Origin: Acidobacteriota bacterium
GTDB lineage: Bacteria; Acidobacteriota; Vicinamibacteria; Marinacidobacterales; Marinacidobacteraceae
Assembly (NCBI GenBank): GCA_009835985.1
Contig: VXWI01000038.1
Coordinates: 1 to 64,000, forward strand
Direction of reading: 5' to 3'
DNA: 64,000 nucleotides
A program made the translations under genes and the position numbers. How positions within the stretch are numbered: position 1 is the stretch's first letter; each line of letters opens with the position of its first letter. Positions 1 to 64,000 of this stretch are shown piece by piece. Under the pieces are notes generated by a model. The model was not told the DNA's origin, searched no databases, and worked only from the letters and a program-made list of their open reading frames with translations.

Positions 1-739
1 CCTCCGGCCCCTTCCGCCGCTCCATCAACTCATCGAGTCCGGCAAGGTCGTCGCCCTCAACATGCCCGCCGGGGCCAACCCCGCGCTCTCCCGCACCATC
101 GGCGTCATGCTCAAGAACACTTGGCTCCAGACGCTGCTCACCCGTCCGGCCCAGATCAAGACCAACCCCAACCGCTACTTCCGGCCCGCGGTCTTCCTCT
201 GCGACGAATACCAGTCCTTCGCCTCCGTGGGAGAGGACGACCCCGCCGGCGACGAAAAGGCCTTCGCCCTCACCCGCCAGTGCCGCGTCATCCCCATCGT
301 CGCCACCCAGTCCATCAGCTCGCTCAGGAGCGTCCTGTCCGGCGAGAACGCCTGGCGCACGCTGCTCCAGACCCTCCGGACCAAGGTCTTCCTCTCCCTC
401 AGCGACGACGCGAGCGCCGATCAGGCCTCCAACATGTGCGGCAAGGTCCTCCGGCTCTCCCCGTCTTACTCCTTCACGGAATCGGCCAAGCCCGGCTTCT
501 CGGTCATCACCGCCCGCGCCGGCGGCGCGAAGGGCTCCCTCGGGACCTCGAAGTCCTACCGCGAGCAGCGGGAGCCGCTGTTCCACTCCCGCACCTTCTC
601 CCTCCTGGAGAACTGTCAGGCCATCGTCCTCCCCTATGACGGGACCAACGCCCGGTCCGCCACCCGCGCCTATCTCAAGCCGCACTACCTCCCCCGCGAG
701 CGCCCTTACTGGCGGGCGCGGGAAGCCGGCCAGATATGA
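1..739 (+). CDS. Type IV secretion/conjugative coupling protein (TraG/TraD/VirD4-like ATPase), C-terminal part, truncated by window start
   Basis: ORF is open to the window edge; FLCDEYQSFAS (Walker B-like), RQCRVIPIVATQSISSL and LRTKVFLSLSDDASADQASNMCGK resemble the TraM-recognition/ATPase C-terminus of coupling proteins. Confidence 0.72.
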   Translation, partial: LRPLPPLHQLIESGKVVALNMPAGANPALSRTIGVMLKNTWLQTLLTRPAQIKTNPNRYFRPAVFLCDEYQSFASVGEDDPAGDEKAFALTRQCRVIPIVATQSISSLRSVLSGENAWRTLLQTLRTKVFLSLSDDASADQASNMCGKVLRLSPSYSFTESAKPGFSVITARAGGAKGSLGTSKSYREQREPLFHSRTFSLLENCQAIVLPYDGTNARSATRAYLKPHYLPRERPYWRAREAGQI

Positions 740-866
740 GCATGCGCCTGCTCACCGCGGTCGGCGCGGGGGTCTGGCTGAAGTCTCCTGGAGACTGCCG
801 CGTTATCATGGCTAACGGTCGCTTGGGATCCGCACCGATCTCCCACGAGGACACCAGCAGCGTCTG

Positions 867-1598
867 ATGGCGGAATACGACCTGCCCGCCGGCCCGGCCG
901 AACTCTTCGAAGCCGTGCGCGGCACCCTCGGCGAGTACCTTGGCGGCCAACACCACATGCGGCTCGGCGGCGGGACGGCGCTTGCCGCCCGGTGGGCGCA
1001 CCGTCACAGCACCGATGTGGATCTCTTCATTGGATCCGCACCCTACGATCGCCTCTTCACCGAACGGCTCTCGTTCCGCGACCATGTACAGCGCCATCTG
1101 GGCGCTCATGCCGTCGATATCGATGCTGGGCTCGCCACGATCCACTTCCGCCAGAACGATCAGCTTGGTGAAGTAACCCTCGCCACCAGCCCTCCTCTCA
1201 CCCGGCTTCCGGCATCCTCGGACACGGTCCGCAACACCCCCGTTCACCTGGAAGCAACCGCCGAGATCCTCGCCAAGAAGCTCCACTACCGCATGTTCCT
1301 GCAGGGGCGGCTCCTCCCGCGCGACCTCTACGACCTGGCAATGGCCAGGGAACACGAGCCCGGCTCACTCCACTCCGCGCTACGCGCTGTCGATACTCCC
1401 GATCTCCGAGCGATCCAGGCGCAGCTGCACTCGTTGCCTGACCGCTGGCTGGCAAGCCATGGCCGGCCACTCATCAGGCCGGTCAGCCGCCATGCCGCTT
1501 CCAACGCTGTCCGCATCACCGATGAGATCATCACGGACGCAATCCGGTCCAGGGGGCCGTCCCGATCGTTCCGAACCGACACCCCCTGGGAACGCTGA
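867..1598 (+). CDS. AbiEii/AbiGii-type nucleotidyltransferase toxin family protein
   Basis: RLGGGTALAARWAHRHSTDVDLFI matches the GG(T)ALA...H R.S.DxD nucleotidyltransferase core; EILAKKLHYR...RDLYDLA is typical of the family. Confidence 0.8.
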   Translation: MAEYDLPAGPAELFEAVRGTLGEYLGGQHHMRLGGGTALAARWAHRHSTDVDLFIGSAPYDRLFTERLSFRDHVQRHLGAHAVDIDAGLATIHFRQNDQLGEVTLATSPPLTRLPASSDTVRNTPVHLEATAEILAKKLHYRMFLQGRLLPRDLYDLAMAREHEPGSLHSALRAVDTPDLRAIQAQLHSLPDRWLASHGRPLIRPVSRHAASNAVRITDEIITDAIRSRGPSRSFRTDTPWER

Positions 1599-1611
1599 GG
1601 GCACACAACCA

Positions 1612-2238
1612 ATGCTCGATCTCGTGAAGATCCGTCACTTCTACTTCCGTCCTCCGCCCGACGACCCGGAACACGAATCGACTCCTGAAGAGCTGTGGGC
1701 GGCCGCGGAACGCCAGGCGGTCGAGGAATGTCTGCTCCGGGCCGGCGATCCGAGAGCCGCGGGCCTCGGCGAACACGGTTCTCTCATCGGCGGGCCGGAC
1801 AAACCCGCCCGCTGCTTCGGTTTCAATCCCGAGAAACGCCTTCCCCGGAACCCTCTTCCGTTGAGATGCTTCGATCATCCTCGCGCCCGCGCCGCACCGC
1901 CCGCGACACCAGAGAATCCGGACCTGTTCTTTGCCGGTCTTTCCGCCAGCTATCTCGCGGGGTATCCGAACCGCCCCCATGGCGCCGCGCTCGGCCGGAT
2001 GTTCCGCTCGGCCGACCTCACCCCAGTCGAGCGCGACCAGCTCTGGCACATCTTCGCCTGCATCCATACGAAGAACCTCGTTCGTCTGCTCGCGCGGGGC
2101 GGCCTCTCCATCTACCAGATCGCCCGCGCCATCCACCTCTCTCGTGCCCGGTTCGGCAACGTCGCTGCCTGGATCAACCAGTTCGCCGCGCGCCCCGAAT
2201 CCACCAACCACTCGGCGCAATCACCTGTATCCGCCTAG
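1612..2238 (+). CDS. Hypothetical protein with possible C-terminal HTH-like segment
   Basis: ATG at 1612 in the 1459-2238 frame; GGLSIYQIARAIHLSRARFGNVAAWI looks HTH-like; directly follows the AbiEii gene. Confidence 0.55.
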   Translation: MLDLVKIRHFYFRPPPDDPEHESTPEELWAAAERQAVEECLLRAGDPRAAGLGEHGSLIGGPDKPARCFGFNPEKRLPRNPLPLRCFDHPRARAAPPATPENPDLFFAGLSASYLAGYPNRPHGAALGRMFRSADLTPVERDQLWHIFACIHTKNLVRLLARGGLSIYQIARAIHLSRARFGNVAAWINQFAARPESTNHSAQSPVSA

Positions 2239-2405
2239 TGGCGGAATACGAGATGCTGGCCGGCCGGAGAGGCGGCCTGGAACCGCACCAACGCGGCACC
2301 CCAGAAGGCGCGGCTTCGTCACACCGGAACGCGGCCAGTGCGGGGCTGCAACGACCGACGGCTGAGCTATCTTTCGGTGCCGATCCTTCGGCAAGAAAAA
2401 CCGAG

Positions 2406-3491
2406 ATGAACACCGTGTTCAACATCAATCCTGCCCGGCGCGGACGCACGACGGGGAGGGAACGGCTCCACGAGTTCATTGAATGCGAGGGCCGTCCCGA
2501 AGCAGCGCCGATTCGCGACTGGATCGAGGATTGGTACCGCCAGCTCCCCAGAGAGAAGCAGTCAGACATCCGAGCACGGCTCCGTAGCGGTCGGCCCGAC
2601 CGCTTTACCGAGGCCTACTTCGAACTACAGATGTTTGCACTACTGAAGACCAGCCGACATCAGGTGTCCGTGGAGCCGATGCTCTCCAGTGGTAGGTATA
2701 TGCCTGACTTCCTGGCAAAACATGGGAGCGAAGCCTTCTACCTTGAGGCCACAGTGTGCGGACAAGGCGACCAGAATGCTGGAAAACTCAGGGGCAATGT
2801 GAACGAAAACGATGCCGTGGAAAAGATCAGGTCGGCGATGCAAGAGGAAGAGGTCCACCTGCACTCGAACCTGTGGCTAAGAGCCCAAGGCAATCTGGAC
2901 CGCACGATCTCGAAGAGAAAGATCGGCAAGCCGTTCATCGACCTCATTAGGCGCTCGAGCGCTGAGGAGGTAGAACAGTCCCTTGAATCAAGACTCCCCC
3001 TCCAGGAGGTGTTCAAGTGCGGCACTTGGTCACTGCGAGGCGTCCTGCGCCCACCACCCGTGAAGGGCACCGTCGGACACATCTGGGGACCGGCCCGCTC
3101 GGCAGTGGGCGATGCTTCCGATGCGATCGGCACAAGCCTCGTCAAGAAGGCGAAAGAATGGCGACGGAAGGGACCGGGCAGCGACGGGATCCTCGTGATT
3201 GCCCTGTCGGTCTGCCACAGTCAGTATTCCTGGAATGACGGAGACGAGATTCGGGCGATCGCGGGAGATCCATCGAACGAAGCGCCAACTGCACCATGGC
3301 GAGACGAGCTGCGCGACGTTACAGGCGTCCTGTTCGTCGGCAACGTGTCTCTCGGCAGAGAGCTAGGAACCAAGGCGAGGCTGGTTCAGAATCCCGACCG
3401 AAGTCTGCCGGAGTCCCTCACGTTCCTTACCATGGAGCGAAAGCTGGCAGAACTCACAGGATTCAGCGGACGCATGATGCGGGATCAGTGA
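2406..3491 (+). CDS. Hypothetical protein, possible PD-(D/E)XK-like nuclease fold
   Basis: ATG 2406 (MNTVFNINPARRG...); E...YMPDFLAKHGSEAFYLEATV spacing resembles a degenerate PD-...-ExK core; flanks an R-M system. Confidence 0.5.
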   Translation: MNTVFNINPARRGRTTGRERLHEFIECEGRPEAAPIRDWIEDWYRQLPREKQSDIRARLRSGRPDRFTEAYFELQMFALLKTSRHQVSVEPMLSSGRYMPDFLAKHGSEAFYLEATVCGQGDQNAGKLRGNVNENDAVEKIRSAMQEEEVHLHSNLWLRAQGNLDRTISKRKIGKPFIDLIRRSSAEEVEQSLESRLPLQEVFKCGTWSLRGVLRPPPVKGTVGHIWGPARSAVGDASDAIGTSLVKKAKEWRRKGPGSDGILVIALSVCHSQYSWNDGDEIRAIAGDPSNEAPTAPWRDELRDVTGVLFVGNVSLGRELGTKARLVQNPDRSLPESLTFLTMERKLAELTGFSGRMMRDQ

Positions 3492-3741
3492 ACTCGCGAG
3501 CTTGGTCTTCGGAGCGGGTGAAGCTCTGGAGTGCAGAAAAGGGAGCTTTGGCCGGTCGGCCGTACTCAGATCGCGCATGGAGTTGTGACGCGCGACGGGC
3601 CGCCGTGCGGTTCCCTGCCGGGTGATGCTCTAGCCGAATGGTGCAAAGTCTTCCTAGACGAATGATCGCGGCGGTGCTGGGAACGTGCGGGACCGGCGCG
3701 GAAAACCTTCCTCTCCGGATGCCGTCAAGGGACGGCGATCT

Positions 3742-4950
3742 TCACGCAGAATGCGTTCCGCGTTCCGACGAGCTGGTCTGGAACAACTCGGACACGAGAG
3801 ACGCCATCAGCGCTGCAGCAACCCTTGTACGGGATTCCCCCAACCGGACGACCGCGCGCGCCGCCTTGACAGTCTCCGTGTACCGGTGCTGAAGGGTGAG
3901 CGGCGGAAGCGGAATCCTGACACGTCCGAGGAGGTCGATGCTGATGTTGTAGTTGCCTGCGGTAGTTCGTGTCAGCCGTAACAAGATCTGCCGCATTGTC
4001 GGTAGCGCGAGTGCGGCAGAGACGTATTCCGGATAAACCGGCTCACTCCTCCTAAACCGCGCTCGGATCAGGTAGGACGCGTACGCGGCGTCTCGGTACT
4101 CGGAGAATACGGCGCAACGACCGATGTACTCGGGGTTGCCGTTAGTACGCACGAACAGAATGTCACCACGCGCCAGTTTCAGCTTCTCGCGTTCGTCTCC
4201 AAGGAGCGTGATGAATTTGAGATTGGTCCAATTCACGCCGCCGTGGAGGACATTTGGAATGCGCAGGACGGGAAGAGCGTCTTCGCTATCGGGCCGGTCG
4301 AAACACTTGCGAGAGGTTCCGTAGCGAAATTCCTGCACGAGATCCGCCAGTGGGCGGACTTCCCACCCCATCGGGTTCTCAACCGGATCGCCAAACATCC
4401 GGACGAACAGCGCCGGCACGAACTCGCGCAATCGGTCGGCGGCTCGCCGGCGCAGCGCCTGGATTCGCGCAGCCCGGTTCAGGATGTCCACGATCCGCCG
4501 CTGTTCGTCTAGTGGCGGGAGCGGCGCGGGCATGGACATGAGCGCCTTCATGTCGGCACGGGGCATCCGCGATCCGGTGACTGAGGACATGGCGAACGCG
4601 ACGGTCTCCCTGCGCCGAAGCAGGTACGCCAGAAAACCGCGATCGACGCCGGGCCGTGGGAGCAACGGGACCAGCTCCGTCGAGCACCTGCCGGCGAACT
4701 CAGGCGTAGCTACCTTGTTCAGGTACGGGCGGAGCTTGGCGTAGAGCACATGGCGGTCGTCGAAGCGAAACGACGTGCTCTTCCCCTCGCCGACGCGGGA
4801 GCGAGTGTCGAGGTTCACGGCACCGGTACCAGAAGCGACGTTCTCGACGCCCAAAAGCGGCAGGCGCGCCGCGTCGGGGTCGTCCGGTCGAAGTCCTCGG
4901 CGATCTAAGTCGCAGAGCTCGGCGAGTGGCACGATTCGCGGGCTCATCAC
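3742..4950 (-). CDS. hsdS: Type I restriction-modification system specificity subunit S
   Basis: Two target-recognition-like halves with LPPLDEQRRIVDIL and LPPLTLQHRY repeats; overlaps hsdM by 4 bp. Confidence 0.88.
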   Translation of the reverse strand: MMSPRIVPLAELCDLDRRGLRPDDPDAARLPLLGVENVASGTGAVNLDTRSRVGEGKSTSFRFDDRHVLYAKLRPYLNKVATPEFAGRCSTELVPLLPRPGVDRGFLAYLLRRRETVAFAMSSVTGSRMPRADMKALMSMPAPLPPLDEQRRIVDILNRAARIQALRRRAADRLREFVPALFVRMFGDPVENPMGWEVRPLADLVQEFRYGTSRKCFDRPDSEDALPVLRIPNVLHGGVNWTNLKFITLLGDEREKLKLARGDILFVRTNGNPEYIGRCAVFSEYRDAAYASYLIRARFRRSEPVYPEYVSAALALPTMRQILLRLTRTTAGNYNISIDLLGRVRIPLPPLTLQHRYTETVKAARAVVRLGESRTRVAAALMASLVSELFQTSSSERGTHSA

Positions 4951-6575
4951 TCGACTGCCTCCTGAACGGCGGCGGCCAAGTCGTCGATCTCGCTGAGGAT
5001 CTCGTTCTCGATGGCCTTCAGGTCGTCGAGGATCTCTAGCGGGTCACGATGGTCCACCTGCGTCCGACCCTGCGGTCGGTACCTCCCGGCGCTTAGGTTG
5101 AAGTCGGCCTCACGGATGGCGTCCGCCCCGGCGAACCACCACTTCTCGGTCCAGTCCGTCTCCGGGTCGCGTTGGCTCCAAGCCGTCTGTCGCACCTGAC
5201 AATGCCGGAAAGCCGTCACGAGACTGGGGAGGTCGTCGTCGTCGATCGGGGTGTCGTGGTTGGCGTCCAGTTTGAAGCCGTCGTTGTCGGCATGCAGGAA
5301 CATCACCCGCTCAGTGGCCCCACCCTTGCGAAACACCAGTACGGACGTCTTGACACCCGAATACGGGTTGAACGCGCCGGCGGGCAGCGACAGCACTGCT
5401 TCGACGCGGTTGTTCTCGATGAGCCTGCGGCGCAACTCTCGATGGGCGCCAGTTGAGCCGAACAGGACGCCCTCGGGCACCACGACGCCGCACCGACCGC
5501 CGTCCTTCAAGTGGTTCAGCATGTACTGCAGGAACAGCAGTTCCGTCTGCCGCGTCCTTCCAACCCTCACGTCCTCGACGATCCGGTCCGTGTCCACCCG
5601 CCCTGAGAACGGCGGATTGGCGAGCACGATGTCGAAGCCCTGCACCGGTAGCCTAAGCTCCGCCTTCGTCGCCCGGTCCAGCGAGCGGGTCAGAGCGTCC
5701 CGTCGAAGGATGCGCACCCTGTCCAGCCCACGCAGGGACAGGTTCATTGTGGCGAGTCGGACCATCCGCGGGTCCACCTCGTTGCCGAACAGCGTCGCCT
5801 CGTGCAACTGCCGCACAGCGGCGCGGCTCATTGTGTCGCCGAGCCCGCGCCGAATTGTCTTGCCGTCCACCTCGATCTCCTCGATGCCAGCGTCCGAGGA
5901 GTTCGTGAGCCGGATGTGGTCGTAAGCACCGACCAGGAACCCCGCCGTTCCTGCTGCCGGGTCGTGGACCGTCTCGCCGAGCCTGGGATCGACAAGCTGG
6001 ACCATGGTGCGGATGACGTGGCGGGGTGTGCGGAACTGCCCCAACTCGCCCGCCTGCCGGATCTGCCGCAACACGTGCTCGAACAGATCGCCCTTGGTGT
6101 CGGCGTCCACCAGTTCAAGATGTAGATCATTGACGTGGCTGACGACCTGGGAGAGCACGGTCGGCTCGTCGATCACGAGCCGTGCATCCGCCATGAAGTC
6201 GGTGACTCCCCCGGCGGCGATCCCAGCGTGGAACGGGAAGACTTCCTCTCGTACCCACGACACGAGTCTCTGACCGTTCAGTGCGTTCGCCCAGTCGGAC
6301 CAGCGCAGCGTCTCGCGCGGGACCGATGCCGATCCGGGCTCGCGAGCGTTGCGCGGATTCCGCAGCGTCCATTCGCCAGCGAACGCGCCAGGATACGGGT
6401 TCGCACCGGGCCGCTGGGCCGCCCGAACCCGTGCCGCGTCCGCCGCCTCGAACATATAGAAGTAGATGAGGAAGCTCAGCTGCTCGGCGTTCTGGGCCGG
6501 ATCTGGGTAGCCCCCGGCGAACAGGTAGTCGCGAATCCGGTCGATGGCGCGCCGGAGTTCCGGTGTCAGAGGCAT
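4947..6575 (-). CDS. hsdM: Type I restriction-modification system N6-adenine methyltransferase subunit M
   Basis: DPAAGTAGFLVGAY (motif I), DIVLANPPFSG (NPPF motif IV), GQFRTPRHVIRTMVQLVDP; ATG taken at 6575. Confidence 0.92.
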   Translation of the reverse strand: MPLTPELRRAIDRIRDYLFAGGYPDPAQNAEQLSFLIYFYMFEAADAARVRAAQRPGANPYPGAFAGEWTLRNPRNAREPGSASVPRETLRWSDWANALNGQRLVSWVREEVFPFHAGIAAGGVTDFMADARLVIDEPTVLSQVVSHVNDLHLELVDADTKGDLFEHVLRQIRQAGELGQFRTPRHVIRTMVQLVDPRLGETVHDPAAGTAGFLVGAYDHIRLTNSSDAGIEEIEVDGKTIRRGLGDTMSRAAVRQLHEATLFGNEVDPRMVRLATMNLSLRGLDRVRILRRDALTRSLDRATKAELRLPVQGFDIVLANPPFSGRVDTDRIVEDVRVGRTRQTELLFLQYMLNHLKDGGRCGVVVPEGVLFGSTGAHRELRRRLIENNRVEAVLSLPAGAFNPYSGVKTSVLVFRKGGATERVMFLHADNDGFKLDANHDTPIDDDDLPSLVTAFRHCQVRQTAWSQRDPETDWTEKWWFAGADAIREADFNLSAGRYRPQGRTQVDHRDPLEILDDLKAIENEILSEIDDLAAAVQEAVE

Positions 6576-6585
6576 GGCGGAAGAG

Positions 6586-8727
6586 TCACGGCGCGGTCCG
6601 GTCGTCGTCCCTCTCGGAGTCGGACACGCCGGCCTGCCCAAACACGGCCGCGTTGAAGCTGGCGATCAGGTGGTCGAGAGCCGACTGCCCTCCGAAGACC
6701 CGCCGCGCCTGGTCGTAACCGCCAAGCCCGGTGAAGGGGTGCTCATCGAAGTCGTAGTCGCCGAACGCGTCCATATGCATCGCGTCGGCCCGGATCCGGC
6801 TTCCGATCAAGCTGGCCCAGCGCTCCTGCTCTGCGTCGAGGTTCTGGCCGCCGCGCCATGCCTCGAAGCGCAAACCAACCTCGGCCGCGCGGGTGTCGTG
6901 CTCAGCAGTTCGGACGATCCGGCCATGCTCGTCCAGTGTCAGCCAGTCGCGACTCGCGGGATCGATCTGATCGTCAACGTTGAGCGTCAGCAGCATGCGC
7001 GGCTCGAGGCGCGCGGGTGCCGTCTGTGCCAGAACTTCTCCGCCGCTTCCGATGTCGTCATCGTCGTCGCCGTGGAACTCCGTCACGCCCACGAAATCGA
7101 AGATCGTGAAGTGGGTCTTGCCGATGTGCGGAGCCTTCCGGGTGCCGCGCCCGCGCATCTGCCGGTAGAGGATGGCGCTTGCCGTGAACCGCGCCATGAC
7201 CAGACTGACCACCTCGGGGCAGTCGAAGCCGGTATCGAGCATGTTGACGCTCACCAGGATCTTGGGGAACTCCTCCTCCTTGAACCGCTTGATGATGGCG
7301 CTCGCGTCCGGGGCCGGGCCGCCGCCGATATCGCTGACCACGAAGTCTGCATAGCGCGTCGAGGGTTGCGGCTTCAGGTCGGCGAAGTGCTCGTCGAACA
7401 TTGCCGCAAGCGTCTCGGCATGGCGCTTCGTTACCGCGAACACGATGGTCTTTCCCCGCGTCGGCCGTTGTCGCATTCCGTCCTTTCCCGTGAACCCCTT
7501 CTCGTGGGCATCGCGGAACTCCCGTACGATTGCCCGGTTGCGTTCCGGGATGGTGAACGCCCGCTCCAGCGCCCGCGGATCCACGATGATGGGGTCGGAC
7601 TGTTCGAACAGCTTCTCGAATTCGACCCGCGCCGCCGAGTCCATCGCCGTCCAGTCGAGGTCCCGGCGTGCCACCTCGAACCCCTCCTCGGCGGCAGTCT
7701 TGACCGTCATCGCCTTGTAGATGCGGTACGGGACCAGGTGTCCCTCGTCGATCGCCTCGCGAAGGGTGTACCGGAAGGTCGGCTCCACGAGTTCGAAGAA
7801 CCGCAGCGTGTCACGGACGAAGCGGCCGTCCTCGGTGTCCGGTAGCAGGTCGGCCTCGGCCCTGCATGGTGTCGCGGTCAGGCCGAGTTGGACGGCGTCG
7901 AAGTGCCGGAGTGTCCCGCTCCATTTCCCGTAGATCGAGCGGTGGCACTCGTCCGTGATCACAAGGTCGAAGTAGCCCGACGACAGATCGCGGTAATCGG
8001 TGATCATTGTCTGCAACGTCGCGATCGTGATCCGCTTTGTCCGGTCGAAACCCCGGCCCGGTCGGAGCACGTGGCAGGGGTAGTCACGCAGATGGTCGTT
8101 GAAGGCGTCCTCGGCTTGTCCGGCAAGGGCGATGCGGTCCACGAGAAAGAGGACCCGAGTCACGATGCCCGCCTCGAACAGTCTCTTGACGAACGCCGCC
8201 GCCATCCGGGTTTTGCCGGTGCCGGTCGCCATCTCCACGAGCAGCTTGCGCCGACCACGCGAAACCTCGGCAGTCAACGCCTCGATGCAGGCGATCTGGT
8301 AATCACGATCCACGATCCGCCGATCGATCTCGACACTGGACAGGTCCAGCCGATTCCTGCGGGCAGCAATCCGCCGCTCCAGGTCGTCCGGGGCGTAGAA
8401 GGTGGCGATCTTGCGGGCGTGAGCGTCGGTCTCGCGGTCCAGGAACCAGACCTCTTCCCCGTTCGACAAGAACACGAACGGCACGCCGAGCTGCTTGGCG
8501 TAGTGGCGCCCCTGACCCTGCGCCGCGATGGGGTTGACCCTGGCACCCTTGGCTTCGATCACCGCAACGGGCCGACCGGCACGGTCGCACAGTGCATAGT
8601 CAGCCCGCGAACCGTCTGGGAGCGTGTGCTCAAAGAGGACGCTTACGCCGTCGGTGAGATTCCAACTCGCATCCTCAAGGAGCGCATCGATCTTGACGCG
8701 GGAGAAGGCTTCGGTCGTTCGGCTCAT
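6586..8727 (-). CDS. hsdR: Type I restriction endonuclease subunit R (HsdR_N nuclease + DEAD/DEAH helicase)
   Basis: DYALCDRAGRPVAVIEAKG (nuclease), EMATGTGKTRMAAA (Walker A), DECHRS (DEAH-like box), MRGRGTRKAP (motif VI). Confidence 0.9.
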   Translation of the reverse strand: MSRTTEAFSRVKIDALLEDASWNLTDGVSVLFEHTLPDGSRADYALCDRAGRPVAVIEAKGARVNPIAAQGQGRHYAKQLGVPFVFLSNGEEVWFLDRETDAHARKIATFYAPDDLERRIAARRNRLDLSSVEIDRRIVDRDYQIACIEALTAEVSRGRRKLLVEMATGTGKTRMAAAFVKRLFEAGIVTRVLFLVDRIALAGQAEDAFNDHLRDYPCHVLRPGRGFDRTKRITIATLQTMITDYRDLSSGYFDLVITDECHRSIYGKWSGTLRHFDAVQLGLTATPCRAEADLLPDTEDGRFVRDTLRFFELVEPTFRYTLREAIDEGHLVPYRIYKAMTVKTAAEEGFEVARRDLDWTAMDSAARVEFEKLFEQSDPIIVDPRALERAFTIPERNRAIVREFRDAHEKGFTGKDGMRQRPTRGKTIVFAVTKRHAETLAAMFDEHFADLKPQPSTRYADFVVSDIGGGPAPDASAIIKRFKEEEFPKILVSVNMLDTGFDCPEVVSLVMARFTASAILYRQMRGRGTRKAPHIGKTHFTIFDFVGVTEFHGDDDDDIGSGGEVLAQTAPARLEPRMLLTLNVDDQIDPASRDWLTLDEHGRIVRTAEHDTRAAEVGLRFEAWRGGQNLDAEQERWASLIGSRIRADAMHMDAFGDYDFDEHPFTGLGGYDQARRVFGGQSALDHLIASFNAAVFGQAGVSDSERDDDRTAP

Positions 8728-8777
8728 GCGCCTCGTCGTGGATCAATGAACGGCGACGCCCCTGCGAGCCCGCGCGA

Positions 8778-9038
8778 TCAGTCCAGTGGCGGGATCCTTC
8801 CAGGCGCTTCCCCGCGCCTCGCCCGCTTCCAGGCAGCGAGCAGTTCATCCCGATGCAACGCGGCCCACTCCAACACGAGCCGCCGAGCCGTGCGGGGCAG
8901 TTCGCCGCGATTGATCGCCAGATCGTCGATATCAATCACTGCATCGTGGCTGCCACATCTTGCGTGGAAGTGCGGCGGCTCGTGGTCGCGGAAGAAGATC
9001 TGAATGACGATCCCATAGAAGCGGCTTACCTCAGGCAC
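8778..9038 (-). CDS. DUF4160 domain-containing protein
   Basis: MPEVSRFYGIVIQIFFRDHEPPHFHARCG, typical DUF4160 N-terminus. Confidence 0.82.
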   Translation of the reverse strand: MPEVSRFYGIVIQIFFRDHEPPHFHARCGSHDAVIDIDDLAINRGELPRTARRLVLEWAALHRDELLAAWKRARRGEAPGRIPPLD

Positions 9039-9339
9039 TGCAGGAGCGCTCTCTCAGGCCGGGCCAGATGTCCTCCGGGGACTTGCCCGTGATCTCAAGG
9101 TAGAGCGCCTCGGGACACAGATCGATCTCATTCCTCCACGCGATTTCGCCAAGTTCGCCGATCCGCACGTCTTCAAAGAAACCCCGGTCCAGCCACGCCG
9201 CGAAAACCCCCCTTCCGGCCACATCCGAAAGGTCGATCTCGCCTTCCACCCCGTCCTCGTACCGGAGCCAGATGCAAAATCCGGCGCGGGGCTCGACATC
9301 CACTGGCCTCAGTCGGGCGGATCCTGTTGGTGAACTCAT
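9031..9339 (-). CDS. DUF2442 domain-containing protein
   Basis: LRYEDGVEGEIDLSDVAGRGVFAAW...IAWRNEIDLCPEALYLEITG; overlaps the DUF4160 gene by 8 bp. Confidence 0.8.
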   Translation of the reverse strand: MSSPTGSARLRPVDVEPRAGFCIWLRYEDGVEGEIDLSDVAGRGVFAAWLDRGFFEDVRIGELGEIAWRNEIDLCPEALYLEITGKSPEDIWPGLRERSCSA

Positions 9340-9343
9340 GGTC

Positions 9344-9958
9344 TCAAACTCCTCCCTTCGTGTCTTCCTCAGGCGTTTGCGAACTCGGCCCGCCATCCTG
9401 GCTTTTTCCTCCCTGGTTGTTGTCGGGAGGAGGCGCCGCGGTTCTACCGCCGAAATAGAAGCCGATTACTGAGCCGCTCAGTGTGGTCAGCGCCGCAACG
9501 ACTTCGCTAAAGCCGTCACCAGCGACTTCCGATCCGAAGAGCAGGAAGTTGATGGTCGAACCGACGATCACAATCGCCAGCATGCTACGGACGGACCCTC
9601 TGGGAAGGCCGAGACCTCTCGCGTCGTTCCGGGCGCCGTTAGCCCTCCATAGGGACACGGTGGGAAGTACCAGAAGTACTATCGCGAGAAGGCCGACTTC
9701 CACCCACAAGAGGCGTGTAACAGCCTCTGACCGAGCTACGCTTGCGCCGTCCACCTCGGTCGTGGGTGGCTGACCATCAGACCGCTCCATCGGTTCTGGT
9801 TCATTCGGCCGCAGACCTGACTCTGGCGTGGCTTGCTCAGTCGGCGGGTTCTGAGGCTGCTGGATGGCCGCGGCGCTGAAGGCAAATACCAGCAACGAGA
9901 GCGTCGTCGCCATCGTGCGGTTCCAACCTAAGCGGCTACCGGATCCATGAACTGACAT
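9344..9958 (-). CDS. Small membrane protein with signal/TM segments and Pro/Gln-rich tail
   Basis: ATG at 9958; hydrophobic N-terminus, LLAIVLLVLPTVSLW and GLPRGSVRSMLAIVIVGSTINFLLFGSE TM segments. Confidence 0.55.
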   Translation of the reverse strand: MSVHGSGSRLGWNRTMATTLSLLVFAFSAAAIQQPQNPPTEQATPESGLRPNEPEPMERSDGQPPTTEVDGASVARSEAVTRLLWVEVGLLAIVLLVLPTVSLWRANGARNDARGLGLPRGSVRSMLAIVIVGSTINFLLFGSEVAGDGFSEVVAALTTLSGSVIGFYFGGRTAAPPPDNNQGGKSQDGGPSSQTPEEDTKGGV

Positions 9959-10307
9959 GTTTGTTTCTTCCCGTGCCTGCTGCCCCAAAACGTGACTCTT
10001 GGAGACGACATCCGTCGTACGGTCGGCGATTCCGAATGCATCCCGGGGAGCCGCGCCACGCATCTATCGAGTCAAGTTTAGACACCGCGAGGAGCACCAG
10101 CTTCGCGAACTCGCCAGTCACCCGGATCGCGAGAAAGCGGGACTGGGCCAACGGCAATCGACACAAGTGATAGGCAGAGTGATATCAGGATCCCAAGAAG
10201 GAGCATAAGTTGTTGATAGATTAGCTGTTTATTTGATCTCTATAACGGCCCGGAGGTCGGCGGTCCGGGCCGTGTGCCCCATGCGGAGGAGCATCGAGAC
10301 GCGTCTT

Positions 10308-10416
10308 GCGGGCCTGCGGCCCGCGACTCGGACGTTCCTGGAGGTGCGTGCCGTGAAATAGGGAGGGTCACGACGTTCGCGGCGCAGAGCGCCGCGGTGC
10401 CGGTCTGGAGACCGGC
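10308..10416. repeat. Three perfect hairpins upstream of the CO dehydrogenase operon (10308-10324, 10378-10396, 10399-10416)
   Basis: GCGGGCC-TGC-GGCCCGC; CGCGGCGC-AGA-GCGCCGCG; GCCGGTCT-GG-AGACCGGC. Confidence 0.8.
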
Positions 10417-10500
10417 GTTCCAAGCCGTACGTGCGATTTGGGGCTCGTTCCTGACGTGCGACACGCTGGTATGCTGGCTAACCCGGAAGGAGGAGACTCC

Positions 10501-11370
10501 GTGATTCCACCGTCTTTCGACTATCACGCTCCCGACAACCTGGAAGAGGCGAGCCGGCTGCTGCTGGCGAACCCGGAGGCCAAGCTGCTGGCCGGGGGAC
10601 ACAGTCTCATCCCCATGATGCGGTTCCGGCTGGCGGAGCCGGCCGCGCTGGTGGACCTCCGCAAGATTCCCGGGCTCTCCGGGATCCGCGAAGAGGGCGG
10701 TTCCCTGTGCATCGGGGCGATGACCCGCGAGTCCGAACTCGAGAAGTCGGACCTCGTGCAGAGCCGGTACCCGTTGCTCGCGGACACCACCCGCGTCATC
10801 GCCGATCCGGTGGTGCGGAACCTGGCGACGGTCGGCGGCAACGTCGCCCACGCCGATCCGGGCAACGACCACCCGGCCGCGATGCTCGCCTACCGCGCGT
10901 CGTTCGTCGCGTGCGGTCCTTCCGGCGAGCGGACGATTGCCGCGTCCGACTTCTTCACCGGGCCCTTCTCGACCTGCCTGGAAGCCGGCGAGATCCTCAC
11001 CGAGATCCGCATTCCGGCGTCCGGGGCCGGTTCAGGCGGCGCCTACCAGAAGTTCGAGCGGAAGGTCGGCGACTACGCGGTCGCCGCGGTCGCCGTCCAG
11101 TTGCAACTCGACGGCGGGCAGGTCGCCGGCGCCGGAGTGGCGCTCACCAACGTGGGCCTCACCGCGATCCAGGCCGGGGCCGCCGAGGCGGCGCTCGTCG
11201 GCTCGGACGGCGGTGATGCCGCGCTCGACGCCGCGGCCGAAGCCGCCGCGGCGGCGGCCGATCCGGGCGACGATCACCGGGGGTCCGCCGACTACAAGCG
11301 CGCGGTGGTCCGCGTGCTCACCCATCGGGCGGCGGCCAGCGCGCTCGCCCGGGCGAGGGAGGCGTCATGA
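10501..11370 (+). CDS. coxM: Aerobic carbon monoxide dehydrogenase medium (FAD) subunit, form I cluster
   Basis: GTG start after [27 protein letters not shown] and [21 protein letters not shown]-binding motifs; M-S-L order. Confidence 0.88.
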
Positions 11371-11849
11371 GTTCCCACCAGATCAGCGTCACCATCAACG
11401 GTGAGGAACACACCCGCGAGGTGGAAGCCCGGCTGCTGCTCGTGCACTTCATCCGCGAGGAACTCGACCTCACCGGCACCCACATCGGGTGCGACACGAC
11501 CTCCTGCGGCGCCTGCACGGTGCTCCTGAACGGCGTGCCCGCCAAGAGCTGCACGGTCTTCGCCGTGGCGGCCGACGGCGCCGAGGTCACGACCGTGGAG
11601 GGGCTCGGCAACGGCGGTCTCCATCCGGTCCAGCAGGGATTCACGGAGAAACACGGACTCCAGTGCGGCTTCTGCACTCCGGGGATGATGATGACCTCCA
11701 AGGCGCTCCTGGAAGAGAACCCGGATCCGTCCGAAGAGGAGATCCGCTGGGGCATCTCCGGCAACCTGTGCCGGTGCACCGGCTACGTGAACATCGTACG
11801 AGCGGTGCAGCGGGCCAGCGAACTGATGAAGGAGAACAGCGATGGCTGA
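11367..11849 (+). CDS. coxS: CO dehydrogenase small (2x[2Fe-2S]) subunit
   Basis: [16 protein letters not shown] and [11 protein letters not shown]...GNLCRCTGY cysteine motifs; 4-bp overlap with coxM. Confidence 0.93.
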
Positions 11850-14187
11850 GTGCAGAGGACTCGGACACTCCGTCCAGAGAAAAGAAGACGCCCGCTTCAT
11901 CAGGGGCCAGGGCCGCTACATCGACGACATCAAGCTGCCCGGGATGCTCTACCTGGACATCGCCCGGAGCCCGTACGCCCACGCCAAGATCACCAAGATC
12001 CACGAGGACACCGCGATGGCGGTGGACGGCGTGGCGGCGGTAATCACCGGGAAGACCCTCGAGGGATTCAAGCTCGCCTGGATGCCGACCCTGATGAGCG
12101 ACCAGCAGATGGTGCTGCCGGTGGACACCGTCAAGTACCAGGCGCAGGAAGTGGCGGCGATCGTGGCAACGTCGCGCTACGCAGCCGCCGACGGCGCCGC
12201 CGCCCTTGAGGTGGACTACGACCCGCTGCCCGTGGTGGTGGATCCGCACGAGGCGCTAAAGCCCGGGGCGACCAAGGTCCGGGACGACAAGGAGAGCAAT
12301 CACATCTTCCACTGGGAGCACGGGGACGCCGACGGGACGGAGGCAGCGCTCGCCGGCTGCGACACCGTCGTCGAGCAGAAGATGCACCTTCCGCGCATCC
12401 ATGTGGCTTCGATCGAGACCTGCGGCTGCGTGGCGAGCTGGAACCCGGTGGAGGGCCACCTCACCCTCTACCTGACCACCCAGGCGCCGCACGCGATCCG
12501 CACCGTGGTGGCCCTCGTGACCGCCCATCTCGGCCTCGCCGAGCACAAGATCCGGGTGATCTCGCCCGACATCGGCGGGGGATTCGGGGGCAAGGTGCCG
12601 GTCTATCCCGGCTACGTGCTCGCGACGGCCGCGTCGGTGGTCACCGGCAAGCCGGTGAAGTGGATCGAGGACCGTTCGGAGAACCTCCAGGCGGACTCGT
12701 TCGCCCGCGACTACCACATCACCGCCAGGCTCGGGTCGAAGGACGGGAAGGTGACGGCGCTCAAGCTGGACACCGTCGCCGACCACGGCTATTCGGACGC
12801 GGCGGCGAACCCGTCCAAGTTCCCGGCGGGGCTCTACCACATCGCCACCGGGTCCTACGACCTGGAGAACGCGCACGTATCGGTGGACGGCGTCTACACG
12901 AACAAGCCGCCGGGCGGGATCGCCTACCGGTGCTCGTTCCGCGTCACCGAGGCGGTGCACGCCATCGAGCGCATGGTGGACCTCCTGGCCCGCGAGAACG
13001 GGGAGGACCCGGCGGACTTCCGCCTCCGGAACTTCATCAAGCCCGAGCAGTTCCCGTATCAGTCGGCGCTCGGCTGGGAGTACGACAGCGGCGACTACGG
13101 TGCGGCGCTCGAAAAGGCCATGGACATGATCGGCTACCAGGATCTGCGGGCCGAGCAGGCCGAAAAGCGCGCCCGCGGCGAGCTGATGGGCATCGGGATC
13201 TCCTCGTTCACCGAGATCGTGGGCGCCGGGCCGTCGAAGACCTTCGACATCCTTGGCATCAAGATGTTCGACTCGGCCGAGATCCGCATCCATCCCACCG
13301 GGAAGGCGATCGCCCGCTTCGGCACCAAGTCCCAGGGGCAGGGACACGAGACCACCTACGCGCAGATCATCGCGGAAGAACTCGGCATCCCGCCCGAGGA
13401 CATCCAGGTCGAGGAGGGGGATACGGATACCGCACCCTACGGGCTCGGAACCTACGCGAGCCGGTCCACTCCGACCGCCGGCGCCGCGGCGTCCATCGCG
13501 TCGCGGAAGATCCGGGAGAAAGGCAGAAAGATCGCTGCCCACCTCCTCGAGGCGGACGAAGCGGACCTCGTCTGGGAGCAGGGGAAGTTCTACGTGAAGG
13601 GCTCCCCGGACCGGGCGAAGACCATCCAGGACATCGCGTTCGCGGCCTACACGAACCACCCGCAGGGCCTGGAGGCGGGCCTCGAGGCGATCTCCTACTA
13701 CGACCCGCCCAACCTGACCTTCCCGTTCGGGTCCTACATCTGCTGCGTGGACATCGACCGGGGCACCGGCCAGGTCAAGATCCGGCGCTTCGTGGCGGTG
13801 GACGACTGCGGCGTGCGGATCAACCCGATGATCGTGGACGGCCAGATCCACGGCGGGCTCACCATGGGCATCGCCCCGGCGCTGCTCGAGGAGATCTCCT
13901 ACGACGCGGACGGCAACATCACTGGGGGCAACCTCATGGAGTACCTCGTTCCCACCGCGATGGAGACGCCGCACTGGGAGCTCGGCGAGACGGTCACCCC
14001 GTCGCCGCATCACCCGATCGGCGCCAAGGGGGTTGGCGAGTCCGCGACCGTGGGCGCCCCCCCGGCCGTCGTGAACGCGGTGGTGGACGCCCTCTGGCAC
14101 CTCGGGGTGCGTCACATGGAGATTCCCATGACTCCGGCGCGCGTCTGGGACGTCCTCAACGAACACGGCGCCGCGGCGACGCGCTAG
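11842..14187 (+). CDS. coxL: Form I CO dehydrogenase large (Mo/Cu) subunit
   Basis: Active-site motif AYRCSFR at 12922-12942; [38 protein letters not shown]; no frameshift over 781 aa. Confidence 0.93.
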
Positions 14188-14209
14188 GAGGCCGCGCCGG
14201 AACACGGCG

Positions 14210-15169
14210 ATGACCGGCCCGACGGACGTCTTCGCCGCGGCCGCGCGCCTCTACCGGGACGGGGTTCCCTTCGTCCTGGCAACGGTCGTGCGCGCTGAAC
14301 GTCCGACGTCCGCCCGCCCCGGCGCCAAGGCGATCGTCACCGGCGACGGACAGTTTCGGGGTTTCGTCGGCGGGACCTGCGTCAAACCTGCGGTCCGGCG
14401 CGAGTCGCTGCGCGCGCTCGCCGACGGAGCGCCCCGGCTGCTCCGCATCTCCCCCGACAGCCCGCCCGAGGGCGTCGAGGCGGAAGAGGGAGTTCTGGAG
14501 GAACACATGGCCTGCGTCAGTGGCGGCGCTCTCGACATCCACCTGGAGCCGTACCTGCCCTCGCGGCGTCTGCTGCTGGCGGGGCGTTCGCCCATCGTTG
14601 AATCCCTGGCGGCGCTCGGCGAGGCGCTCGGGATGGAGGTTCGGACTGCCGAGACCGAGGAAGACCTCGACACCGCGGCCGAGGGGGCCTTCGTGGTCGT
14701 CGCCGGTCATGGAGAAGGCGAGTGGGGGGCGCTGAAGGCCGCGTTGACGGGCGGCCGCGCCCGCTATGCGGGCCTGGTCGCGAGTCCGCGGCGGGCGGCG
14801 GCGGTGCGCGAGCGGCTCGTCGGGATGGGTGTCGCCGAAGCCGACATCGGCCGGCTCCGGTCTCCGGCTGGGCTCGACATCGGGGCCGAGACCCCCGGTG
14901 AGATTGCGCTCAGCATCCTCGCCCAGATCGTGGAGGAGCGGCGCGCGGCGGAACCGCCCGAGGCCGCTGCGGAGGAGCCGGCAGCGCCCGCCGTCGGCAT
15001 CTCGCTCGACGTTCCAGACGACGACGTGGCGGTGGACCCCATCTGCGGGATGAGCGTCTCCCGGGACTCTCCGCACCGGGTGGAATCGGGCGGCGAAACC
15101 TGGTGGTTCTGCTGCGCCGGCTGCGCGGAGACGTTCGCTACCGCCGCGCAGGCCGCTGATTCCGCCTGA
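14210..15169 (+). CDS. XdhC/CoxI-type Mo-cofactor maturation protein with C-terminal YHS-like metal-binding domain
   Basis: XdhC body (ARYAGLVASPRRAAAVRERL, GLDIGAETPGEIALSILAQIVEER) followed by DPICGMSVSRDSPHRVESGGETWWFCCAGCAETFA. Confidence 0.85.
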   Translation: MTGPTDVFAAAARLYRDGVPFVLATVVRAERPTSARPGAKAIVTGDGQFRGFVGGTCVKPAVRRESLRALADGAPRLLRISPDSPPEGVEAEEGVLEEHMACVSGGALDIHLEPYLPSRRLLLAGRSPIVESLAALGEALGMEVRTAETEEDLDTAAEGAFVVVAGHGEGEWGALKAALTGGRARYAGLVASPRRAAAVRERLVGMGVAEADIGRLRSPAGLDIGAETPGEIALSILAQIVEERRAAEPPEAAAEEPAAPAVGISLDVPDDDVAVDPICGMSVSRDSPHRVESGGETWWFCCAGCAETFATAAQAADSA

Positions 15170-15215
15170 TTTGCGCCCTGACCGGGCGCCGCCGCCCCGC
15201 AGGAGGGCCGAAACG

Positions 15216-16388
15216 ATGAAGTCTCGCCGCACGTTGTGCGCCGCCGTGATGATCTCCTCGATCGCCGCCGGCGCTCCCGCCCAGACCCCAACCCGCGCCC
15301 GGGACCTGGGGGTGCCCTTCGAGGGCCATCCGGGTCCGCTGAACGCCATCACCGACGTTTCCGGACTGGAGGTGGGACACACCACGATCCTGCGGGAGGA
15401 GGGACCGGTCCGGACCGGGGTCACCGCGGTGTTGCCGCGCGGGCGGATGAGCCAGGCCGGGGTGTTCGCCAACTGGTTCGCCCTGAACGGGAACGGCGAG
15501 ATGACCGGCACGACCTGGGTCAGCGACCGGGGAATCCTGAAGGGGCCGGTGCTCATCACGAACACCTACAGCGTCGGCGCGGTCCACGAGGCGGCGATCG
15601 CCTGGGCCGAGGCGAATCTCGGTTTTCGCGCGTGGACGCTGCCGATGGTCGCCGAGACCTGGGACGGATTCCTGAACGACATCACCGGCTTCCACGTCCG
15701 CCGCGAGCACGTGTTCGCCGCGCTCGACTCCGCCCGCGGCGGACCGGTCGAGGAGGGCTCGGTGGGAGGCGGTACCGGGATGCGCACCTTCGAGTTCAAG
15801 TCGGGAATCGGCACCGCCTCGCGCCGTGTCGGGACCGGTGGAACGGACTACACGGTGGGCGTCCTGGTTCAGTCCAACTTCGGCCGGCGTCCGCAGCTCC
15901 GCATCGCCGGAGTGCCGGTAGGGCGGGAGATCCCGGACCTGCTTCCGGAGAACCCGCCGCCCTCGGAATCCGGTCCCCCCGTCCCGAGGGGAGGACGGGA
16001 CGGATCCATCATCATCGTCGCGGCCACCGATGCGCCGCTGCTCCCGCACCAGTTGAAGCGGGTTGCCCGCCGGGCATCCCTGGGACTCGGACGCCTCGGG
16101 AGCATCTCGATGAATGGCTCCGGAGACATCTTCGTCGCGTTTTCGACCGCCAACGGGGAGGCCGTCGCCAACGAGAGCGGCGAGGCTCGCTTGCGGATGC
16201 TGGCGAACTCCGATCTGAACCCGCTCTTCGAAGGGGTCGTGCAGGCCACCGAGGAGGCCATCGTGAACTCCATGGTCGCGGCCCGCGACATGAGTGGCGT
16301 GAACGGCCGCCGGATCTACGCGATCCCGCACGAACGCCTCCGGGAGATCCTCCGCCGCCATGACCGGCTGCTGGTGGTACCGGACTGA
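15216..16388 (+). CDS. P1 family peptidase (DmpA/BapA-like aminopeptidase), exported
   Basis: Signal peptide; NAITDVSGLEVGHTTI, GSVGGGTGM, GDIFVAFSTAN motifs. Confidence 0.87.
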   Translation: MKSRRTLCAAVMISSIAAGAPAQTPTRARDLGVPFEGHPGPLNAITDVSGLEVGHTTILREEGPVRTGVTAVLPRGRMSQAGVFANWFALNGNGEMTGTTWVSDRGILKGPVLITNTYSVGAVHEAAIAWAEANLGFRAWTLPMVAETWDGFLNDITGFHVRREHVFAALDSARGGPVEEGSVGGGTGMRTFEFKSGIGTASRRVGTGGTDYTVGVLVQSNFGRRPQLRIAGVPVGREIPDLLPENPPPSESGPPVPRGGRDGSIIIVAATDAPLLPHQLKRVARRASLGLGRLGSISMNGSGDIFVAFSTANGEAVANESGEARLRMLANSDLNPLFEGVVQATEEAIVNSMVAARDMSGVNGRRIYAIPHERLREILRRHDRLLVVPD

Positions 16389-16467
16389 CAACCGATCCGG
16401 CTTCATGGCGTTAGTCTGCCGAAAGATGACGTGTGGTCGTGACTTGACTTGGGTTGTGCGGTGGAGA

Positions 16468-17625
16468 ATGGCGTCGAGAGCGGTGGCCCTCGCCGCGATC
16501 GTGGCGCTTGGCGTCAGTGGCTGCAGCGACGCGACGACGCCTACCGGGCCTTTCCCGGGACCGGTCCCGACGGCGCTCGAAATCCGCGGTCTGCCGGAGG
16601 AACCGCTCGAGATCGGTGCGGTGGTGCAACTGACCGGCTGGGCGACCTTCAGCGACGGCTCCGCCGGGCAGGTGGATCCGGTCTGGAGTTCGAGCGCGCC
16701 CGAGGTGGCGAGCGTGGACGGGCGCGGCTTCGTGTTCGCGCACGCGGCCGGTGAGACGCGCATCACCGCCACGCTGGGACCTGCCAGCGCCGAGGCCGGA
16801 GTGGCGGTTGCGCCGGTCAATCCGGATCGCTATGACCTCAGCGGACAGGTCGTGAACCACAACGGCCGCCCGGTGGCGGATGTGTTCGTCGTCGCGCTGG
16901 ACGGCCCTTCCGTGGGGAAGGCAACCACGACGCGTGGCGACGGCGGATACATCCTGCATGACCTGGAGGGCGACACCACCCTCGCGGCACGGAAGGACGG
17001 GTACGCCGAGGCGACGGGGCTCGCGACGCGTGATTCGGGTCGGCTCGACTTCACCCTCACCGGAGGGGCGCCCCGGGATGCGTTCGGCGAGGGACAGTGG
17101 ATTGTCGGTGACGAGGTTCTGCCGGGGCGGTACTTCACCGATCCGGACTCAGGATGTTTCTGGCAGCGGCGCTCCGGGTTTTCCATCGGATACCCGGCCA
17201 ATCGAGCCCCTCTCCTGCCCTTCGAGTCCGAGCCCGACCTTGACTTCATCGCCGGAAGGGAGCTCCGGTTCGATTCCGGGCAGGAAATCGTGGACATCCA
17301 GGCGAGTGATGCCGCGTTTCGATCCCGGTCCGAGTGCGGGGAGTGGCGGACCGAGCCGCCGCACCCCGGCGTCATGGAAGACATCGCTCCGGGCACCTGG
17401 CTGGTGGGCGCCCAGGTCGCGCCCGGCACCTATCGCGCCGATGCCGACTACCTGTGCCTCTGGCTGCGGCTTGCCGCCTTCGGGGGCGTTCAGGAGGACG
17501 TTGTGGAGGACGGCCTCGTCGAGGCGCGGGCCGGCGCGGAACTCACGGTGACGATCGATCCGTCCGACGCCGGTTTCTACAGCGACGCCGAGTGCGGTCC
17601 CTGGACCCGCGTGGAAGACCCGTAG
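16468..17625 (+). CDS. Secreted lipoprotein: Ig-like (BIG2-type) domain, carboxypeptidase-regulatory-like domain, two C-terminal PGxY repeats
   Basis: Lipobox-like LGVSGC; VDPVWSSSAPEVASVDGRGFVFAHAAGETRITAT; internal duplication EGQWIVGDEVLPGRY / PGTWLVGAQVAPGTY. Confidence 0.65.
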   Translation: MASRAVALAAIVALGVSGCSDATTPTGPFPGPVPTALEIRGLPEEPLEIGAVVQLTGWATFSDGSAGQVDPVWSSSAPEVASVDGRGFVFAHAAGETRITATLGPASAEAGVAVAPVNPDRYDLSGQVVNHNGRPVADVFVVALDGPSVGKATTTRGDGGYILHDLEGDTTLAARKDGYAEATGLATRDSGRLDFTLTGGAPRDAFGEGQWIVGDEVLPGRYFTDPDSGCFWQRRSGFSIGYPANRAPLLPFESEPDLDFIAGRELRFDSGQEIVDIQASDAAFRSRSECGEWRTEPPHPGVMEDIAPGTWLVGAQVAPGTYRADADYLCLWLRLAAFGGVQEDVVEDGLVEARAGAELTVTIDPSDAGFYSDAECGPWTRVEDP

Positions 17626-17637
17626 AGGAAGTCGCGG

Positions 17638-20034
17638 TCAGAAGCTCACGTCCAGTTCGATCCCGATCGTGCGCGGCTCGCCGGCGCGCCCCAGCGCCCC
17701 GAAGATCGGGGCCGTCGGCTGCCACGCCTGCAGGAGATAGGCCTCGTCGAGGAGATTGCGCCCGAACGCGAACACCCCGAAGTTGCCCCGCTGGTAGCCG
17801 AAGCGGCCGTTCACCAGGGTGCGGCGTCCCACCCGGAACCGCGCGTCGTTCCCGCTGTTGGAGAACGCGTCCGCCTGCGCGGCGATCTCGGCATTCCCCG
17901 ACCAGTTGTCGTCCAGCCGGACCGAAAGGCCGGTCAACCAGGACCAGGCCGGAGCGTACGGGAACTCGTTCCCCGTGAAGTCGCGCTCGCCGTCGCGGAA
18001 ATCGTCGAACCGGGTCTCGAGCAGGCCTAGCGAACCGTAGAACTGGACGCGCGCGTCGAACCAGTAACCGGCCTGCGCTTCCAGTCCGCGCACGGTGGAC
18101 TCCCCGGCGTTCACCGTGACGGTGTCCACCGGCAGGCCGAGCTCGGTCATGACCCGCACCTGCTGGTTGGTCCAGTCGGTGTAGAAGGCGTTCCCGTTGA
18201 AGAACCAGCGCCGGTCGGGCGCGGCCGCCCGGAGGGCGAACTCGACGTTGCTGGTGTACTCCGGCTCGAAGTCGCTGACCCGCTGGCTCAGCACGGCGAT
18301 CGACTGCCCGCCGGCCCGGTAGCCCCGCTGCCAGCCGACCGAGGTGGAGAGCGAATCGGTCCAGTCGCGGGTCAGGGTTGCCTTCGGCAGGAAGGCCCGG
18401 TAGGAAGCGTCCAGTTCCTGCGGGGGGCCTGCCGGCGGCAACTGGGGCAGGGGCGGGTCGGAGACCACCCCCTGGCGGTTCACGGTCTGGCGGCGCTCGT
18501 CGTCGTAGCGGGCGCCGAGGGTGAGGGTCCAGACGTCGGCCAGACCGAGGTCGAACTCGCCGAAGAGGGCCGCGTTCCGGGTCGTTTCCTCGGTGTTGAA
18601 GAACGAGGTCAACGTGAAGCCGGGAGGCAGGCCGGCCAGTTCGCCCGGCCCGGCGGCGTCCGCCTGCAGCGTGTCGGTCAGGTCGGCGTAGTAGAACCCG
18701 AGCACGCCGCTCCGGCGGCCCGGGCCCTGATAGCGGAGCAGGAATTCCTGGGTCATCCACTCGTCGTCGGTCGTGTAGTCGAGCACGCCGGCCGCCAGGG
18801 GCGTCTGGTCCAGATCCTCTTCCCGGCGGTAGTCGTGCTGGTAGACGCTCGATGTCGACTCGAGCGACAGCCGGTGGCTCAGGTCGTAGGCGAGCGCCAG
18901 TGTCAGGTTGTGGTGCTCCGAACCGTCCTCGGCAGGGTGGTCCGAGACATTCACGCGCTCTTCGGGGAACCGGTCCACGTTGATGGCGCCGTCGCCGCCC
19001 CGGCTCTCGGTCGCCTGGTAGGTGAGGAGTCCCCGGAACCGGGTGGTCGGATCGAAGCGCAGCTTCATCCGCACCGCGAGGTAGTCGCGGTAGTCGTAGG
19101 CGTCCTCCCCGCGGGTCGGATTGTTGACGAAGCCGTCGCTATTGCGATTGTCCACAGCGAGCCGGAAGGCGGCCTTGCCGGCCACGATGGGGACGTTCAG
19201 GACCGCCGAGCCCTGGGTGGCGCCGAAGTTGCCGAACCGGCCGCGCACCCGGAACCCGGTCCGGTATTCGGGATCGGCGCTCTTCATCACGATGGCGCCG
19301 GCGAGCGCGTTCCGCCCCTGCTGGGTGGACTGGGGGCCGCGGAAGATCTCGACGCGGTCCATGTCCCAGGTGCTGAAGGGCCCGAAGAACGTGCCCTGGT
19401 ACCCCTGGACGGTGGCGCCGTCGAGCTTGACGCTCAGCAGGAGGCCGCCTTCCGGCCCGAAGCCCTGCTGGCTGATGCCCCGGATCGAGAAGCCGCGGAC
19501 ATCGGAGGACGAGTTCACGTTCGGGGTCATGGCGACCAGACGGTAGAGGTCGGTGTCGGTCCCGGCGTCGAGCTGCGCGCCGCTCACGAGCGCGACACTC
19601 GTCGGTTCGTCCTGGAGGCTCCGTTCCTGCTGCTGTCCGGTGACGGTCACGCGCTCCGCGAACGACATGTCGAGCGGGATGCTGATGCGGACCTCGCCGG
19701 CGGCCCCCACGGTGATCTCGACGGTCCGGTCGGCGAAACCGCGTCCGAGGACGGTCAGTTGGTGGACGCCTTCGGGCAGTGTGTCGAACCGGAAGGAGCC
19801 CGCTGCGTCGCTCGTGGTCTCCCGGATCTCGCCGCTCGCGAGGGTCAGGATCACGTCGGCGCCGGGCACGAGCAGTCCCTGCGGATCGGTGACCTCCCCG
19901 ACGATTTCGGCGGTCGAAGGGGCGGCTTCGGAGGCGGCGGCGGGCGCACCGCGCGCCTCCAGCGGGACCGGCAACAGGAGAACTCCAAGGAGCGCAGCGC
20001 GGAGCAGACCGCGGCGCGGGACGGAACACGACAT
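17638..20034 (-). CDS. TonB-dependent outer-membrane receptor
   Basis: Signal peptide, CarboxypepD_reg-like N-terminal domain, plug (NVNSSSDVRGFSIRGISQQGFG, RVEIFRGPQSTQQGRNALAGAIV), C-terminal aromatic IGIELDVSF. Confidence 0.92.
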   Translation of the reverse strand: MSCSVPRRGLLRAALLGVLLLPVPLEARGAPAAASEAAPSTAEIVGEVTDPQGLLVPGADVILTLASGEIRETTSDAAGSFRFDTLPEGVHQLTVLGRGFADRTVEITVGAAGEVRISIPLDMSFAERVTVTGQQQERSLQDEPTSVALVSGAQLDAGTDTDLYRLVAMTPNVNSSSDVRGFSIRGISQQGFGPEGGLLLSVKLDGATVQGYQGTFFGPFSTWDMDRVEIFRGPQSTQQGRNALAGAIVMKSADPEYRTGFRVRGRFGNFGATQGSAVLNVPIVAGKAAFRLAVDNRNSDGFVNNPTRGEDAYDYRDYLAVRMKLRFDPTTRFRGLLTYQATESRGGDGAINVDRFPEERVNVSDHPAEDGSEHHNLTLALAYDLSHRLSLESTSSVYQHDYRREEDLDQTPLAAGVLDYTTDDEWMTQEFLLRYQGPGRRSGVLGFYYADLTDTLQADAAGPGELAGLPPGFTLTSFFNTEETTRNAALFGEFDLGLADVWTLTLGARYDDERRQTVNRQGVVSDPPLPQLPPAGPPQELDASYRAFLPKATLTRDWTDSLSTSVGWQRGYRAGGQSIAVLSQRVSDFEPEYTSNVEFALRAAAPDRRWFFNGNAFYTDWTNQQVRVMTELGLPVDTVTVNAGESTVRGLEAQAGYWFDARVQFYGSLGLLETRFDDFRDGERDFTGNEFPYAPAWSWLTGLSVRLDDNWSGNAEIAAQADAFSNSGNDARFRVGRRTLVNGRFGYQRGNFGVFAFGRNLLDEAYLLQAWQPTAPIFGALGRAGEPRTIGIELDVSF

Positions 20035-20139
20035 GGCGGGGAACCTCAGCCGGGAAGACTACGCCGGAGGCGGGTCCAAGGATCCGTTTCGCCGGATTGG
20101 GCGTGAATCACGCGACACATTCCAGGAGCGTTAAACAAT

Positions 20140-20168
20140 TTGACACATGATGTCTGACACACGATACT
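20140..20168 (+). promoter_or_regulatory. Sigma70-type promoter TTGACA-N17-GATACT overlapping a GACA-N5-TGTC inverted repeat; -10 ends 6 nt before the antitoxin ATG
   Basis: Read directly: TTGACA 20140-20145, GATACT 20163-20168, ATG 20175; GACACATGATGTC at 20142-20154. Confidence 0.7.
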
Positions 20169-20174
20169 TCCCGC

Positions 20175-20507
20175 ATGTCCCGCAGTCACAAGGTTCAGGT
20201 CACGCTGGACGAGGTTGAGTACGCCGCGATCCGGCGCCGCGCCGAAGCGGAGGGCCTGAAGCACGCCGCCGTCGTCCGCGAAGCGATTCAGGAGTACTGC
20301 GTCAAGCCCGACAGGCGCCGGCGCCAGCAGGAGGCGCTGGAGGCGCTTCGCAACATGCCGCCGGCGCCCGTGCCCGAGTCCTGGTCGGAGTGGAAGCGCG
20401 AGTACAGCCGTCTCAAGACGAAGTTCCTACCGACGGATCCGCCCGACCTGAGGGACACCCGGGCGGCCGGATCCTCTCACCCTTCCGAATCCGATGATGA
20501 CCGCTGA
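20175..20507 (+). CDS. Ribbon-helix-helix (CopG-like) antitoxin
   Basis: VQVTLDEVEYAAIRRRAEAEGLKHAAVVREAIQEY, RHH fold pattern; overlaps a PIN-domain gene. Confidence 0.75.
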   Translation: MSRSHKVQVTLDEVEYAAIRRRAEAEGLKHAAVVREAIQEYCVKPDRRRRQQEALEALRNMPPAPVPESWSEWKREYSRLKTKFLPTDPPDLRDTRAAGSSHPSESDDDR

Positions 20508-20928
20508 CAACGCGATCTTTCTGGATACGAACATCTTCATGTACACGGCGGGGAAAGATCCGGATTGGCGCGCCATCTGCGACCTGGCCGTCCAGGAGTC
20601 GCTGGTTCGTAACCTGATGCTCGTCACCAACGCCGAAGTGCTGCAGGAGATCCTGCACCGATACTTCTCGCAGCGTCGCCCCGGCGATGCGCAGCTTGTT
20701 CATGACGCGGCGGTGGATCTCTGCGTGGAGATCATTCCGGTCACGGCGAACCACACGGCGCGGGCTTTGGAGATTCTCCTGGAGCACCCGCAGCTCTCCA
20801 GTCGCGACGCGGTTCACGTCGCAACGATGGAGGCGCGCAGAGTCCGCAAGATGCTCTCGGTGGACACCGATTTCGACCCGGTGCCCAGCGTGGATCGCAT
20901 CGACCCCCGGGATTTCGTCAGAGCGTAG
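20494..20928 (+). CDS. PIN domain toxin (VapC-like)
   Basis: IFLDTNIFMYTAG...NAEVLQEILHRY...LSSRDAVHVATMEARRVRKMLSVDTDFDPV, acidic PIN residues. Confidence 0.88.
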   Translation: MMTADNAIFLDTNIFMYTAGKDPDWRAICDLAVQESLVRNLMLVTNAEVLQEILHRYFSQRRPGDAQLVHDAAVDLCVEIIPVTANHTARALEILLEHPQLSSRDAVHVATMEARRVRKMLSVDTDFDPVPSVDRIDPRDFVRA

Positions 20929-20979
20929 TCGCGTTGGCGCGGCCCGGCCGGAAGCGGGGCGCTCCCGTAGAATCCAGCC

Positions 20980-21420
20980 ATGGACATCCAAGGGACCGAG
21001 ATCATCAGCGCCCCCCGGGAAAAGGTCTGGGAATTCGTCACCGACGCGGAGTCGGTGGCTTCCTGCACCCCCGGGGTGAAGTCGGTCCGCATCCTCGAGC
21101 CCGGCAGGCGCTTCGAGGTGGTGGGCGGAATCAAGCTCGGCACCGTCGGGCTCAACGCCAAGAACGTCATCGAGTTCACCGATCTCGTCGAGCTCGAAGA
21201 GGCCCGGATGAAGATCCGGGGCCGGGGACCCGGCACCACCATTGATGCCGTCGCGGAACTCCGGTTGCGCGACGAGGAATCGGGTACCGCGCTCGACTGG
21301 AAGGGCACGGTGCAGGTGCGGGGAACGCTGGCGGCGCTGGCTTCCCGGCTGCTGAAGCCGGTCACCGAGAAGGTGTTGCGCGAGATGTTCGCCGAGATGA
21401 GATCCAAGATCGAGGCCTGA
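20980..21420 (+). CDS. coxG: CoxG-type SRPBCC family protein
   Basis: GTEIISAPREKVWEFVTDAESVASCTPGVKSVRIL...FEVVGGIKLGTVG, CoxG-like. Confidence 0.87.
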   Translation: MDIQGTEIISAPREKVWEFVTDAESVASCTPGVKSVRILEPGRRFEVVGGIKLGTVGLNAKNVIEFTDLVELEEARMKIRGRGPGTTIDAVAELRLRDEESGTALDWKGTVQVRGTLAALASRLLKPVTEKVLREMFAEMRSKIEA

Positions 21421-21443
21421 AGGGCCTTTCAGGAGAACAAGCG

Positions 21444-22634
21444 ATGAGAAGAGGAATGCGGCGCGCCCGTGTGACGGGCCTGGCGGTCCTGTGCCTGTTT
21501 GCAGCGACTCTGGTTGGGGCGCAAACCCCCTATTTCCCCGAGCGCCACGACTGGCAGACGAAGACGGCCGAGGAAGCGGGCTTCGATCCGGCGCTCCTCG
21601 ACGAGGCGGTCGAGTTTGCGGTTGGGTCCGAGTCCGGCGCACCGAACGATCTGGCGCTCAACCACGAACTGACGTTCGCCCAGGAGCCCTTCGGGTTCCG
21701 GATCGGGCCGACGACGGTCCGCGGCGCCCTGAGCGGCATCGTCGTGAAGGACGGATACATCGTGCGCGAGTGGGGGCCCTCGAAGAAGGTGGACATGACC
21801 TTCAGCGTCTCGAAGACCTTCCTCTCCACGGCCGTCGGGCTCCTCTACGACAAGGGTCTCATCGCCTCGGTCGACGATCGGGTCGGCCCCTACATGCCGG
21901 ACGACGAGCTCTTCGGTTCCGAACACAACCAGTCCATCACCTGGGACCACCTGCTCCGGCAGACGAGCGATTGGCAGGGGACGCTCTTCGGGAAGCCCGA
22001 CTGGGCCGACCGGCCGGTGGGCGACCACCCCTTCGAGTACCCGGACCGCCCCATGCACAAGCCGGGAACGCACTACAAGTACAACGACGTCCGGGTGAAC
22101 CTGCTCGCGCTCGCGGCGCTCCAGGTGGTGCGCGATCCGCTCCCGCTGATCCTCCGCAAGGGGATCATGGATCCCATCGGCGCCTCGAACCGCTGGCGCT
22201 GGCACGGGTACGAGAACTCCTGGGTGATGATCGACGGCCGGAACGTCCAGTCGGTGAGCGGCGGCGGCCACTGGGGCGGGGGGATGCACATCAGCGGCCG
22301 CGACCTCGCCCGCTTCGGCTACCTGTTCCTGCGGATGGGGAACTGGAGGGGGAAGCAACTCATCTCCGAGGAGTGGATCGGGATGGCCCGCACCCCGGGC
22401 GAGGTGAACCCGAGCTACGGCTACATGAACTGGTTCCTGAACGGCCCCGTCGAGCGGGACGGCGAACTGGTGAAGTCCATGCCGGACGCGCCGGACACGG
22501 CGGTCACCTTCCGCGGTGCGGGCAGCAACATCGTCTATGTGGACTGGGAAAACGACCTGGTGGTCGTGGTGCGCTGGATTCAGGGCGGCGCGTTCGCGCC
22601 GTTCATCGGGAAGGTGCTCGCGGCGCTCGAGTAG
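21444..22634 (+). CDS. Serine hydrolase (class C beta-lactamase-like), exported
   Basis: SVSKTF (SxxK), YKYND (YxN), signal peptide. Confidence 0.87.
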   Translation: MRRGMRRARVTGLAVLCLFAATLVGAQTPYFPERHDWQTKTAEEAGFDPALLDEAVEFAVGSESGAPNDLALNHELTFAQEPFGFRIGPTTVRGALSGIVVKDGYIVREWGPSKKVDMTFSVSKTFLSTAVGLLYDKGLIASVDDRVGPYMPDDELFGSEHNQSITWDHLLRQTSDWQGTLFGKPDWADRPVGDHPFEYPDRPMHKPGTHYKYNDVRVNLLALAALQVVRDPLPLILRKGIMDPIGASNRWRWHGYENSWVMIDGRNVQSVSGGGHWGGGMHISGRDLARFGYLFLRMGNWRGKQLISEEWIGMARTPGEVNPSYGYMNWFLNGPVERDGELVKSMPDAPDTAVTFRGAGSNIVYVDWENDLVVVVRWIQGGAFAPFIGKVLAALE

Positions 22635-22717
22635 TCGTTCCCGGGGGGACGCCGTCCGTCGTCGGGACGACTGACGGCGAGAGGCGCCGCGAATCCAGCC
22701 CCCGCCTCGGAAAGTCC

Positions 22718-25285
22718 TTACCTGCCGCCGCCGCTGCCCTCGAGTGCGTCCACCTGCGCCTGGTAGAGCCGCCGCCCCTCCTCGAAGGTGGCCAGGACCT
22801 CCGCCTTGTGCGCGGGATCATCCCAGCGGTCCATCGCCCGTAGCTCCTCCAGCACCTGGTCGATCCAGCGGACGAAGAACGCCGCGTCGTCCAGCGAGCG
22901 AATCGGCTCGCCGTCTGCGATGACGAAGACGGGATTCGTGTGCGCGAACAGGTAGCTGTCCATCACGCCGTGCTGCGGCGGCCCGAGCGCCCGCGCCGCG
23001 ATCCACCCGCTGCCCTCGATCGGGATCTCCAGCTCGGCGTCGACCGACTTCAGGTCCCCCGTCGCGTCGACCCGGTGCAGGATGCGGCCGTTCTGCACGA
23101 TCTCCAGGCCATGCATCGTGAACAGCGACCGCGCCGTCGCGCGCACCGTGACCACGTCGCCCCGGGAAATCGCGAGTTCCTCGCCCACGCTCCTCCCGGA
23201 CACGTCGAGCGTCAGGATCGGCCCGCTGGTCACGAAAGTGCGGCCCGCCGCCATCGCGTCGGCCCAGGCGTCGTAGTGGACGTGGTCCTCCCCCGTGTAG
23301 ACATACACCCGGGTCGTCCCGACCGCGGGATGCCGCCAGATGTCGGTCATGGCGTCGGTTCCGGCCGTTGCCGGGATGCGCGAACCGGTGTTGAGGAGGC
23401 GGTACCAGACCTCGGCCGTCCCGAGCTCGTCGCTCCAGATGCACGCCACGTCCACGAAGTCGGCGAGGCCGAGGACTGCGTCCACGGGGAGCTCGCGCGC
23501 GTACCCGACCCCTGCCGCGTCGGGATCGCGGTGTCCGAGCCCGAAGGGGTGGACGTATCCGCCGATGCCGCCCTGCTCGTGCACCCGGCGCAGCACGGAC
23601 GCGTTGTCGGGGTAAAGCGCGTGGTGCGCGGTGCCCACGGAGCCGATGTAGAAGGGCGTGATCAGCTCGACCAGGTTGAGCAGCGAGAGGTGCGCGAAGA
23701 AGCCGGGCCGGTACTCCTCGTTGTAGTAGACGATGGTGCGCGGCCCGGTGTGCGGGTGCGGATGCCCGAGAAAGTGCTCGAGGTCCTCGACCCGGCTGTT
23801 GCCCCAATAGTTGGCGATCATGCCGTTCGCGACGTTCAGGTCTTCCGCGTGAGCCTTGTTCCTGAGGTCCTCGGGGGTGACGAAGTAGTGGCCGCCGTAG
23901 TTGGGGTGGATGTGGTTGTCGCCCGAATACCAGCCGTTCGCGGCCATGTCGATCCAGCGGTCGAGCTGGAGTTCGACGGTGGCGTGCTCACCGGCGCGGA
24001 TTTCGACGGCGCGTGCGACGGGCTCGTATTCGAAACCCCGCCAGGCTTCGACGGTGGCGTCGCCCACGGGGAGAGTCGCGGCGAAACTGCCGTCCGTGTG
24101 GAAGTAGTAGTCCTCGGTGACGCTGACGACGCGGGGGTAGCTGGTGTGCGGGAAGTACGCCCGTCCGTCGGAGCCGGTCAGGTAGATGCGCGACGGCAGG
24201 AGTTCGCCGTCCTCATCACTGACGCGGACGCGAAGCCGGCCGGTGGGCTCCGACCAGGCATATCCGTCGATGCGCACGGGTTGGGGTGCGCCGCCCCCGC
24301 GGGTGACCGTGTAGAGCGCGAACCCCATCCCGTTGTCGATGGTGCGCGGCTGGTCCGTGGCGCCGCCGTTCCTGGCGTACACCAGGCGCTCGCCGTCGGG
24401 CGACCACGAGGGGAAGTACTCGTCCGTCCGGGTGTGCGTGAGGCGGACGGGCTGGATTCCGCGGGTCGACTTCTCGCTCGGGACGGCGTAGAGGTCGTTG
24501 TTGCCGGAGGCGTCGGTGACATAGGCGACGATGCCCCCGTGCGGTGCGACGACCGGCGCCGCCTGGTAGTTGGTCTCAATACGGATGAGCAGTTCCACAG
24601 CCTCGGTCGCGGCGCGATAACGCCATAGGGAACCCGAACCGAGCGCCGCCTCGCCCCGCCGGGACACGAAGACGATGTCGCCGGTGTCGCCGATCCAGTC
24701 CCCGGCCATGTCGTTGGCGTCCGGGTCGGCGATGACGGCTTCGGCCGTGCCGGGTCCGAGGTCGTGGACCCACAGGTCGAAGGTGCCGTCGCGCTCCGTC
24801 GTGAAGAGGATGCGGGACCCGTCCGGCGACCAGCGCGGCCGCAGGTCGAGGAAGGGGTGGGTGGTCAGACGGTGCGATGCGCCGGTCGCGAGTTCGGTGA
24901 CGAAGATGTCGAAGTTGCGGTCGATGTCAGCCGCGTAGGCGATCTGACCCCCATCGGGCGACCAGCTCGGCTGGGAGTGATAACCGGGGCCGTTCGTGAC
25001 CTGGCGGGCGGTGCCGCCCCCCGCGGGGACGACCCAGATGCGGCCCTGGTAGGCGAAGGCGATGGACTCGCCGTCGGGCGACCAGGCCGGATAGGTGGGC
25101 GAGGCGGTGACGGGCGGCGGGAAGTAGCCCTCCATGTACATCCGTCCGGCGTTGCTGACACCCGCCGGGGAGGGGTAGCCGCCCGGGAAGGGGTCGGGGT
25201 ATTCGTGCGCCTGGGCGGAGGCCGTGCGCGCAGGGAGTGCGGTCAGCGCTGCCACGGCCAGGATGGCGACGGCGGGGATGTACAT
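22718..25285 (-). CDS. TolB-like beta-propeller fused to CehA/McbA-type PHP metallohydrolase
   Basis: Repeated WSPDG(E/G/S) propeller motifs, then GDNHIHPNYGGHYFVTPED and GGIGGYVHPFG metal-site motifs. Confidence 0.85.
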   Translation of the reverse strand: MYIPAVAILAVAALTALPARTASAQAHEYPDPFPGGYPSPAGVSNAGRMYMEGYFPPPVTASPTYPAWSPDGESIAFAYQGRIWVVPAGGGTARQVTNGPGYHSQPSWSPDGGQIAYAADIDRNFDIFVTELATGASHRLTTHPFLDLRPRWSPDGSRILFTTERDGTFDLWVHDLGPGTAEAVIADPDANDMAGDWIGDTGDIVFVSRRGEAALGSGSLWRYRAATEAVELLIRIETNYQAAPVVAPHGGIVAYVTDASGNNDLYAVPSEKSTRGIQPVRLTHTRTDEYFPSWSPDGERLVYARNGGATDQPRTIDNGMGFALYTVTRGGGAPQPVRIDGYAWSEPTGRLRVRVSDEDGELLPSRIYLTGSDGRAYFPHTSYPRVVSVTEDYYFHTDGSFAATLPVGDATVEAWRGFEYEPVARAVEIRAGEHATVELQLDRWIDMAANGWYSGDNHIHPNYGGHYFVTPEDLRNKAHAEDLNVANGMIANYWGNSRVEDLEHFLGHPHPHTGPRTIVYYNEEYRPGFFAHLSLLNLVELITPFYIGSVGTAHHALYPDNASVLRRVHEQGGIGGYVHPFGLGHRDPDAAGVGYARELPVDAVLGLADFVDVACIWSDELGTAEVWYRLLNTGSRIPATAGTDAMTDIWRHPAVGTTRVYVYTGEDHVHYDAWADAMAAGRTFVTSGPILTLDVSGRSVGEELAISRGDVVTVRATARSLFTMHGLEIVQNGRILHRVDATGDLKSVDAELEIPIEGSGWIAARALGPPQHGVMDSYLFAHTNPVFVIADGEPIRSLDDAAFFVRWIDQVLEELRAMDRWDDPAHKAEVLATFEEGRRLYQAQVDALEGSGGGR

Positions 25286-25300
25286 CGGGGGGCGGTCGTC

Positions 25301-26311
25301 TCAGAAGATCGACTTCGGCATGTGCATGCTCACCAGCATGTTGGGAACGTCCACGGTCTCGGAGATCTTGAGGTCTCCCGCGAGCGAGCAGAGCACGTAG
25401 GCCTCCTCGCGCGTCAGCCCGTGCTCGGCCACCAGCCAGGCGATCATGTGGCGGGTCGCCTTTTTCGCCGCCTCGTCGATGTCGGGGTCGAATCCGGTGA
25501 CGGCGTAGTAATCGTCGGTCTCGTATTCGGGCTCGGTGATCCCCCGCGGGTTCGACAGCACCTCCAGCGTGACGACGAGGCGCATGGGGGCCTCGATGGC
25601 GCTTCCGGAGACCTCCCCGTCCCCCTGCACGGCGTGGGCGTCACCGATCGAGAAGTTGGCGCCCGGGACCTGGACCGGGATGTACACCGTGGCCCCGGGA
25701 CGCATGTGCCGGTTGTCCATGTTCCCGCCGTTCTCACGGGGCGGGATGGTCACCAGCATCTCGTCGGTGGCCGGCGCCACCCCGAGGACGCCGGGGAAGG
25801 GGGACAGCGGCAGCGTGATGCGGTCGTTGAACCGCACCTCGGAGGCCCCGGGCGCCATGTCGAAGCTCCGGAGCCACGGCTCGGTGAACTCGTCGGCGAG
25901 GAAACCGAAGCCGGGGAAGATGCCGGACCAGCCGGGACCCTGGACTTCCGCCTCGTGGATCGTCACCGCGAGCAGGTCGCCCGGCTCGGCGCCCTCGACC
26001 GCGATGGGGCCGGTGAGGGCGTGGATCAACCCGAAGTCCACGCTCGCGAGGTCGTCCGCGGTGGTCTCGAGGGTGATCTGACCGTCCGAGGCTTCCTTGG
26101 TGAAGATCTCGACGACGGCGCCCGAGGGCACGGTGAGCACCGGCGGAATCGTGGCGCTCCAGCGGTTGTGGGTGTTGTCCGCGGGGACCGTGAAGTCAGG
26201 CGCGGGAATCGGGTCCGGTTCGGGCTCCGGGTCGGGGGCCGGAGCGGGGGCGGGGGATCCGCAGGCGCCCGCGAGAGCGAGGATGGAAAGGAGGACGGCG
26301 GTTCGGTGCAT
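25301..26311 (-). CDS. Acetamidase/formamidase family protein (lipoprotein)
   Basis: GPIAVEGAEPGDLLAVTIHEAEV, DAHAVQGDGEVSGSAIEAPM, SLAGDLKISETVDVPNMLVSMHMPKSIF; N-terminal lipobox-like LAGACG. Confidence 0.88.
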   Translation of the reverse strand: MHRTAVLLSILALAGACGSPAPAPAPDPEPEPDPIPAPDFTVPADNTHNRWSATIPPVLTVPSGAVVEIFTKEASDGQITLETTADDLASVDFGLIHALTGPIAVEGAEPGDLLAVTIHEAEVQGPGWSGIFPGFGFLADEFTEPWLRSFDMAPGASEVRFNDRITLPLSPFPGVLGVAPATDEMLVTIPPRENGGNMDNRHMRPGATVYIPVQVPGANFSIGDAHAVQGDGEVSGSAIEAPMRLVVTLEVLSNPRGITEPEYETDDYYAVTGFDPDIDEAAKKATRHMIAWLVAEHGLTREEAYVLCSLAGDLKISETVDVPNMLVSMHMPKSIF

Positions 26312-26423
26312 CGGTGGCTCCTTGCGTTTGGCGTACTACCGATTATCCGTCCTCTGGTGTTGTTGCGGCACAACGGGCCTGGAGATCGCACATCGGCGCG
26401 TTGCGAGAAGCGCGGACGGCAGT

Positions 26424-26592
26424 GGAGCGCCGGCCTCTGGCCGGCATCGCCCCAGTTCTCCCGGTGGGGGCGCGTAGCGAGGCGAAACCGCACTCCCCCA
26501 ATGAGCCGACTGCGGCCCCGCGTTCCCATGGTGCCGCGCCATCAACGCGGGTTTCGCGCTCCCGCGCGATGCCGGCCAGAGGCCGGCGCTCC
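26424..26592. repeat. BIME-like composite: 27-bp perfect inverted repeat (26424-26450 / 26566-26592) enclosing two further hairpins
   Basis: GGAGCGCCGGCCTCTGGCCGGCATCGC and its exact reverse complement; inner TGGGGG/CCCCCA and CCCGCGTT/AACGCGGG stems. Confidence 0.85.
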
Positions 26593-26600
26593 GAGCGCGC

Positions 26601-27596
26601 CTACCGGGATTCGCTGGTTTCGGTGTCCGGCGCGGCGTAGTAGCCCTTGCGGGTGCGCGCGACCAGGTCGTCGCGGTCCTTGATCCGGACCTCGATGCTG
26701 CGCCAGCCGCCCTCCTTGCGGTCACGGGAGGGGAGGTAGGCGATCTGGTACTGCCGGTGCAGCTCGTGCTGGATCTGCCGGAAGTGCCGGGACAGGTCCT
26801 CGATCTTCTCGGGGTAGTAGGACCGTCCGCCGCTCTGCTCCGCGACGTCATCCAGGAACTCCCGGTTCAGCTTTCCCCCGCCCTCGGGGCTCCAGCCGGT
26901 GTACCCCACCGTGTAGATGGCGCCCTCGGAGAGCCGCGCCCCTTCGAGCGCCTGCTCCCGCGTGCTGACGCTCCCCTTGGCGTCGGGCCCCGAATCCTCC
27001 CCGTCCGAAACCAGGACCAGCGCCTTTCGCTCTTCCACGCGGGAGAGTTCCTGGAGGCTTGTCAGGATGGCGTCGTAAAGCGCCGTCTTGCCGAACGGGC
27101 GCATCGCGCGGATCATCGGGACCTGGTCCCAGATCTCGGTCGTGTAGGGAGGCCCGAAGCGGACGCCCTCGCTGAAGGTGGCGACCCGGCCCTGATCCGC
27201 GGACGCCATGTTGCGAAGGAAGATGTAGGCCGCCGTCTGGATCGCCGACAGACTCGAACGCACCGAGGCGGAGGAGTCGAGCAGCAGGAGACTCGTCACC
27301 GGGGTCAGGTCGGCGGTGAAGTAGCGGATCTCCTGGGGGACGCCGTCCTCGAGGATCTCGAAGTCGTCGACGCCCAGGCCGGTGATGAAACGGCCCCGCT
27401 CATCGGCAACCACCACGTCGAGGGTTACGCTCGGCACCCGCACCACGAAGCTGAAACGGTTCCCGAGCATCGCTTCCCGTTCGGTGGTTTCCGGCCTCGC
27501 CTCCTCCACCGGCGGCTGGGCCGGAGGCTGTCCGGGAGCGAATGCGGCTCCCGCGAGCACGGTCGCGAGGACAACGGGAATCAGGACAGTGCGCAT
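26601..27596 (-). CDS. VWA domain-containing secreted protein (VWFA-related type)
   Basis: LLLLDSSASVRSSLSAIQTAA (MIDAS DxSxS), DFEILEDGVPQEIRYF; ATG at 27596 with signal peptide. Confidence 0.82.
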   Translation of the reverse strand: MRTVLIPVVLATVLAGAAFAPGQPPAQPPVEEARPETTEREAMLGNRFSFVVRVPSVTLDVVVADERGRFITGLGVDDFEILEDGVPQEIRYFTADLTPVTSLLLLDSSASVRSSLSAIQTAAYIFLRNMASADQGRVATFSEGVRFGPPYTTEIWDQVPMIRAMRPFGKTALYDAILTSLQELSRVEERKALVLVSDGEDSGPDAKGSVSTREQALEGARLSEGAIYTVGYTGWSPEGGGKLNREFLDDVAEQSGGRSYYPEKIEDLSRHFRQIQHELHRQYQIAYLPSRDRKEGGWRSIEVRIKDRDDLVARTRKGYYAAPDTETSESR

Positions 27597-27743
27597 GGCG
27601 TTGGGATTCGGTCCGTAGTCTAGGTTGCCGGCGCACATCCTGCCGGATCGCAGCGGACGGTCCCTCTGCTCTTGCGGATTTCCGCCATTCCCGGATACTC
27701 TCGCGATTTGGATGATTCGTTCCCGGCGAGGAGGAACCTCCCC

Positions 27744-28214
27744 ATGAGACACCGTGTTTGCCTCAGCGTCAACGGAAAGGCCGAGGAGTTCGACGTGGAA
27801 CCCCGGCTTCTCCTCTGCCACCTGTTGCGCGCATATGTCGGCCTGACCGGAACGAACATCGGCTGCGACACGTCGCAGTGCGGATCCTGCACCGTGCTGA
27901 TGGACGGCAAGGCGGTGAAGTCCTGCACGGTGCTCGCGGTGCAGGCCGACGGCTGTGAGGTGACGACCATCGAGGGTCTCGCCGGCGCCGACGGACTCCA
28001 CCCGGTACAGCAGTCCTTCTGGGATCACCACGGCCTGCAGTGCGGTTTCTGCACCCCGGGCATGATCATGACCGCGGTGGAGATCCTGGACCGGAATCCC
28101 GACGCCGGCGACGCCGAAGTGCGGCACGGCCTCGAAGGCAACATTTGCCGCTGTACCGGCTACGAGAACATCGTGAAGTCGATCGTGGCCGCCGGCGCCG
28201 GCGGGACGAGCTGA
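27744..28214 (+). CDS. (2Fe-2S)-binding small subunit of Mo hydroxylase (form II cluster)
   Basis: [16 protein letters not shown] and [11 protein letters not shown]...GNICRCTGY. Confidence 0.93.
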
Positions 28215-28257
28215 GCGGAACCCGCACCCTTCAAAGAGGATCGGTAGGAGGAGAGCA

Positions 28258-30618
28258 ATGGGCCGTTACGTAGGCACTTCGGTCAAGCGGGTGGAAGACC
28301 CCCGCTTCATCCAGGGCAAGGGCCGCTACGTCGCCAACATCCAGTTCCCGGACATGGTGTACGTGGCCATCAAGCGCAGTCCCGAGGCGCACGCCCGGAT
28401 CACCAGGATGGACACGTCCGCCGCGGCCGCCATGGACGGGGTCGTGGCCGTGTTCACCGGCCAGGACTTCAAGGACGGCGGGTGCGGCTCGCTCCCCTGC
28501 GGCTGGCTGGTGCCCGACACCAAGGTTCCGGACCGGCCCATCGTCGTGACCGACCGGGTCTGCCACGTCGGGGACTCGGTAGCGGTGGTGGCCGCCCGGA
28601 CTCCCTACATCGCGGCCGATGCCGTCGAGGCGATCGAGGTGGACTACGAGCCTCTCCCGACCGTGGTGGACGCGCGCGGCGCCATGGACGACGGAGCACC
28701 GCTGGTCCATGCCGAGATCGAGGACAACGCCTCCTACCACTGGGCGCTCGGGGACCAGGAGGCCTGCGAGAAGGCGTTCGCCGAGGCGGACGAGGTCGTC
28801 GAGATCGAGCTCGTGAACCAGCGCCTCATCCCCACGGCGATGGAGCCGCGCGCCGCGGCGGCGCAGTGGGATGCGGCTTCCGAGGAGATGACGGTCTGGA
28901 CCACCAGCCAGAACCCGCACCCGATCCGGCTGCTGCTCTCCGCCTTCACGCTCGGGATTCCCGAGAGCAAGCTGCGGGTGATTTCCCCCGACGTGGGCGG
29001 CGGCTTCGGCAGCAAGATCTTCCACTACCCCGAGGAAGTCATCGTGCCGTGGGTGGCGCGCCAGGTCGGACGGCCTGCCCGCTGGGTGGCCACGCGCACC
29101 GAGAGCCAGATGACCGATTCCCAGGGGCGCGACCACGTCACCGTCGCCAGGCTCGCCATGACCAGCGACGGCACCTTCACCGGGCTCGACGTGGAGACTT
29201 GGGCGAACCAGGGGGCCTACCTCTCGACTTTCGCCCCGCTCATCCCCACGGCGCTCTACATCACGCTGCTCTCGGGGAACTACAAGATGCCCGGAGTGTT
29301 CGGCAAGGTGCACGGCACGCTCACGAACACGGTGCCGGTGGACGCCTACCGGGGCGCCGGCAGGCCGGAGGCGGCCTACCTCGTCGAACGCCTCGTGGAC
29401 CTGGCCGCCACCCGGCTGGGCCGGGATCCGCTCGACCTGCGGCGCCAGAACGCGATTCCCAAGGAGGACTTCCCCTACCAGACCCCCGTCGCGTTCCTCT
29501 ACGACAGCGGCGACTACGACCGGCTGATGGCGACCGCCGCCGATCGCGCCGACTACGCCGGCATGCGCGCCGCGCAGGCCGAGGCGCGCGGCGAGGGCAA
29601 GCTGCGCGGCGTCGGGGTCGTGTGCTGCATCGAAGCCAGCGGCCCGGCCCCTTCAGCGGTCGCCGGCTCGCTCGGCTCGGCGGTGGGCTTTTGGGAGAGC
29701 GGAGAGATTCGCGTCCATCCCACCGGGCAGGTGAGCGTCTTCACCGGGTCCCACTCGCACGGCCAGGGGCACGAGACCACTCTCGCTCAGGTGGCTGCCG
29801 ACGAGCTCGGCGTGCCGATCGAAAGCGTGGAAGTCGTTCACGGCGACACGGGACGCATCAACTTCGGCATGGGCACCTACGGGAGCCGGAGCGCCTGCGT
29901 CGGCGGTTCCGCGCTCGTCCGAAGCGCCGAAAAGGTGCGCGCCAAGGTGCTCAAGCTCGGGGCCCACCTGCTCGAGGCGGCGGAAGAGGACGTTGTGTAC
30001 GACCGGGAGGCCGGCCGGGTCCACGTAAAGGGCTCTCCGGACCGGGGGAAGGACTTCGGCGAGCTGGCATTCGCGGCGTACACGGCGCACAACATGCCGG
30101 AAGGCATGGAACCCGGGCTCAACGTCGTGAGCTTCTACGATCCGGCGAACTTCACCTTCCCGGCGAGTTCACACATCTGCGAAGTCGATGTCTGCCCCGA
30201 CACGTGGGAGGTGCGGATCCTCCGTTACGTGGCGGTGGACGACGTGGGCAAGGTGATCAACCCGATGATCGTGGAGGGCCAGATCCAGGGCGGCGTCGTC
30301 CAGGGCGTGGGCCAGGCGCTTACCGAGATCGGCTCCTACTCGGACGACGGCCAGCTCCTCTCGGGAACCCTGCTGGAGTACGCGGTGCCGCGGGCCGATC
30401 TCCTTCCGGGGATCGAGGTGGACCGCATCGAGACCCCATCTCCGCACAACCCGCTGGGAGTCAAGGGCGCCGGAGAGATGGGCACCATCGCGGCCACCCC
30501 GGCGGTGGCGAACGCGGTACTCGACGCGTTGGCTCCGTTGGGAGTCAGCCACATTGAGCTTCCGCTCACCCCGGAGAGGATCTGGCGGGCCGTCCAGGCG
30601 GCCGGCAACGGCGCCTGA
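28258..30618 (+). CDS. Xanthine dehydrogenase family molybdopterin-binding (large) subunit, form II CoxL-like
   Basis: VDAYRGAGRPEAAYLVERLVD (form II AYRGAGR); VGGGFGSK, GQGHETTLAQVAADELG, NPLGVKGAGEMG. Confidence 0.93.
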   Translation: MGRYVGTSVKRVEDPRFIQGKGRYVANIQFPDMVYVAIKRSPEAHARITRMDTSAAAAMDGVVAVFTGQDFKDGGCGSLPCGWLVPDTKVPDRPIVVTDRVCHVGDSVAVVAARTPYIAADAVEAIEVDYEPLPTVVDARGAMDDGAPLVHAEIEDNASYHWALGDQEACEKAFAEADEVVEIELVNQRLIPTAMEPRAAAAQWDAASEEMTVWTTSQNPHPIRLLLSAFTLGIPESKLRVISPDVGGGFGSKIFHYPEEVIVPWVARQVGRPARWVATRTESQMTDSQGRDHVTVARLAMTSDGTFTGLDVETWANQGAYLSTFAPLIPTALYITLLSGNYKMPGVFGKVHGTLTNTVPVDAYRGAGRPEAAYLVERLVDLAATRLGRDPLDLRRQNAIPKEDFPYQTPVAFLYDSGDYDRLMATAADRADYAGMRAAQAEARGEGKLRGVGVVCCIEASGPAPSAVAGSLGSAVGFWESGEIRVHPTGQVSVFTGSHSHGQGHETTLAQVAADELGVPIESVEVVHGDTGRINFGMGTYGSRSACVGGSALVRSAEKVRAKVLKLGAHLLEAAEEDVVYDREAGRVHVKGSPDRGKDFGELAFAAYTAHNMPEGMEPGLNVVSFYDPANFTFPASSHICEVDVCPDTWEVRILRYVAVDDVGKVINPMIVEGQIQGGVVQGVGQALTEIGSYSDDGQLLSGTLLEYAVPRADLLPGIEVDRIETPSPHNPLGVKGAGEMGTIAATPAVANAVLDALAPLGVSHIELPLTPERIWRAVQAAGNGA

Positions 30619-30630
30619 GAGGAGATTCCG

Positions 30631-31485
30631 ATGTTTCCAAGCCAATTCGACTACCACCGCGCCGCTTCGGTCGCCGAGGCGGTGGAGCTGCTTTCCTCGC
30701 TTCCGGACGCCAAGCTGGTCGCCGGCGGGCACAGCCTGATTCCGGCGATGAAGCTGCGCGCCGCGCAGCCGGCCGCCCTCGTGGACATCGGGCGGATTCC
30801 CGGGTTGTCCGGCATCTCGGCTGACGGGGACAGCCTCGTCATCGGCGCGCTCGCCACCCACGCCGCGGTAGCCGATTCGGCGGCGGTCCAGGGGGGGTGC
30901 CCGATGCTGGCCGAGACGGCCGCCGCCATCGGGGACATCCAGGTCCGGAACCGGGGGACGATCGGGGGCAGCCTGGCCCACGCCGATCCGGGGGCCGACT
31001 ATCCCGCCGCAATGCTGGCGCTCGGCGCCGAGGTCACCGCGGTGGGAGCCGGCGGCGAGCGGACGATCGCCGCTTCCGACTTCTTCGTGGACATCCTGAC
31101 CACCGCCCTCGCCGACAACGAGGTCATCACCTCGGTCCGGGTTCCCGGCGCCGCCGGCAGCGCCTACCTGAAGCACCGCCATCCGGCCTCCAGCTACGCC
31201 GTGGTGGGCGTGGCCGCCTGCGTCGGGATGGACGGCGGCAACGTCGCGAGCTGCTCGATCGGCATCAACGGGGTCACCGGCAAGGCGGTGACCGCCGACG
31301 CGGCCGCCGCCGCGCTCTGCGGCGGCCCGGCCAGCGCGGACCGGATCGCGGCCGCCGCGGCATACGTCGGGGAAGCCTTCGACGAGCCGCTCGGCGACCT
31401 CTACGCCTCCGGAGAGTTCCGGGCCCATCTCGCCGGCGTCTACACGAAACGCGCGCTTGCTCTCGCGGCCGAACGCGCCGGATAG
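30631..31485 (+). CDS. FAD-binding medium subunit of Mo hydroxylase
   Basis: [56 protein letters not shown]. Confidence 0.92.
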   Translation: MFPSQFDYHRAASVAEAVELLSSLPDAKLVAGGHSLIPAMKLRAAQPAALVDIGRIPGLSGISADGDSLVIGALATHAAVADSAAVQGGCPMLAETAAAIGDIQVRNRGTIGGSLAHADPGADYPAAMLALGAEVTAVGAGGERTIAASDFFVDILTTALADNEVITSVRVPGAAGSAYLKHRHPASSYAVVGVAACVGMDGGNVASCSIGINGVTGKAVTADAAAAALCGGPASADRIAAAAAYVGEAFDEPLGDLYASGEFRAHLAGVYTKRALALAAERAG

Positions 31486-32410
31486 AGCAGCCAGGCGGTT
31501 GTCAGCAACCCAGACGGCGACCCTCGCTTCGGTCCCCGAACTCACCGGGGAACTCGCGGGGCAGGGGTATATCGCCGACGGCGCGCTGGCCACGGCGCTC
31601 TTCCTCGCCCTGCGCCTCGAACGACCCCTCTTCCTCGAGGGCGAGGCGGGCGTCGGGAAGACCGAACTCGCCAAGGTGACGGCGGCGGTTCTCGGTGCGC
31701 CCCTGATCCGGCTCCAGTGCTACGAGGGGCTCGACATCGCCCAGGCAGCCTACGAGTGGAACTACACCCGGCAGATGCTGGCCATCCGCCTGGCCGAGAG
31801 CCGGGGGAGCGCCATGGAACAGCAGGACCTGTTCGGTGCGGACTTCCTCCTGCGCCGCCCCCTGCTGCACGCCATCGAAACCTCGTCGCCGGAAGGCCGT
31901 CCGGTGTTGCTCATCGACGAGGTGGACCGCAGCGACGAGGAGTTCGAGGCTTATCTGCTCGAGGTCCTCTCGGACTTCCAGATCACGATTCCCGAGATCG
32001 GCACCGTTCGCGCGGAGGCGCCGCCGGTCGTCGTCCTGACTTCGAACCGGACCCGGGAAGTCCACGACGCCCTCAAGCGGCGTTGCCTCTACCACTGGAT
32101 TCCCTATCCCAGCTACGAACGCGAACTCGAGATCGTCCGCGAGCGGGTGCCCCAGGCGGCGGCTCGACTGGCGGCGGAGGCCACCCGCTTCGCGCAGGAG
32201 CTGCGCGACCTGGATCTCTTCAAGCGTCCGGGGGTGTCCGAGACCCTGGATTGGACGATGGCGCTGGCCTCGCTGGGGAAGACCGCCCTTGACGAGGCGG
32301 CGGTGGACCGGACGCTGGGAGCGCTTCTCAAGTACCGGGACGACCTCGAGATGGTCCGCGGCGAACGGGCGGGGGCCATCCTCACCCGGCTGACCGCCGG
32401 AGTCTCTTGA
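31457..32410 (+). CDS. coxD: MoxR-type AAA+ ATPase, CoxD-like (start uncertain, TTG 31457 or TTG 31499)
   Basis: EGEAGVGKTELAK Walker A, VLLIDEVDRSDEEFEAYLLEVLSDF Walker B; next to coxE. Confidence 0.88.
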   Translation: MLSRPNAPDRAARRLSATQTATLASVPELTGELAGQGYIADGALATALFLALRLERPLFLEGEAGVGKTELAKVTAAVLGAPLIRLQCYEGLDIAQAAYEWNYTRQMLAIRLAESRGSAMEQQDLFGADFLLRRPLLHAIETSSPEGRPVLLIDEVDRSDEEFEAYLLEVLSDFQITIPEIGTVRAEAPPVVVLTSNRTREVHDALKRRCLYHWIPYPSYERELEIVRERVPQAAARLAAEATRFAQELRDLDLFKRPGVSETLDWTMALASLGKTALDEAAVDRTLGALLKYRDDLEMVRGERAGAILTRLTAGVS

Positions 32411-33663
32411 ACGCCGCGGCCTCGGGCCCCCAACCGGGACGCGGCGCGGCGCTTCCGCCGCTGCTCCAGAACCTCACGCTCTTCGGTCGCCTGCTGCGGG
32501 GGATCGGGCTCCCGGTCTCGACGGCCCGGATGCTCGACCTGGCGCAGGCGCTCCCGCTGATCGAGGTGTTCCGGCGCGAGGAGTTCCATGCCGCCGCGCG
32601 GGCGCTCCTCATCCACCGGCGCGAAGACCTCGAACTCTTCGACGCGGCCTTCGCGCTCTTCTGGGAGACGCCGCCCGAACGCTGGACCCGCACCAGGCTT
32701 CCCGGGATGATGCTCCGGAAGCAGCGCTCCCCGGTCAGGCAGGCAACCTTCCGGCCGGTCGCCCCCGGTACGGATGCCGGCCCGGATCAGCAGCCGCACC
32801 ATCCGTTCGCCCGGCGCACCTGGAGCGACCGCGAGTCCCTCGAGCACCGGGACTTCTCGGACCTTGACGAGGACGAACTGCGGGAGGTCCGCAGCCTGAT
32901 CCGGGATGCCGGATGGAAAGCGGCCCGCCGGCGGGTGGTGCGTTTCCGGCCCGGCGGCAACCGGAACCTGGATCTGCGCCGGACGCTGCGGATGGGGCTC
33001 CGGTCGGGCGGCGAGTGGGTGCGCCTCGAACGGCGGCGCCGCCGGGAGAAACCACGGCCGCTCATCGTGCTCGCCGACGTGAGCGGATCCATGGAGCAGA
33101 CGGCCCGCGTGCTGCTCCATTTCCTCTACGGGCTCTCGCACGGGTCGCCCGGGCGGGTCGAGGCTTTCGTCTTCGCGACCCGGCTCACCCGGATCACCCG
33201 CAAGCTCGCCGACCGGCGGGTGGACCGCGCCCTCCGGGAAGCCTCGGAGGCGGTACGTGACTGGTCGGGCGGGACCCGCATCGGCGAGGCGCTCCACCGG
33301 TTCAACCTGGAATGGGCGCGCCGGCTGCCCACCTCCGCCGCGGTGGTGCTCCTCGTGAGCGACGGCTGGGACCGCGGCGATCCGGCGCTGGTGGCCTCGG
33401 AAATGGAGCGGCTCCGGGGGCTGGCGTGGCGGGTGGTCTGGCTGAACCCGCTGCTGTCCGACGAGGACTACGAGCCACTGACCCGGGGGATGGTCGCGGC
33501 GCTTCCCCACATCCACGACTTCCTTCCGGTGAACAACCTGGCGAGCGTGCGCTCGCTGGCGGAGCACCTCGCGCAGCTGGATCCGGTGGGGCGTTCCGCT
33601 GTCCCGCGTCTCAGGACCTGGCAGCGGGCGCTGGCCGCGGTACCGCCGCCAGCCGCACGATAA
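32407..33663 (+). CDS. coxE: VWA domain protein, CoxE-like
   Basis: PLIVLADVSGSMEQTARVLLHFLYGL, RVEAFVFATRLTRITR; TTGA overlap with the upstream gene. Confidence 0.88.
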   Translation: MNAAASGPQPGRGAALPPLLQNLTLFGRLLRGIGLPVSTARMLDLAQALPLIEVFRREEFHAAARALLIHRREDLELFDAAFALFWETPPERWTRTRLPGMMLRKQRSPVRQATFRPVAPGTDAGPDQQPHHPFARRTWSDRESLEHRDFSDLDEDELREVRSLIRDAGWKAARRRVVRFRPGGNRNLDLRRTLRMGLRSGGEWVRLERRRRREKPRPLIVLADVSGSMEQTARVLLHFLYGLSHGSPGRVEAFVFATRLTRITRKLADRRVDRALREASEAVRDWSGGTRIGEALHRFNLEWARRLPTSAAVVLLVSDGWDRGDPALVASEMERLRGLAWRVVWLNPLLSDEDYEPLTRGMVAALPHIHDFLPVNNLASVRSLAEHLAQLDPVGRSAVPRLRTWQRALAAVPPPAAR

Positions 33664-33677
33664 TCCGCCTCGGCCCA

Positions 33678-34682
33678 ATGCGCGACATCGCTCCCGTTCT
33701 GGATTCCTGGCTCGAAGGGGAGGGCCCCCTCGCGCTGTCCACGGTGGTTCACACCTGGGGTTCGGGACCGAGGCGCCCCGGCGCCCGCATGACAATCGAC
33801 CGTGAAGGCCGGATCGCCGGCTCGGTGAGCGGGGGCTGCGTGGAGTCGAGCGTGGTCGAAGCGGCGCGCGAGGTCATCGGGACCGGGGAGCCGCGCCTCC
33901 TCCGCTTCGCGGTTTCCGACGAACTCGCGTGGGGAGTGGGTCTCGCCTGCGGCGGGTCGCTCACGGTGTTCGTCGAACGGGCCGACCGGGAGTTGCTGGC
34001 TCAGGTCCGCGAGGGGATGAAACGCCGGGACGCGGTGGGACTCGCGGTCGTGACCTCCGGGCCGAACCTCGGTGAGAGCCTGGTCAAGGTCGCCGGGTCG
34101 CCGGGAACCGGGTCCCCGGCGCTGGCCGACGTCGCCGACGCGGCCCTCGCCGCGGGGAAACCGCTGGCGACCGATACGGAACGCGGGTCCGTCTTCTGTG
34201 ACGTCATCCTCCCGTCCGAAACGCTGGTCATCGTGGGCGGCGTCCACATCGCGCAGACGCTCTGCGGTCTCGCGGCCCGGGTCGGCTACCGTCCGGTGAT
34301 CTGCGATCCACGCCCGGTGTTCGCCTCCCCCGAGCGATTTCCCGGGGTGGAGATCGTGAATGAGTGGCCGGAGGAGGGCTTCCAGCGGATCGGCCTCGAC
34401 GCGGGTACCGCGGTCGCCACCCTGACGCACGACCCGAAGCTGGACGACCCGGCGCTCGCGCTGGCTCTCGAGAGTTCCGCCTTCTACGTGGGGGCGCTCG
34501 GCAGCCGCAAGACACACGCGCGGCGCCTCGACCGGCTCAAGGAGCGCGGTGTCTCCGAGGACGCGCTCGCCCGGATCGCGGCGCCCATCGGACTTCCGAT
34601 CGGGGCGCGGACGCCGGACCAGATCGCCCTCGCGGTGATGGCCCAGGTGGTGGCGGCGAGGAACGGCGTTTCGGCGGGATGA
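33678..34682 (+). CDS. XdhC/CoxF-family maturation protein
   Basis: RIAGSVSGGCVESSVVEAAREVI and YVGALGSRKTHARRLDRLKERGV...PIGLPIGARTPDQIALAVMAQVVA. Confidence 0.92.
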   Translation: MRDIAPVLDSWLEGEGPLALSTVVHTWGSGPRRPGARMTIDREGRIAGSVSGGCVESSVVEAAREVIGTGEPRLLRFAVSDELAWGVGLACGGSLTVFVERADRELLAQVREGMKRRDAVGLAVVTSGPNLGESLVKVAGSPGTGSPALADVADAALAAGKPLATDTERGSVFCDVILPSETLVIVGGVHIAQTLCGLAARVGYRPVICDPRPVFASPERFPGVEIVNEWPEEGFQRIGLDAGTAVATLTHDPKLDDPALALALESSAFYVGALGSRKTHARRLDRLKERGVSEDALARIAAPIGLPIGARTPDQIALAVMAQVVAARNGVSAG

Positions 34683-35410
34683 GCCCCGTCCTGGAGCTGG
34701 ACCGGGTCGTTCGACGGTACCCGCAGGCGGACGGGTCGGAACTGACGGTCCTCGACTCCGTCAGCCTGAGCATCGGAAGGGGCGAGACCGTTTCGGTTGC
34801 CGGACGGTCGGGCAGCGGCAAGAGCACGCTGCTCCACGTGGCGGCGGGCATCGAAACCCCCAGCGAGGGGTCGGTTCGTCTCGGGGGGCGTGAGTTGGCC
34901 GGCCTCTCCGATCCGGAGCGCAGCCGGCTGCGCGGCCGGTTCGTGGGGCTCGTGTTCCAGTTCTTCCATCTCGTGCCCTACCTGACGGTGCGGGAGAACG
35001 TGCTGTTGCCGGCGCGCATCGCTCGCGTCCACGAGGCGCCGGCCGAGGACGGGGATCCGGTCGGGGTAGGCGCTGCCGCCGATCGCCTGCTCGCGGCGGT
35101 CGGACTCGAAGGCCGCGCCCGCGAGCCGGCGCGGCGGCTGTCGGGTGGCGAGATGCAGCGGACGGCGATCGCCCGGGCGCTCCTGCTCCGGCCCGCGCTG
35201 CTGCTGGCCGACGAACCGACCGGCAACCTCGATGCGCGTGGCGCCGGAGCCGTGGCGGACCTGCTCTTCCGCCTGGTCCGCGACCGGGACGCCGGGCTGT
35301 TGCTCGCGACCCACGATCCCGAGCTTGCCGCGAGGGCCGGTACCCGGTTGCGGCTGCGCGGAGGGCGGCTCTTCGCTGATGAACTGCCGCCCTCCTCGGG
35401 CGCGCGGTGA
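34679..35410 (+). CDS. ABC transporter ATP-binding protein (LolD/MacB-like)
   Basis: GRSGSGKSTLLHVAAG, LSGGEMQRTAIARALLLRPALLLADEPTGNLD. Confidence 0.94.
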   Translation: MSPVLELDRVVRRYPQADGSELTVLDSVSLSIGRGETVSVAGRSGSGKSTLLHVAAGIETPSEGSVRLGGRELAGLSDPERSRLRGRFVGLVFQFFHLVPYLTVRENVLLPARIARVHEAPAEDGDPVGVGAAADRLLAAVGLEGRAREPARRLSGGEMQRTAIARALLLRPALLLADEPTGNLDARGAGAVADLLFRLVRDRDAGLLLATHDPELAARAGTRLRLRGGRLFADELPPSSGAR

Positions 35411-37977
35411 TCCGGCTGCTGCTCCGGGCGGCGCCGGCCCGCTTTCGGGCGGCGCCCGCGCTGGGTCTGCTCCCGGTCCTGGCCATTGCGCTGGGCGCCG
35501 GGGCGGTGCTGTCGGTGCAGCTCGTGAACCGGGCGGCGCTCGAAACCCTCGACGCCAGTCTCGAGGTCATCTCCGCCGGCGCCGATCTCGTCGTCACCGG
35601 TCTCGTGGAGGAGGCCGGAAGCGTTCCGGACGAAGCGTGGTCCGCCACCCTTGCGATTCCGGGAGTCCGCCGGGCCGCGCCGGTGCTCCGCCTCGCCGGG
35701 CTGCGGGTGGGAACTCTCGACCGGGAGGCCTCGGTCCCCGCGTGGGGAGTGGACATGGTTTCGGGATCGTTCGATTTCACGGGCTCCGGGGGGGAGGAGG
35801 GGACTCTCGCTCCCGAGGTCTTCTTCGCCGGAGGCATCGTCCTCCCGCGGCGGGTTGCGGACCGGCTTGGCGTCGGACTGCTGGATCCGGTGTGGATCGG
35901 ATCCGATGGCGCGGGTCCGGGCAGCCGGCGGCCGACGCTGGTGGCGGGCACGTACCCCGGCGAAGAAGGACGCGCGTCCGCCTTCCTGGACCTCGCCTAC
36001 GCCCAGGCGCTCCGCGGACGGCCGGGTCTGGACCGGATCGAGTTGTCGGTGGCGGGAGGATCCGACGTCGAATCGATCCGGAGTGCGCTCGCCGCCCGGA
36101 TTCCCGGAGTCAGAATCGAGGAGAGCGGAACCCTGCGCGCGGAAGGGGCGGAACTCTTCTCGGCGTTCCGGCTGAATCTGCTCGCGCTCTCCGCCGTGAG
36201 CCTGCTGGTGGCCGCGTTCCTGGTTTACGCGAGCGTCCGCGCCGCGCTCGCCGCGCGCCGTCAGGAGATCGGCCTCTACCGGGCGCTCGGCGCCTCGGGC
36301 CGGCGCTTGGGGGTGCTGCTCCTCGGCGAGGTGTTTCTCATGGCGCTGGCCGGCGCGGCACTCGGCATCCCGGTGGGCGCCGTGGCCGCGGGCGCCTCGC
36401 TGGACCGCGTCAGCGCGACAATCTCGAACCTCTATCTGCTGGAGCGGATCGAGAGTCTGACGGTCGACCCGCAGGTCGTGGTCCTGGCCGGGGTCGTCGC
36501 GGTGGCGGCAGCCCTCGCCGGCGCGGCGCCGCAGGTGTTCGCGGAGGCGTCCCGCGCGCCGGTAACCCTGCTCGCCCCGGGACGCGCTTCGCTGTCCCCC
36601 GGGCGCCGCCGATTCTGGCTCCTCGGCCCGCCGGTCGCCGGGACGACGCTGATCGGAACTGCGGTGTGGGCGGCTCTCGATCCCGGGAGTTGGCCCGCAC
36701 TCGTGGGAAGCGGGTTCGGGGCCGCCGGCGCGCTGCTCGTCGGCGCCGCGCTTCTCCCGGACGCGGTGATCCGGCTGGCGGCGGGATTCCGGGCAGGGCA
36801 GAACTCCGCCGTGGGCCGGGGAATCCTCGCGGCCCTCCGCGAGCCCGGCTCTACGGGACCGCCGGCGGCGGCGCTGGTCGTGGCGGTCGCCATGCTGGTC
36901 GGGGTGAGTTCCCTGATCGGGAGCTTCCGGGCAACCCTCGATACCTGGCTGGGGGAAACACTGGCTGCGGACATCTACGTCTCGCGAGCCGGGGGAGCGG
37001 GCGGGGCGCGCTCGATCGCGTCCGAGCGCCGGGCGCTCTCCGCCGAGGCGCTGGCGGTCACGGCCGCGGATCCCGACGTTCGGGAGCGCGATCTGCTGCG
37101 GGCCCAGCGGGTCCGGCTCGAAGGGCGGCCGGTCGCCGTGCTGGGGGTGGACGCGGCCCTTCCCGCCGCCGGCGACCGCTTCTCCATTCTGGGAGATCGG
37201 AAGGCGGCGCTGGCCGGCTTCGAAGAGGGGGAACTCCTGGTGTCCGAGCCGCTGGCACGGCGGCTGGATCTCGGGGCCGGGGCCGCACTGCCGCTTCCCG
37301 CCGCGACCCCGGACCGTCCGCTCCGGGTCGCCGGGGTCTACCGCGACTACGGCAACGAACAGGGGGCGCTGTTCCTCGACCGGACGCTCATGAACTCCCT
37401 CTACCCGCCGGAGCCCGGGACACCGGCGCCCGTTCACGGCGCCGCCCTGTATCTCCGGGACGGGGCCGATCGGGCGGCGGCGGTCACCCGTCTGGAACGG
37501 GCGCTGGGGCCGAGCGCGAACGTGGTGGACAACGCCGCTCTCCGGTCACGGGCGCTCGACGTGTTCGACCAGACGATGGCGGTGACCGGGCTCCTGCGCG
37601 TCTTTGCGCTGGTGATCGCGGCGCTCGGGGTCGGACTCTTCCTCTGGACCCAGGTGCGCGAGCGGGCCCCGGAGGCGGCGCTCGAACGGGCGCTGGGAGC
37701 GAATCGCAGACAGGTGGCCTTCGGCTTCCTCGGCCGGACACTGGTGATCATCGGGATTGCGCTGCTCGTTGGCGGCGGCGCGGGCGCCGTGCTGACGCTG
37801 CTCCTGGTTCATGTCGTCAACCCACTGTGGTTCGGGTGGACCCTGACGCTCCACTGGCCGCTCGACGTCCTCGCGTCGCAGGCGGCCGCGGTCGTGCTGG
37901 CGGGCCTCCTTGCGGCGGTCCTTCCCGCGCGGTTGGCCTCGCGGGTGGATGCGACCGGCCTCCGCCAGGAGATCTGA
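35407..37977 (+). CDS. ABC transporter permease, FtsX/MacB-like with two FtsX regions
   Basis: Large TM protein, ATGA-type overlap with the ATPase gene, ARRQEIGLYRALGASGRRLGVLLLGE and RAPEAALERALGANRRQVAFGFLGRTLVI. Confidence 0.88.
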   Translation: MIRLLLRAAPARFRAAPALGLLPVLAIALGAGAVLSVQLVNRAALETLDASLEVISAGADLVVTGLVEEAGSVPDEAWSATLAIPGVRRAAPVLRLAGLRVGTLDREASVPAWGVDMVSGSFDFTGSGGEEGTLAPEVFFAGGIVLPRRVADRLGVGLLDPVWIGSDGAGPGSRRPTLVAGTYPGEEGRASAFLDLAYAQALRGRPGLDRIELSVAGGSDVESIRSALAARIPGVRIEESGTLRAEGAELFSAFRLNLLALSAVSLLVAAFLVYASVRAALAARRQEIGLYRALGASGRRLGVLLLGEVFLMALAGAALGIPVGAVAAGASLDRVSATISNLYLLERIESLTVDPQVVVLAGVVAVAAALAGAAPQVFAEASRAPVTLLAPGRASLSPGRRRFWLLGPPVAGTTLIGTAVWAALDPGSWPALVGSGFGAAGALLVGAALLPDAVIRLAAGFRAGQNSAVGRGILAALREPGSTGPPAAALVVAVAMLVGVSSLIGSFRATLDTWLGETLAADIYVSRAGGAGGARSIASERRALSAEALAVTAADPDVRERDLLRAQRVRLEGRPVAVLGVDAALPAAGDRFSILGDRKAALAGFEEGELLVSEPLARRLDLGAGAALPLPAATPDRPLRVAGVYRDYGNEQGALFLDRTLMNSLYPPEPGTPAPVHGAALYLRDGADRAAAVTRLERALGPSANVVDNAALRSRALDVFDQTMAVTGLLRVFALVIAALGVGLFLWTQVRERAPEAALERALGANRRQVAFGFLGRTLVIIGIALLVGGGAGAVLTLLLVHVVNPLWFGWTLTLHWPLDVLASQAAAVVLAGLLAAVLPARLASRVDATGLRQEI

Positions 37978-39983
37978 TGGTTCGTTCCATTCGGGTCGCG
38001 CTGTGCGCGGCGTTGCTCGCCCCGGCGCCGGTCGCGGCGCAGGAGTGGCAGCAGGCGGCGCCGGACTACCCGTGGGAGTTCCCGAACGATCACTGGGCTC
38101 ACGTCGGCTACCGGACCGAATGGTGGTATCTCGTCGGTTTCGCCGACACGGCGGACGGCGCCCGCCGCTTCGCCTGGCAGTTCACTCTGTTCCGCACCGG
38201 GTTGACGCTTGCCGCCCCCTCGGCCGCGCCTTCCTCCTGGGCAACGGGGCACGTAGCGATGGGGCACGCGGCGGTCGTCGACCTCGAGACCGGAGAGCGG
38301 GTCTTCACCCAGGCGGTCCACCGGGAGTCGCCCGGCCTGGCCCGTTTCGGAATCTTCCCGGACCCGGAAATCGCCTGGATGCGGGGGCCGCCAGGGACGT
38401 CCGAGCCGTGGTTCCTGGCCCACCGCGACGGTGCGTTCCATTTCGGCGCGGCGGACGCGGAACGCGGACTCCGCATGGAACTCAGCGCGGTTCCAACGCG
38501 CGCTCCCTGGTTCCACGGAGAGGCCGGGCATTCGCCGAAATCGGAGGGCGGGGCGGCCAGCTTCTACTACAGCCACCCGCGCCTCGAGGTGACCGGATCG
38601 GTCGGTCTCGGCGGTGCGAGTGTGGGAGTCGCCGGGAGCGGGTGGATGGACCGCGAGTTCGGCTCGAGCTGGCTTGCCGCCGATCAGACGGGGTGGGACT
38701 GGTTCGGCCTGAACCTGGAGGACGGCCGCGACGTGATGCTCTACCTGCTGCGGCGCAGCGACGGCTCGCTGTCCTATGCCGACGGCACGCTGCGCGACGC
38801 CGACGGGCACACAAGCCGCAGGGTTCGAGGCGCGGATGTCGAAGTCCTCGAAACCTGGATGCCGCCCGATCTCGCCGCGAACGTGGAGAACGCTCGCCCC
38901 TATCCGGCCGGTTGGCGCGTTCGCCTCCCCGGGGAAGACCTCGATCTGCTCGTCCGGCCGCTCCTCCCGGACCAGGAAAACCGCCGTCCCGCCGGCCAGG
39001 CCGGACCCGACATCCCCTATTGGGAGGGAGCCGTCCGGGTCGAAGCCGCCGGTTCCGGAGCCGCCGGAGTTCCTCCGGGCCGCGGCTTCGTCGAACTCAC
39101 CGGATACCGGTCCGACCTGGCCCTGGCCGGCCTTGCCCCGGATACAATCGAAGGCTCATCCGATGCCCGCGAAGGGAGGCAAGACACCATGATGCAAGGC
39201 CTGATGGACGGCGTGACCTTCATATTCCGCTGGCTCCACATCTTCGTGGGGATCATCTGGATCGGCCACCTCTACTTCTTCAACTTCGTGAACGCCCAGA
39301 TGACCGCCAAGCTCGACGGCGCCACGAAGGCGAAGGTGGTGCCCGAACTCATGCCGCGGGCCCTCTACTGGTTCCGGTGGGGCGCCGCCTGGACCTGGAT
39401 CACCGGCGTCGTGCTGCTCCTGCTCGTCTTCTGGCACGGCGGCCTGATGTTCGATCCGGGCGACGGCTGGGGTGGCGGGGCCATCGCGATGGCGCTGATC
39501 ACCTTCGTCGCGGTCTTCGTCTACGACGCCCTCTGGAACAGCGGCCTGAAGTCCAACGTGCGGGCGGCAACCATCGTCTCCTTCCTGCTGCTCGCGGTCA
39601 CCGTGTTCCTCTTCGTCGAGGTCGGCGCCTTCACGCCCCGGGCGGTGCTGATCCACACCGGCGCCATGTTCGGAACCATGATGGCCTTCAACGTCTGGTT
39701 CCGCATCTGGCCGGCCCAGCAGCGGATCATCGCGGCGGTGAAGGCAGGCGAAGCCCCGGCCGCCGCCGACCCGGCGCTCGCCGGGCTGCGCTCGAAGCAC
39801 AACACCTACATGTCGCTGCCGCTCCTCTGGGCGATGGCGAACGAGCACGCCACGCCGTTCTTCGGCGGCAACTTCGGGATCCCCGGCGACTACTACTGGG
39901 TAGCCTGGCTGCTGATCGTGGCGATCGCGTGGCACGTCATCTTCCAGTGCTACCGGATCGCCGGCCGCGTCTCGGGGATGTAG
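37977..39983 (+). CDS. Continuous ORF: exported AttH/CrtC (lipocalin-like) domain followed without a stop by a PuuD-type membrane domain (possible second start at 39189)
   Basis: Signal peptide; HVGYRTEWWYLVGF, GVAGSGWMDREFGSSWL, FVELTGY (AttH/CrtC); then MMQGLMDGVTFIFRWLHIFVGIIWIGHLYFFNFVNAQM... (urate oxidase N-terminal type). GGGAGG precedes ATG 39189. Confidence 0.75.
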   Translation: MVRSIRVALCAALLAPAPVAAQEWQQAAPDYPWEFPNDHWAHVGYRTEWWYLVGFADTADGARRFAWQFTLFRTGLTLAAPSAAPSSWATGHVAMGHAAVVDLETGERVFTQAVHRESPGLARFGIFPDPEIAWMRGPPGTSEPWFLAHRDGAFHFGAADAERGLRMELSAVPTRAPWFHGEAGHSPKSEGGAASFYYSHPRLEVTGSVGLGGASVGVAGSGWMDREFGSSWLAADQTGWDWFGLNLEDGRDVMLYLLRRSDGSLSYADGTLRDADGHTSRRVRGADVEVLETWMPPDLAANVENARPYPAGWRVRLPGEDLDLLVRPLLPDQENRRPAGQAGPDIPYWEGAVRVEAAGSGAAGVPPGRGFVELTGYRSDLALAGLAPDTIEGSSDAREGRQDTMMQGLMDGVTFIFRWLHIFVGIIWIGHLYFFNFVNAQMTAKLDGATKAKVVPELMPRALYWFRWGAAWTWITGVVLLLLVFWHGGLMFDPGDGWGGGAIAMALITFVAVFVYDALWNSGLKSNVRAATIVSFLLLAVTVFLFVEVGAFTPRAVLIHTGAMFGTMMAFNVWFRIWPAQQRIIAAVKAGEAPAAADPALAGLRSKHNTYMSLPLLWAMANEHATPFFGGNFGIPGDYYWVAWLLIVAIAWHVIFQCYRIAGRVSGM

Positions 39984-40287
39984 GGGCCTGACGGTCCGGG
40001 CGTCAGGTTCCACCTCGGTCCTGACCCCGTTGCCTTCCGCCGACTGGCTCAACCGCATTGGGATAGCGACGGTCTTGTCCGTGATTGACCAGGTCGTCGG
40101 CATATTTCCGGCAAAACTGCCGTCGAGGTTTGCGAATGTGCCGACGGACCGCGCCGATTCGATGCGAACTCCCTCCCGCCCGAACCGGAAGGTCGGCACT
40201 TCCGATACGGTGGCACGTCCGTCCGCTGCCCCATGCCGGCCCGGACGCGAAACCGGACGCGAAAGACGACAACGAGGAAACACGACG

Positions 40288-41262
40288 ATGGCGCGTGGGT
40301 GGCTCCGCCGGCTCGCGGTTTTGGCGGGCATCGGACTGATCGCGTGCGGCGCGGCTCCGGAAGAGGCCCGATTCCCCAGCGGTCCCATCCAGATCGTCTC
40401 CTGGGCCACTCCCGGCGGGCCGAGCGATCTTCTCGCCCGGGCGCTCGCCGAGGCGGCGCCGGACCATTTCGACGGGCAACGGGTGACGGTCATGACCCGG
40501 CAGGGCGGGGCCGGGGCCGCGGGAATGCAGTATCTGAGGGGCCGCGCCGGCGATCCGCACGTGCTCGGCGTCTTCACGGCGAGCGGCACGGTGAACATGG
40601 CTACGGGGCGGATTCCGTTCGCTCCCGGCGACTTCACGCCCATCCTCAGGATTCAGGTCGATCCGTTCCTGGTCGCGGTGCGGGACGACAGCCCCTTCCA
40701 CACTCTCGAGAATCTCTTCGAAACCGCCCGGATGCGGCCGGGCGCAGTCTCGATGTCCGGATTCGGGGCCGCTTCCGCGCACTTCCTCGGTTTCCAGCGG
40801 CTGCGGGCCGCCGCGGGAGCCCCGGACATCCGCTGGATCGCCTACGCGGGGTCGGGGGACGCCGTGGTCGCGGCGCTCGGCGGCCACACCGACGCGGTCC
40901 ACACCAACTACAACATCGTGCGCGAGCACCTGCGCGCCGGGACCATGCGCGTCCTCGCGGTGGCGCTCCCGCTGACGGCGTTGCGCGACACGCCGGTGTA
41001 TCGGGACGCGGGCTACGACCTCGCGCCCGTCCATTGGCGCGGCGTGGTCGGTCCGCCGGGACTCTCGCCCGAGGTCCGGGCCGATCTCCGGGATCGGCTG
41101 CTGGCCACCATCCGGGCCGCGGGCTTTCAGGAGTACATGGCCCGGGCCTCGATGGAATACGCGGTCATGGACGATTCCGATGCCTTTGGGCACTGGATCG
41201 CCGAGGAAGTCGAAACCAGTCGCGCGCTTCTCGGCCGGCTCGGACTGCTCGTGAATGAGTGA
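40288..41262 (+). CDS. Tripartite tricarboxylate transporter substrate-binding protein (TctC-like)
   Basis: Lipobox-like GLIACG; PIQIVSWATPGGPSDLLARALAEAA...VMTRQGGAGAAGMQYLRG; directly upstream of TctB/TctA. Confidence 0.87.
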   Translation: MARGWLRRLAVLAGIGLIACGAAPEEARFPSGPIQIVSWATPGGPSDLLARALAEAAPDHFDGQRVTVMTRQGGAGAAGMQYLRGRAGDPHVLGVFTASGTVNMATGRIPFAPGDFTPILRIQVDPFLVAVRDDSPFHTLENLFETARMRPGAVSMSGFGAASAHFLGFQRLRAAAGAPDIRWIAYAGSGDAVVAALGGHTDAVHTNYNIVREHLRAGTMRVLAVALPLTALRDTPVYRDAGYDLAPVHWRGVVGPPGLSPEVRADLRDRLLATIRAAGFQEYMARASMEYAVMDDSDAFGHWIAEEVETSRALLGRLGLLVNE

Positions 41263-41692
41263 CCACCGTTCGGCCGCTTTCGTCGAGGCTGGACTGCTCG
41301 CCCTCGTCGGGGCGGGAGTGCTCGTCGATGCCCGGGGCTATCCGGCTCCGCTCATCGAGGGCGTGCCGGGGCCGGCGTTCTTCCCCGGCCTCGTCGCGGC
41401 CCTCCTGATCGTCTGCGCCGGTGTCCTCGCGCTCCGGCCCGGACAGGCAACCGGCAATGCACCCCGGACCGCAGGTGGAGTCTTCCGGCTCCTGGGAGCG
41501 ACGCTCTGGATCGCGGGTTTCCTCGCGGTGCTGCCGTTGATCGGGCACCTGGCGGCACTCCCTCCGTTGGTCCTGGGCCTGATGTGGCTCTCCGGCGAGC
41601 GCTCGCCGTGGATCCTGGTCGCGGTCTCGCTGGCGTTCGGCGGATTCGTCCACCTGCTGTTCGTGGTCACCCTCGGGGTGCCGCTGCCGTGA
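41255..41692 (+). CDS. Tripartite tricarboxylate transporter TctB family protein
   Basis: Small 4-TM protein between TctC and TctA, overlaps both. Confidence 0.8.
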   Translation: MSDHRSAAFVEAGLLALVGAGVLVDARGYPAPLIEGVPGPAFFPGLVAALLIVCAGVLALRPGQATGNAPRTAGGVFRLLGATLWIAGFLAVLPLIGHLAALPPLVLGLMWLSGERSPWILVAVSLAFGGFVHLLFVVTLGVPLP

Positions 41693-43173
41693 CCGGCTTC
41701 GCGGAAGGCCTCGCGACCGCGCTCGAGCCCGCGAATCTCGCGGCGCTGCTCGGGGGCAGCCTCCTCGGGGTGTTCGCCGGGGCCGTGCCGGGACTCAGTT
41801 CCACGGTCGGACTCGCGCTCGTCCTTCCGGTCACCTTCGCTCTGGAGCCGACGCCGGCGCTCCTCATGATGATCTCCATCTACATGGCGGCGGAGTACGG
41901 CGGCTCGATCACCGCGATCGCCATCGGGGTGCCCGGCAGTTCCCCGGCGCTCGCCACGACCTTCGACGGGTACGCGATGACCCGCCGGGGGGAGGCGGGC
42001 AGGGCGTTCGGAATCTCGCTCTTCGCATCCATGAGCGGCGGGATCCTCGGAACGCTGCTACTGGTGGTGGCGCTCGGACCTCTCTCCCGGGCCGCCATCG
42101 CCTTCGGCCCGCCCGAGTACTTCGGTCTCGGGGTGTTCGGTCTGGCCATCGTCGCGAACCTCGTCGGCAGGGATCCGCTCAGGGGGATCATCAGCGCGCT
42201 GATCGGCCTGGTCGCCTTCCTGGTGGGCCTCGACGTGCTCACCGGGGCTCCGCGCCTGACCCTCGGCTCGACGATGCTGATGGACGGACTCGGGCTCGTG
42301 CCCATGCTGATCGGCTTCTTCGCGATTGCGGAAGCACTGAACGGATTGGCCGGCCACCGCGCGGAGGTGGAGGGAACCGCGGGCATGCGGGGGGCACTCC
42401 CGGCTCTTCGGGACCTCTTCCGCCTCTGGCGACCCGTTCTTCGCGGTTCCGCCATCGGCGGCATCATCGGTGCGATCCCGGGGGCCGGCGCGACGATCGC
42501 CTCCATCGTGGCCTGGAACGAGGAGCGCCGGGTGTCCGGCGCACCGGAACGCTTCGGTACCGGAGAACCGGCGGGAATCGCGGCGCCGGAGGCCGCCAAC
42601 AACGCCTGCGTGGGTGCGGCCATGATCCCGCTGCTGGCGCTTGGAATCCCCGGTTCGGCGAGCGCCGCGGTGCTCCTCGGCGGGTTGACGGTCCAGGGCG
42701 TGGCTCCCGGACCTCTGCTGATGACCGAACAGGCATCGCTGGTTTACGCGCTCTACGCGGGATTCATCGTGGCGGTGGTGTTCATGCTGGCGGTGGGACG
42801 TCTCGGCATCCCGCTCTGGGTGCGGGTGGTGAGCCTCCGTCCGCAGATCCTGATGCCACTCGTGGTCGCCGTCTCGCTGATCGGCGCCTTCGTCCTCCGG
42901 GGAAACCTTGCGGACGCCTGGTTCGCTCTCTTCTTCGGGATGGTCGGGTTCCTCATGCTGCGCCGCGGGTATCCGCTCGCCCCCGCGGTCCTCGGTCTGA
43001 TCCTCGGACCGATGGTGGAGACGAACTACCGGCGGGCGCTGGCGCTCTCGTCGGGCTCGCACACGGTCTTCCTCGAGAGCCCGATCAGCCTCGTTCTGAT
43101 CGGGCTCGCCGTGATCAGCTTCGCGGCGCCGGCGCTCCGGAGCCGGCTGCGGCTCGGGAGGGGAGGGGCGTGA
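41689..43173 (+). CDS. Tripartite tricarboxylate transporter permease (TctA)
   Basis: GVFAGAVPGLSSTVGLALVLPVTF, YMAAEYGGSITAIAIGVPGSSPALATTFDGYAMTRRGEAGRA, GAIPGAGATIASIVAWNEERR. Confidence 0.93.
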   Translation: MTGFAEGLATALEPANLAALLGGSLLGVFAGAVPGLSSTVGLALVLPVTFALEPTPALLMMISIYMAAEYGGSITAIAIGVPGSSPALATTFDGYAMTRRGEAGRAFGISLFASMSGGILGTLLLVVALGPLSRAAIAFGPPEYFGLGVFGLAIVANLVGRDPLRGIISALIGLVAFLVGLDVLTGAPRLTLGSTMLMDGLGLVPMLIGFFAIAEALNGLAGHRAEVEGTAGMRGALPALRDLFRLWRPVLRGSAIGGIIGAIPGAGATIASIVAWNEERRVSGAPERFGTGEPAGIAAPEAANNACVGAAMIPLLALGIPGSASAAVLLGGLTVQGVAPGPLLMTEQASLVYALYAGFIVAVVFMLAVGRLGIPLWVRVVSLRPQILMPLVVAVSLIGAFVLRGNLADAWFALFFGMVGFLMLRRGYPLAPAVLGLILGPMVETNYRRALALSSGSHTVFLESPISLVLIGLAVISFAAPALRSRLRLGRGGA

Positions 43174-43267
43174 ACAAGACCTCCCGGCATCGCGTTCGGC
43201 GCCCCATTCGGCTTCCCTTACCCTTTCCGCCGCAAAACGTCGGCGCCCATCGGAGGAAACAGGACCA

Positions 43268-44665
43268 GTGAGCGAAACCGCGACCGTGATCGACTTCATC
43301 CTCGAAACGACGATCGAGGACCTTCCGGACGAGCTCCTCGTGGAAGGCCGGCGCTGCATCACCGACGGCGTGGGCGTCATGCTCGCCGGCTCCACCGACG
43401 CCTGTTCGCGAATCGTTCAGGAGCAGATCGCGGGGCAGGGGGGAAACCCGGAGGCCACGATCCTGGGGTCCGCCGGGTTGCGGGCGCCGGCTTCGCTGGC
43501 GGCGCGCGCCAACGGAACGGCGGGTCATGCGCCCGACTTCGACGACACGCAGCTCTCGAACGCGCCCGACCGGATCTTCGGGCTGCTCACCCATCCCACG
43601 GTGGCGCCGCTGGCCGCGGGCCTCGCGGTCGCCGAGCGGGAGGGCGCCACCGGGACCGAACTCCTCGAGGCGTTCCTGATCGGCTTCGAGGTGGAGTGCA
43701 AGATCTCCGAGGCCATCCATCCTCGCCACTACATGGAGGGGTTCCACTCGACAGCCACCGTAGGCGCCATGGGGGCGGCGGCGACGGCGGCGAAGCTGGC
43801 CGGAGTGACCCGGGGAGAGCTGGCGATGGCGCTCGGGATCACCGCGAGCCTTGCGTCCGGGATCCGGCTCGGCTTCGGCACGATGACGAAGCCGCTGCAC
43901 GCCGGCCGGGCCGCCGAGAACGGGGTCCTCGCGGTCGATCTCGCGGCGCGTGGCTATACCTCCGGCCACGACGCGCTCGAGGCCCCCTGGGGCTTTTTCC
44001 GGGTGTTCGGGGGCGGCTTCGACCCGGAGCGGCTGAACCTCGGCGACCCCTACACGCTCCTCGACCCCGGTGTTTCCGTGAAGATGTTCCCCTGCGGCAG
44101 CCTCAGCCACCCGAGCCTCGCCGCGATCCTGGAGCTCGTCCGAACCCACGATCTGGCTCCGGGAGACATCGGCCGGATCAAGTTCCGGGCGGGACGGAAC
44201 ATTCTCAATCCGCTCCGCTACCTGGATCCCCAAAACGCTCTCGAGGCAAAGTTCTCCATCCCGTTCCTGCTGGCGAGCGCGGTGCTCCGGCGCCGCGTCG
44301 GGCTCGCCGAGTTCTCGGACGATTTCGTCTGTTCGCCCGAGGTGGTGGACATGATGCGGCGGGTCTCGGTGGAGTTCGACCCCGGGATCGACGCCCGGGG
44401 CTATGACCGGATGCGCAGCGCCATGGACGTGACGCTCAGGAACGGCTCGGTGCTCACCGTCGAGGCCGACATCTATCCCGGGGGGCCGGAGCGGCCGCTC
44501 ACGCGGGACGAGCTGCGGGCGAAATTCCGGGACTGCGCCGCCGGTGCGCTCTCCCCGGACCGGATCGAGGAGGCACTCATGCAGGTCGAACGGGTGGACG
44601 AGGCGCCAGGGGTCAGCGATCTCGCCGGCGCCCTCTCGGGTGTTCCCGCCGGAGCGCCGGCATGA
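43268..44665 (+). CDS. MmgE/PrpD family protein
   Basis: ANGTAGHAPDFDDT, GFEVECKISEAI, FGTMTKPLHAGRAAENGVLAVDLAARGYTS. Confidence 0.92.
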   Translation: MSETATVIDFILETTIEDLPDELLVEGRRCITDGVGVMLAGSTDACSRIVQEQIAGQGGNPEATILGSAGLRAPASLAARANGTAGHAPDFDDTQLSNAPDRIFGLLTHPTVAPLAAGLAVAEREGATGTELLEAFLIGFEVECKISEAIHPRHYMEGFHSTATVGAMGAAATAAKLAGVTRGELAMALGITASLASGIRLGFGTMTKPLHAGRAAENGVLAVDLAARGYTSGHDALEAPWGFFRVFGGGFDPERLNLGDPYTLLDPGVSVKMFPCGSLSHPSLAAILELVRTHDLAPGDIGRIKFRAGRNILNPLRYLDPQNALEAKFSIPFLLASAVLRRRVGLAEFSDDFVCSPEVVDMMRRVSVEFDPGIDARGYDRMRSAMDVTLRNGSVLTVEADIYPGGPERPLTRDELRAKFRDCAAGALSPDRIEEALMQVERVDEAPGVSDLAGALSGVPAGAPA

Positions 44666-46593
44666 ACCTTCGCAGTCTGGCCCTGCTGGGGGCCGCGTTC
44701 GCCGCCTGCGGGACCGCGGACGCACCGGACCCGGGCCGGAGCGCCGCGCCGCCCTACGAGGCGATCCAGGTCGAAGCGAACTTCATGGTCCCCATGCGGG
44801 ACGAGGTGCGGCTCGCCACCGACGTCTATCGCCCGGGCCGCGACGGGACGCCGGTGGGCGAACGCCTCCCGGTGCTGCTGCACCGCACGCCGTACAACAA
44901 GGCGTCGGAACGTCTCTCCGCGCAGGCGCGCTGGTTCGCCTCCCACGGCTACGTGGTCGTCGTCCAGGACATGCGCGGCCTCTACTTTTCCGAGGGCCTT
45001 TTCCAGAAGTACCACGAGTTCGACGCCCCCGACGGCTTCGACACCATCGAGTGGATCACCGGGCTCGACTACGCGCTGCCGTCGGTGGGCATGTGGGGCA
45101 CCTCGTACGGTGCCCACACCCAGGCCGATGCGGCGAAGCTGAGCCCGCCGGGCCTCGAGACCCTGGTGCTCACCATGGGGGGCCTGTCGGACGCCTGGAC
45201 CCACAAGGTGCGCAACCACGGCGCCTTCGAGCTGGGCCAGCAGCTCGGCTGGGCGCACAGCCAGCTCGCGGCGGTGACCGACGAGCCGAGCGTCCGGGCC
45301 CGGCTGGAAGCGGAAGGCCCCGCCGACTGGTTCCCGGACACGCCTTTCCGGAAGGGCGAAAACCCGCTTTCCGCGGCGCCGAACTTCGAGGACTACTACC
45401 TCGAGATGCAGAACCACGGGGACTACGACGACTACTTCCGTGGCATCGGCCGCAACTGGGCCGAGTACTACGAGGCGAGTTCCGACATTCCCATGCTCCA
45501 CGTCGGCGGCTGGTACGACTCCTACGCCCCGGGCACCATCCAGAGCTTCCTGGAGCTTTCCCGCGTGAAGTCGGCGCCCATGACCCTCGTCATGGGACCC
45601 TGGACCCACGGAGGCAACAGCCGTTCCTACGCCGGCGACATCGAGTTCGGCGAGTCGGCCGCGATCGAGGACTTCGCCCGGGAGTTCCATCTCCGCTGGT
45701 TCGATGCCCGCCTGAAGGGACAGGGGACCTTCGCCCCGTTCGCGGACGGCCGGCTGACGGCGCCCGGCGGGGTGACCCTGTTCGTCATGGGCGGCGGCGA
45801 CGGCCACCGGGACGAGAACGGTCGGCTCTTCCACGGCGGCGAATGGCGGACCGCGACCACCTGGCCGCTGGAAGGGACGGAATGGACGCCGTTCCACCTG
45901 CGCCGAGGGGGCGGTCTGACCTCCGAGTCAGCGGACGACGACGAAGGATCCTCGGCCTACACCTACGATCCCCAACGCCCGGTCCCCACGATCGGCGGCG
46001 CCTTCTCAGGGGCGCTGAAGCGGGGCGGCTACGACCAGCGCGAGCGGACCTTCCGGTCGCTCTCCGGCGGCTCGGAGAACGGCTTCTTCGGTTCCGAAGC
46101 GGACGGCCGTCGCACTGCGGACCGCAGCGACGTCCTCGTCTTCGAGACCGAGCCGCTTCCGGAGGACATCGAGGTCGTCGGGCCCGTCTCGGCGCGCCTG
46201 TGGGTTTCGTCGAGCGCTCCCGATACCGATTTCACCGCCAAGCTGGTGGACGTCTATCCCCCGAGCGACGACTTTCCCGAGGGGTTCGATCTGAACATCA
46301 CCGACGGCATCCTGCGGGCCCGCTACCGGGACTCCCGGGAGTCCGAATCGCTCATGAATCCCGGGGACATCTACGAACTGGAGATCACCCTCTTCCCGAC
46401 CGCGAACCGTTTCGCGGCCGGCCACCGGATCCGGCTCGAGGTTTCCAGCTCGAACTTCCCTCGCTTCGATCCCAACCCCAACACCGGTGAGCCGCTCGGG
46501 CGCCACACCCGCATGGTTCCGGCGGAGAACGTGATCCACCATTCGGCGGAACGTCCCTCCGCGCTCCTCCTCCCGCTCCAGCCGGGCGAGTAG
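44662..46593 (+). CDS. CocE/NonD family hydrolase (X-Pro dipeptidyl-peptidase-like)
   Basis: VPMRDEVRLATDVYRP, VGMWGTSYGAHTQ (nucleophile Ser), HVGGWYDSYAPGTIQSF. Confidence 0.9.
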   Translation: MNLRSLALLGAAFAACGTADAPDPGRSAAPPYEAIQVEANFMVPMRDEVRLATDVYRPGRDGTPVGERLPVLLHRTPYNKASERLSAQARWFASHGYVVVVQDMRGLYFSEGLFQKYHEFDAPDGFDTIEWITGLDYALPSVGMWGTSYGAHTQADAAKLSPPGLETLVLTMGGLSDAWTHKVRNHGAFELGQQLGWAHSQLAAVTDEPSVRARLEAEGPADWFPDTPFRKGENPLSAAPNFEDYYLEMQNHGDYDDYFRGIGRNWAEYYEASSDIPMLHVGGWYDSYAPGTIQSFLELSRVKSAPMTLVMGPWTHGGNSRSYAGDIEFGESAAIEDFAREFHLRWFDARLKGQGTFAPFADGRLTAPGGVTLFVMGGGDGHRDENGRLFHGGEWRTATTWPLEGTEWTPFHLRRGGGLTSESADDDEGSSAYTYDPQRPVPTIGGAFSGALKRGGYDQRERTFRSLSGGSENGFFGSEADGRRTADRSDVLVFETEPLPEDIEVVGPVSARLWVSSSAPDTDFTAKLVDVYPPSDDFPEGFDLNITDGILRARYRDSRESESLMNPGDIYELEITLFPTANRFAAGHRIRLEVSSSNFPRFDPNPNTGEPLGRHTRMVPAENVIHHSAERPSALLLPLQPGE

Positions 46594-46621
46594 CGGGCGG
46601 GCCGGCGGCGAAGGGGCCTGC

Positions 46622-47449
46622 GTGAACCCGCGGCTTCTCACCCTCGCCCTCATCACCGACGTCTTCCCCGAGCCGGAAGACAACGAACGGCTGCTGGCGC
46701 GGCTTCGCGACGCACGGGCGCGGGGAGCGCAGCTCGCGGTGCTCCCCGAACTGCCGCTGAACCGGTGGGCGCCGGCGACCCGCACCCCGTCGGGCGCCGA
46801 TGCCGAGCCTCCCGCCGGCCCCCGCGCGAGCGCGCTCGCCGCGGCGGCCCGGACGGCGGGGCTTGCGGTGCTGGGCGGAACGATCGCGAGGGATCCGTCC
46901 AGCGGCCGGCGGCACAACACCGCCTTGCTCCTGGATCCGACCGGCAAGGAGCGGTTGCGCTACCGGAAGATCCACCTTCCCGACGAGGAGGGGTATTGGG
47001 AGGCGCATCACTACGAACCGGGCGACCGCCTGCACGCGCCGGTGGACGTCGGCGGATTCGGGATCGGCGTCCAGGTGTGCTCGGACGCCAACCGGCCCCA
47101 GGGGTGCAACGCGCTCGCCGCGATGGGGGCCGAGGTGATCCTGGTGCCGCGCGCGACCCCGGCGGAGAGCTATCCGCGCTGGCGGCTCGTGCTGCGCGCC
47201 GACGCCGTGACCAGTTGCGCCTACGTGGTGTCGGTGAACCGTCCCGGCGCGCCGTCGGGCGGGATCATCGGCGGACCGTCGATGGTCGCGGGTCCATCGG
47301 GCGACGTGTTGCTTGAGACCACGGACCCGGTCGCCGTCGTCACCCTGGAGAAGGCCGCTCTGGAGCATGCCCGGCGGCAGTACCCCGGCTATCTCGACGT
47401 ACGCGCGGATGTCTACGGACGGGCCTGGCGCGATGTCGCCGGGGGGTAG
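46622..47449 (+). CDS. Carbon-nitrogen hydrolase (nitrilase superfamily)
   Basis: AQLAVLPELPLNRW (Glu), RYRKIHLPDEEGYWE (Lys), GIGVQVCSDANRPQGCNALAAMGAEVILVP (Cys). Confidence 0.9.
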   Translation: MNPRLLTLALITDVFPEPEDNERLLARLRDARARGAQLAVLPELPLNRWAPATRTPSGADAEPPAGPRASALAAAARTAGLAVLGGTIARDPSSGRRHNTALLLDPTGKERLRYRKIHLPDEEGYWEAHHYEPGDRLHAPVDVGGFGIGVQVCSDANRPQGCNALAAMGAEVILVPRATPAESYPRWRLVLRADAVTSCAYVVSVNRPGAPSGGIIGGPSMVAGPSGDVLLETTDPVAVVTLEKAALEHARRQYPGYLDVRADVYGRAWRDVAGG

Positions 47450-47464
47450 GGGCGGGGGAACCGG

Positions 47465-48919
47465 TCAATCGCCCCGCCGGGGGAAGGCGAGCGAGCCGGC
47501 GATCGCCACCCCGGCGTTCAGCATTGCCCCGAGCAGGCCGGCGTGGACGCCGCCGATCTTCCCGTAGCCGGCGAGGGTGAGACCGGCTGCCAGCAGGGTC
47601 CCGCAGATCACGCCGGCGAGCGCCGCCTTCGCCGAAAGGCGTGGCCAGGTGAGTCCGAGCACGAAGACCGGCGCCGCCTGCACCAGTAGCTCCATCTTGA
47701 GTTCGAGCAGACCCCAGAGGCTGATCCGCGGGGTGAGCGCGATCGCCACGAGCACGCCCATGATGGCGAGCGAGAAGCCCTTGCCGATGCGGGTGATGCG
47801 CGCCTCCTCCACCACGGCACCGTTCCGCCGGCGCAGCACCGGCGCCACGAAGTCCTTGGCGAGCATGGACGAGAGGGTCAGTAGCACCGAGTCCGCGGTG
47901 GACATGATCGCGGCGACGACGCCGACCACGGTCAGGATGCACATCCAGAACATCCACTCGGACTCGGACGCCCAGCCGCGCAGGAGCGCCGGGAGGACCT
48001 GGTCGGCGGCAACGCCGCTCAGCCCGCTCAGCCGCGGGAGCGCCAGGATGCCGACCAGGAAGACGGGCAGGGTGGTGAGGAAGGGGAGAAAGGCCAGGAC
48101 CGAGAGCGCCTTCCGAAGCGAAGCGCCGCTACGGGCGGCGAAGATGCGCTGGATGGCCTGCGGATAGACGGCGCCGGAAAAGCCGATCAGCAGGAGGGTG
48201 CTCGCCCAGGTGGCCTGCATCGTGGCGTCCGGCCGGAAGCCCTTCGCCGGCTCGTTCTCGAGCACCCAGGCGGTGGCCGCCCCGACGCTCTCTCCCGAGA
48301 ACACGGTGGCGGCCAGGAGCCCGAAGAGTCCGATCGCGAGCAGGATTCCCTGCAGGCAGTCGGTCCAGGCGACGGCCCGGAGTCCGCCGAGGAGTTCGTA
48401 ACCGAGGATCGCGGCGGTGAGGACCAGCACGCCGGCCGCGTAGGGGATGGCGCCGTCGGAGAGACCCGCCACGACGTGTCCCATGGCCATGAGCTGCGCC
48501 AGCAGGTAGTTGGCGATGGCTGCCGCCATCACCAGGTTCGTGATCCGCGTGAGTCCGGGGTGTCCGAACCGGTGGTCGAGCCAGTCCGCCGGGGTGACGA
48601 AGCGGTGGCGCTCCGAAGCGGCCCGCAACCGCGGCGCGATCACCAGATAGACGACCACGATGGCCAGCATGAAGCCGACGCTCATCACCCACGGGAACCC
48701 GACCCGGTAGGCCTCGCCGGGATAGCCGACCAGGGTGTTGCCGCTGTACTGGGTGGCGTAGAGGGTGAAGAGCAGGACGACGCCGCCCAGACCACGCCCG
48801 GCGAGATAGAAGTCGGCGAGTGACTCCGAAGCGCGGGCGGCGCGCGCCCGGATGCCGAGAAAGGCCAGCACCGCGATGTAGGCGGCGAGGGCGGCGACCA
48901 CCGTTGGCCCGAACTCCAT
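47465..48919 (-). CDS. Sodium:solute symporter family protein
   Basis: GVVLLFTLYATQYSGNTLVGYPGEAYRVGFPWV, ADWLDHRFG, MSTADSVLLTLSSMLAKDFV. Confidence 0.92.
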   Translation of the reverse strand: MEFGPTVVAALAAYIAVLAFLGIRARAARASESLADFYLAGRGLGGVVLLFTLYATQYSGNTLVGYPGEAYRVGFPWVMSVGFMLAIVVVYLVIAPRLRAASERHRFVTPADWLDHRFGHPGLTRITNLVMAAAIANYLLAQLMAMGHVVAGLSDGAIPYAAGVLVLTAAILGYELLGGLRAVAWTDCLQGILLAIGLFGLLAATVFSGESVGAATAWVLENEPAKGFRPDATMQATWASTLLLIGFSGAVYPQAIQRIFAARSGASLRKALSVLAFLPFLTTLPVFLVGILALPRLSGLSGVAADQVLPALLRGWASESEWMFWMCILTVVGVVAAIMSTADSVLLTLSSMLAKDFVAPVLRRRNGAVVEEARITRIGKGFSLAIMGVLVAIALTPRISLWGLLELKMELLVQAAPVFVLGLTWPRLSAKAALAGVICGTLLAAGLTLAGYGKIGGVHAGLLGAMLNAGVAIAGSLAFPRRGD

Positions 48920-48920
48920 G

Positions 48921-49148
48921 TCAACCGTCCGTTCCGGTGTCCCCGTCGTCCCAGAGCCGGCGCGCGGCGAACGAAACCAGGCAGCTCACCGCGAAGGTGC
49001 AGGCGAGCGAAATGACCGCCCAGGACGGCAGTCCGAGGATGATCGACGGCTTCCCGGCGCCGAACCACCACGGGATCGAGCACGCGTAGAGCGCCGCGAT
49101 GACGACAAAGAGCCAGGGATGGCTCAGCGGGTCGCGCCGCAGCTTCAT
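48921..49148 (-). CDS. Small two-TM membrane protein accompanying the symporter
   Basis: MKLRRDPLSHPWLFVVIAALYACSIPWWFG...GLPSWAVISLACTFAVSCLVSFAARRLW; adjacent to SSS gene. Confidence 0.65.
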   Translation of the reverse strand: MKLRRDPLSHPWLFVVIAALYACSIPWWFGAGKPSIILGLPSWAVISLACTFAVSCLVSFAARRLWDDGDTGTDG

Positions 49149-49225
49149 GCGCGCCGACGATACGGCAGTTTGCCGGGGAAACGGAAAAGGGCTGCGGGAT
49201 ACTCTCGTTCTCCGGAGGTTCCTCC

Positions 49226-50446
49226 ATGTCGCACCGCCTTCTCGCCCTGCTCGCACTCTCGGCCGCGATCGCGCTTCCGGCCGTCGCCCAGGAACCGGAT
49301 CTGGCCCTCGTCGGCGGTTCCGTCCTCGACGTCCGCGAAGGCACCATGTCCCGGGCGAACGTGCTCGTCGGGGACGGACGGATTCTCTCGGTGGGCGCCG
49401 AGATGCCCCCGGACGGCATCGAAACCCTCGACGTCACCGGCAAGTTCGTGCTTCCGGGGTTCATCGACGCCCACACCCACGCGAGCCAGCTCTCCGAAGT
49501 GCGGCGCGCCCTCGAGTCCGGCGCCACCACGCTCCGGAGCGCGAGCGTGGGGTCCTACCGCGATGTCGCGATCGGCCGGATGGTGGCCGCCGGGCACCTC
49601 GCCGGTCCCGACTACCTGGGGGCCGGGGTGTTCGTGACCCCGAACCTCGGAGAGGCCCGGCTTGCCTCCGAGAGCCTCCTCGGGATCTCGGATGACATCC
49701 GCAGTGACGAGGACCTCCGGATGCTGGTGCGGGTGAACGCCGAGAACGGCGTCCGGGCGGTCAAGACCCGGGCGACCGAGCGGGCCGGCCTGCCGGATAC
49801 GGACCCGAGGAAGCAGGTCTTCTCCGAGGCGCAGCTCCGGGCCATCGTGGAGGAAGCCACGGCCCTCGGCCTTCCGGTGCTCTGCCACGCGCACGGCGAC
49901 GAGGGCGCCCGCGCCGCCGTGCTCGCCGGAGTCGCGAGCATCGAGCACGGCACTTTCCTGAGCCGGGAGACGCTCGAGCTGATGGCGGAACGGGGTACCG
50001 CGCTGGTCCCCACCTACACCACCCTCGTCGATCTCGACGAGCCGGGCGGGGACTACGACCACCCGGTGCTGACCCTGCGGGCGGACTTCATGGTGCCCCG
50101 CATGGAGCAGACGATGCGGATGGCGCAGGAACTCGGGGTCCGCATGATCACCGGTAGCGACACCAGCTACGGCCCGGACAGCGTCAGCCGCGTCGGGGTG
50201 GAAGTCGCGAACTTCGTGAAGGTCGGGCTGAGCCCGATCGAGGCCATCCGCGGGGCGACCCTCTACAGTGCGGAACTGCTCGGCATTGCCGACGACACCG
50301 GCGTGATCGAGCCCGGCAAGGAGGCGGACCTCATCGTGGTGGTGGAGGATCCGCTGGAGAACATCGCCGCGATCCAGGACGTGGTCGCGGTGGTCTCGAA
50401 CGGCCGCGTGGCAGTGAACCGGCTTCCCTTCGAGGTCGTCGAATAG
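49226..50446 (+). CDS. Amidohydrolase family protein, exported
   Basis: VLPGFIDAHTHASQL, LCHAHGDEGARAAVLAGVASIEHGTFLS, TGSDTSYG, EPGKEADLIVV. Confidence 0.92.
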   Translation: MSHRLLALLALSAAIALPAVAQEPDLALVGGSVLDVREGTMSRANVLVGDGRILSVGAEMPPDGIETLDVTGKFVLPGFIDAHTHASQLSEVRRALESGATTLRSASVGSYRDVAIGRMVAAGHLAGPDYLGAGVFVTPNLGEARLASESLLGISDDIRSDEDLRMLVRVNAENGVRAVKTRATERAGLPDTDPRKQVFSEAQLRAIVEEATALGLPVLCHAHGDEGARAAVLAGVASIEHGTFLSRETLELMAERGTALVPTYTTLVDLDEPGGDYDHPVLTLRADFMVPRMEQTMRMAQELGVRMITGSDTSYGPDSVSRVGVEVANFVKVGLSPIEAIRGATLYSAELLGIADDTGVIEPGKEADLIVVVEDPLENIAAIQDVVAVVSNGRVAVNRLPFEVVE

Positions 50447-50478
50447 CGGCGGGTCGAGAGTTCCGGCAGACGCCGGCC

Positions 50479-51135
50479 TCACTCCTTCCGGTACGCCCTC
50501 CCGATCTCGACCGGCGGCGTCAGCCGCTGGGCTTCGTACGGCGCCGCGTGAATCGCCCGCACCACGTCCATGCCATCGATCACCCTGCCGAACGCGGCGA
50601 AGCCCTGGCCGTCGGGGTTCCGCATGCCTCCGAAATCGAGGGACGGCTGGTCGCCGATGCAGATGAAGAAGCTGTCGGTGGCGGTGTCCGGGCCGGTGCG
50701 CCCCATCGAGACAGCTCCATCAACATGCCTGAGCCCGGTCTCGCTGGTCCGCTCGAGCGCGATCGCGGGGAAGGGATCCGCTGCCGCATCGGGATTGCGG
50801 CCGCCCTGAATGACCGCGATCCGGATGGAGTCGCCGGGCTGGTTGTCCGCGTGCACCGTTCGGAAGAAAGTCCCGCCGTCGTAGTGCCCGCCGTCCAGGT
50901 AGCGGAGGAAGTTGCTTGCGGTCCGGGGAGCTCGGCCGACATCGACCTCCAGTTCGAAGGCGCCCATTTCGGTTTCGATGACGACCCGGACCGGATCGTC
51001 GGGTGGTGGCTCGGCGACGCCGACATTGCCGGCCCCGAACGCCACGGGGAGCAGGAGGGCGGCAATCCCCCATCGAGGGGTGGCGTGGCTGGACCCGCGC
51101 TCAGGGGGGCTCTCTGCCCGATGATTTCTCCGCAT
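50479..51135 (-). CDS. Cyclophilin-type peptidyl-prolyl cis-trans isomerase, exported
   Basis: VVIETEMGAFELEVD, ASNFLRYLDGGHYDGGTFFRTV, GFAAFGRVIDGMDVV. Confidence 0.9.
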   Translation of the reverse strand: MRRNHRAESPPERGSSHATPRWGIAALLLPVAFGAGNVGVAEPPPDDPVRVVIETEMGAFELEVDVGRAPRTASNFLRYLDGGHYDGGTFFRTVHADNQPGDSIRIAVIQGGRNPDAAADPFPAIALERTSETGLRHVDGAVSMGRTGPDTATDSFFICIGDQPSLDFGGMRNPDGQGFAAFGRVIDGMDVVRAIHAAPYEAQRLTPPVEIGRAYRKE

Positions 51136-51260
51136 GCCTCTCCCGTCCTCTTGCCAGCGTGATCGGCGCCCCCAAGGGTACCGGTCTCTCCGTCTCGTCG
51201 CCGGCTGGTTGTCCACTGGCCTCATCGAAATCCAGTAGCTGCGACTTCGCAAACTAGACT

Positions 51261-52436
51261 GTGATCGATTTGAGCGCACCATCCATCTGCATCCACGACA
51301 CCGAAACACAGGCTGAAATCCGACGGGCCGTCCGCGAATTCGCGGCCACCGAGATCCTGCCGCACGCCTCGCGCTGGGACGAAGAAGAGTCGTTTCCCGG
51401 TGAAACCGTCCGGAAACTCGGCGAGTTGGGTTTCCTGGGCCCCATCTTCCCCGAGAAGTACGGCGGCGCCGGTTTCAACTACGCCGAGTACGCGGTGCTG
51501 GTCGAAGAGCTGGCCCGCGCGGATGCGTCGGTGGCGATCACCGTGGCCGCTCATGTTTCGCTCGCCGCGAATCACGTCTTCGAGCAGGGGACCGAGGAGC
51601 AGAAGGCCCGGTACCTCGTTCCGCTCGCGACCGGTGAAGCTCTGGGAGCATGGAGCCTCACCGAGCCGGGGGCCGGCAGCGACGCGGGCGGTACCCGCAC
51701 CACCGCGGTCCGCGACGGCGACGACTGGATCCTGAACGGGAGCAAGACCTTCACGACCAACGGTTCGCAGGCGGACGTCGCCATCTGCATGGCTTCGAGC
51801 GAACCGGACCTCAGGAGCCACGGGATCTCCGCCTTCATCGTGGAGCGCGGGACTCCCGGGTTCCGCACCGGCCGGAAAGAGAAAAAGCTCGGGCACCGGG
51901 CGTCGGATACGTCCGAAATGGTCTTCGAGGACTGTCGGGTGCCGGACGCGAATCGACTGGGGCCGCCTGGGACTGGGTTCAAGGCGGCGATGAAGGTGCT
52001 CGACGGAGGCCGGATCAGCATCGCGGCGCTCTCCCTCGGCATCGCCGAGGCGGCCCTGGAGTGCGCCGTCGACTACGCCAGGGAGCGGCGCCAGTTCGAC
52101 CGGCCGATTTCCGACTTCCAGGGAGTGCGGTTCCCGCTGGCGGACTCCAAGCTGGAGATCGAGGCGTCACACCTCCTGATCCAGCGGGCGGCCGCGCTCA
52201 AGGACTCCGGCGCCACGACGAAGAGCGAATCGGCGATGGCCAAGCTGTACGCCAGCGAAACCGCGGTCCGGGTGACGAACCGCGCCGTCCAGGTGTTGGG
52301 AGGCTACGGATACATCCGGGACTACCCGGCCGAGCGCTACCTCCGGGATGCGAAGCTCATGACCATCGGGGAGGGGACCTCGGAGATCCAGCGGCTGCTC
52401 ATCGCCCGGCCCCTGCTCGGGCGGATCGGTATCTGA
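51261..52436 (+). CDS. Acyl-CoA dehydrogenase
   Basis: [82 protein letters not shown]. Confidence 0.95.
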
Positions 52437-52455
52437 CCCCGGCGGAGGGTCTGCC

Positions 52456-53655
52456 TTGGTTTGCGACGCGAAGGGCGGCGCCGGGATGTTCCACGAAGTG
52501 GCCGCCGGCGACCGCCGCGCCCTGGGCCGCGCCATCACCCTGGTGGAAGGCGGGGCCGCGGGAGCCCGCGAAGCCGCGCTGGCGCTCGATTGGCCGGAAC
52601 GGGCCCGGGTGATCGCCCTGACCGGTCCGCCGGGGGTAGGAAAAAGCGAACTGGCGAATCGCCTGGCGGCGTCCCTCGTCGAAACAGGCCGTCGGGTGGC
52701 CGTGCTGGCCGTGGACCCTTCGAGCCCCGAAACGGGTGGCGCCCTGCTGGGCGACCGGGTGCGGTTCACGGGAGACTCGACTGCGGTCTTCTTTCGGAGC
52801 ATGGCGGCGCGCGACGGGGAAGCGGGTCTGGCGCCTGAGGTGCCCGCGGTACTGAGGCTGCTGGCCGCCGGCGGCGCGGAGCGCATCCTGCTCGAAACAG
52901 CCGGCGTAGGGCAGGGTGACGATTCGGTCCTGCGCCTTGCCGATCTCGGAATCGCGGTCACCGCGGCCGGTCTGGGAGACGCGGTGCAAGCCGCCAAGGC
53001 CGGGCTCTTCGAGGTGGCCGATTTCGTGGTCGTGAACCAGGCCGATCGGCCCGGGGGGGAGGCGATGGCCGCTTCGTTCCGGGCCTTGCGGCCGGGTCCC
53101 GTGTTTCTGACCTCGGCGCGCGAGGGCACGGGGGTGGAGGATCTGCGGGCGGCGGCGGAAGCCGAACTCGAGGCGCGTCCTCCGCTGGACCGTTCAGGAA
53201 TGGCGGAAGGACACGGGTCGAAGGCGGGCACACCGGGTCCGGCGATCGGCCTGCACCACGTCGGCATCGCGGTGAAGGACGGGAGCCGGGCGGCCGAACT
53301 CTGGCGGGCTCTGCTCGGTTTGCGCGAAACGGGCCGCTACCGGGTGGACGAGTTCGGGGTCTTGGCTTTCTTCCTGGCCCCGGACGGTGAGCGGACGCCT
53401 GCCGGAGGGCTGCTCGAGCTGCTGGAACCCACGACCGCGGACAGTCCGGTCTCCGGATACCTGGAGCGGCGAGGGGAGGGGCTCCACCATGTCTGTTTCG
53501 AAGTCGAGGACATCCACGCGACCCTCCGGGCTCTGGAAGCGCGTGGGGTTCGGCTGGTAGACCGGGAGCCGCGCCGCGGGGCCGGCGGCCACCTGGTCGC
53601 CTTCATCCATCCGGCGAGCGCCGGCGGGGTGTTGCTCGAACTGAAACAGGCCTAG
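52456..53655 (+). CDS. Fusion: MeaB/ArgK-type G3E GTPase + methylmalonyl-CoA epimerase (VOC)
   Basis: GPPGVGKSELANRLAASL, VLAVDPSSPETGGALLGDRVRF, LLETAGVGQ, VVVNQADR; then GLHHVGIAVKDGSRAAELWRALLGL...LHHVCFEVEDIHATLRALEARGVRLVD...GVLLEL. Confidence 0.88.
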   Translation: MVCDAKGGAGMFHEVAAGDRRALGRAITLVEGGAAGAREAALALDWPERARVIALTGPPGVGKSELANRLAASLVETGRRVAVLAVDPSSPETGGALLGDRVRFTGDSTAVFFRSMAARDGEAGLAPEVPAVLRLLAAGGAERILLETAGVGQGDDSVLRLADLGIAVTAAGLGDAVQAAKAGLFEVADFVVVNQADRPGGEAMAASFRALRPGPVFLTSAREGTGVEDLRAAAEAELEARPPLDRSGMAEGHGSKAGTPGPAIGLHHVGIAVKDGSRAAELWRALLGLRETGRYRVDEFGVLAFFLAPDGERTPAGGLLELLEPTTADSPVSGYLERRGEGLHHVCFEVEDIHATLRALEARGVRLVDREPRRGAGGHLVAFIHPASAGGVLLELKQA

Positions 53656-53702
53656 GAATCCGCTGGGAAACCGGACGACGAAGGCGGATACCCTTCGTTC
53701 GC

Positions 53703-54440
53703 ATGAAGCCCGCACTCTCGTTCCGGCGTGACCTGCTGATGCTCGTGAGTGGCGTCCCGGTCGCCTATGCGCTCGGGCTGTGGATGGGGTCGATGGGGCT
53801 GGGCGCCGCTCGCTGGCTGCTTCCCCTGCTGCTCGCTGCTCCGGCAATTCATGGACTCTGGCGGTATCTGGGGGAGGGACGCCGCGCGGAGGCGGTCCGG
53901 CTGATGCTCGGCTGGGCGGCCGCGCTGGCCGTTTTCGGACCGATCGCGATGGCGATGGCGCCCTCTGCCGCGGAAGGCGCGGTATTCCGGGGCGCCGGCT
54001 ACAGCGACGAGATGATGACCTGGCTGGCCACCGGAGAAGGCGCCGAAGGCGACATCCGGCTCTTCCTGCCGATCCATCTGCAGCGGCTTCTGATCTTCGT
54101 CCCGCTCTCCCTCTTGAGCGGCGGCGCGCTCGGACTCCTGATGGGCGCGGTGATGCTGAACTTCATGGACTTCTTCGTGGCTTCGTACGCCGTGGCGGCG
54201 AGCGGAGTCCCGTCGGCCCTCGCCTGGTTCCCCTGGGCCCTCTGCCGGGTGGCCGGGTTCGTGATCCTCGGGGTCGTTTGCGCCGAACCGTTGGTACGGC
54301 GGCTCGGCAAGACCGCCGCGCCACTCGAACCGGGCCGGCGCCGGCTGCTCTATGTGGCGGGGGGACTCCTGGTCGCCGACATCGCGCTCAAGGCCGCGCT
54401 CGCCCCCATGTGGGGACGTTTCCTGGCGGGGTTTCTCTAG
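53703..54440 (+). CDS. Conserved hypothetical multi-pass membrane protein
   Basis: Several hydrophobic TM segments; no recognised family. Confidence 0.65.
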   Translation: MKPALSFRRDLLMLVSGVPVAYALGLWMGSMGLGAARWLLPLLLAAPAIHGLWRYLGEGRRAEAVRLMLGWAAALAVFGPIAMAMAPSAAEGAVFRGAGYSDEMMTWLATGEGAEGDIRLFLPIHLQRLLIFVPLSLLSGGALGLLMGAVMLNFMDFFVASYAVAASGVPSALAWFPWALCRVAGFVILGVVCAEPLVRRLGKTAAPLEPGRRRLLYVAGGLLVADIALKAALAPMWGRFLAGFL

Positions 54441-54466
54441 GAGCGCCGGCCTCCGGCCGGCATCAC
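54440..54466. repeat. Third, near-identical copy (25/27) of the 27-bp palindromic repeat arm
   Basis: GGAGCGCCGGCCTCCGGCCGGCATCAC versus the arm at 26424-26450. Confidence 0.8.
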
Positions 54467-54476
54467 ATCCCGCCGG

Positions 54477-54551
54477 TGGTGGGCGATGCAGGATTTGAAC
54501 CTGCGACTTCTACCGTGTGAAGGTAGCACTCTCCCGCTGAGTTAATCGCCC
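54477..54551 (-). tRNA. tRNA-Val (anticodon CAC), CCA encoded
   Basis: Minus strand GGGCGATTAACTCAGCGGGAGAGTGCTACCTTCACACGGTAGAAGTCGCAGGTTCAAATCCTGCATCGCCCACCA folds as a cloverleaf; anticodon stem CTACC/GGTAG. Confidence 0.96.
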
Positions 54552-54693
54552 GTTCCCGGGTGCCGCCGGCGTCTCCAAACGGAGGATGTGGCCCGGCGAC
54601 GGAAGGCTGGGACGCTAGCAATCCGCCTGTTTCCCGTCAACCCGCCGAGGGTGGGTGCGGGGTGGAAGAGCCCGCTGTGAAGGCGTTGTGGAG

Positions 54694-54745
54694 TCACGAC
54701 GTGCGCGGCGCGGAGTGCCGCGCGTGCCGGTCTGAAGGCCGCTAC
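54694..54745. repeat. Dispersed imperfect repeat related to 10368-10421
   Basis: TCACGACGTGCGCGGCGCGGAGTGCCGCGCGTGCCGGTCTGAAGGCCG aligns with TCACGACGTTCGCGGCGCAGAGCGCCGCGGTGCCGGTCTGGAGACCGG. Confidence 0.7.
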
Positions 54746-54770
54746 CGCGAGAACCGGCCGGCGGTCCCAA

Positions 54771-56186
54771 CTAGAACGATTCCACCTTCATCATGTTCGT
54801 GGCGCCGCTGAGCTGGTGGGTCCCGCAGACGATGACGACGCGGTCGCCGGAGGCGACGAAGCGTTCGGAGCGGAGCTGGTCGAGCGCCCGGCTGAGCATC
54901 TGGTCGGTGTTCCGGAACCGTCGATTGCGCATGGGGCGGACGCCCCAGCGCAGCGCCAGGCGCCGGAACACGTGGTCCGACGTGGTGAAGCCGAAGATTC
55001 CGCAGCGCGGCCGCATGCGGCTCACCTGGCGGACCGTGGCCCCCGAGTCGGTGAAGGCCACGATGTAGGCGGCGTCGATGGTCGCGGCCGCCTCGCGGGC
55101 AGCGGCGGCAATCGCGTGCTCGATCCGGCTGCGGTCGATGAGCGCCTGGTAGTGCGGCAGTTCCCCGAAATCCGCGTGCTGTTCCGTATAGGTGGCGAGG
55201 CGGTCGAGCGTCCGCACCGCCTCGATGGGGTACTCGCCCACGGATGTCTCCCCGGAGAGCATCACGGCGTCGCTCCCGTCGAGGATCGCGTTCGCAACGT
55301 CGGAGGCCTCGGCCCGGGTCGGCATCGGGTGGGAGATCATCGAATCCAGCATCTGGGTCGCCGTGATGGCGATCTTCCCTCGGGAATTCGCCTGGCGAAT
55401 CACCCACTTCTGGACGATGGGAACGCGCTCGGACGAGGTTTCCACGCCGAGGTCGCCCCGGGCGACCATCACTCCGTCGGAGACCTGGAGGATCTCCTCC
55501 AGGTTCTCGAGCGCCTCCGGCCGCTCGATCTTCGCGATGATGGGGATGTCCTCGCGGTCCAGCCGCGCGAGCAATCCCCGGACGGTCTCGACATCCCGCG
55601 CGCGCTGGACGAAGGAGACCGCGAGGTAGTCCACTCCGGCGTCCACCGCGGCCTGCAGATCGGTCCGGTCCTTCACCGTGAGTGAGGGGCCGGACAGTGG
55701 GACGCCGGGCAGGTTGATGCCCTTCCGGGACAGGAGGACGCCCCCGATCACCACCTCTGTCTGCACGTCGCGGTCGACGCTCTTGAGAACCCGCAGTTTC
55801 AGCAGTCCGTCGTCGATCAGGATGAAGTCCCCCGGACGCACATCCCGGGCGAGCTGCGGGTACGTCGTCGAAACGGCCTCGGCGCTCCCGGCGACGTTTC
55901 GGGAGGTGAGCACGAACCGGGCTCCCGGTTTCAGTTCGACCCCGTCCGGCGGAACCTCGCAGACCCGCATCTTCGGTCCCGCCAGATCGGCGAGCGTGGC
56001 GACGGCGCGGCCCGCCTTGCGAGCCGCGCGGCGCACGGCGCGGACTCGGCTCTGGAGGCTGGTGGCGGTCTCGTGGGCGCAGTTGAGCCGGGCCGCGTCC
56101 ATCCCCGCGTCCACGAGCGCCTCGATGGTTCTGGAGGGGCGTGTCGCGGGACCCAGGGTGGCGATGATCTTGGTGCGGCGGAACAT
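54771..56186 (-). CDS. pyk: Pyruvate kinase
   Basis: RTKIIATLGPATRPSRTIEALVDAGMDAARLNCAHE, IIAKIERPEALENLEEI, DGVMVARGDLGVE, ITATQMLDSMI. Confidence 0.95.
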   Translation of the reverse strand: MFRRTKIIATLGPATRPSRTIEALVDAGMDAARLNCAHETATSLQSRVRAVRRAARKAGRAVATLADLAGPKMRVCEVPPDGVELKPGARFVLTSRNVAGSAEAVSTTYPQLARDVRPGDFILIDDGLLKLRVLKSVDRDVQTEVVIGGVLLSRKGINLPGVPLSGPSLTVKDRTDLQAAVDAGVDYLAVSFVQRARDVETVRGLLARLDREDIPIIAKIERPEALENLEEILQVSDGVMVARGDLGVETSSERVPIVQKWVIRQANSRGKIAITATQMLDSMISHPMPTRAEASDVANAILDGSDAVMLSGETSVGEYPIEAVRTLDRLATYTEQHADFGELPHYQALIDRSRIEHAIAAAAREAAATIDAAYIVAFTDSGATVRQVSRMRPRCGIFGFTTSDHVFRRLALRWGVRPMRNRRFRNTDQMLSRALDQLRSERFVASGDRVVIVCGTHQLSGATNMMKVESF

Positions 56187-56188
56187 GC

Positions 56189-56920
56189 TCAGCCGCCTTG
56201 CGGTTCGGCCTCCGGTTCCCGGAGCCGCGGGGAATCCGTCCTCCGGGGCCGCACAACGGTGAGCAGGACCTTTAGGCCCGCGAGGAACAAGCCGGTGAGC
56301 GTGGAATCGCGGCCGCCTCCTCCGGCCGGCCGCCGGCTCGAGACCGGGACCTCAACCGACGTGATGCCCGCCCGGGCGGCATTCACCTGCATCTCGGCGA
56401 GCCAACCGTAGTCCGGGTCCGAAGGGCCCAACTGCGAGAGCGCTTGCCAGCGAATGGCCCGGAACGGCCCGAGGTCCGTGAAGCGATAGCCGTAGAGCAG
56501 CAGGATGAGCCGCGTCGCGATCCAGTGCCCTAGGCGGACCAGTCCCGGATAGGCCCCGGGGTCCGGTTGTCCCCGGCTGCGCGAACCCATGACGAAGTCC
56601 ACGCCCGGAGACAGGAGCGGGGACAGGACCGCGGGGAGTTCCTCGGCATCGTCCGTTCCGTCGCCGCGCAGGAACACCACGACGTCGGGCGGCTCGGGCG
56701 CGAGGTGGACCATCCCGGTGAGGCAGGCGCGCCCGAACCCCGGGCGTCTTTCCTCGACAGCGGTGGCCCCGTAGCGCCGGGCGGTGTCGGGGATGTCGGC
56801 GCCCGGGCCCCCGACGACCACGACTTCCCGCAGGTGGCCGTGGGGAAGCGATGCCAGCACCTGGGAAAGCTCGGGTCCGCCGTCGGGTGCGGGAATGATC
56901 GCCGCCGTTCGTACGTTCAA
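56189..56920 (-). CDS. Family 2 glycosyltransferase
   Basis: AAIIPAPDGGPELSQVLASL, VVFLRGDGTDDAEELPAVL, DFVMGSRSRGQ, YRFTDLGPFRAIRWQAL. Confidence 0.88.
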   Translation of the reverse strand: MNVRTAAIIPAPDGGPELSQVLASLPHGHLREVVVVGGPGADIPDTARRYGATAVEERRPGFGRACLTGMVHLAPEPPDVVVFLRGDGTDDAEELPAVLSPLLSPGVDFVMGSRSRGQPDPGAYPGLVRLGHWIATRLILLLYGYRFTDLGPFRAIRWQALSQLGPSDPDYGWLAEMQVNAARAGITSVEVPVSSRRPAGGGGRDSTLTGLFLAGLKVLLTVVRPRRTDSPRLREPEAEPQGG

Positions 56921-56964
56921 GTTTGCTGGCGAGTATACGGGTCGGTTCCCGTAGGATGGCCTCC

Positions 56965-58599
56965 GTGAACGACGCGCCGACCCGATTCCGAATGCTCCTG
57001 TTGGCCGGGACGATGCTCGGCTCCGCCTGCTCGGCCGCTCCGGCGCCGGAGTCCGGAGAGGGTGCGGCGGTCCTCTTCCGGGGCGGGCAGATCCTCGACG
57101 GGACCGGGAACCCCTGGTATCGGGGCGACGTGCTCGTCGTGGGTGACCGCATCGCCCGCGTCGGCGTCGTTCCCGCCGCCGAGGTCCCCGCGGACACGCG
57201 TGAGGTGGACGCGGCCGGACTCACCATCATGCCCGGTTTCATCGATCCGCATTCGCATGCCGGCCCCGGGCTCGCCACCCCCGAACTCCGCGCGGGAGAA
57301 CCGCTCATCCGGCAGGGGATCACGACCGTGATGGTGAATCCCGACGGGGGTGGTGACGTGGACCTGGCGGCGCAGCGGCGCCGCTTCGAGGAAGGAGGGA
57401 TCGGTGTCCACGTAGCGTTGATGATCGGTCACGGGGCGGTCCGGCGGGAGGTGCTCGGGATGGAGGCCCGCCCGCCGACCGAGGACGAATTCGAGCGGAT
57501 GGCCGAGCTGGTGCGGGCCGGAATGGATGCCGGGGCCTTCGGAATGACGGGAGGCCTCTACTATGCCCCCGGCAGCTACGCGGAAAACGACGAGGTCGTG
57601 CGCCTGGCGGCGGAAATCGCGCCGTTCGGAGCTTTCTCCAGTCACATTCGGGACGAGAGCGACTACAACATCGGGCTGGTGGCGGCGGTCGAGGAAGTCA
57701 TCGAGGTGGCGGAGGTGCAGGGCATTCGCGGCGTGGTGACCCATTTCAAGGCGCTGGGTCCTCCGGTGTGGGGACTGAGCCGCGAGGCCACCGCCGCCAT
57801 CGACGCGGCCCGCGCCCGGGGGGTGGAGGTCTTTGCGGACCAGTACCCGTACGAGGCGTCGGGCACGAGCATCGTCGGGGCGCTGGTGCCTCGCTGGGCG
57901 CTCGCCGGGGAAACCATGCCCGGGATGCCCTCGCCGCTCGAGAACCGGCTGGCGAACCCCCGCGAGCGGGCGCGCCTGCGCGCCGACATGCTGGTGGCGC
58001 TGGAGCGGCGCGGCGGCGCCGCGACGCTGCTCCTCTCGCGGCACCGCGCGGACATCTCACTCGAAGGCCGCTACCTCAGCGATCTGGCGGAGGAGTGGGG
58101 CCTCGAGCCGATCGACGCGGCGCTCCGCCTCCTCGACGCCGGCGGGGCCGGACTCGTGTCCTTCAACATGTCGGAGGAGGACATTGCCCACATCATGACC
58201 CGCGAATGGACGATGGGTTCCTCGGACGGGGGGCTCGTCTCACGGGACGAGGGACGCCCGCACCCACGCTTCTATGGCGCGTTTCCACGGCGCATCGCCC
58301 GCTACGTGAGGGAACGGGAAGTGCTGACCCTGGCGGAAGCGGTCCGAGGCATGACAAGCCTGACCACAACGGTGTTTCGGATGCACGACCGGGGGCAGAT
58401 CGCAGCGGGCCGGATCGCCGACCTCCTCGTGGTGGACATCGAGGAGTTCCGGGACGCCGCCACCTACCAGGACCCGCACGCCCTCGCCGAAGGGATCGTG
58501 CACGCGCTGGTGGCTGGCGTCTTCGCCATCGAGAACGGCGAGACGACCGGGGCGCTCGCCGGCCGGGTGCTGACCCCGCACTGGTTGGACGCAGAGTGA
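56965..58599 (+). CDS. N-acyl-D-amino-acid deacylase/D-aminoacylase family amidohydrolase (start 56956 or 56965)
   Basis: LTIMPGFIDPHSHAGPG, MTGGLYYAPGSYAENDEVVRLA, SSHIRDE, ADQYPYEASGT. Confidence 0.9.
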   Translation: MNDAPTRFRMLLLAGTMLGSACSAAPAPESGEGAAVLFRGGQILDGTGNPWYRGDVLVVGDRIARVGVVPAAEVPADTREVDAAGLTIMPGFIDPHSHAGPGLATPELRAGEPLIRQGITTVMVNPDGGGDVDLAAQRRRFEEGGIGVHVALMIGHGAVRREVLGMEARPPTEDEFERMAELVRAGMDAGAFGMTGGLYYAPGSYAENDEVVRLAAEIAPFGAFSSHIRDESDYNIGLVAAVEEVIEVAEVQGIRGVVTHFKALGPPVWGLSREATAAIDAARARGVEVFADQYPYEASGTSIVGALVPRWALAGETMPGMPSPLENRLANPRERARLRADMLVALERRGGAATLLLSRHRADISLEGRYLSDLAEEWGLEPIDAALRLLDAGGAGLVSFNMSEEDIAHIMTREWTMGSSDGGLVSRDEGRPHPRFYGAFPRRIARYVREREVLTLAEAVRGMTSLTTTVFRMHDRGQIAAGRIADLLVVDIEEFRDAATYQDPHALAEGIVHALVAGVFAIENGETTGALAGRVLTPHWLDAE

Positions 58600-58666
58600 G
58601 CCGTGCCCCCGCAGGGCCGGCGTCGTCCGGCCGCGCTACCTTTTCCGCACCACAAAGGAGAACCCT

Positions 58667-60049
58667 GTGAATCCCGATTCCGCCATCGCCGGAACCATCC
58701 TCGAAACGGTCGGTGGCACGCCCCTCGTGGGGCTCCGTCGGATCGGCCAGGGCCTGCCCGGCCGGATCGCGGTCAAGATGGAGTCCTTCAACCCGGGCGG
58801 CTCCGTCAAGGACCGGATCGCCATCACCATCGTCGAGGACGCCGAGCGCCGGGGAGACCTGAAGCCCGGGGGGACGATCATCGAGGGGACCTCCGGGAAC
58901 ACCGGGATGGGTCTCGCCCTGGTTGCCGCGGTGAAGGGTTATCGGTCCATCTTCGTGATGCCCGACAAGATGAGCGACGAGAAGATCCGCGCGCTCCGGG
59001 CGCTCGGCGCCGAGGTGGTGGTGACGCCGACCGCGGTGGAACCCGAGGATCCGCGCAGCTACTACAGCGTCGCGAAGCGTCTCGTCGAGGAAACGGAGGG
59101 CGCCCTCTACGCGAACCAGTACCACAACCCGGTGAATCCGGAGACCCACTACCGCACCACCGGTCCCGAGCTCTGGGAACAGGTCGGGCCCGAGATCCAC
59201 ACGCTGGTGTGCGGGTTGGGGACCGGGGGCACCATCACCGGGACCGGCCGCTACCTGAAGGAGCGGAATCCGGCGATCCGCGTCGTCGGCGCCGATCCGG
59301 TGGGCTCGCTCTACGACGAGTACTTCCGGACCGGCAGGATTGGCGAGGCGCGCAGCTACAAGGTGGAGGGGATCGGCGAGGACTTCATCCCGTCCACCAT
59401 CGATTTCGCCGTGGTGGACGAGGTGATCCAGGTGGGCGACCGCGACTCCTTCCTGATGACGCGGCGGCTCGCCCGCGAGGAAGGGCTCTTCGTGGGGGGT
59501 TCGGCGGGGACCGCGATGGTCGCGGCGCTGGAAGCGGCCTCGCGGGTCCCCCGGGGCGCGCTCGTCGTGGTGCTCGCTCCCGATTCGGGCGCGCGGTACC
59601 TGTCCAAGATCTTCAGCGACGACTGGATGCGCCAGAACGGCTTCCTCGAGTCGCCGCGCGAAGGGGAGACCGTCGGCGACGTGCTGGCCGCGAAGGGCGG
59701 CCAGCAGATCGTCAGCCTTCCCCGCACCGCGGAAGTCCGCGACGCCGTCGCCCTGATGCGGAAGCACGACGTCTCCCAGCTCCCGGTCCGGGACGAGAAC
59801 GGCTTCATCGGGGTGGTGACCGAGGCCTCGCTGCTGGAGGGCCACTTCTCCGGTGGGGTCGGCCGGAGCGATCCGATCAGCGCCTTCGTGAAGACCGACA
59901 AGATTGCGTCGCTGGACGCGGCGAGCCCGCTCGAGGAATTGGCTCAGATCTTCGCCGGGGGCCAAATCACGGTGGTGACCGACGGAGGGGAGGCCGTAGG
60001 GCTGCTCACCCCGATCGATCTGCTCGACTACCTCTCACGGGAGAGCTGA
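58667..60049 (+). CDS. Cystathionine beta-synthase (PLP domain + two CBS domains)
   Basis: VGGTPLVGLRRIGQGLPGRIAVKMESFNPGGSVKDRIA, EGTSGNTGMGLAL, GTGGTITGTGRYLKE, C-terminal CBS pair; AAAGGAG Shine-Dalgarno. Confidence 0.93.
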   Translation: MNPDSAIAGTILETVGGTPLVGLRRIGQGLPGRIAVKMESFNPGGSVKDRIAITIVEDAERRGDLKPGGTIIEGTSGNTGMGLALVAAVKGYRSIFVMPDKMSDEKIRALRALGAEVVVTPTAVEPEDPRSYYSVAKRLVEETEGALYANQYHNPVNPETHYRTTGPELWEQVGPEIHTLVCGLGTGGTITGTGRYLKERNPAIRVVGADPVGSLYDEYFRTGRIGEARSYKVEGIGEDFIPSTIDFAVVDEVIQVGDRDSFLMTRRLAREEGLFVGGSAGTAMVAALEAASRVPRGALVVVLAPDSGARYLSKIFSDDWMRQNGFLESPREGETVGDVLAAKGGQQIVSLPRTAEVRDAVALMRKHDVSQLPVRDENGFIGVVTEASLLEGHFSGGVGRSDPISAFVKTDKIASLDAASPLEELAQIFAGGQITVVTDGGEAVGLLTPIDLLDYLSRES

Positions 60050-60063
60050 ACCGGGGCTCTGCC

Positions 60064-61668
60064 CTACATCCGGCGCCAGCGGGTTCCCACCCCGCCCTCG
60101 CGCGGCGTCCAGCGAGGGCCGAAGACGTCGGCGGCGCGGCAGTCCACGCAGTTGGACGGGTTGACCGTCAGTCCGCCGTCCCGGGCCTCGTACACGCCGG
60201 CCGGGCAGATCCGTTCCCAGAGCGCGGCCGTATCGGGCGGCACCGGCTCGGGGACCACCAGGTGGGGGGGAATGTCGTCCCGCGTGTTGTTGCCGGACCG
60301 GAAGACCCCATCGAGCTTCGAAAAGGGTGGGGGAGGGACGGGTTCGGGGGCTTCCCGGGGCCGCGCGAGATCGTCCGCCACCGGCAGGGTGCCCGTGGGG
60401 AGCGCCCCGGCGGTCAGGGTGGCGAGTACGGACGTCAGCGCCCCGCGGTAGAAGCCGCGCTGGAACGCGGGCCGCATGTTCCGGTTGCGCTGCAGGTCGG
60501 CGAGGACCTCGCTGTCCTGCAGCGAGGCGTCGTAGAGCGACAGCGGCACCGCCGCCCGCAGATGCGCGACCGCCGCGTCGGCCGCGAGGATCCCCGAGAG
60601 CATCGCGTAGTGGATGCCCTTGAGCGACGGGACGTCTACGAACCCGGCGGTGTCTCCGACGAGGAGCAGGCCGTCGCCCGAGAGCCGCTCCGGGAGCGAG
60701 CCGAGGCCCCCCTCCGGGATCAGGCGGGCGCCCCATTCGAGGCACTCGCCGCCCTCGAGGTGGGGCTGGATCCGGGGATGGGCCTTCAGCAACTGGAGCG
60801 CCTGGTGGGCGTCGAGCGCCTCGGTGGGCGCGTCGAGCCCCACCACGATTCCAACCGCCGACAGGCCTTCGCCCATCGGATACAGGAAACCGCCGCCGAA
60901 GGCGGATCGCGGGAGCGGGTACCCAAGGGTGTGAACGACCCGGTCCGGAGGGTTTTCCGACTTCCACAGCTCCTTCACCCCCAGCGCGAAGATGGGGGGA
61001 CTCGGCGAGGCGATCCCGACACGGGCGCGCCAGGCCTGCCCCAGCGGACCGCGGGCGCCCTCGGCGAGGATCACGACGCGGGCCGCCACTTCGGTTGCCG
61101 GTTCGAAGCCCGTTCCCGGCGAGCCGTCCCGCCGCCGCCCCGCGGGGACGGTCTCGAGCCCCAGCACCCGGTTCTCCTGCATGAGCAGCGAGCCGATCGC
61201 GAATCCCGGGAACACCTCGACCCCGAGTGCTTCCGCCTGTTCCCCCAGCCACCGGGCCATTTCGGAGAGCGACGCGGTGAAGAAGCCGTGGTTTCGCATC
61301 GTGGGCGGGGTCGGCATGCGGATCCCGCGTCGCGAACCCAGGAAATAGACGCTCTCGCGGGTGACCTGCATCCGGAACGGCAGCGCGTCGTCCTCCATTC
61401 CCGGGAAGAGCTCGCGGAACGCGACGGGGTTGACCACCGCCCCCGAGAGGCAGTGACCGCCGAGTTCCGCGGCCTTCTCGAAGACGCAGATCGAGAGCTC
61501 TTCACCGGCCGTCCTCGCGGTCTGTGCCAACCGGATCGCGGCGGCCAGCCCGGCGGGCCCGCCCCCCACGATCGCCACGTCGAACGGCAGCGCTTCCGGG
61601 CCGGGCGCCCGGTCAGCCAGCAACCGGTCTACCGGAAGCGGCGGCCGGGTCTCCCCGAGACGGATCAT
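60064..61668 (-). CDS. Electron-transfer flavoprotein-ubiquinone oxidoreductase
   Basis: DVAIVGGGPAGLAAAIRLAQ, GGHCLSGAVVNP, VGDTAGFVDVPSLKGIHYAMLSGILAADA, C-terminal ferredoxin-like ICPAGVYE...NPSNCVDCRAADVFGP. Confidence 0.93.
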   Translation of the reverse strand: MIRLGETRPPLPVDRLLADRAPGPEALPFDVAIVGGGPAGLAAAIRLAQTARTAGEELSICVFEKAAELGGHCLSGAVVNPVAFRELFPGMEDDALPFRMQVTRESVYFLGSRRGIRMPTPPTMRNHGFFTASLSEMARWLGEQAEALGVEVFPGFAIGSLLMQENRVLGLETVPAGRRRDGSPGTGFEPATEVAARVVILAEGARGPLGQAWRARVGIASPSPPIFALGVKELWKSENPPDRVVHTLGYPLPRSAFGGGFLYPMGEGLSAVGIVVGLDAPTEALDAHQALQLLKAHPRIQPHLEGGECLEWGARLIPEGGLGSLPERLSGDGLLLVGDTAGFVDVPSLKGIHYAMLSGILAADAAVAHLRAAVPLSLYDASLQDSEVLADLQRNRNMRPAFQRGFYRGALTSVLATLTAGALPTGTLPVADDLARPREAPEPVPPPPFSKLDGVFRSGNNTRDDIPPHLVVPEPVPPDTAALWERICPAGVYEARDGGLTVNPSNCVDCRAADVFGPRWTPREGGVGTRWRRM

Positions 61669-63680
61669 CCGCCGAACCGCTCCGGGTCCCAGCGGAGCCC
61701 GAGTTCGGAGGGCGGCGCGATGTAGCCGAGGAGCGCGGAAGCGGCCACCACCGCCGGGCTCGCCAGGTATCCCTCGCCGCCGCGGCCCATGCGGTTCTCC
61801 CAGTTCCGGTTGAAGGAAGTGATCGCCCGCATTCCCGGACGGAGCGCATCCTCTCCCTGGCCGAAACACGGACCGCACCACGACGCCCGGATCTCGCCTC
61901 CCACCGAGCGAAGCACAGCTGCGACGGGTTCTCCCCCAAGGCGCGGCTCGGCCTCTTCGATCGCCTTCCGGACTCCTCCGGAGCCCGGAAAGATGACGAA
62001 CTTCTCGCGCGTGCGGTCGTGTCCGCGTTCGCGCGCCGCGCGCACGACCTGGGCGGCGGCGAGCAGGTCGTCGTAGCTGCCGTTCGTGCAAGACCCGATG
62101 TAGGCGCGGTCGAACCCGAGGCGGCCCTCCGCGACCTCGGTTGCGGGGTGCGCGTTCCCGGGCGCCGACGGAAGCGCCACCAGCGGCTCCACCGCGGCAA
62201 GATCGAAGACTTCTTCGGCGGCGAACCGCGCGGCGGCGCCGCTCGCCACGGGCGGATAGGGGAGATCCGCAGACCCGCGGTCCGCGTAGAACCCCGCCGT
62301 GACCTCGTCGAAGGGAAAGAGTCCGTTCCACGCCTCCGCTTCCGCCATCATGTTGCAGATCGTGTTGCGCCAGGTGATGGGCAGGGCGCCGCGCTCGTCG
62401 ATGAACTCCACCGAGGCGCCCGCGGCGGCGCCGTTCCACTTGGCGATGAGCGCCAGGACGACGTCCTTGCCCGAGGACCAGGGAGGGATCTGGCCGGTGA
62501 GCACCACCCGGCGGGCCGGCGGCGGGGTGAGGAGGACGCTGCCGGTGGCCCAGCCGAAGCCGAGCGCGCTCGATCCGATGCCGACGCCGAGCGCTCCGTA
62601 GGCGCCGTAGGCCCGGCTGTGGCTGTCGGCTCCCGGGATCACCGCGCCGGGCCAGACGAGTCCCTGCTCGGGAAAGTAGAAGTGGAAGATGCCGTCTCCC
62701 GGGGTCGCGAACCAGGGGGCCCGAAGCCCCTCCGCTTCGGCGAACCGCCGGCTGATTTCCGTTTGCCGGTCGTCCGCTTCGCGACCGGTGAAGACGAAGT
62801 GATCGTTGGCGATCGCGGCCTGCCGCGGATGGATGGCGCCCCCGGTGATCTCCCGGAAGGTGTGGATCGCGAACGGCGCGGTGCCGTCGGAAGCAGGCAG
62901 CAGGTCCGCCGTCACCAGGATGCTCTCTCCCACCGAGACGGCGGCGCGGCGGTCCACCCGGTGGGCCCAGAGGATCTGCTCGGTCACGGTGAGGCGGGCA
63001 CGCTCTGCCGGCCCGGGCCACTCGATGATGGGCTTGGACTCGACGGACGCGAGGAACTCCCGGCGGCCCGCCGCCAGGATTCCGCCGGATCGCCGGAGTT
63101 CGGCTTCCCGCGCGGTGAGGGGCTTCGGGTGGTAGGACCGGCCGAGCGTCTCGTTCACGAGTCGCCGGGTCGCCGGATCGAAGCGGAACCGGTGCCCGTC
63201 CCGGGCGTCCTCGGCCGCGGCGGGGCATTCGAGCACCTCGAGCCCGAGGTTGAGCGCGTTCCGGCGGAAGATGTCGCCAACCCCGGAACCGAGCACGAGC
63301 ACCAGCGTGGTCCCCGCATCGCGGGCGATCCCGAGGAGCCCCGCCGGGCTCATTTCCCGCGACGAGCCGATTCCGAACCGCTCACCGGCGATCACAAAGT
63401 TCTGGCCGGCCCGCACCCGGGCCGCGAAATCCGGCATCAGGTGGCGGAACGCCCCCGCCTTCCAGCGCGCGTCGAGCGCGTCGAGGCTCTCGGAGACGCA
63501 ATCGGCGGACGGGGTGATCTGGTCGGTGTCGATCGCGTCCCGCTTGCCGCCCGGACGCTTCGGGTCCCAGAAAATGAGCGCCCGGCCGGTCACCGAAGCC
63601 GCAGAGCGCGAGCCCGGGTCAGCCGTCGGGGCGGAGGGCAGGGGAACGCCGGGCTTCCTCCGTCCGGGCTGGATGCGCAC
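61665..63680 (-). CDS. Fused aconitase-family dehydratase (3-isopropylmalate dehydratase-like) with N-terminal swivel and C-terminal catalytic [4Fe-4S] domain
   Basis: N-terminal LeuD-like GERFGIGSSREMSPAGLLGIA; C-terminal LeuC-like VIPGADSHSRAYGAYGALGVGIGSS, YIGSCTNGSYDDL, WCGPCFGQ. Confidence 0.9.
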   Translation of the reverse strand: MRIQPGRRKPGVPLPSAPTADPGSRSAASVTGRALIFWDPKRPGGKRDAIDTDQITPSADCVSESLDALDARWKAGAFRHLMPDFAARVRAGQNFVIAGERFGIGSSREMSPAGLLGIARDAGTTLVLVLGSGVGDIFRRNALNLGLEVLECPAAAEDARDGHRFRFDPATRRLVNETLGRSYHPKPLTAREAELRRSGGILAAGRREFLASVESKPIIEWPGPAERARLTVTEQILWAHRVDRRAAVSVGESILVTADLLPASDGTAPFAIHTFREITGGAIHPRQAAIANDHFVFTGREADDRQTEISRRFAEAEGLRAPWFATPGDGIFHFYFPEQGLVWPGAVIPGADSHSRAYGAYGALGVGIGSSALGFGWATGSVLLTPPPARRVVLTGQIPPWSSGKDVVLALIAKWNGAAAGASVEFIDERGALPITWRNTICNMMAEAEAWNGLFPFDEVTAGFYADRGSADLPYPPVASGAAARFAAEEVFDLAAVEPLVALPSAPGNAHPATEVAEGRLGFDRAYIGSCTNGSYDDLLAAAQVVRAARERGHDRTREKFVIFPGSGGVRKAIEEAEPRLGGEPVAAVLRSVGGEIRASWCGPCFGQGEDALRPGMRAITSFNRNWENRMGRGGEGYLASPAVVAASALLGYIAPPSELGLRWDPERFGG

Positions 63681-63737
63681 GGTTTTGAGTATAGAGACGG
63701 TTGACGGTCCATCCGATCACTAGAATTCCGCTTCGTC

Positions 63738-64000
63738 TTGGCCCGTTTCTTTCTGCTGTTGCTGGCCGGGCTCGCGATCTTGCTACCGGGCGCCGCGGCC
63801 CAGGGCCAGGATTCGGAGACCGCGCCCGAGACCCCGGAGACTCCACCCATCTTCCTGTTGACGATGGGCCCCGACCAGTCGGTGGTCTTCCGCAAGTGGG
63901 GGCACGCCGCGCTCTGTGTCGGGGACCGCTGCCTGAACTACGGAGTCACGGACTTCTCGCGGCCCGTGGGACTCGTCAAGGAGGTCCTCCGGGGCGAAGC
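63738..64000 (+). CDS. DUF4105-like exported protein, 3' truncated by window end
   Basis: TTG start, signal peptide, FLLTMGPDQSVVFRKWGHAALCVGDRCLNYGVTDFS resembles the DUF4105/Lnb N-terminal periplasmic domain. Confidence 0.65.
   Translation, partial: MARFFLLLLAGLAILLPGAAAQGQDSETAPETPETPPIFLLTMGPDQSVVFRKWGHAALCVGDRCLNYGVTDFSRPVGLVKEVLRGE

Follow-up and report, generated by a model that had tools for sequence, protein, structure and literature searches.

A CoxF homologue with a C-terminal YHS domain accompanies form I CO dehydrogenase genes in a Marinacidobacteraceae genome

In the 64 kb stretch of acidobacteriotal DNA analysed here (the window), the coxM-coxS-coxL genes of what is almost certainly a form I Mo-Cu CO dehydrogenase are followed directly by a gene for a CoxF homologue that ends in a YHS domain. 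CoxF proteins with this fusion and with conserved metal-site cysteines occur in several phyla and are confined to form I partners, and in Rhodothermia an HMA domain stands at the same place. The locus as a whole is probably explained by a form I enzyme, copper delivery through the YHS tail of CoxF, and coxD and coxE functions drawn from a form II operon nearby. The coordinates of the genes and motifs concerned are given in Table 1.

Table 1. The two cox operons of the window, the genes associated with them and the evidence for each assignment
Feature	Position	Strand	Evidence
coxM, FAD subunit, form I CO dehydrogenase	10501–11370	+	Pfam FAD_binding_5 176.7 bits, CO_deh_flav_C 72.1 bits
coxS, [2Fe-2S] subunit	11367–11849	+	Pfam Fer2_2 115.8 bits; PDB 1ffu_A, E 1e-61
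coxL, Mo-Cu large subunit, form I	11842–14187	+	TIGR02416, form I clade, Foldseek
AYRCSFR active-site motif	12922–12942	+	Cys364 codon 12931–12933, predicted Cu ligand
coxF homologue (XdhC_CoxI, XdhC Rossmann, C-terminal YHS)	14210–15169	+	Pfam XdhC_C 85.9, XdhC_CoxI 70.5, YHS 30.2 bits
YHS domain of CoxF homologue	15032–15139	+	Asp276 and Cys279, Cys301, Cys305
coxG homologue	20980–21420	+	Pfam COXG 95.5 bits, cut-off 22.2
coxS, form II operon	27744–28214	+	
coxL, form II (AYRGAGR)	28258–30618	+	694.6 bits, below form I cut-off
coxM, form II operon	30631–31485	+	
coxD, MoxR-type AAA+ ATPase, candidate shared sulfuration factor	31499–32410	+	Purpose-built HMM, 445 bits
coxE, VWA protein	32407–33663	+	PF05762 202.4 bits
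coxI-type XdhC protein without metal-binding tail	33678–34682	+	CoxI clade in XdhC tree

The CoxF homologue and its C-terminal domain

The coxF homologue starts 22 bases past coxL and encodes 319 residues, the last 45 of which form the YHS domain. The match to the YHS model (PF04945) was marginal in the window protein, falling 0.1 bit under the gathering score of 30.3, and relatives scored 35–58 bits. The equivalents of its three metal-site cysteines were invariant in 33 homologues from several phyla. In an AlphaFold2 model, blocks of residues 270–310 had pLDDT values of 80–93, and the linker that precedes them (residues 250–269) was of low confidence. A sequence search for a solved YHS structure found none. 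Directly 3′ of coxF lies a gene of peptidase family S58 (DmpA-like aminopeptidase; 15207–16388, Pfam 381 bits).

In a phylogenetic analysis, 101 XdhC proteins encoded at cox loci fell on two sides (support 99). One side contained CoxF of Oligotropha carboxidovorans and the window protein encoded behind coxL, and the other contained O. carboxidovorans CoxI and the second XdhC protein of the window, the Oligotropha branches being long and their exact placement less sure. The tails were scored by HMM, by which the variants NPVCGI, DPVCHM and CPTCGM were included; since the HMM detects these variants, a description of the Bacteroidota and some Chloroflexi as lacking YHS was rejected. On the CoxF side 61 of the 70 proteins carried YHS and three carried HMA, whilst neither tail was present in any of the 31 proteins on the CoxI side. 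The HMA cases (CopZ-like, MSCxHC; Pfam 31–44 bits, cut-off 24.8) were CoxF proteins of Rhodothermia (L044, L046 and L054) and were nested among YHS-bearing Bacteroidota proteins, so that one metal-binding fold seems to have been replaced by another in this group. No standalone YHS or HMA genes were found in a search near form I coxL genes.

The association of CoxF-YHS with the form I enzyme was followed at genome scale, with the cut-off of 991.15 bits on TIGR02416 (the NCBI equivalog for the aerobic CO dehydrogenase large subunit) as the form I threshold. Form I CoxL exceeded the cut-off in 54 of 251 Chloroflexota genomes. Full-length CoxF-YHS was detected in 50 genomes of this phylum, every one among those 54; of the other four, three carry YHS on inspection (two of them with the loop variant AYACSFR) and one has a contig that ends inside coxF, giving CoxF-YHS in 53 of the 53 testable form I genomes. 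Form I CoxL was much rarer in the Acidobacteriota (8 of 396 genomes), where CoxF-YHS was found in seven of the eight form I genomes and in two of the 388 others. Both of the latter (G216 and G084) are represented by contig fragments, with coxE adjoining coxF, and nearly 190 further Acidobacteriota genomes encode an XdhC relative in which no full-length match to YHS was detected. The CoxF of the eighth form I genome (G067) has no YHS domain and ends in SSCCRDSD. Fisher's test on the uncorrected counts gave 2e-48 for Chloroflexota and 1e-12 for Acidobacteriota, values that are descriptive only given relatedness and operon linkage. The CoxF of Actinomycetota and Pseudomonadota was sampled through plasmids only, and the XdhC matches on plasmids, which came mostly from proteobacteria or haloarchaea, aligned with the XdhC core only, with the exception of Thermomicrobium roseum. 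Some co-occurrence with form I would be expected of coxF as an operon neighbour, and the informative contrast is that between CoxF and CoxI.

The gene order coxM-S-L-XdhC(YHS) of T. roseum is identical to that of the window (YHS 58.3 bits), although this organism belongs to another phylum and its CoxL is approximately 70 % identical to that of the window. The YHS tail of its XdhC is not remarked on in the portion of the published account available to us (PMC6776052). Likewise, the available portion of the study of sponge Acidobacteria by Burgsdorf et al. (PMC8941161) relies on COG/KO annotation and the presence of coxSMLG, and leaves CoxF-YHS and the form II neighbour undescribed. A literature search, from which subscription journals and preprints were outside scope, found nothing that pairs CoxF, XdhC or carbon monoxide dehydrogenase with YHS, and the CoxF-YHS/HMA architecture is provisionally regarded as new.

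Copper delivery and its alternatives

In O. carboxidovorans, CoxD first sulfurates Mo, and CoxF then acts together with CoxE to provide the Cu, drawing on a putative Cu-binding motif; the role of CoxF as Cu supplier is based on Oligotropha mutants (PMC4240915). A Cu-specific response, probably via Asp178, Cys181, Cys204 and Cys208, has been described for the YHS domain of a Mycobacterium phlei adenylyl cyclase (PMC4626032). Like the window domain, the M. phlei domain is C-terminal, and its Asp and three Cys are spaced almost as in the window protein, but it is fused to an adenylyl cyclase, which Cu turns on, whereas the window domain is carried by an XdhC-type maturation factor. Because CoxF supplies Cu, the M. 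phlei domain responds to Cu and the same four residues recur, the YHS tail is proposed as a Cu-loading site, from which Cu would be passed to the sulfurated Mo site (Mo-SH) of apo-CoxL. Judging from the sequences, we consider it fairly likely that the window gene product is a CoxF maturation factor whose YHS domain binds Cu and hands it over.

Counting against this proposal are the CoxF without YHS in Acidobacteriota genome G067 and the CoxF of Deinococcus sp. AJ005 (L127, 5971–7029), whose YHS-like tail (29.1 bits) is missing most of the Cys, with substitutions apparently at the first two metal positions. Oligotropha CoxF also has no YHS domain, so the domain is dispensable for Cu insertion in general, and the tail is an elaboration of CoxF rather than a requirement.

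The YHS tail could instead act as a metal sensor or safety device that switches the chaperone activity, or shields the unfinished Mo site, and donates nothing. The sole biochemically studied YHS domain is a Cu-dependent enzyme switch (PMC4626032), and the poorly modelled linker may allow the tail and core to act apart. We nevertheless regard a sensor as unlikely: the exchange of YHS for HMA, a domain of copper-chaperone type, in Rhodothermia fits transfer better than it fits one particular switch, and Oligotropha CoxF is reported as a supplier of Cu (PMC4240915). Somewhat less credit is given to a structural Zn, Ni or Fe site with no relation to Cu, the restriction to form I then arising through coxF-coxL linkage only. 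As generic metal sites built on Cys, YHS/TRASH domains can bind other metals, such as Cd in L24e (according to PMC4626032), and phylogenetic co-inheritance is expected for a gene linked to coxL. Linkage fits poorly, however, with the finding that two unrelated metal-binding folds have been joined to CoxF at an equivalent position and CoxI has neither, even though CoxI genes occur in many of the same clusters. Copper loading by the tail remains the preferred reading of the domain.

Maturation genes of the form II operon

The second cox operon of the window (27744–34682) starts 13.5 kb downstream of the form I genes and has the order coxS-coxL(AYRGAGR)-coxM-coxD-coxE-coxI. Its S-L-M arrangement differs from the coxM-coxS-coxL order of form I type, and its CoxL, which shares 44 % identity with the form I protein, carries Gly in place of the Cu-binding Cys. 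In each of the seven genomes of the genus that possess form I, a single contig holds both coxL genes, separated by approximately 16–22 kb. Between the two operons, approximately 6.8 kb downstream of form I coxL, lies coxG, which occupies the same relative place across the genus. Just upstream of coxG (20175–20928) are genes for a ribbon-helix-helix-like small protein and a PIN-domain protein, resembling a VapBC-like toxin–antitoxin pair.

The initial annotation had described the form I genes as a complete operon. It was right about coxM-S-L, all the structural genes being present, but the CoxF homologue is the only maturation gene directly 3′ of them, coxD and coxE are absent alongside, and both the XdhC-YHS gene and the form II operon had been overlooked. 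In O. carboxidovorans the order M-S-L and a CoxF homologue are likewise found in coxMSLDEFG on plasmid pHCG3, but coxDEF there follow directly, whereas coxD and coxE of the window lie 17–19 kb downstream of form I coxL. Only two XdhC_CoxI genes were detected in the host genome, both within the window, and the form II coxE was its only strong VWA_CoxE match (next best 27.8 bits). Because no other strong coxE is present in this 94 %-complete metagenome-assembled genome (MAG), it is reasonable to suppose, with slightly less assurance than for the Cu-binding tail, that the single coxD-coxE pair of the form II operon supplies the sulfuration and CoxE functions for the form I enzyme.

With no coxD or coxE alongside and the sole strong coxE in the form II operon, the form I enzyme might be poorly matured or inactive. 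This is improbable, as six of seven further genus members sampled have intact form I genes (the seventh, below the form I cut-off, is a 66 %-complete genome), CoxL is 98–99 % conserved, and T. roseum likewise keeps its accessory genes in an operon separate from the structural genes (PMC6776052). Sharing of the form II pair is retained as the preferred explanation. A more specific version, in which CoxF is a dedicated Cu metallochaperone, with a fused YHS domain in several phyla and HMA in Rhodothermia, and finishes the host enzyme together with CoxD and CoxE borrowed from the copper-free form II operon, has in our estimate an even chance of being correct.

The form I enzyme, its host and the meaning of the CoxF tail

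The form I structural genes are intact and overlapping (coxM/coxS by four bases, coxS/coxL by eight), with no internal stops, and lie on the + strand at 10501–14187 as first annotated. The coxM gene has a GTG start with a ribosome-binding-like GGAGGAG just 5′. No sigma-70 promoter-like site was found in a scan, and terminator-like sites were at chance level. Upstream, at 4947–8727 on the − strand, is what looks like a type I restriction–modification pair (N-6 methylase-like, 4947–6641; HsdR-like helicase, 6586–8727). Across the three form I products, Pfam recovered the domains to be expected for FAD, [2Fe-2S] and molybdopterin binding. The best PDB match of CoxM was CutM of CO dehydrogenase (1ffu_C, E 4e-89). 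All eight cluster Cys of CoxS align with those of O. carboxidovorans CoxS; CO dehydrogenase small subunits matched it at E ~1e-61, and the small subunit of glyceraldehyde oxidoreductase (4zoh_C) matched equally well.

The large subunit scored 1208.6 bits on TIGR02416. Its nearest solved structures were the three characterised Mo-Cu CO dehydrogenases, those of Hydrogenophaga (1ffu/1ffv), M. smegmatis (8uem) and Oligotropha (1n5w/1zxi), with E values from 0 to ~1e-301, and the next solved relative, quinoline 2-oxidoreductase, was far weaker (E 4e-141). The same three enzymes headed the Foldseek results obtained with a CoxL model whose mean pLDDT was 68 and whose active site was poorly predicted (residues 358–366 and 695–736 below 50), for which reason the geometry of the Cu site forms no part of our claims. 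A tree built from 73 CoxL-family proteins by a quick method (LG+G4) separated the 45 form I sequences, the window CoxL included, from the rest at a branch of SH-aLRT 100, the placement that the initial annotation had predicted. Its positions for the AYRCSFR motif were exact, and residues 723–738 ([16 protein letters not shown]) also agreed.

Alignment with O. carboxidovorans CoxL (59 % identity) matched Cys364, Glu733 and Gln214 of the window protein to Cys388, Glu763 and Gln240. From the 1N5W structure we take Glu763 to be catalytic and Gln240 to be Mo-proximal. The copper cysteine, which had been put forward from the motif, is thus retained at Cys364, in contrast to the Gly of the form II paralogue. 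Cys388 is the Cu ligand of the Oligotropha enzyme (PMC4240915). CoxL-like proteins act on many substrates (PMC8941161), but it is very improbable that the enzyme is some other xanthine-oxidase-family hydroxylase with a form-I-like motif, in view of the TIGR02416 score far above the cut-off, the fully supported form I clade, the retained Cu-Cys and Glu base, and an architecture like that of the CO-consuming T. roseum.

CO is very probably the substrate of the form I enzyme in the host. It would be oxidized to CO2 at a Mo-S-Cu-S-Cys364 cluster of CoxL, from which electrons would reach the respiratory chain by way of the [2Fe-2S] clusters in CoxS and the FAD in CoxM. The host genome encodes the haem-copper cytochrome oxidase subunit COX1, so a route to O2 exists. 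By analogy, T. roseum is the nearest functional precedent, cultures of which consume CO to sub-atmospheric levels (PMC6776052). The sole match to the RuBisCO large-subunit family in the host genome (G000:C50:8475–9206) was weak (64 bits) and is more likely to be RuBisCO-like.

Among 60 relatives, the form I cut-off was passed only within the family, by the window genome, six of seven further members of its genus and two other genomes. CoxL matches at 92–99 % identity came from Acidobacteriota MAGs (one labelled Vicinamibacteraceae), the isolate names of which read as sponge or coral surveys, and the next neighbours were sequences of Chloroflexota and Armatimonadota (76–77 %). The patchy distribution suggests that form I CO dehydrogenase has spread horizontally. 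One genome of the same order (G010) has a form I locus (L147, contig C95) with both coxL and coxF broken into two open reading frames apiece, through either decay or assembly error. CO dehydrogenase has been found and is expressed in sponge Acidobacteria, including the order Vicinamibacterales (Burgsdorf et al., PMC8941161). The CO dehydrogenase of the window is itself ordinary, the CO oxidation potential of sponge Acidobacteriota being already published, and it adds little.

Prior evidence on the route of Cu(I) to the buried Mo site of CO dehydrogenase comes from one organism, in which a short, putative motif has been proposed as the place where CoxF holds Cu. The recurrent fusion of CoxF to two types of metal-binding domain, only with Cu-enzyme partners, provides a separate, genomic line of evidence that CoxF donates the Cu. 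The YHS or HMA tails, with or without the core, are small expressible constructs for testing Cu donation, and the CoxF tail is a second annotation mark of Cu-dependent CO dehydrogenase in MAGs, besides AYxCSFR. The CoxF-YHS/HMA architecture reaches far beyond this locus.
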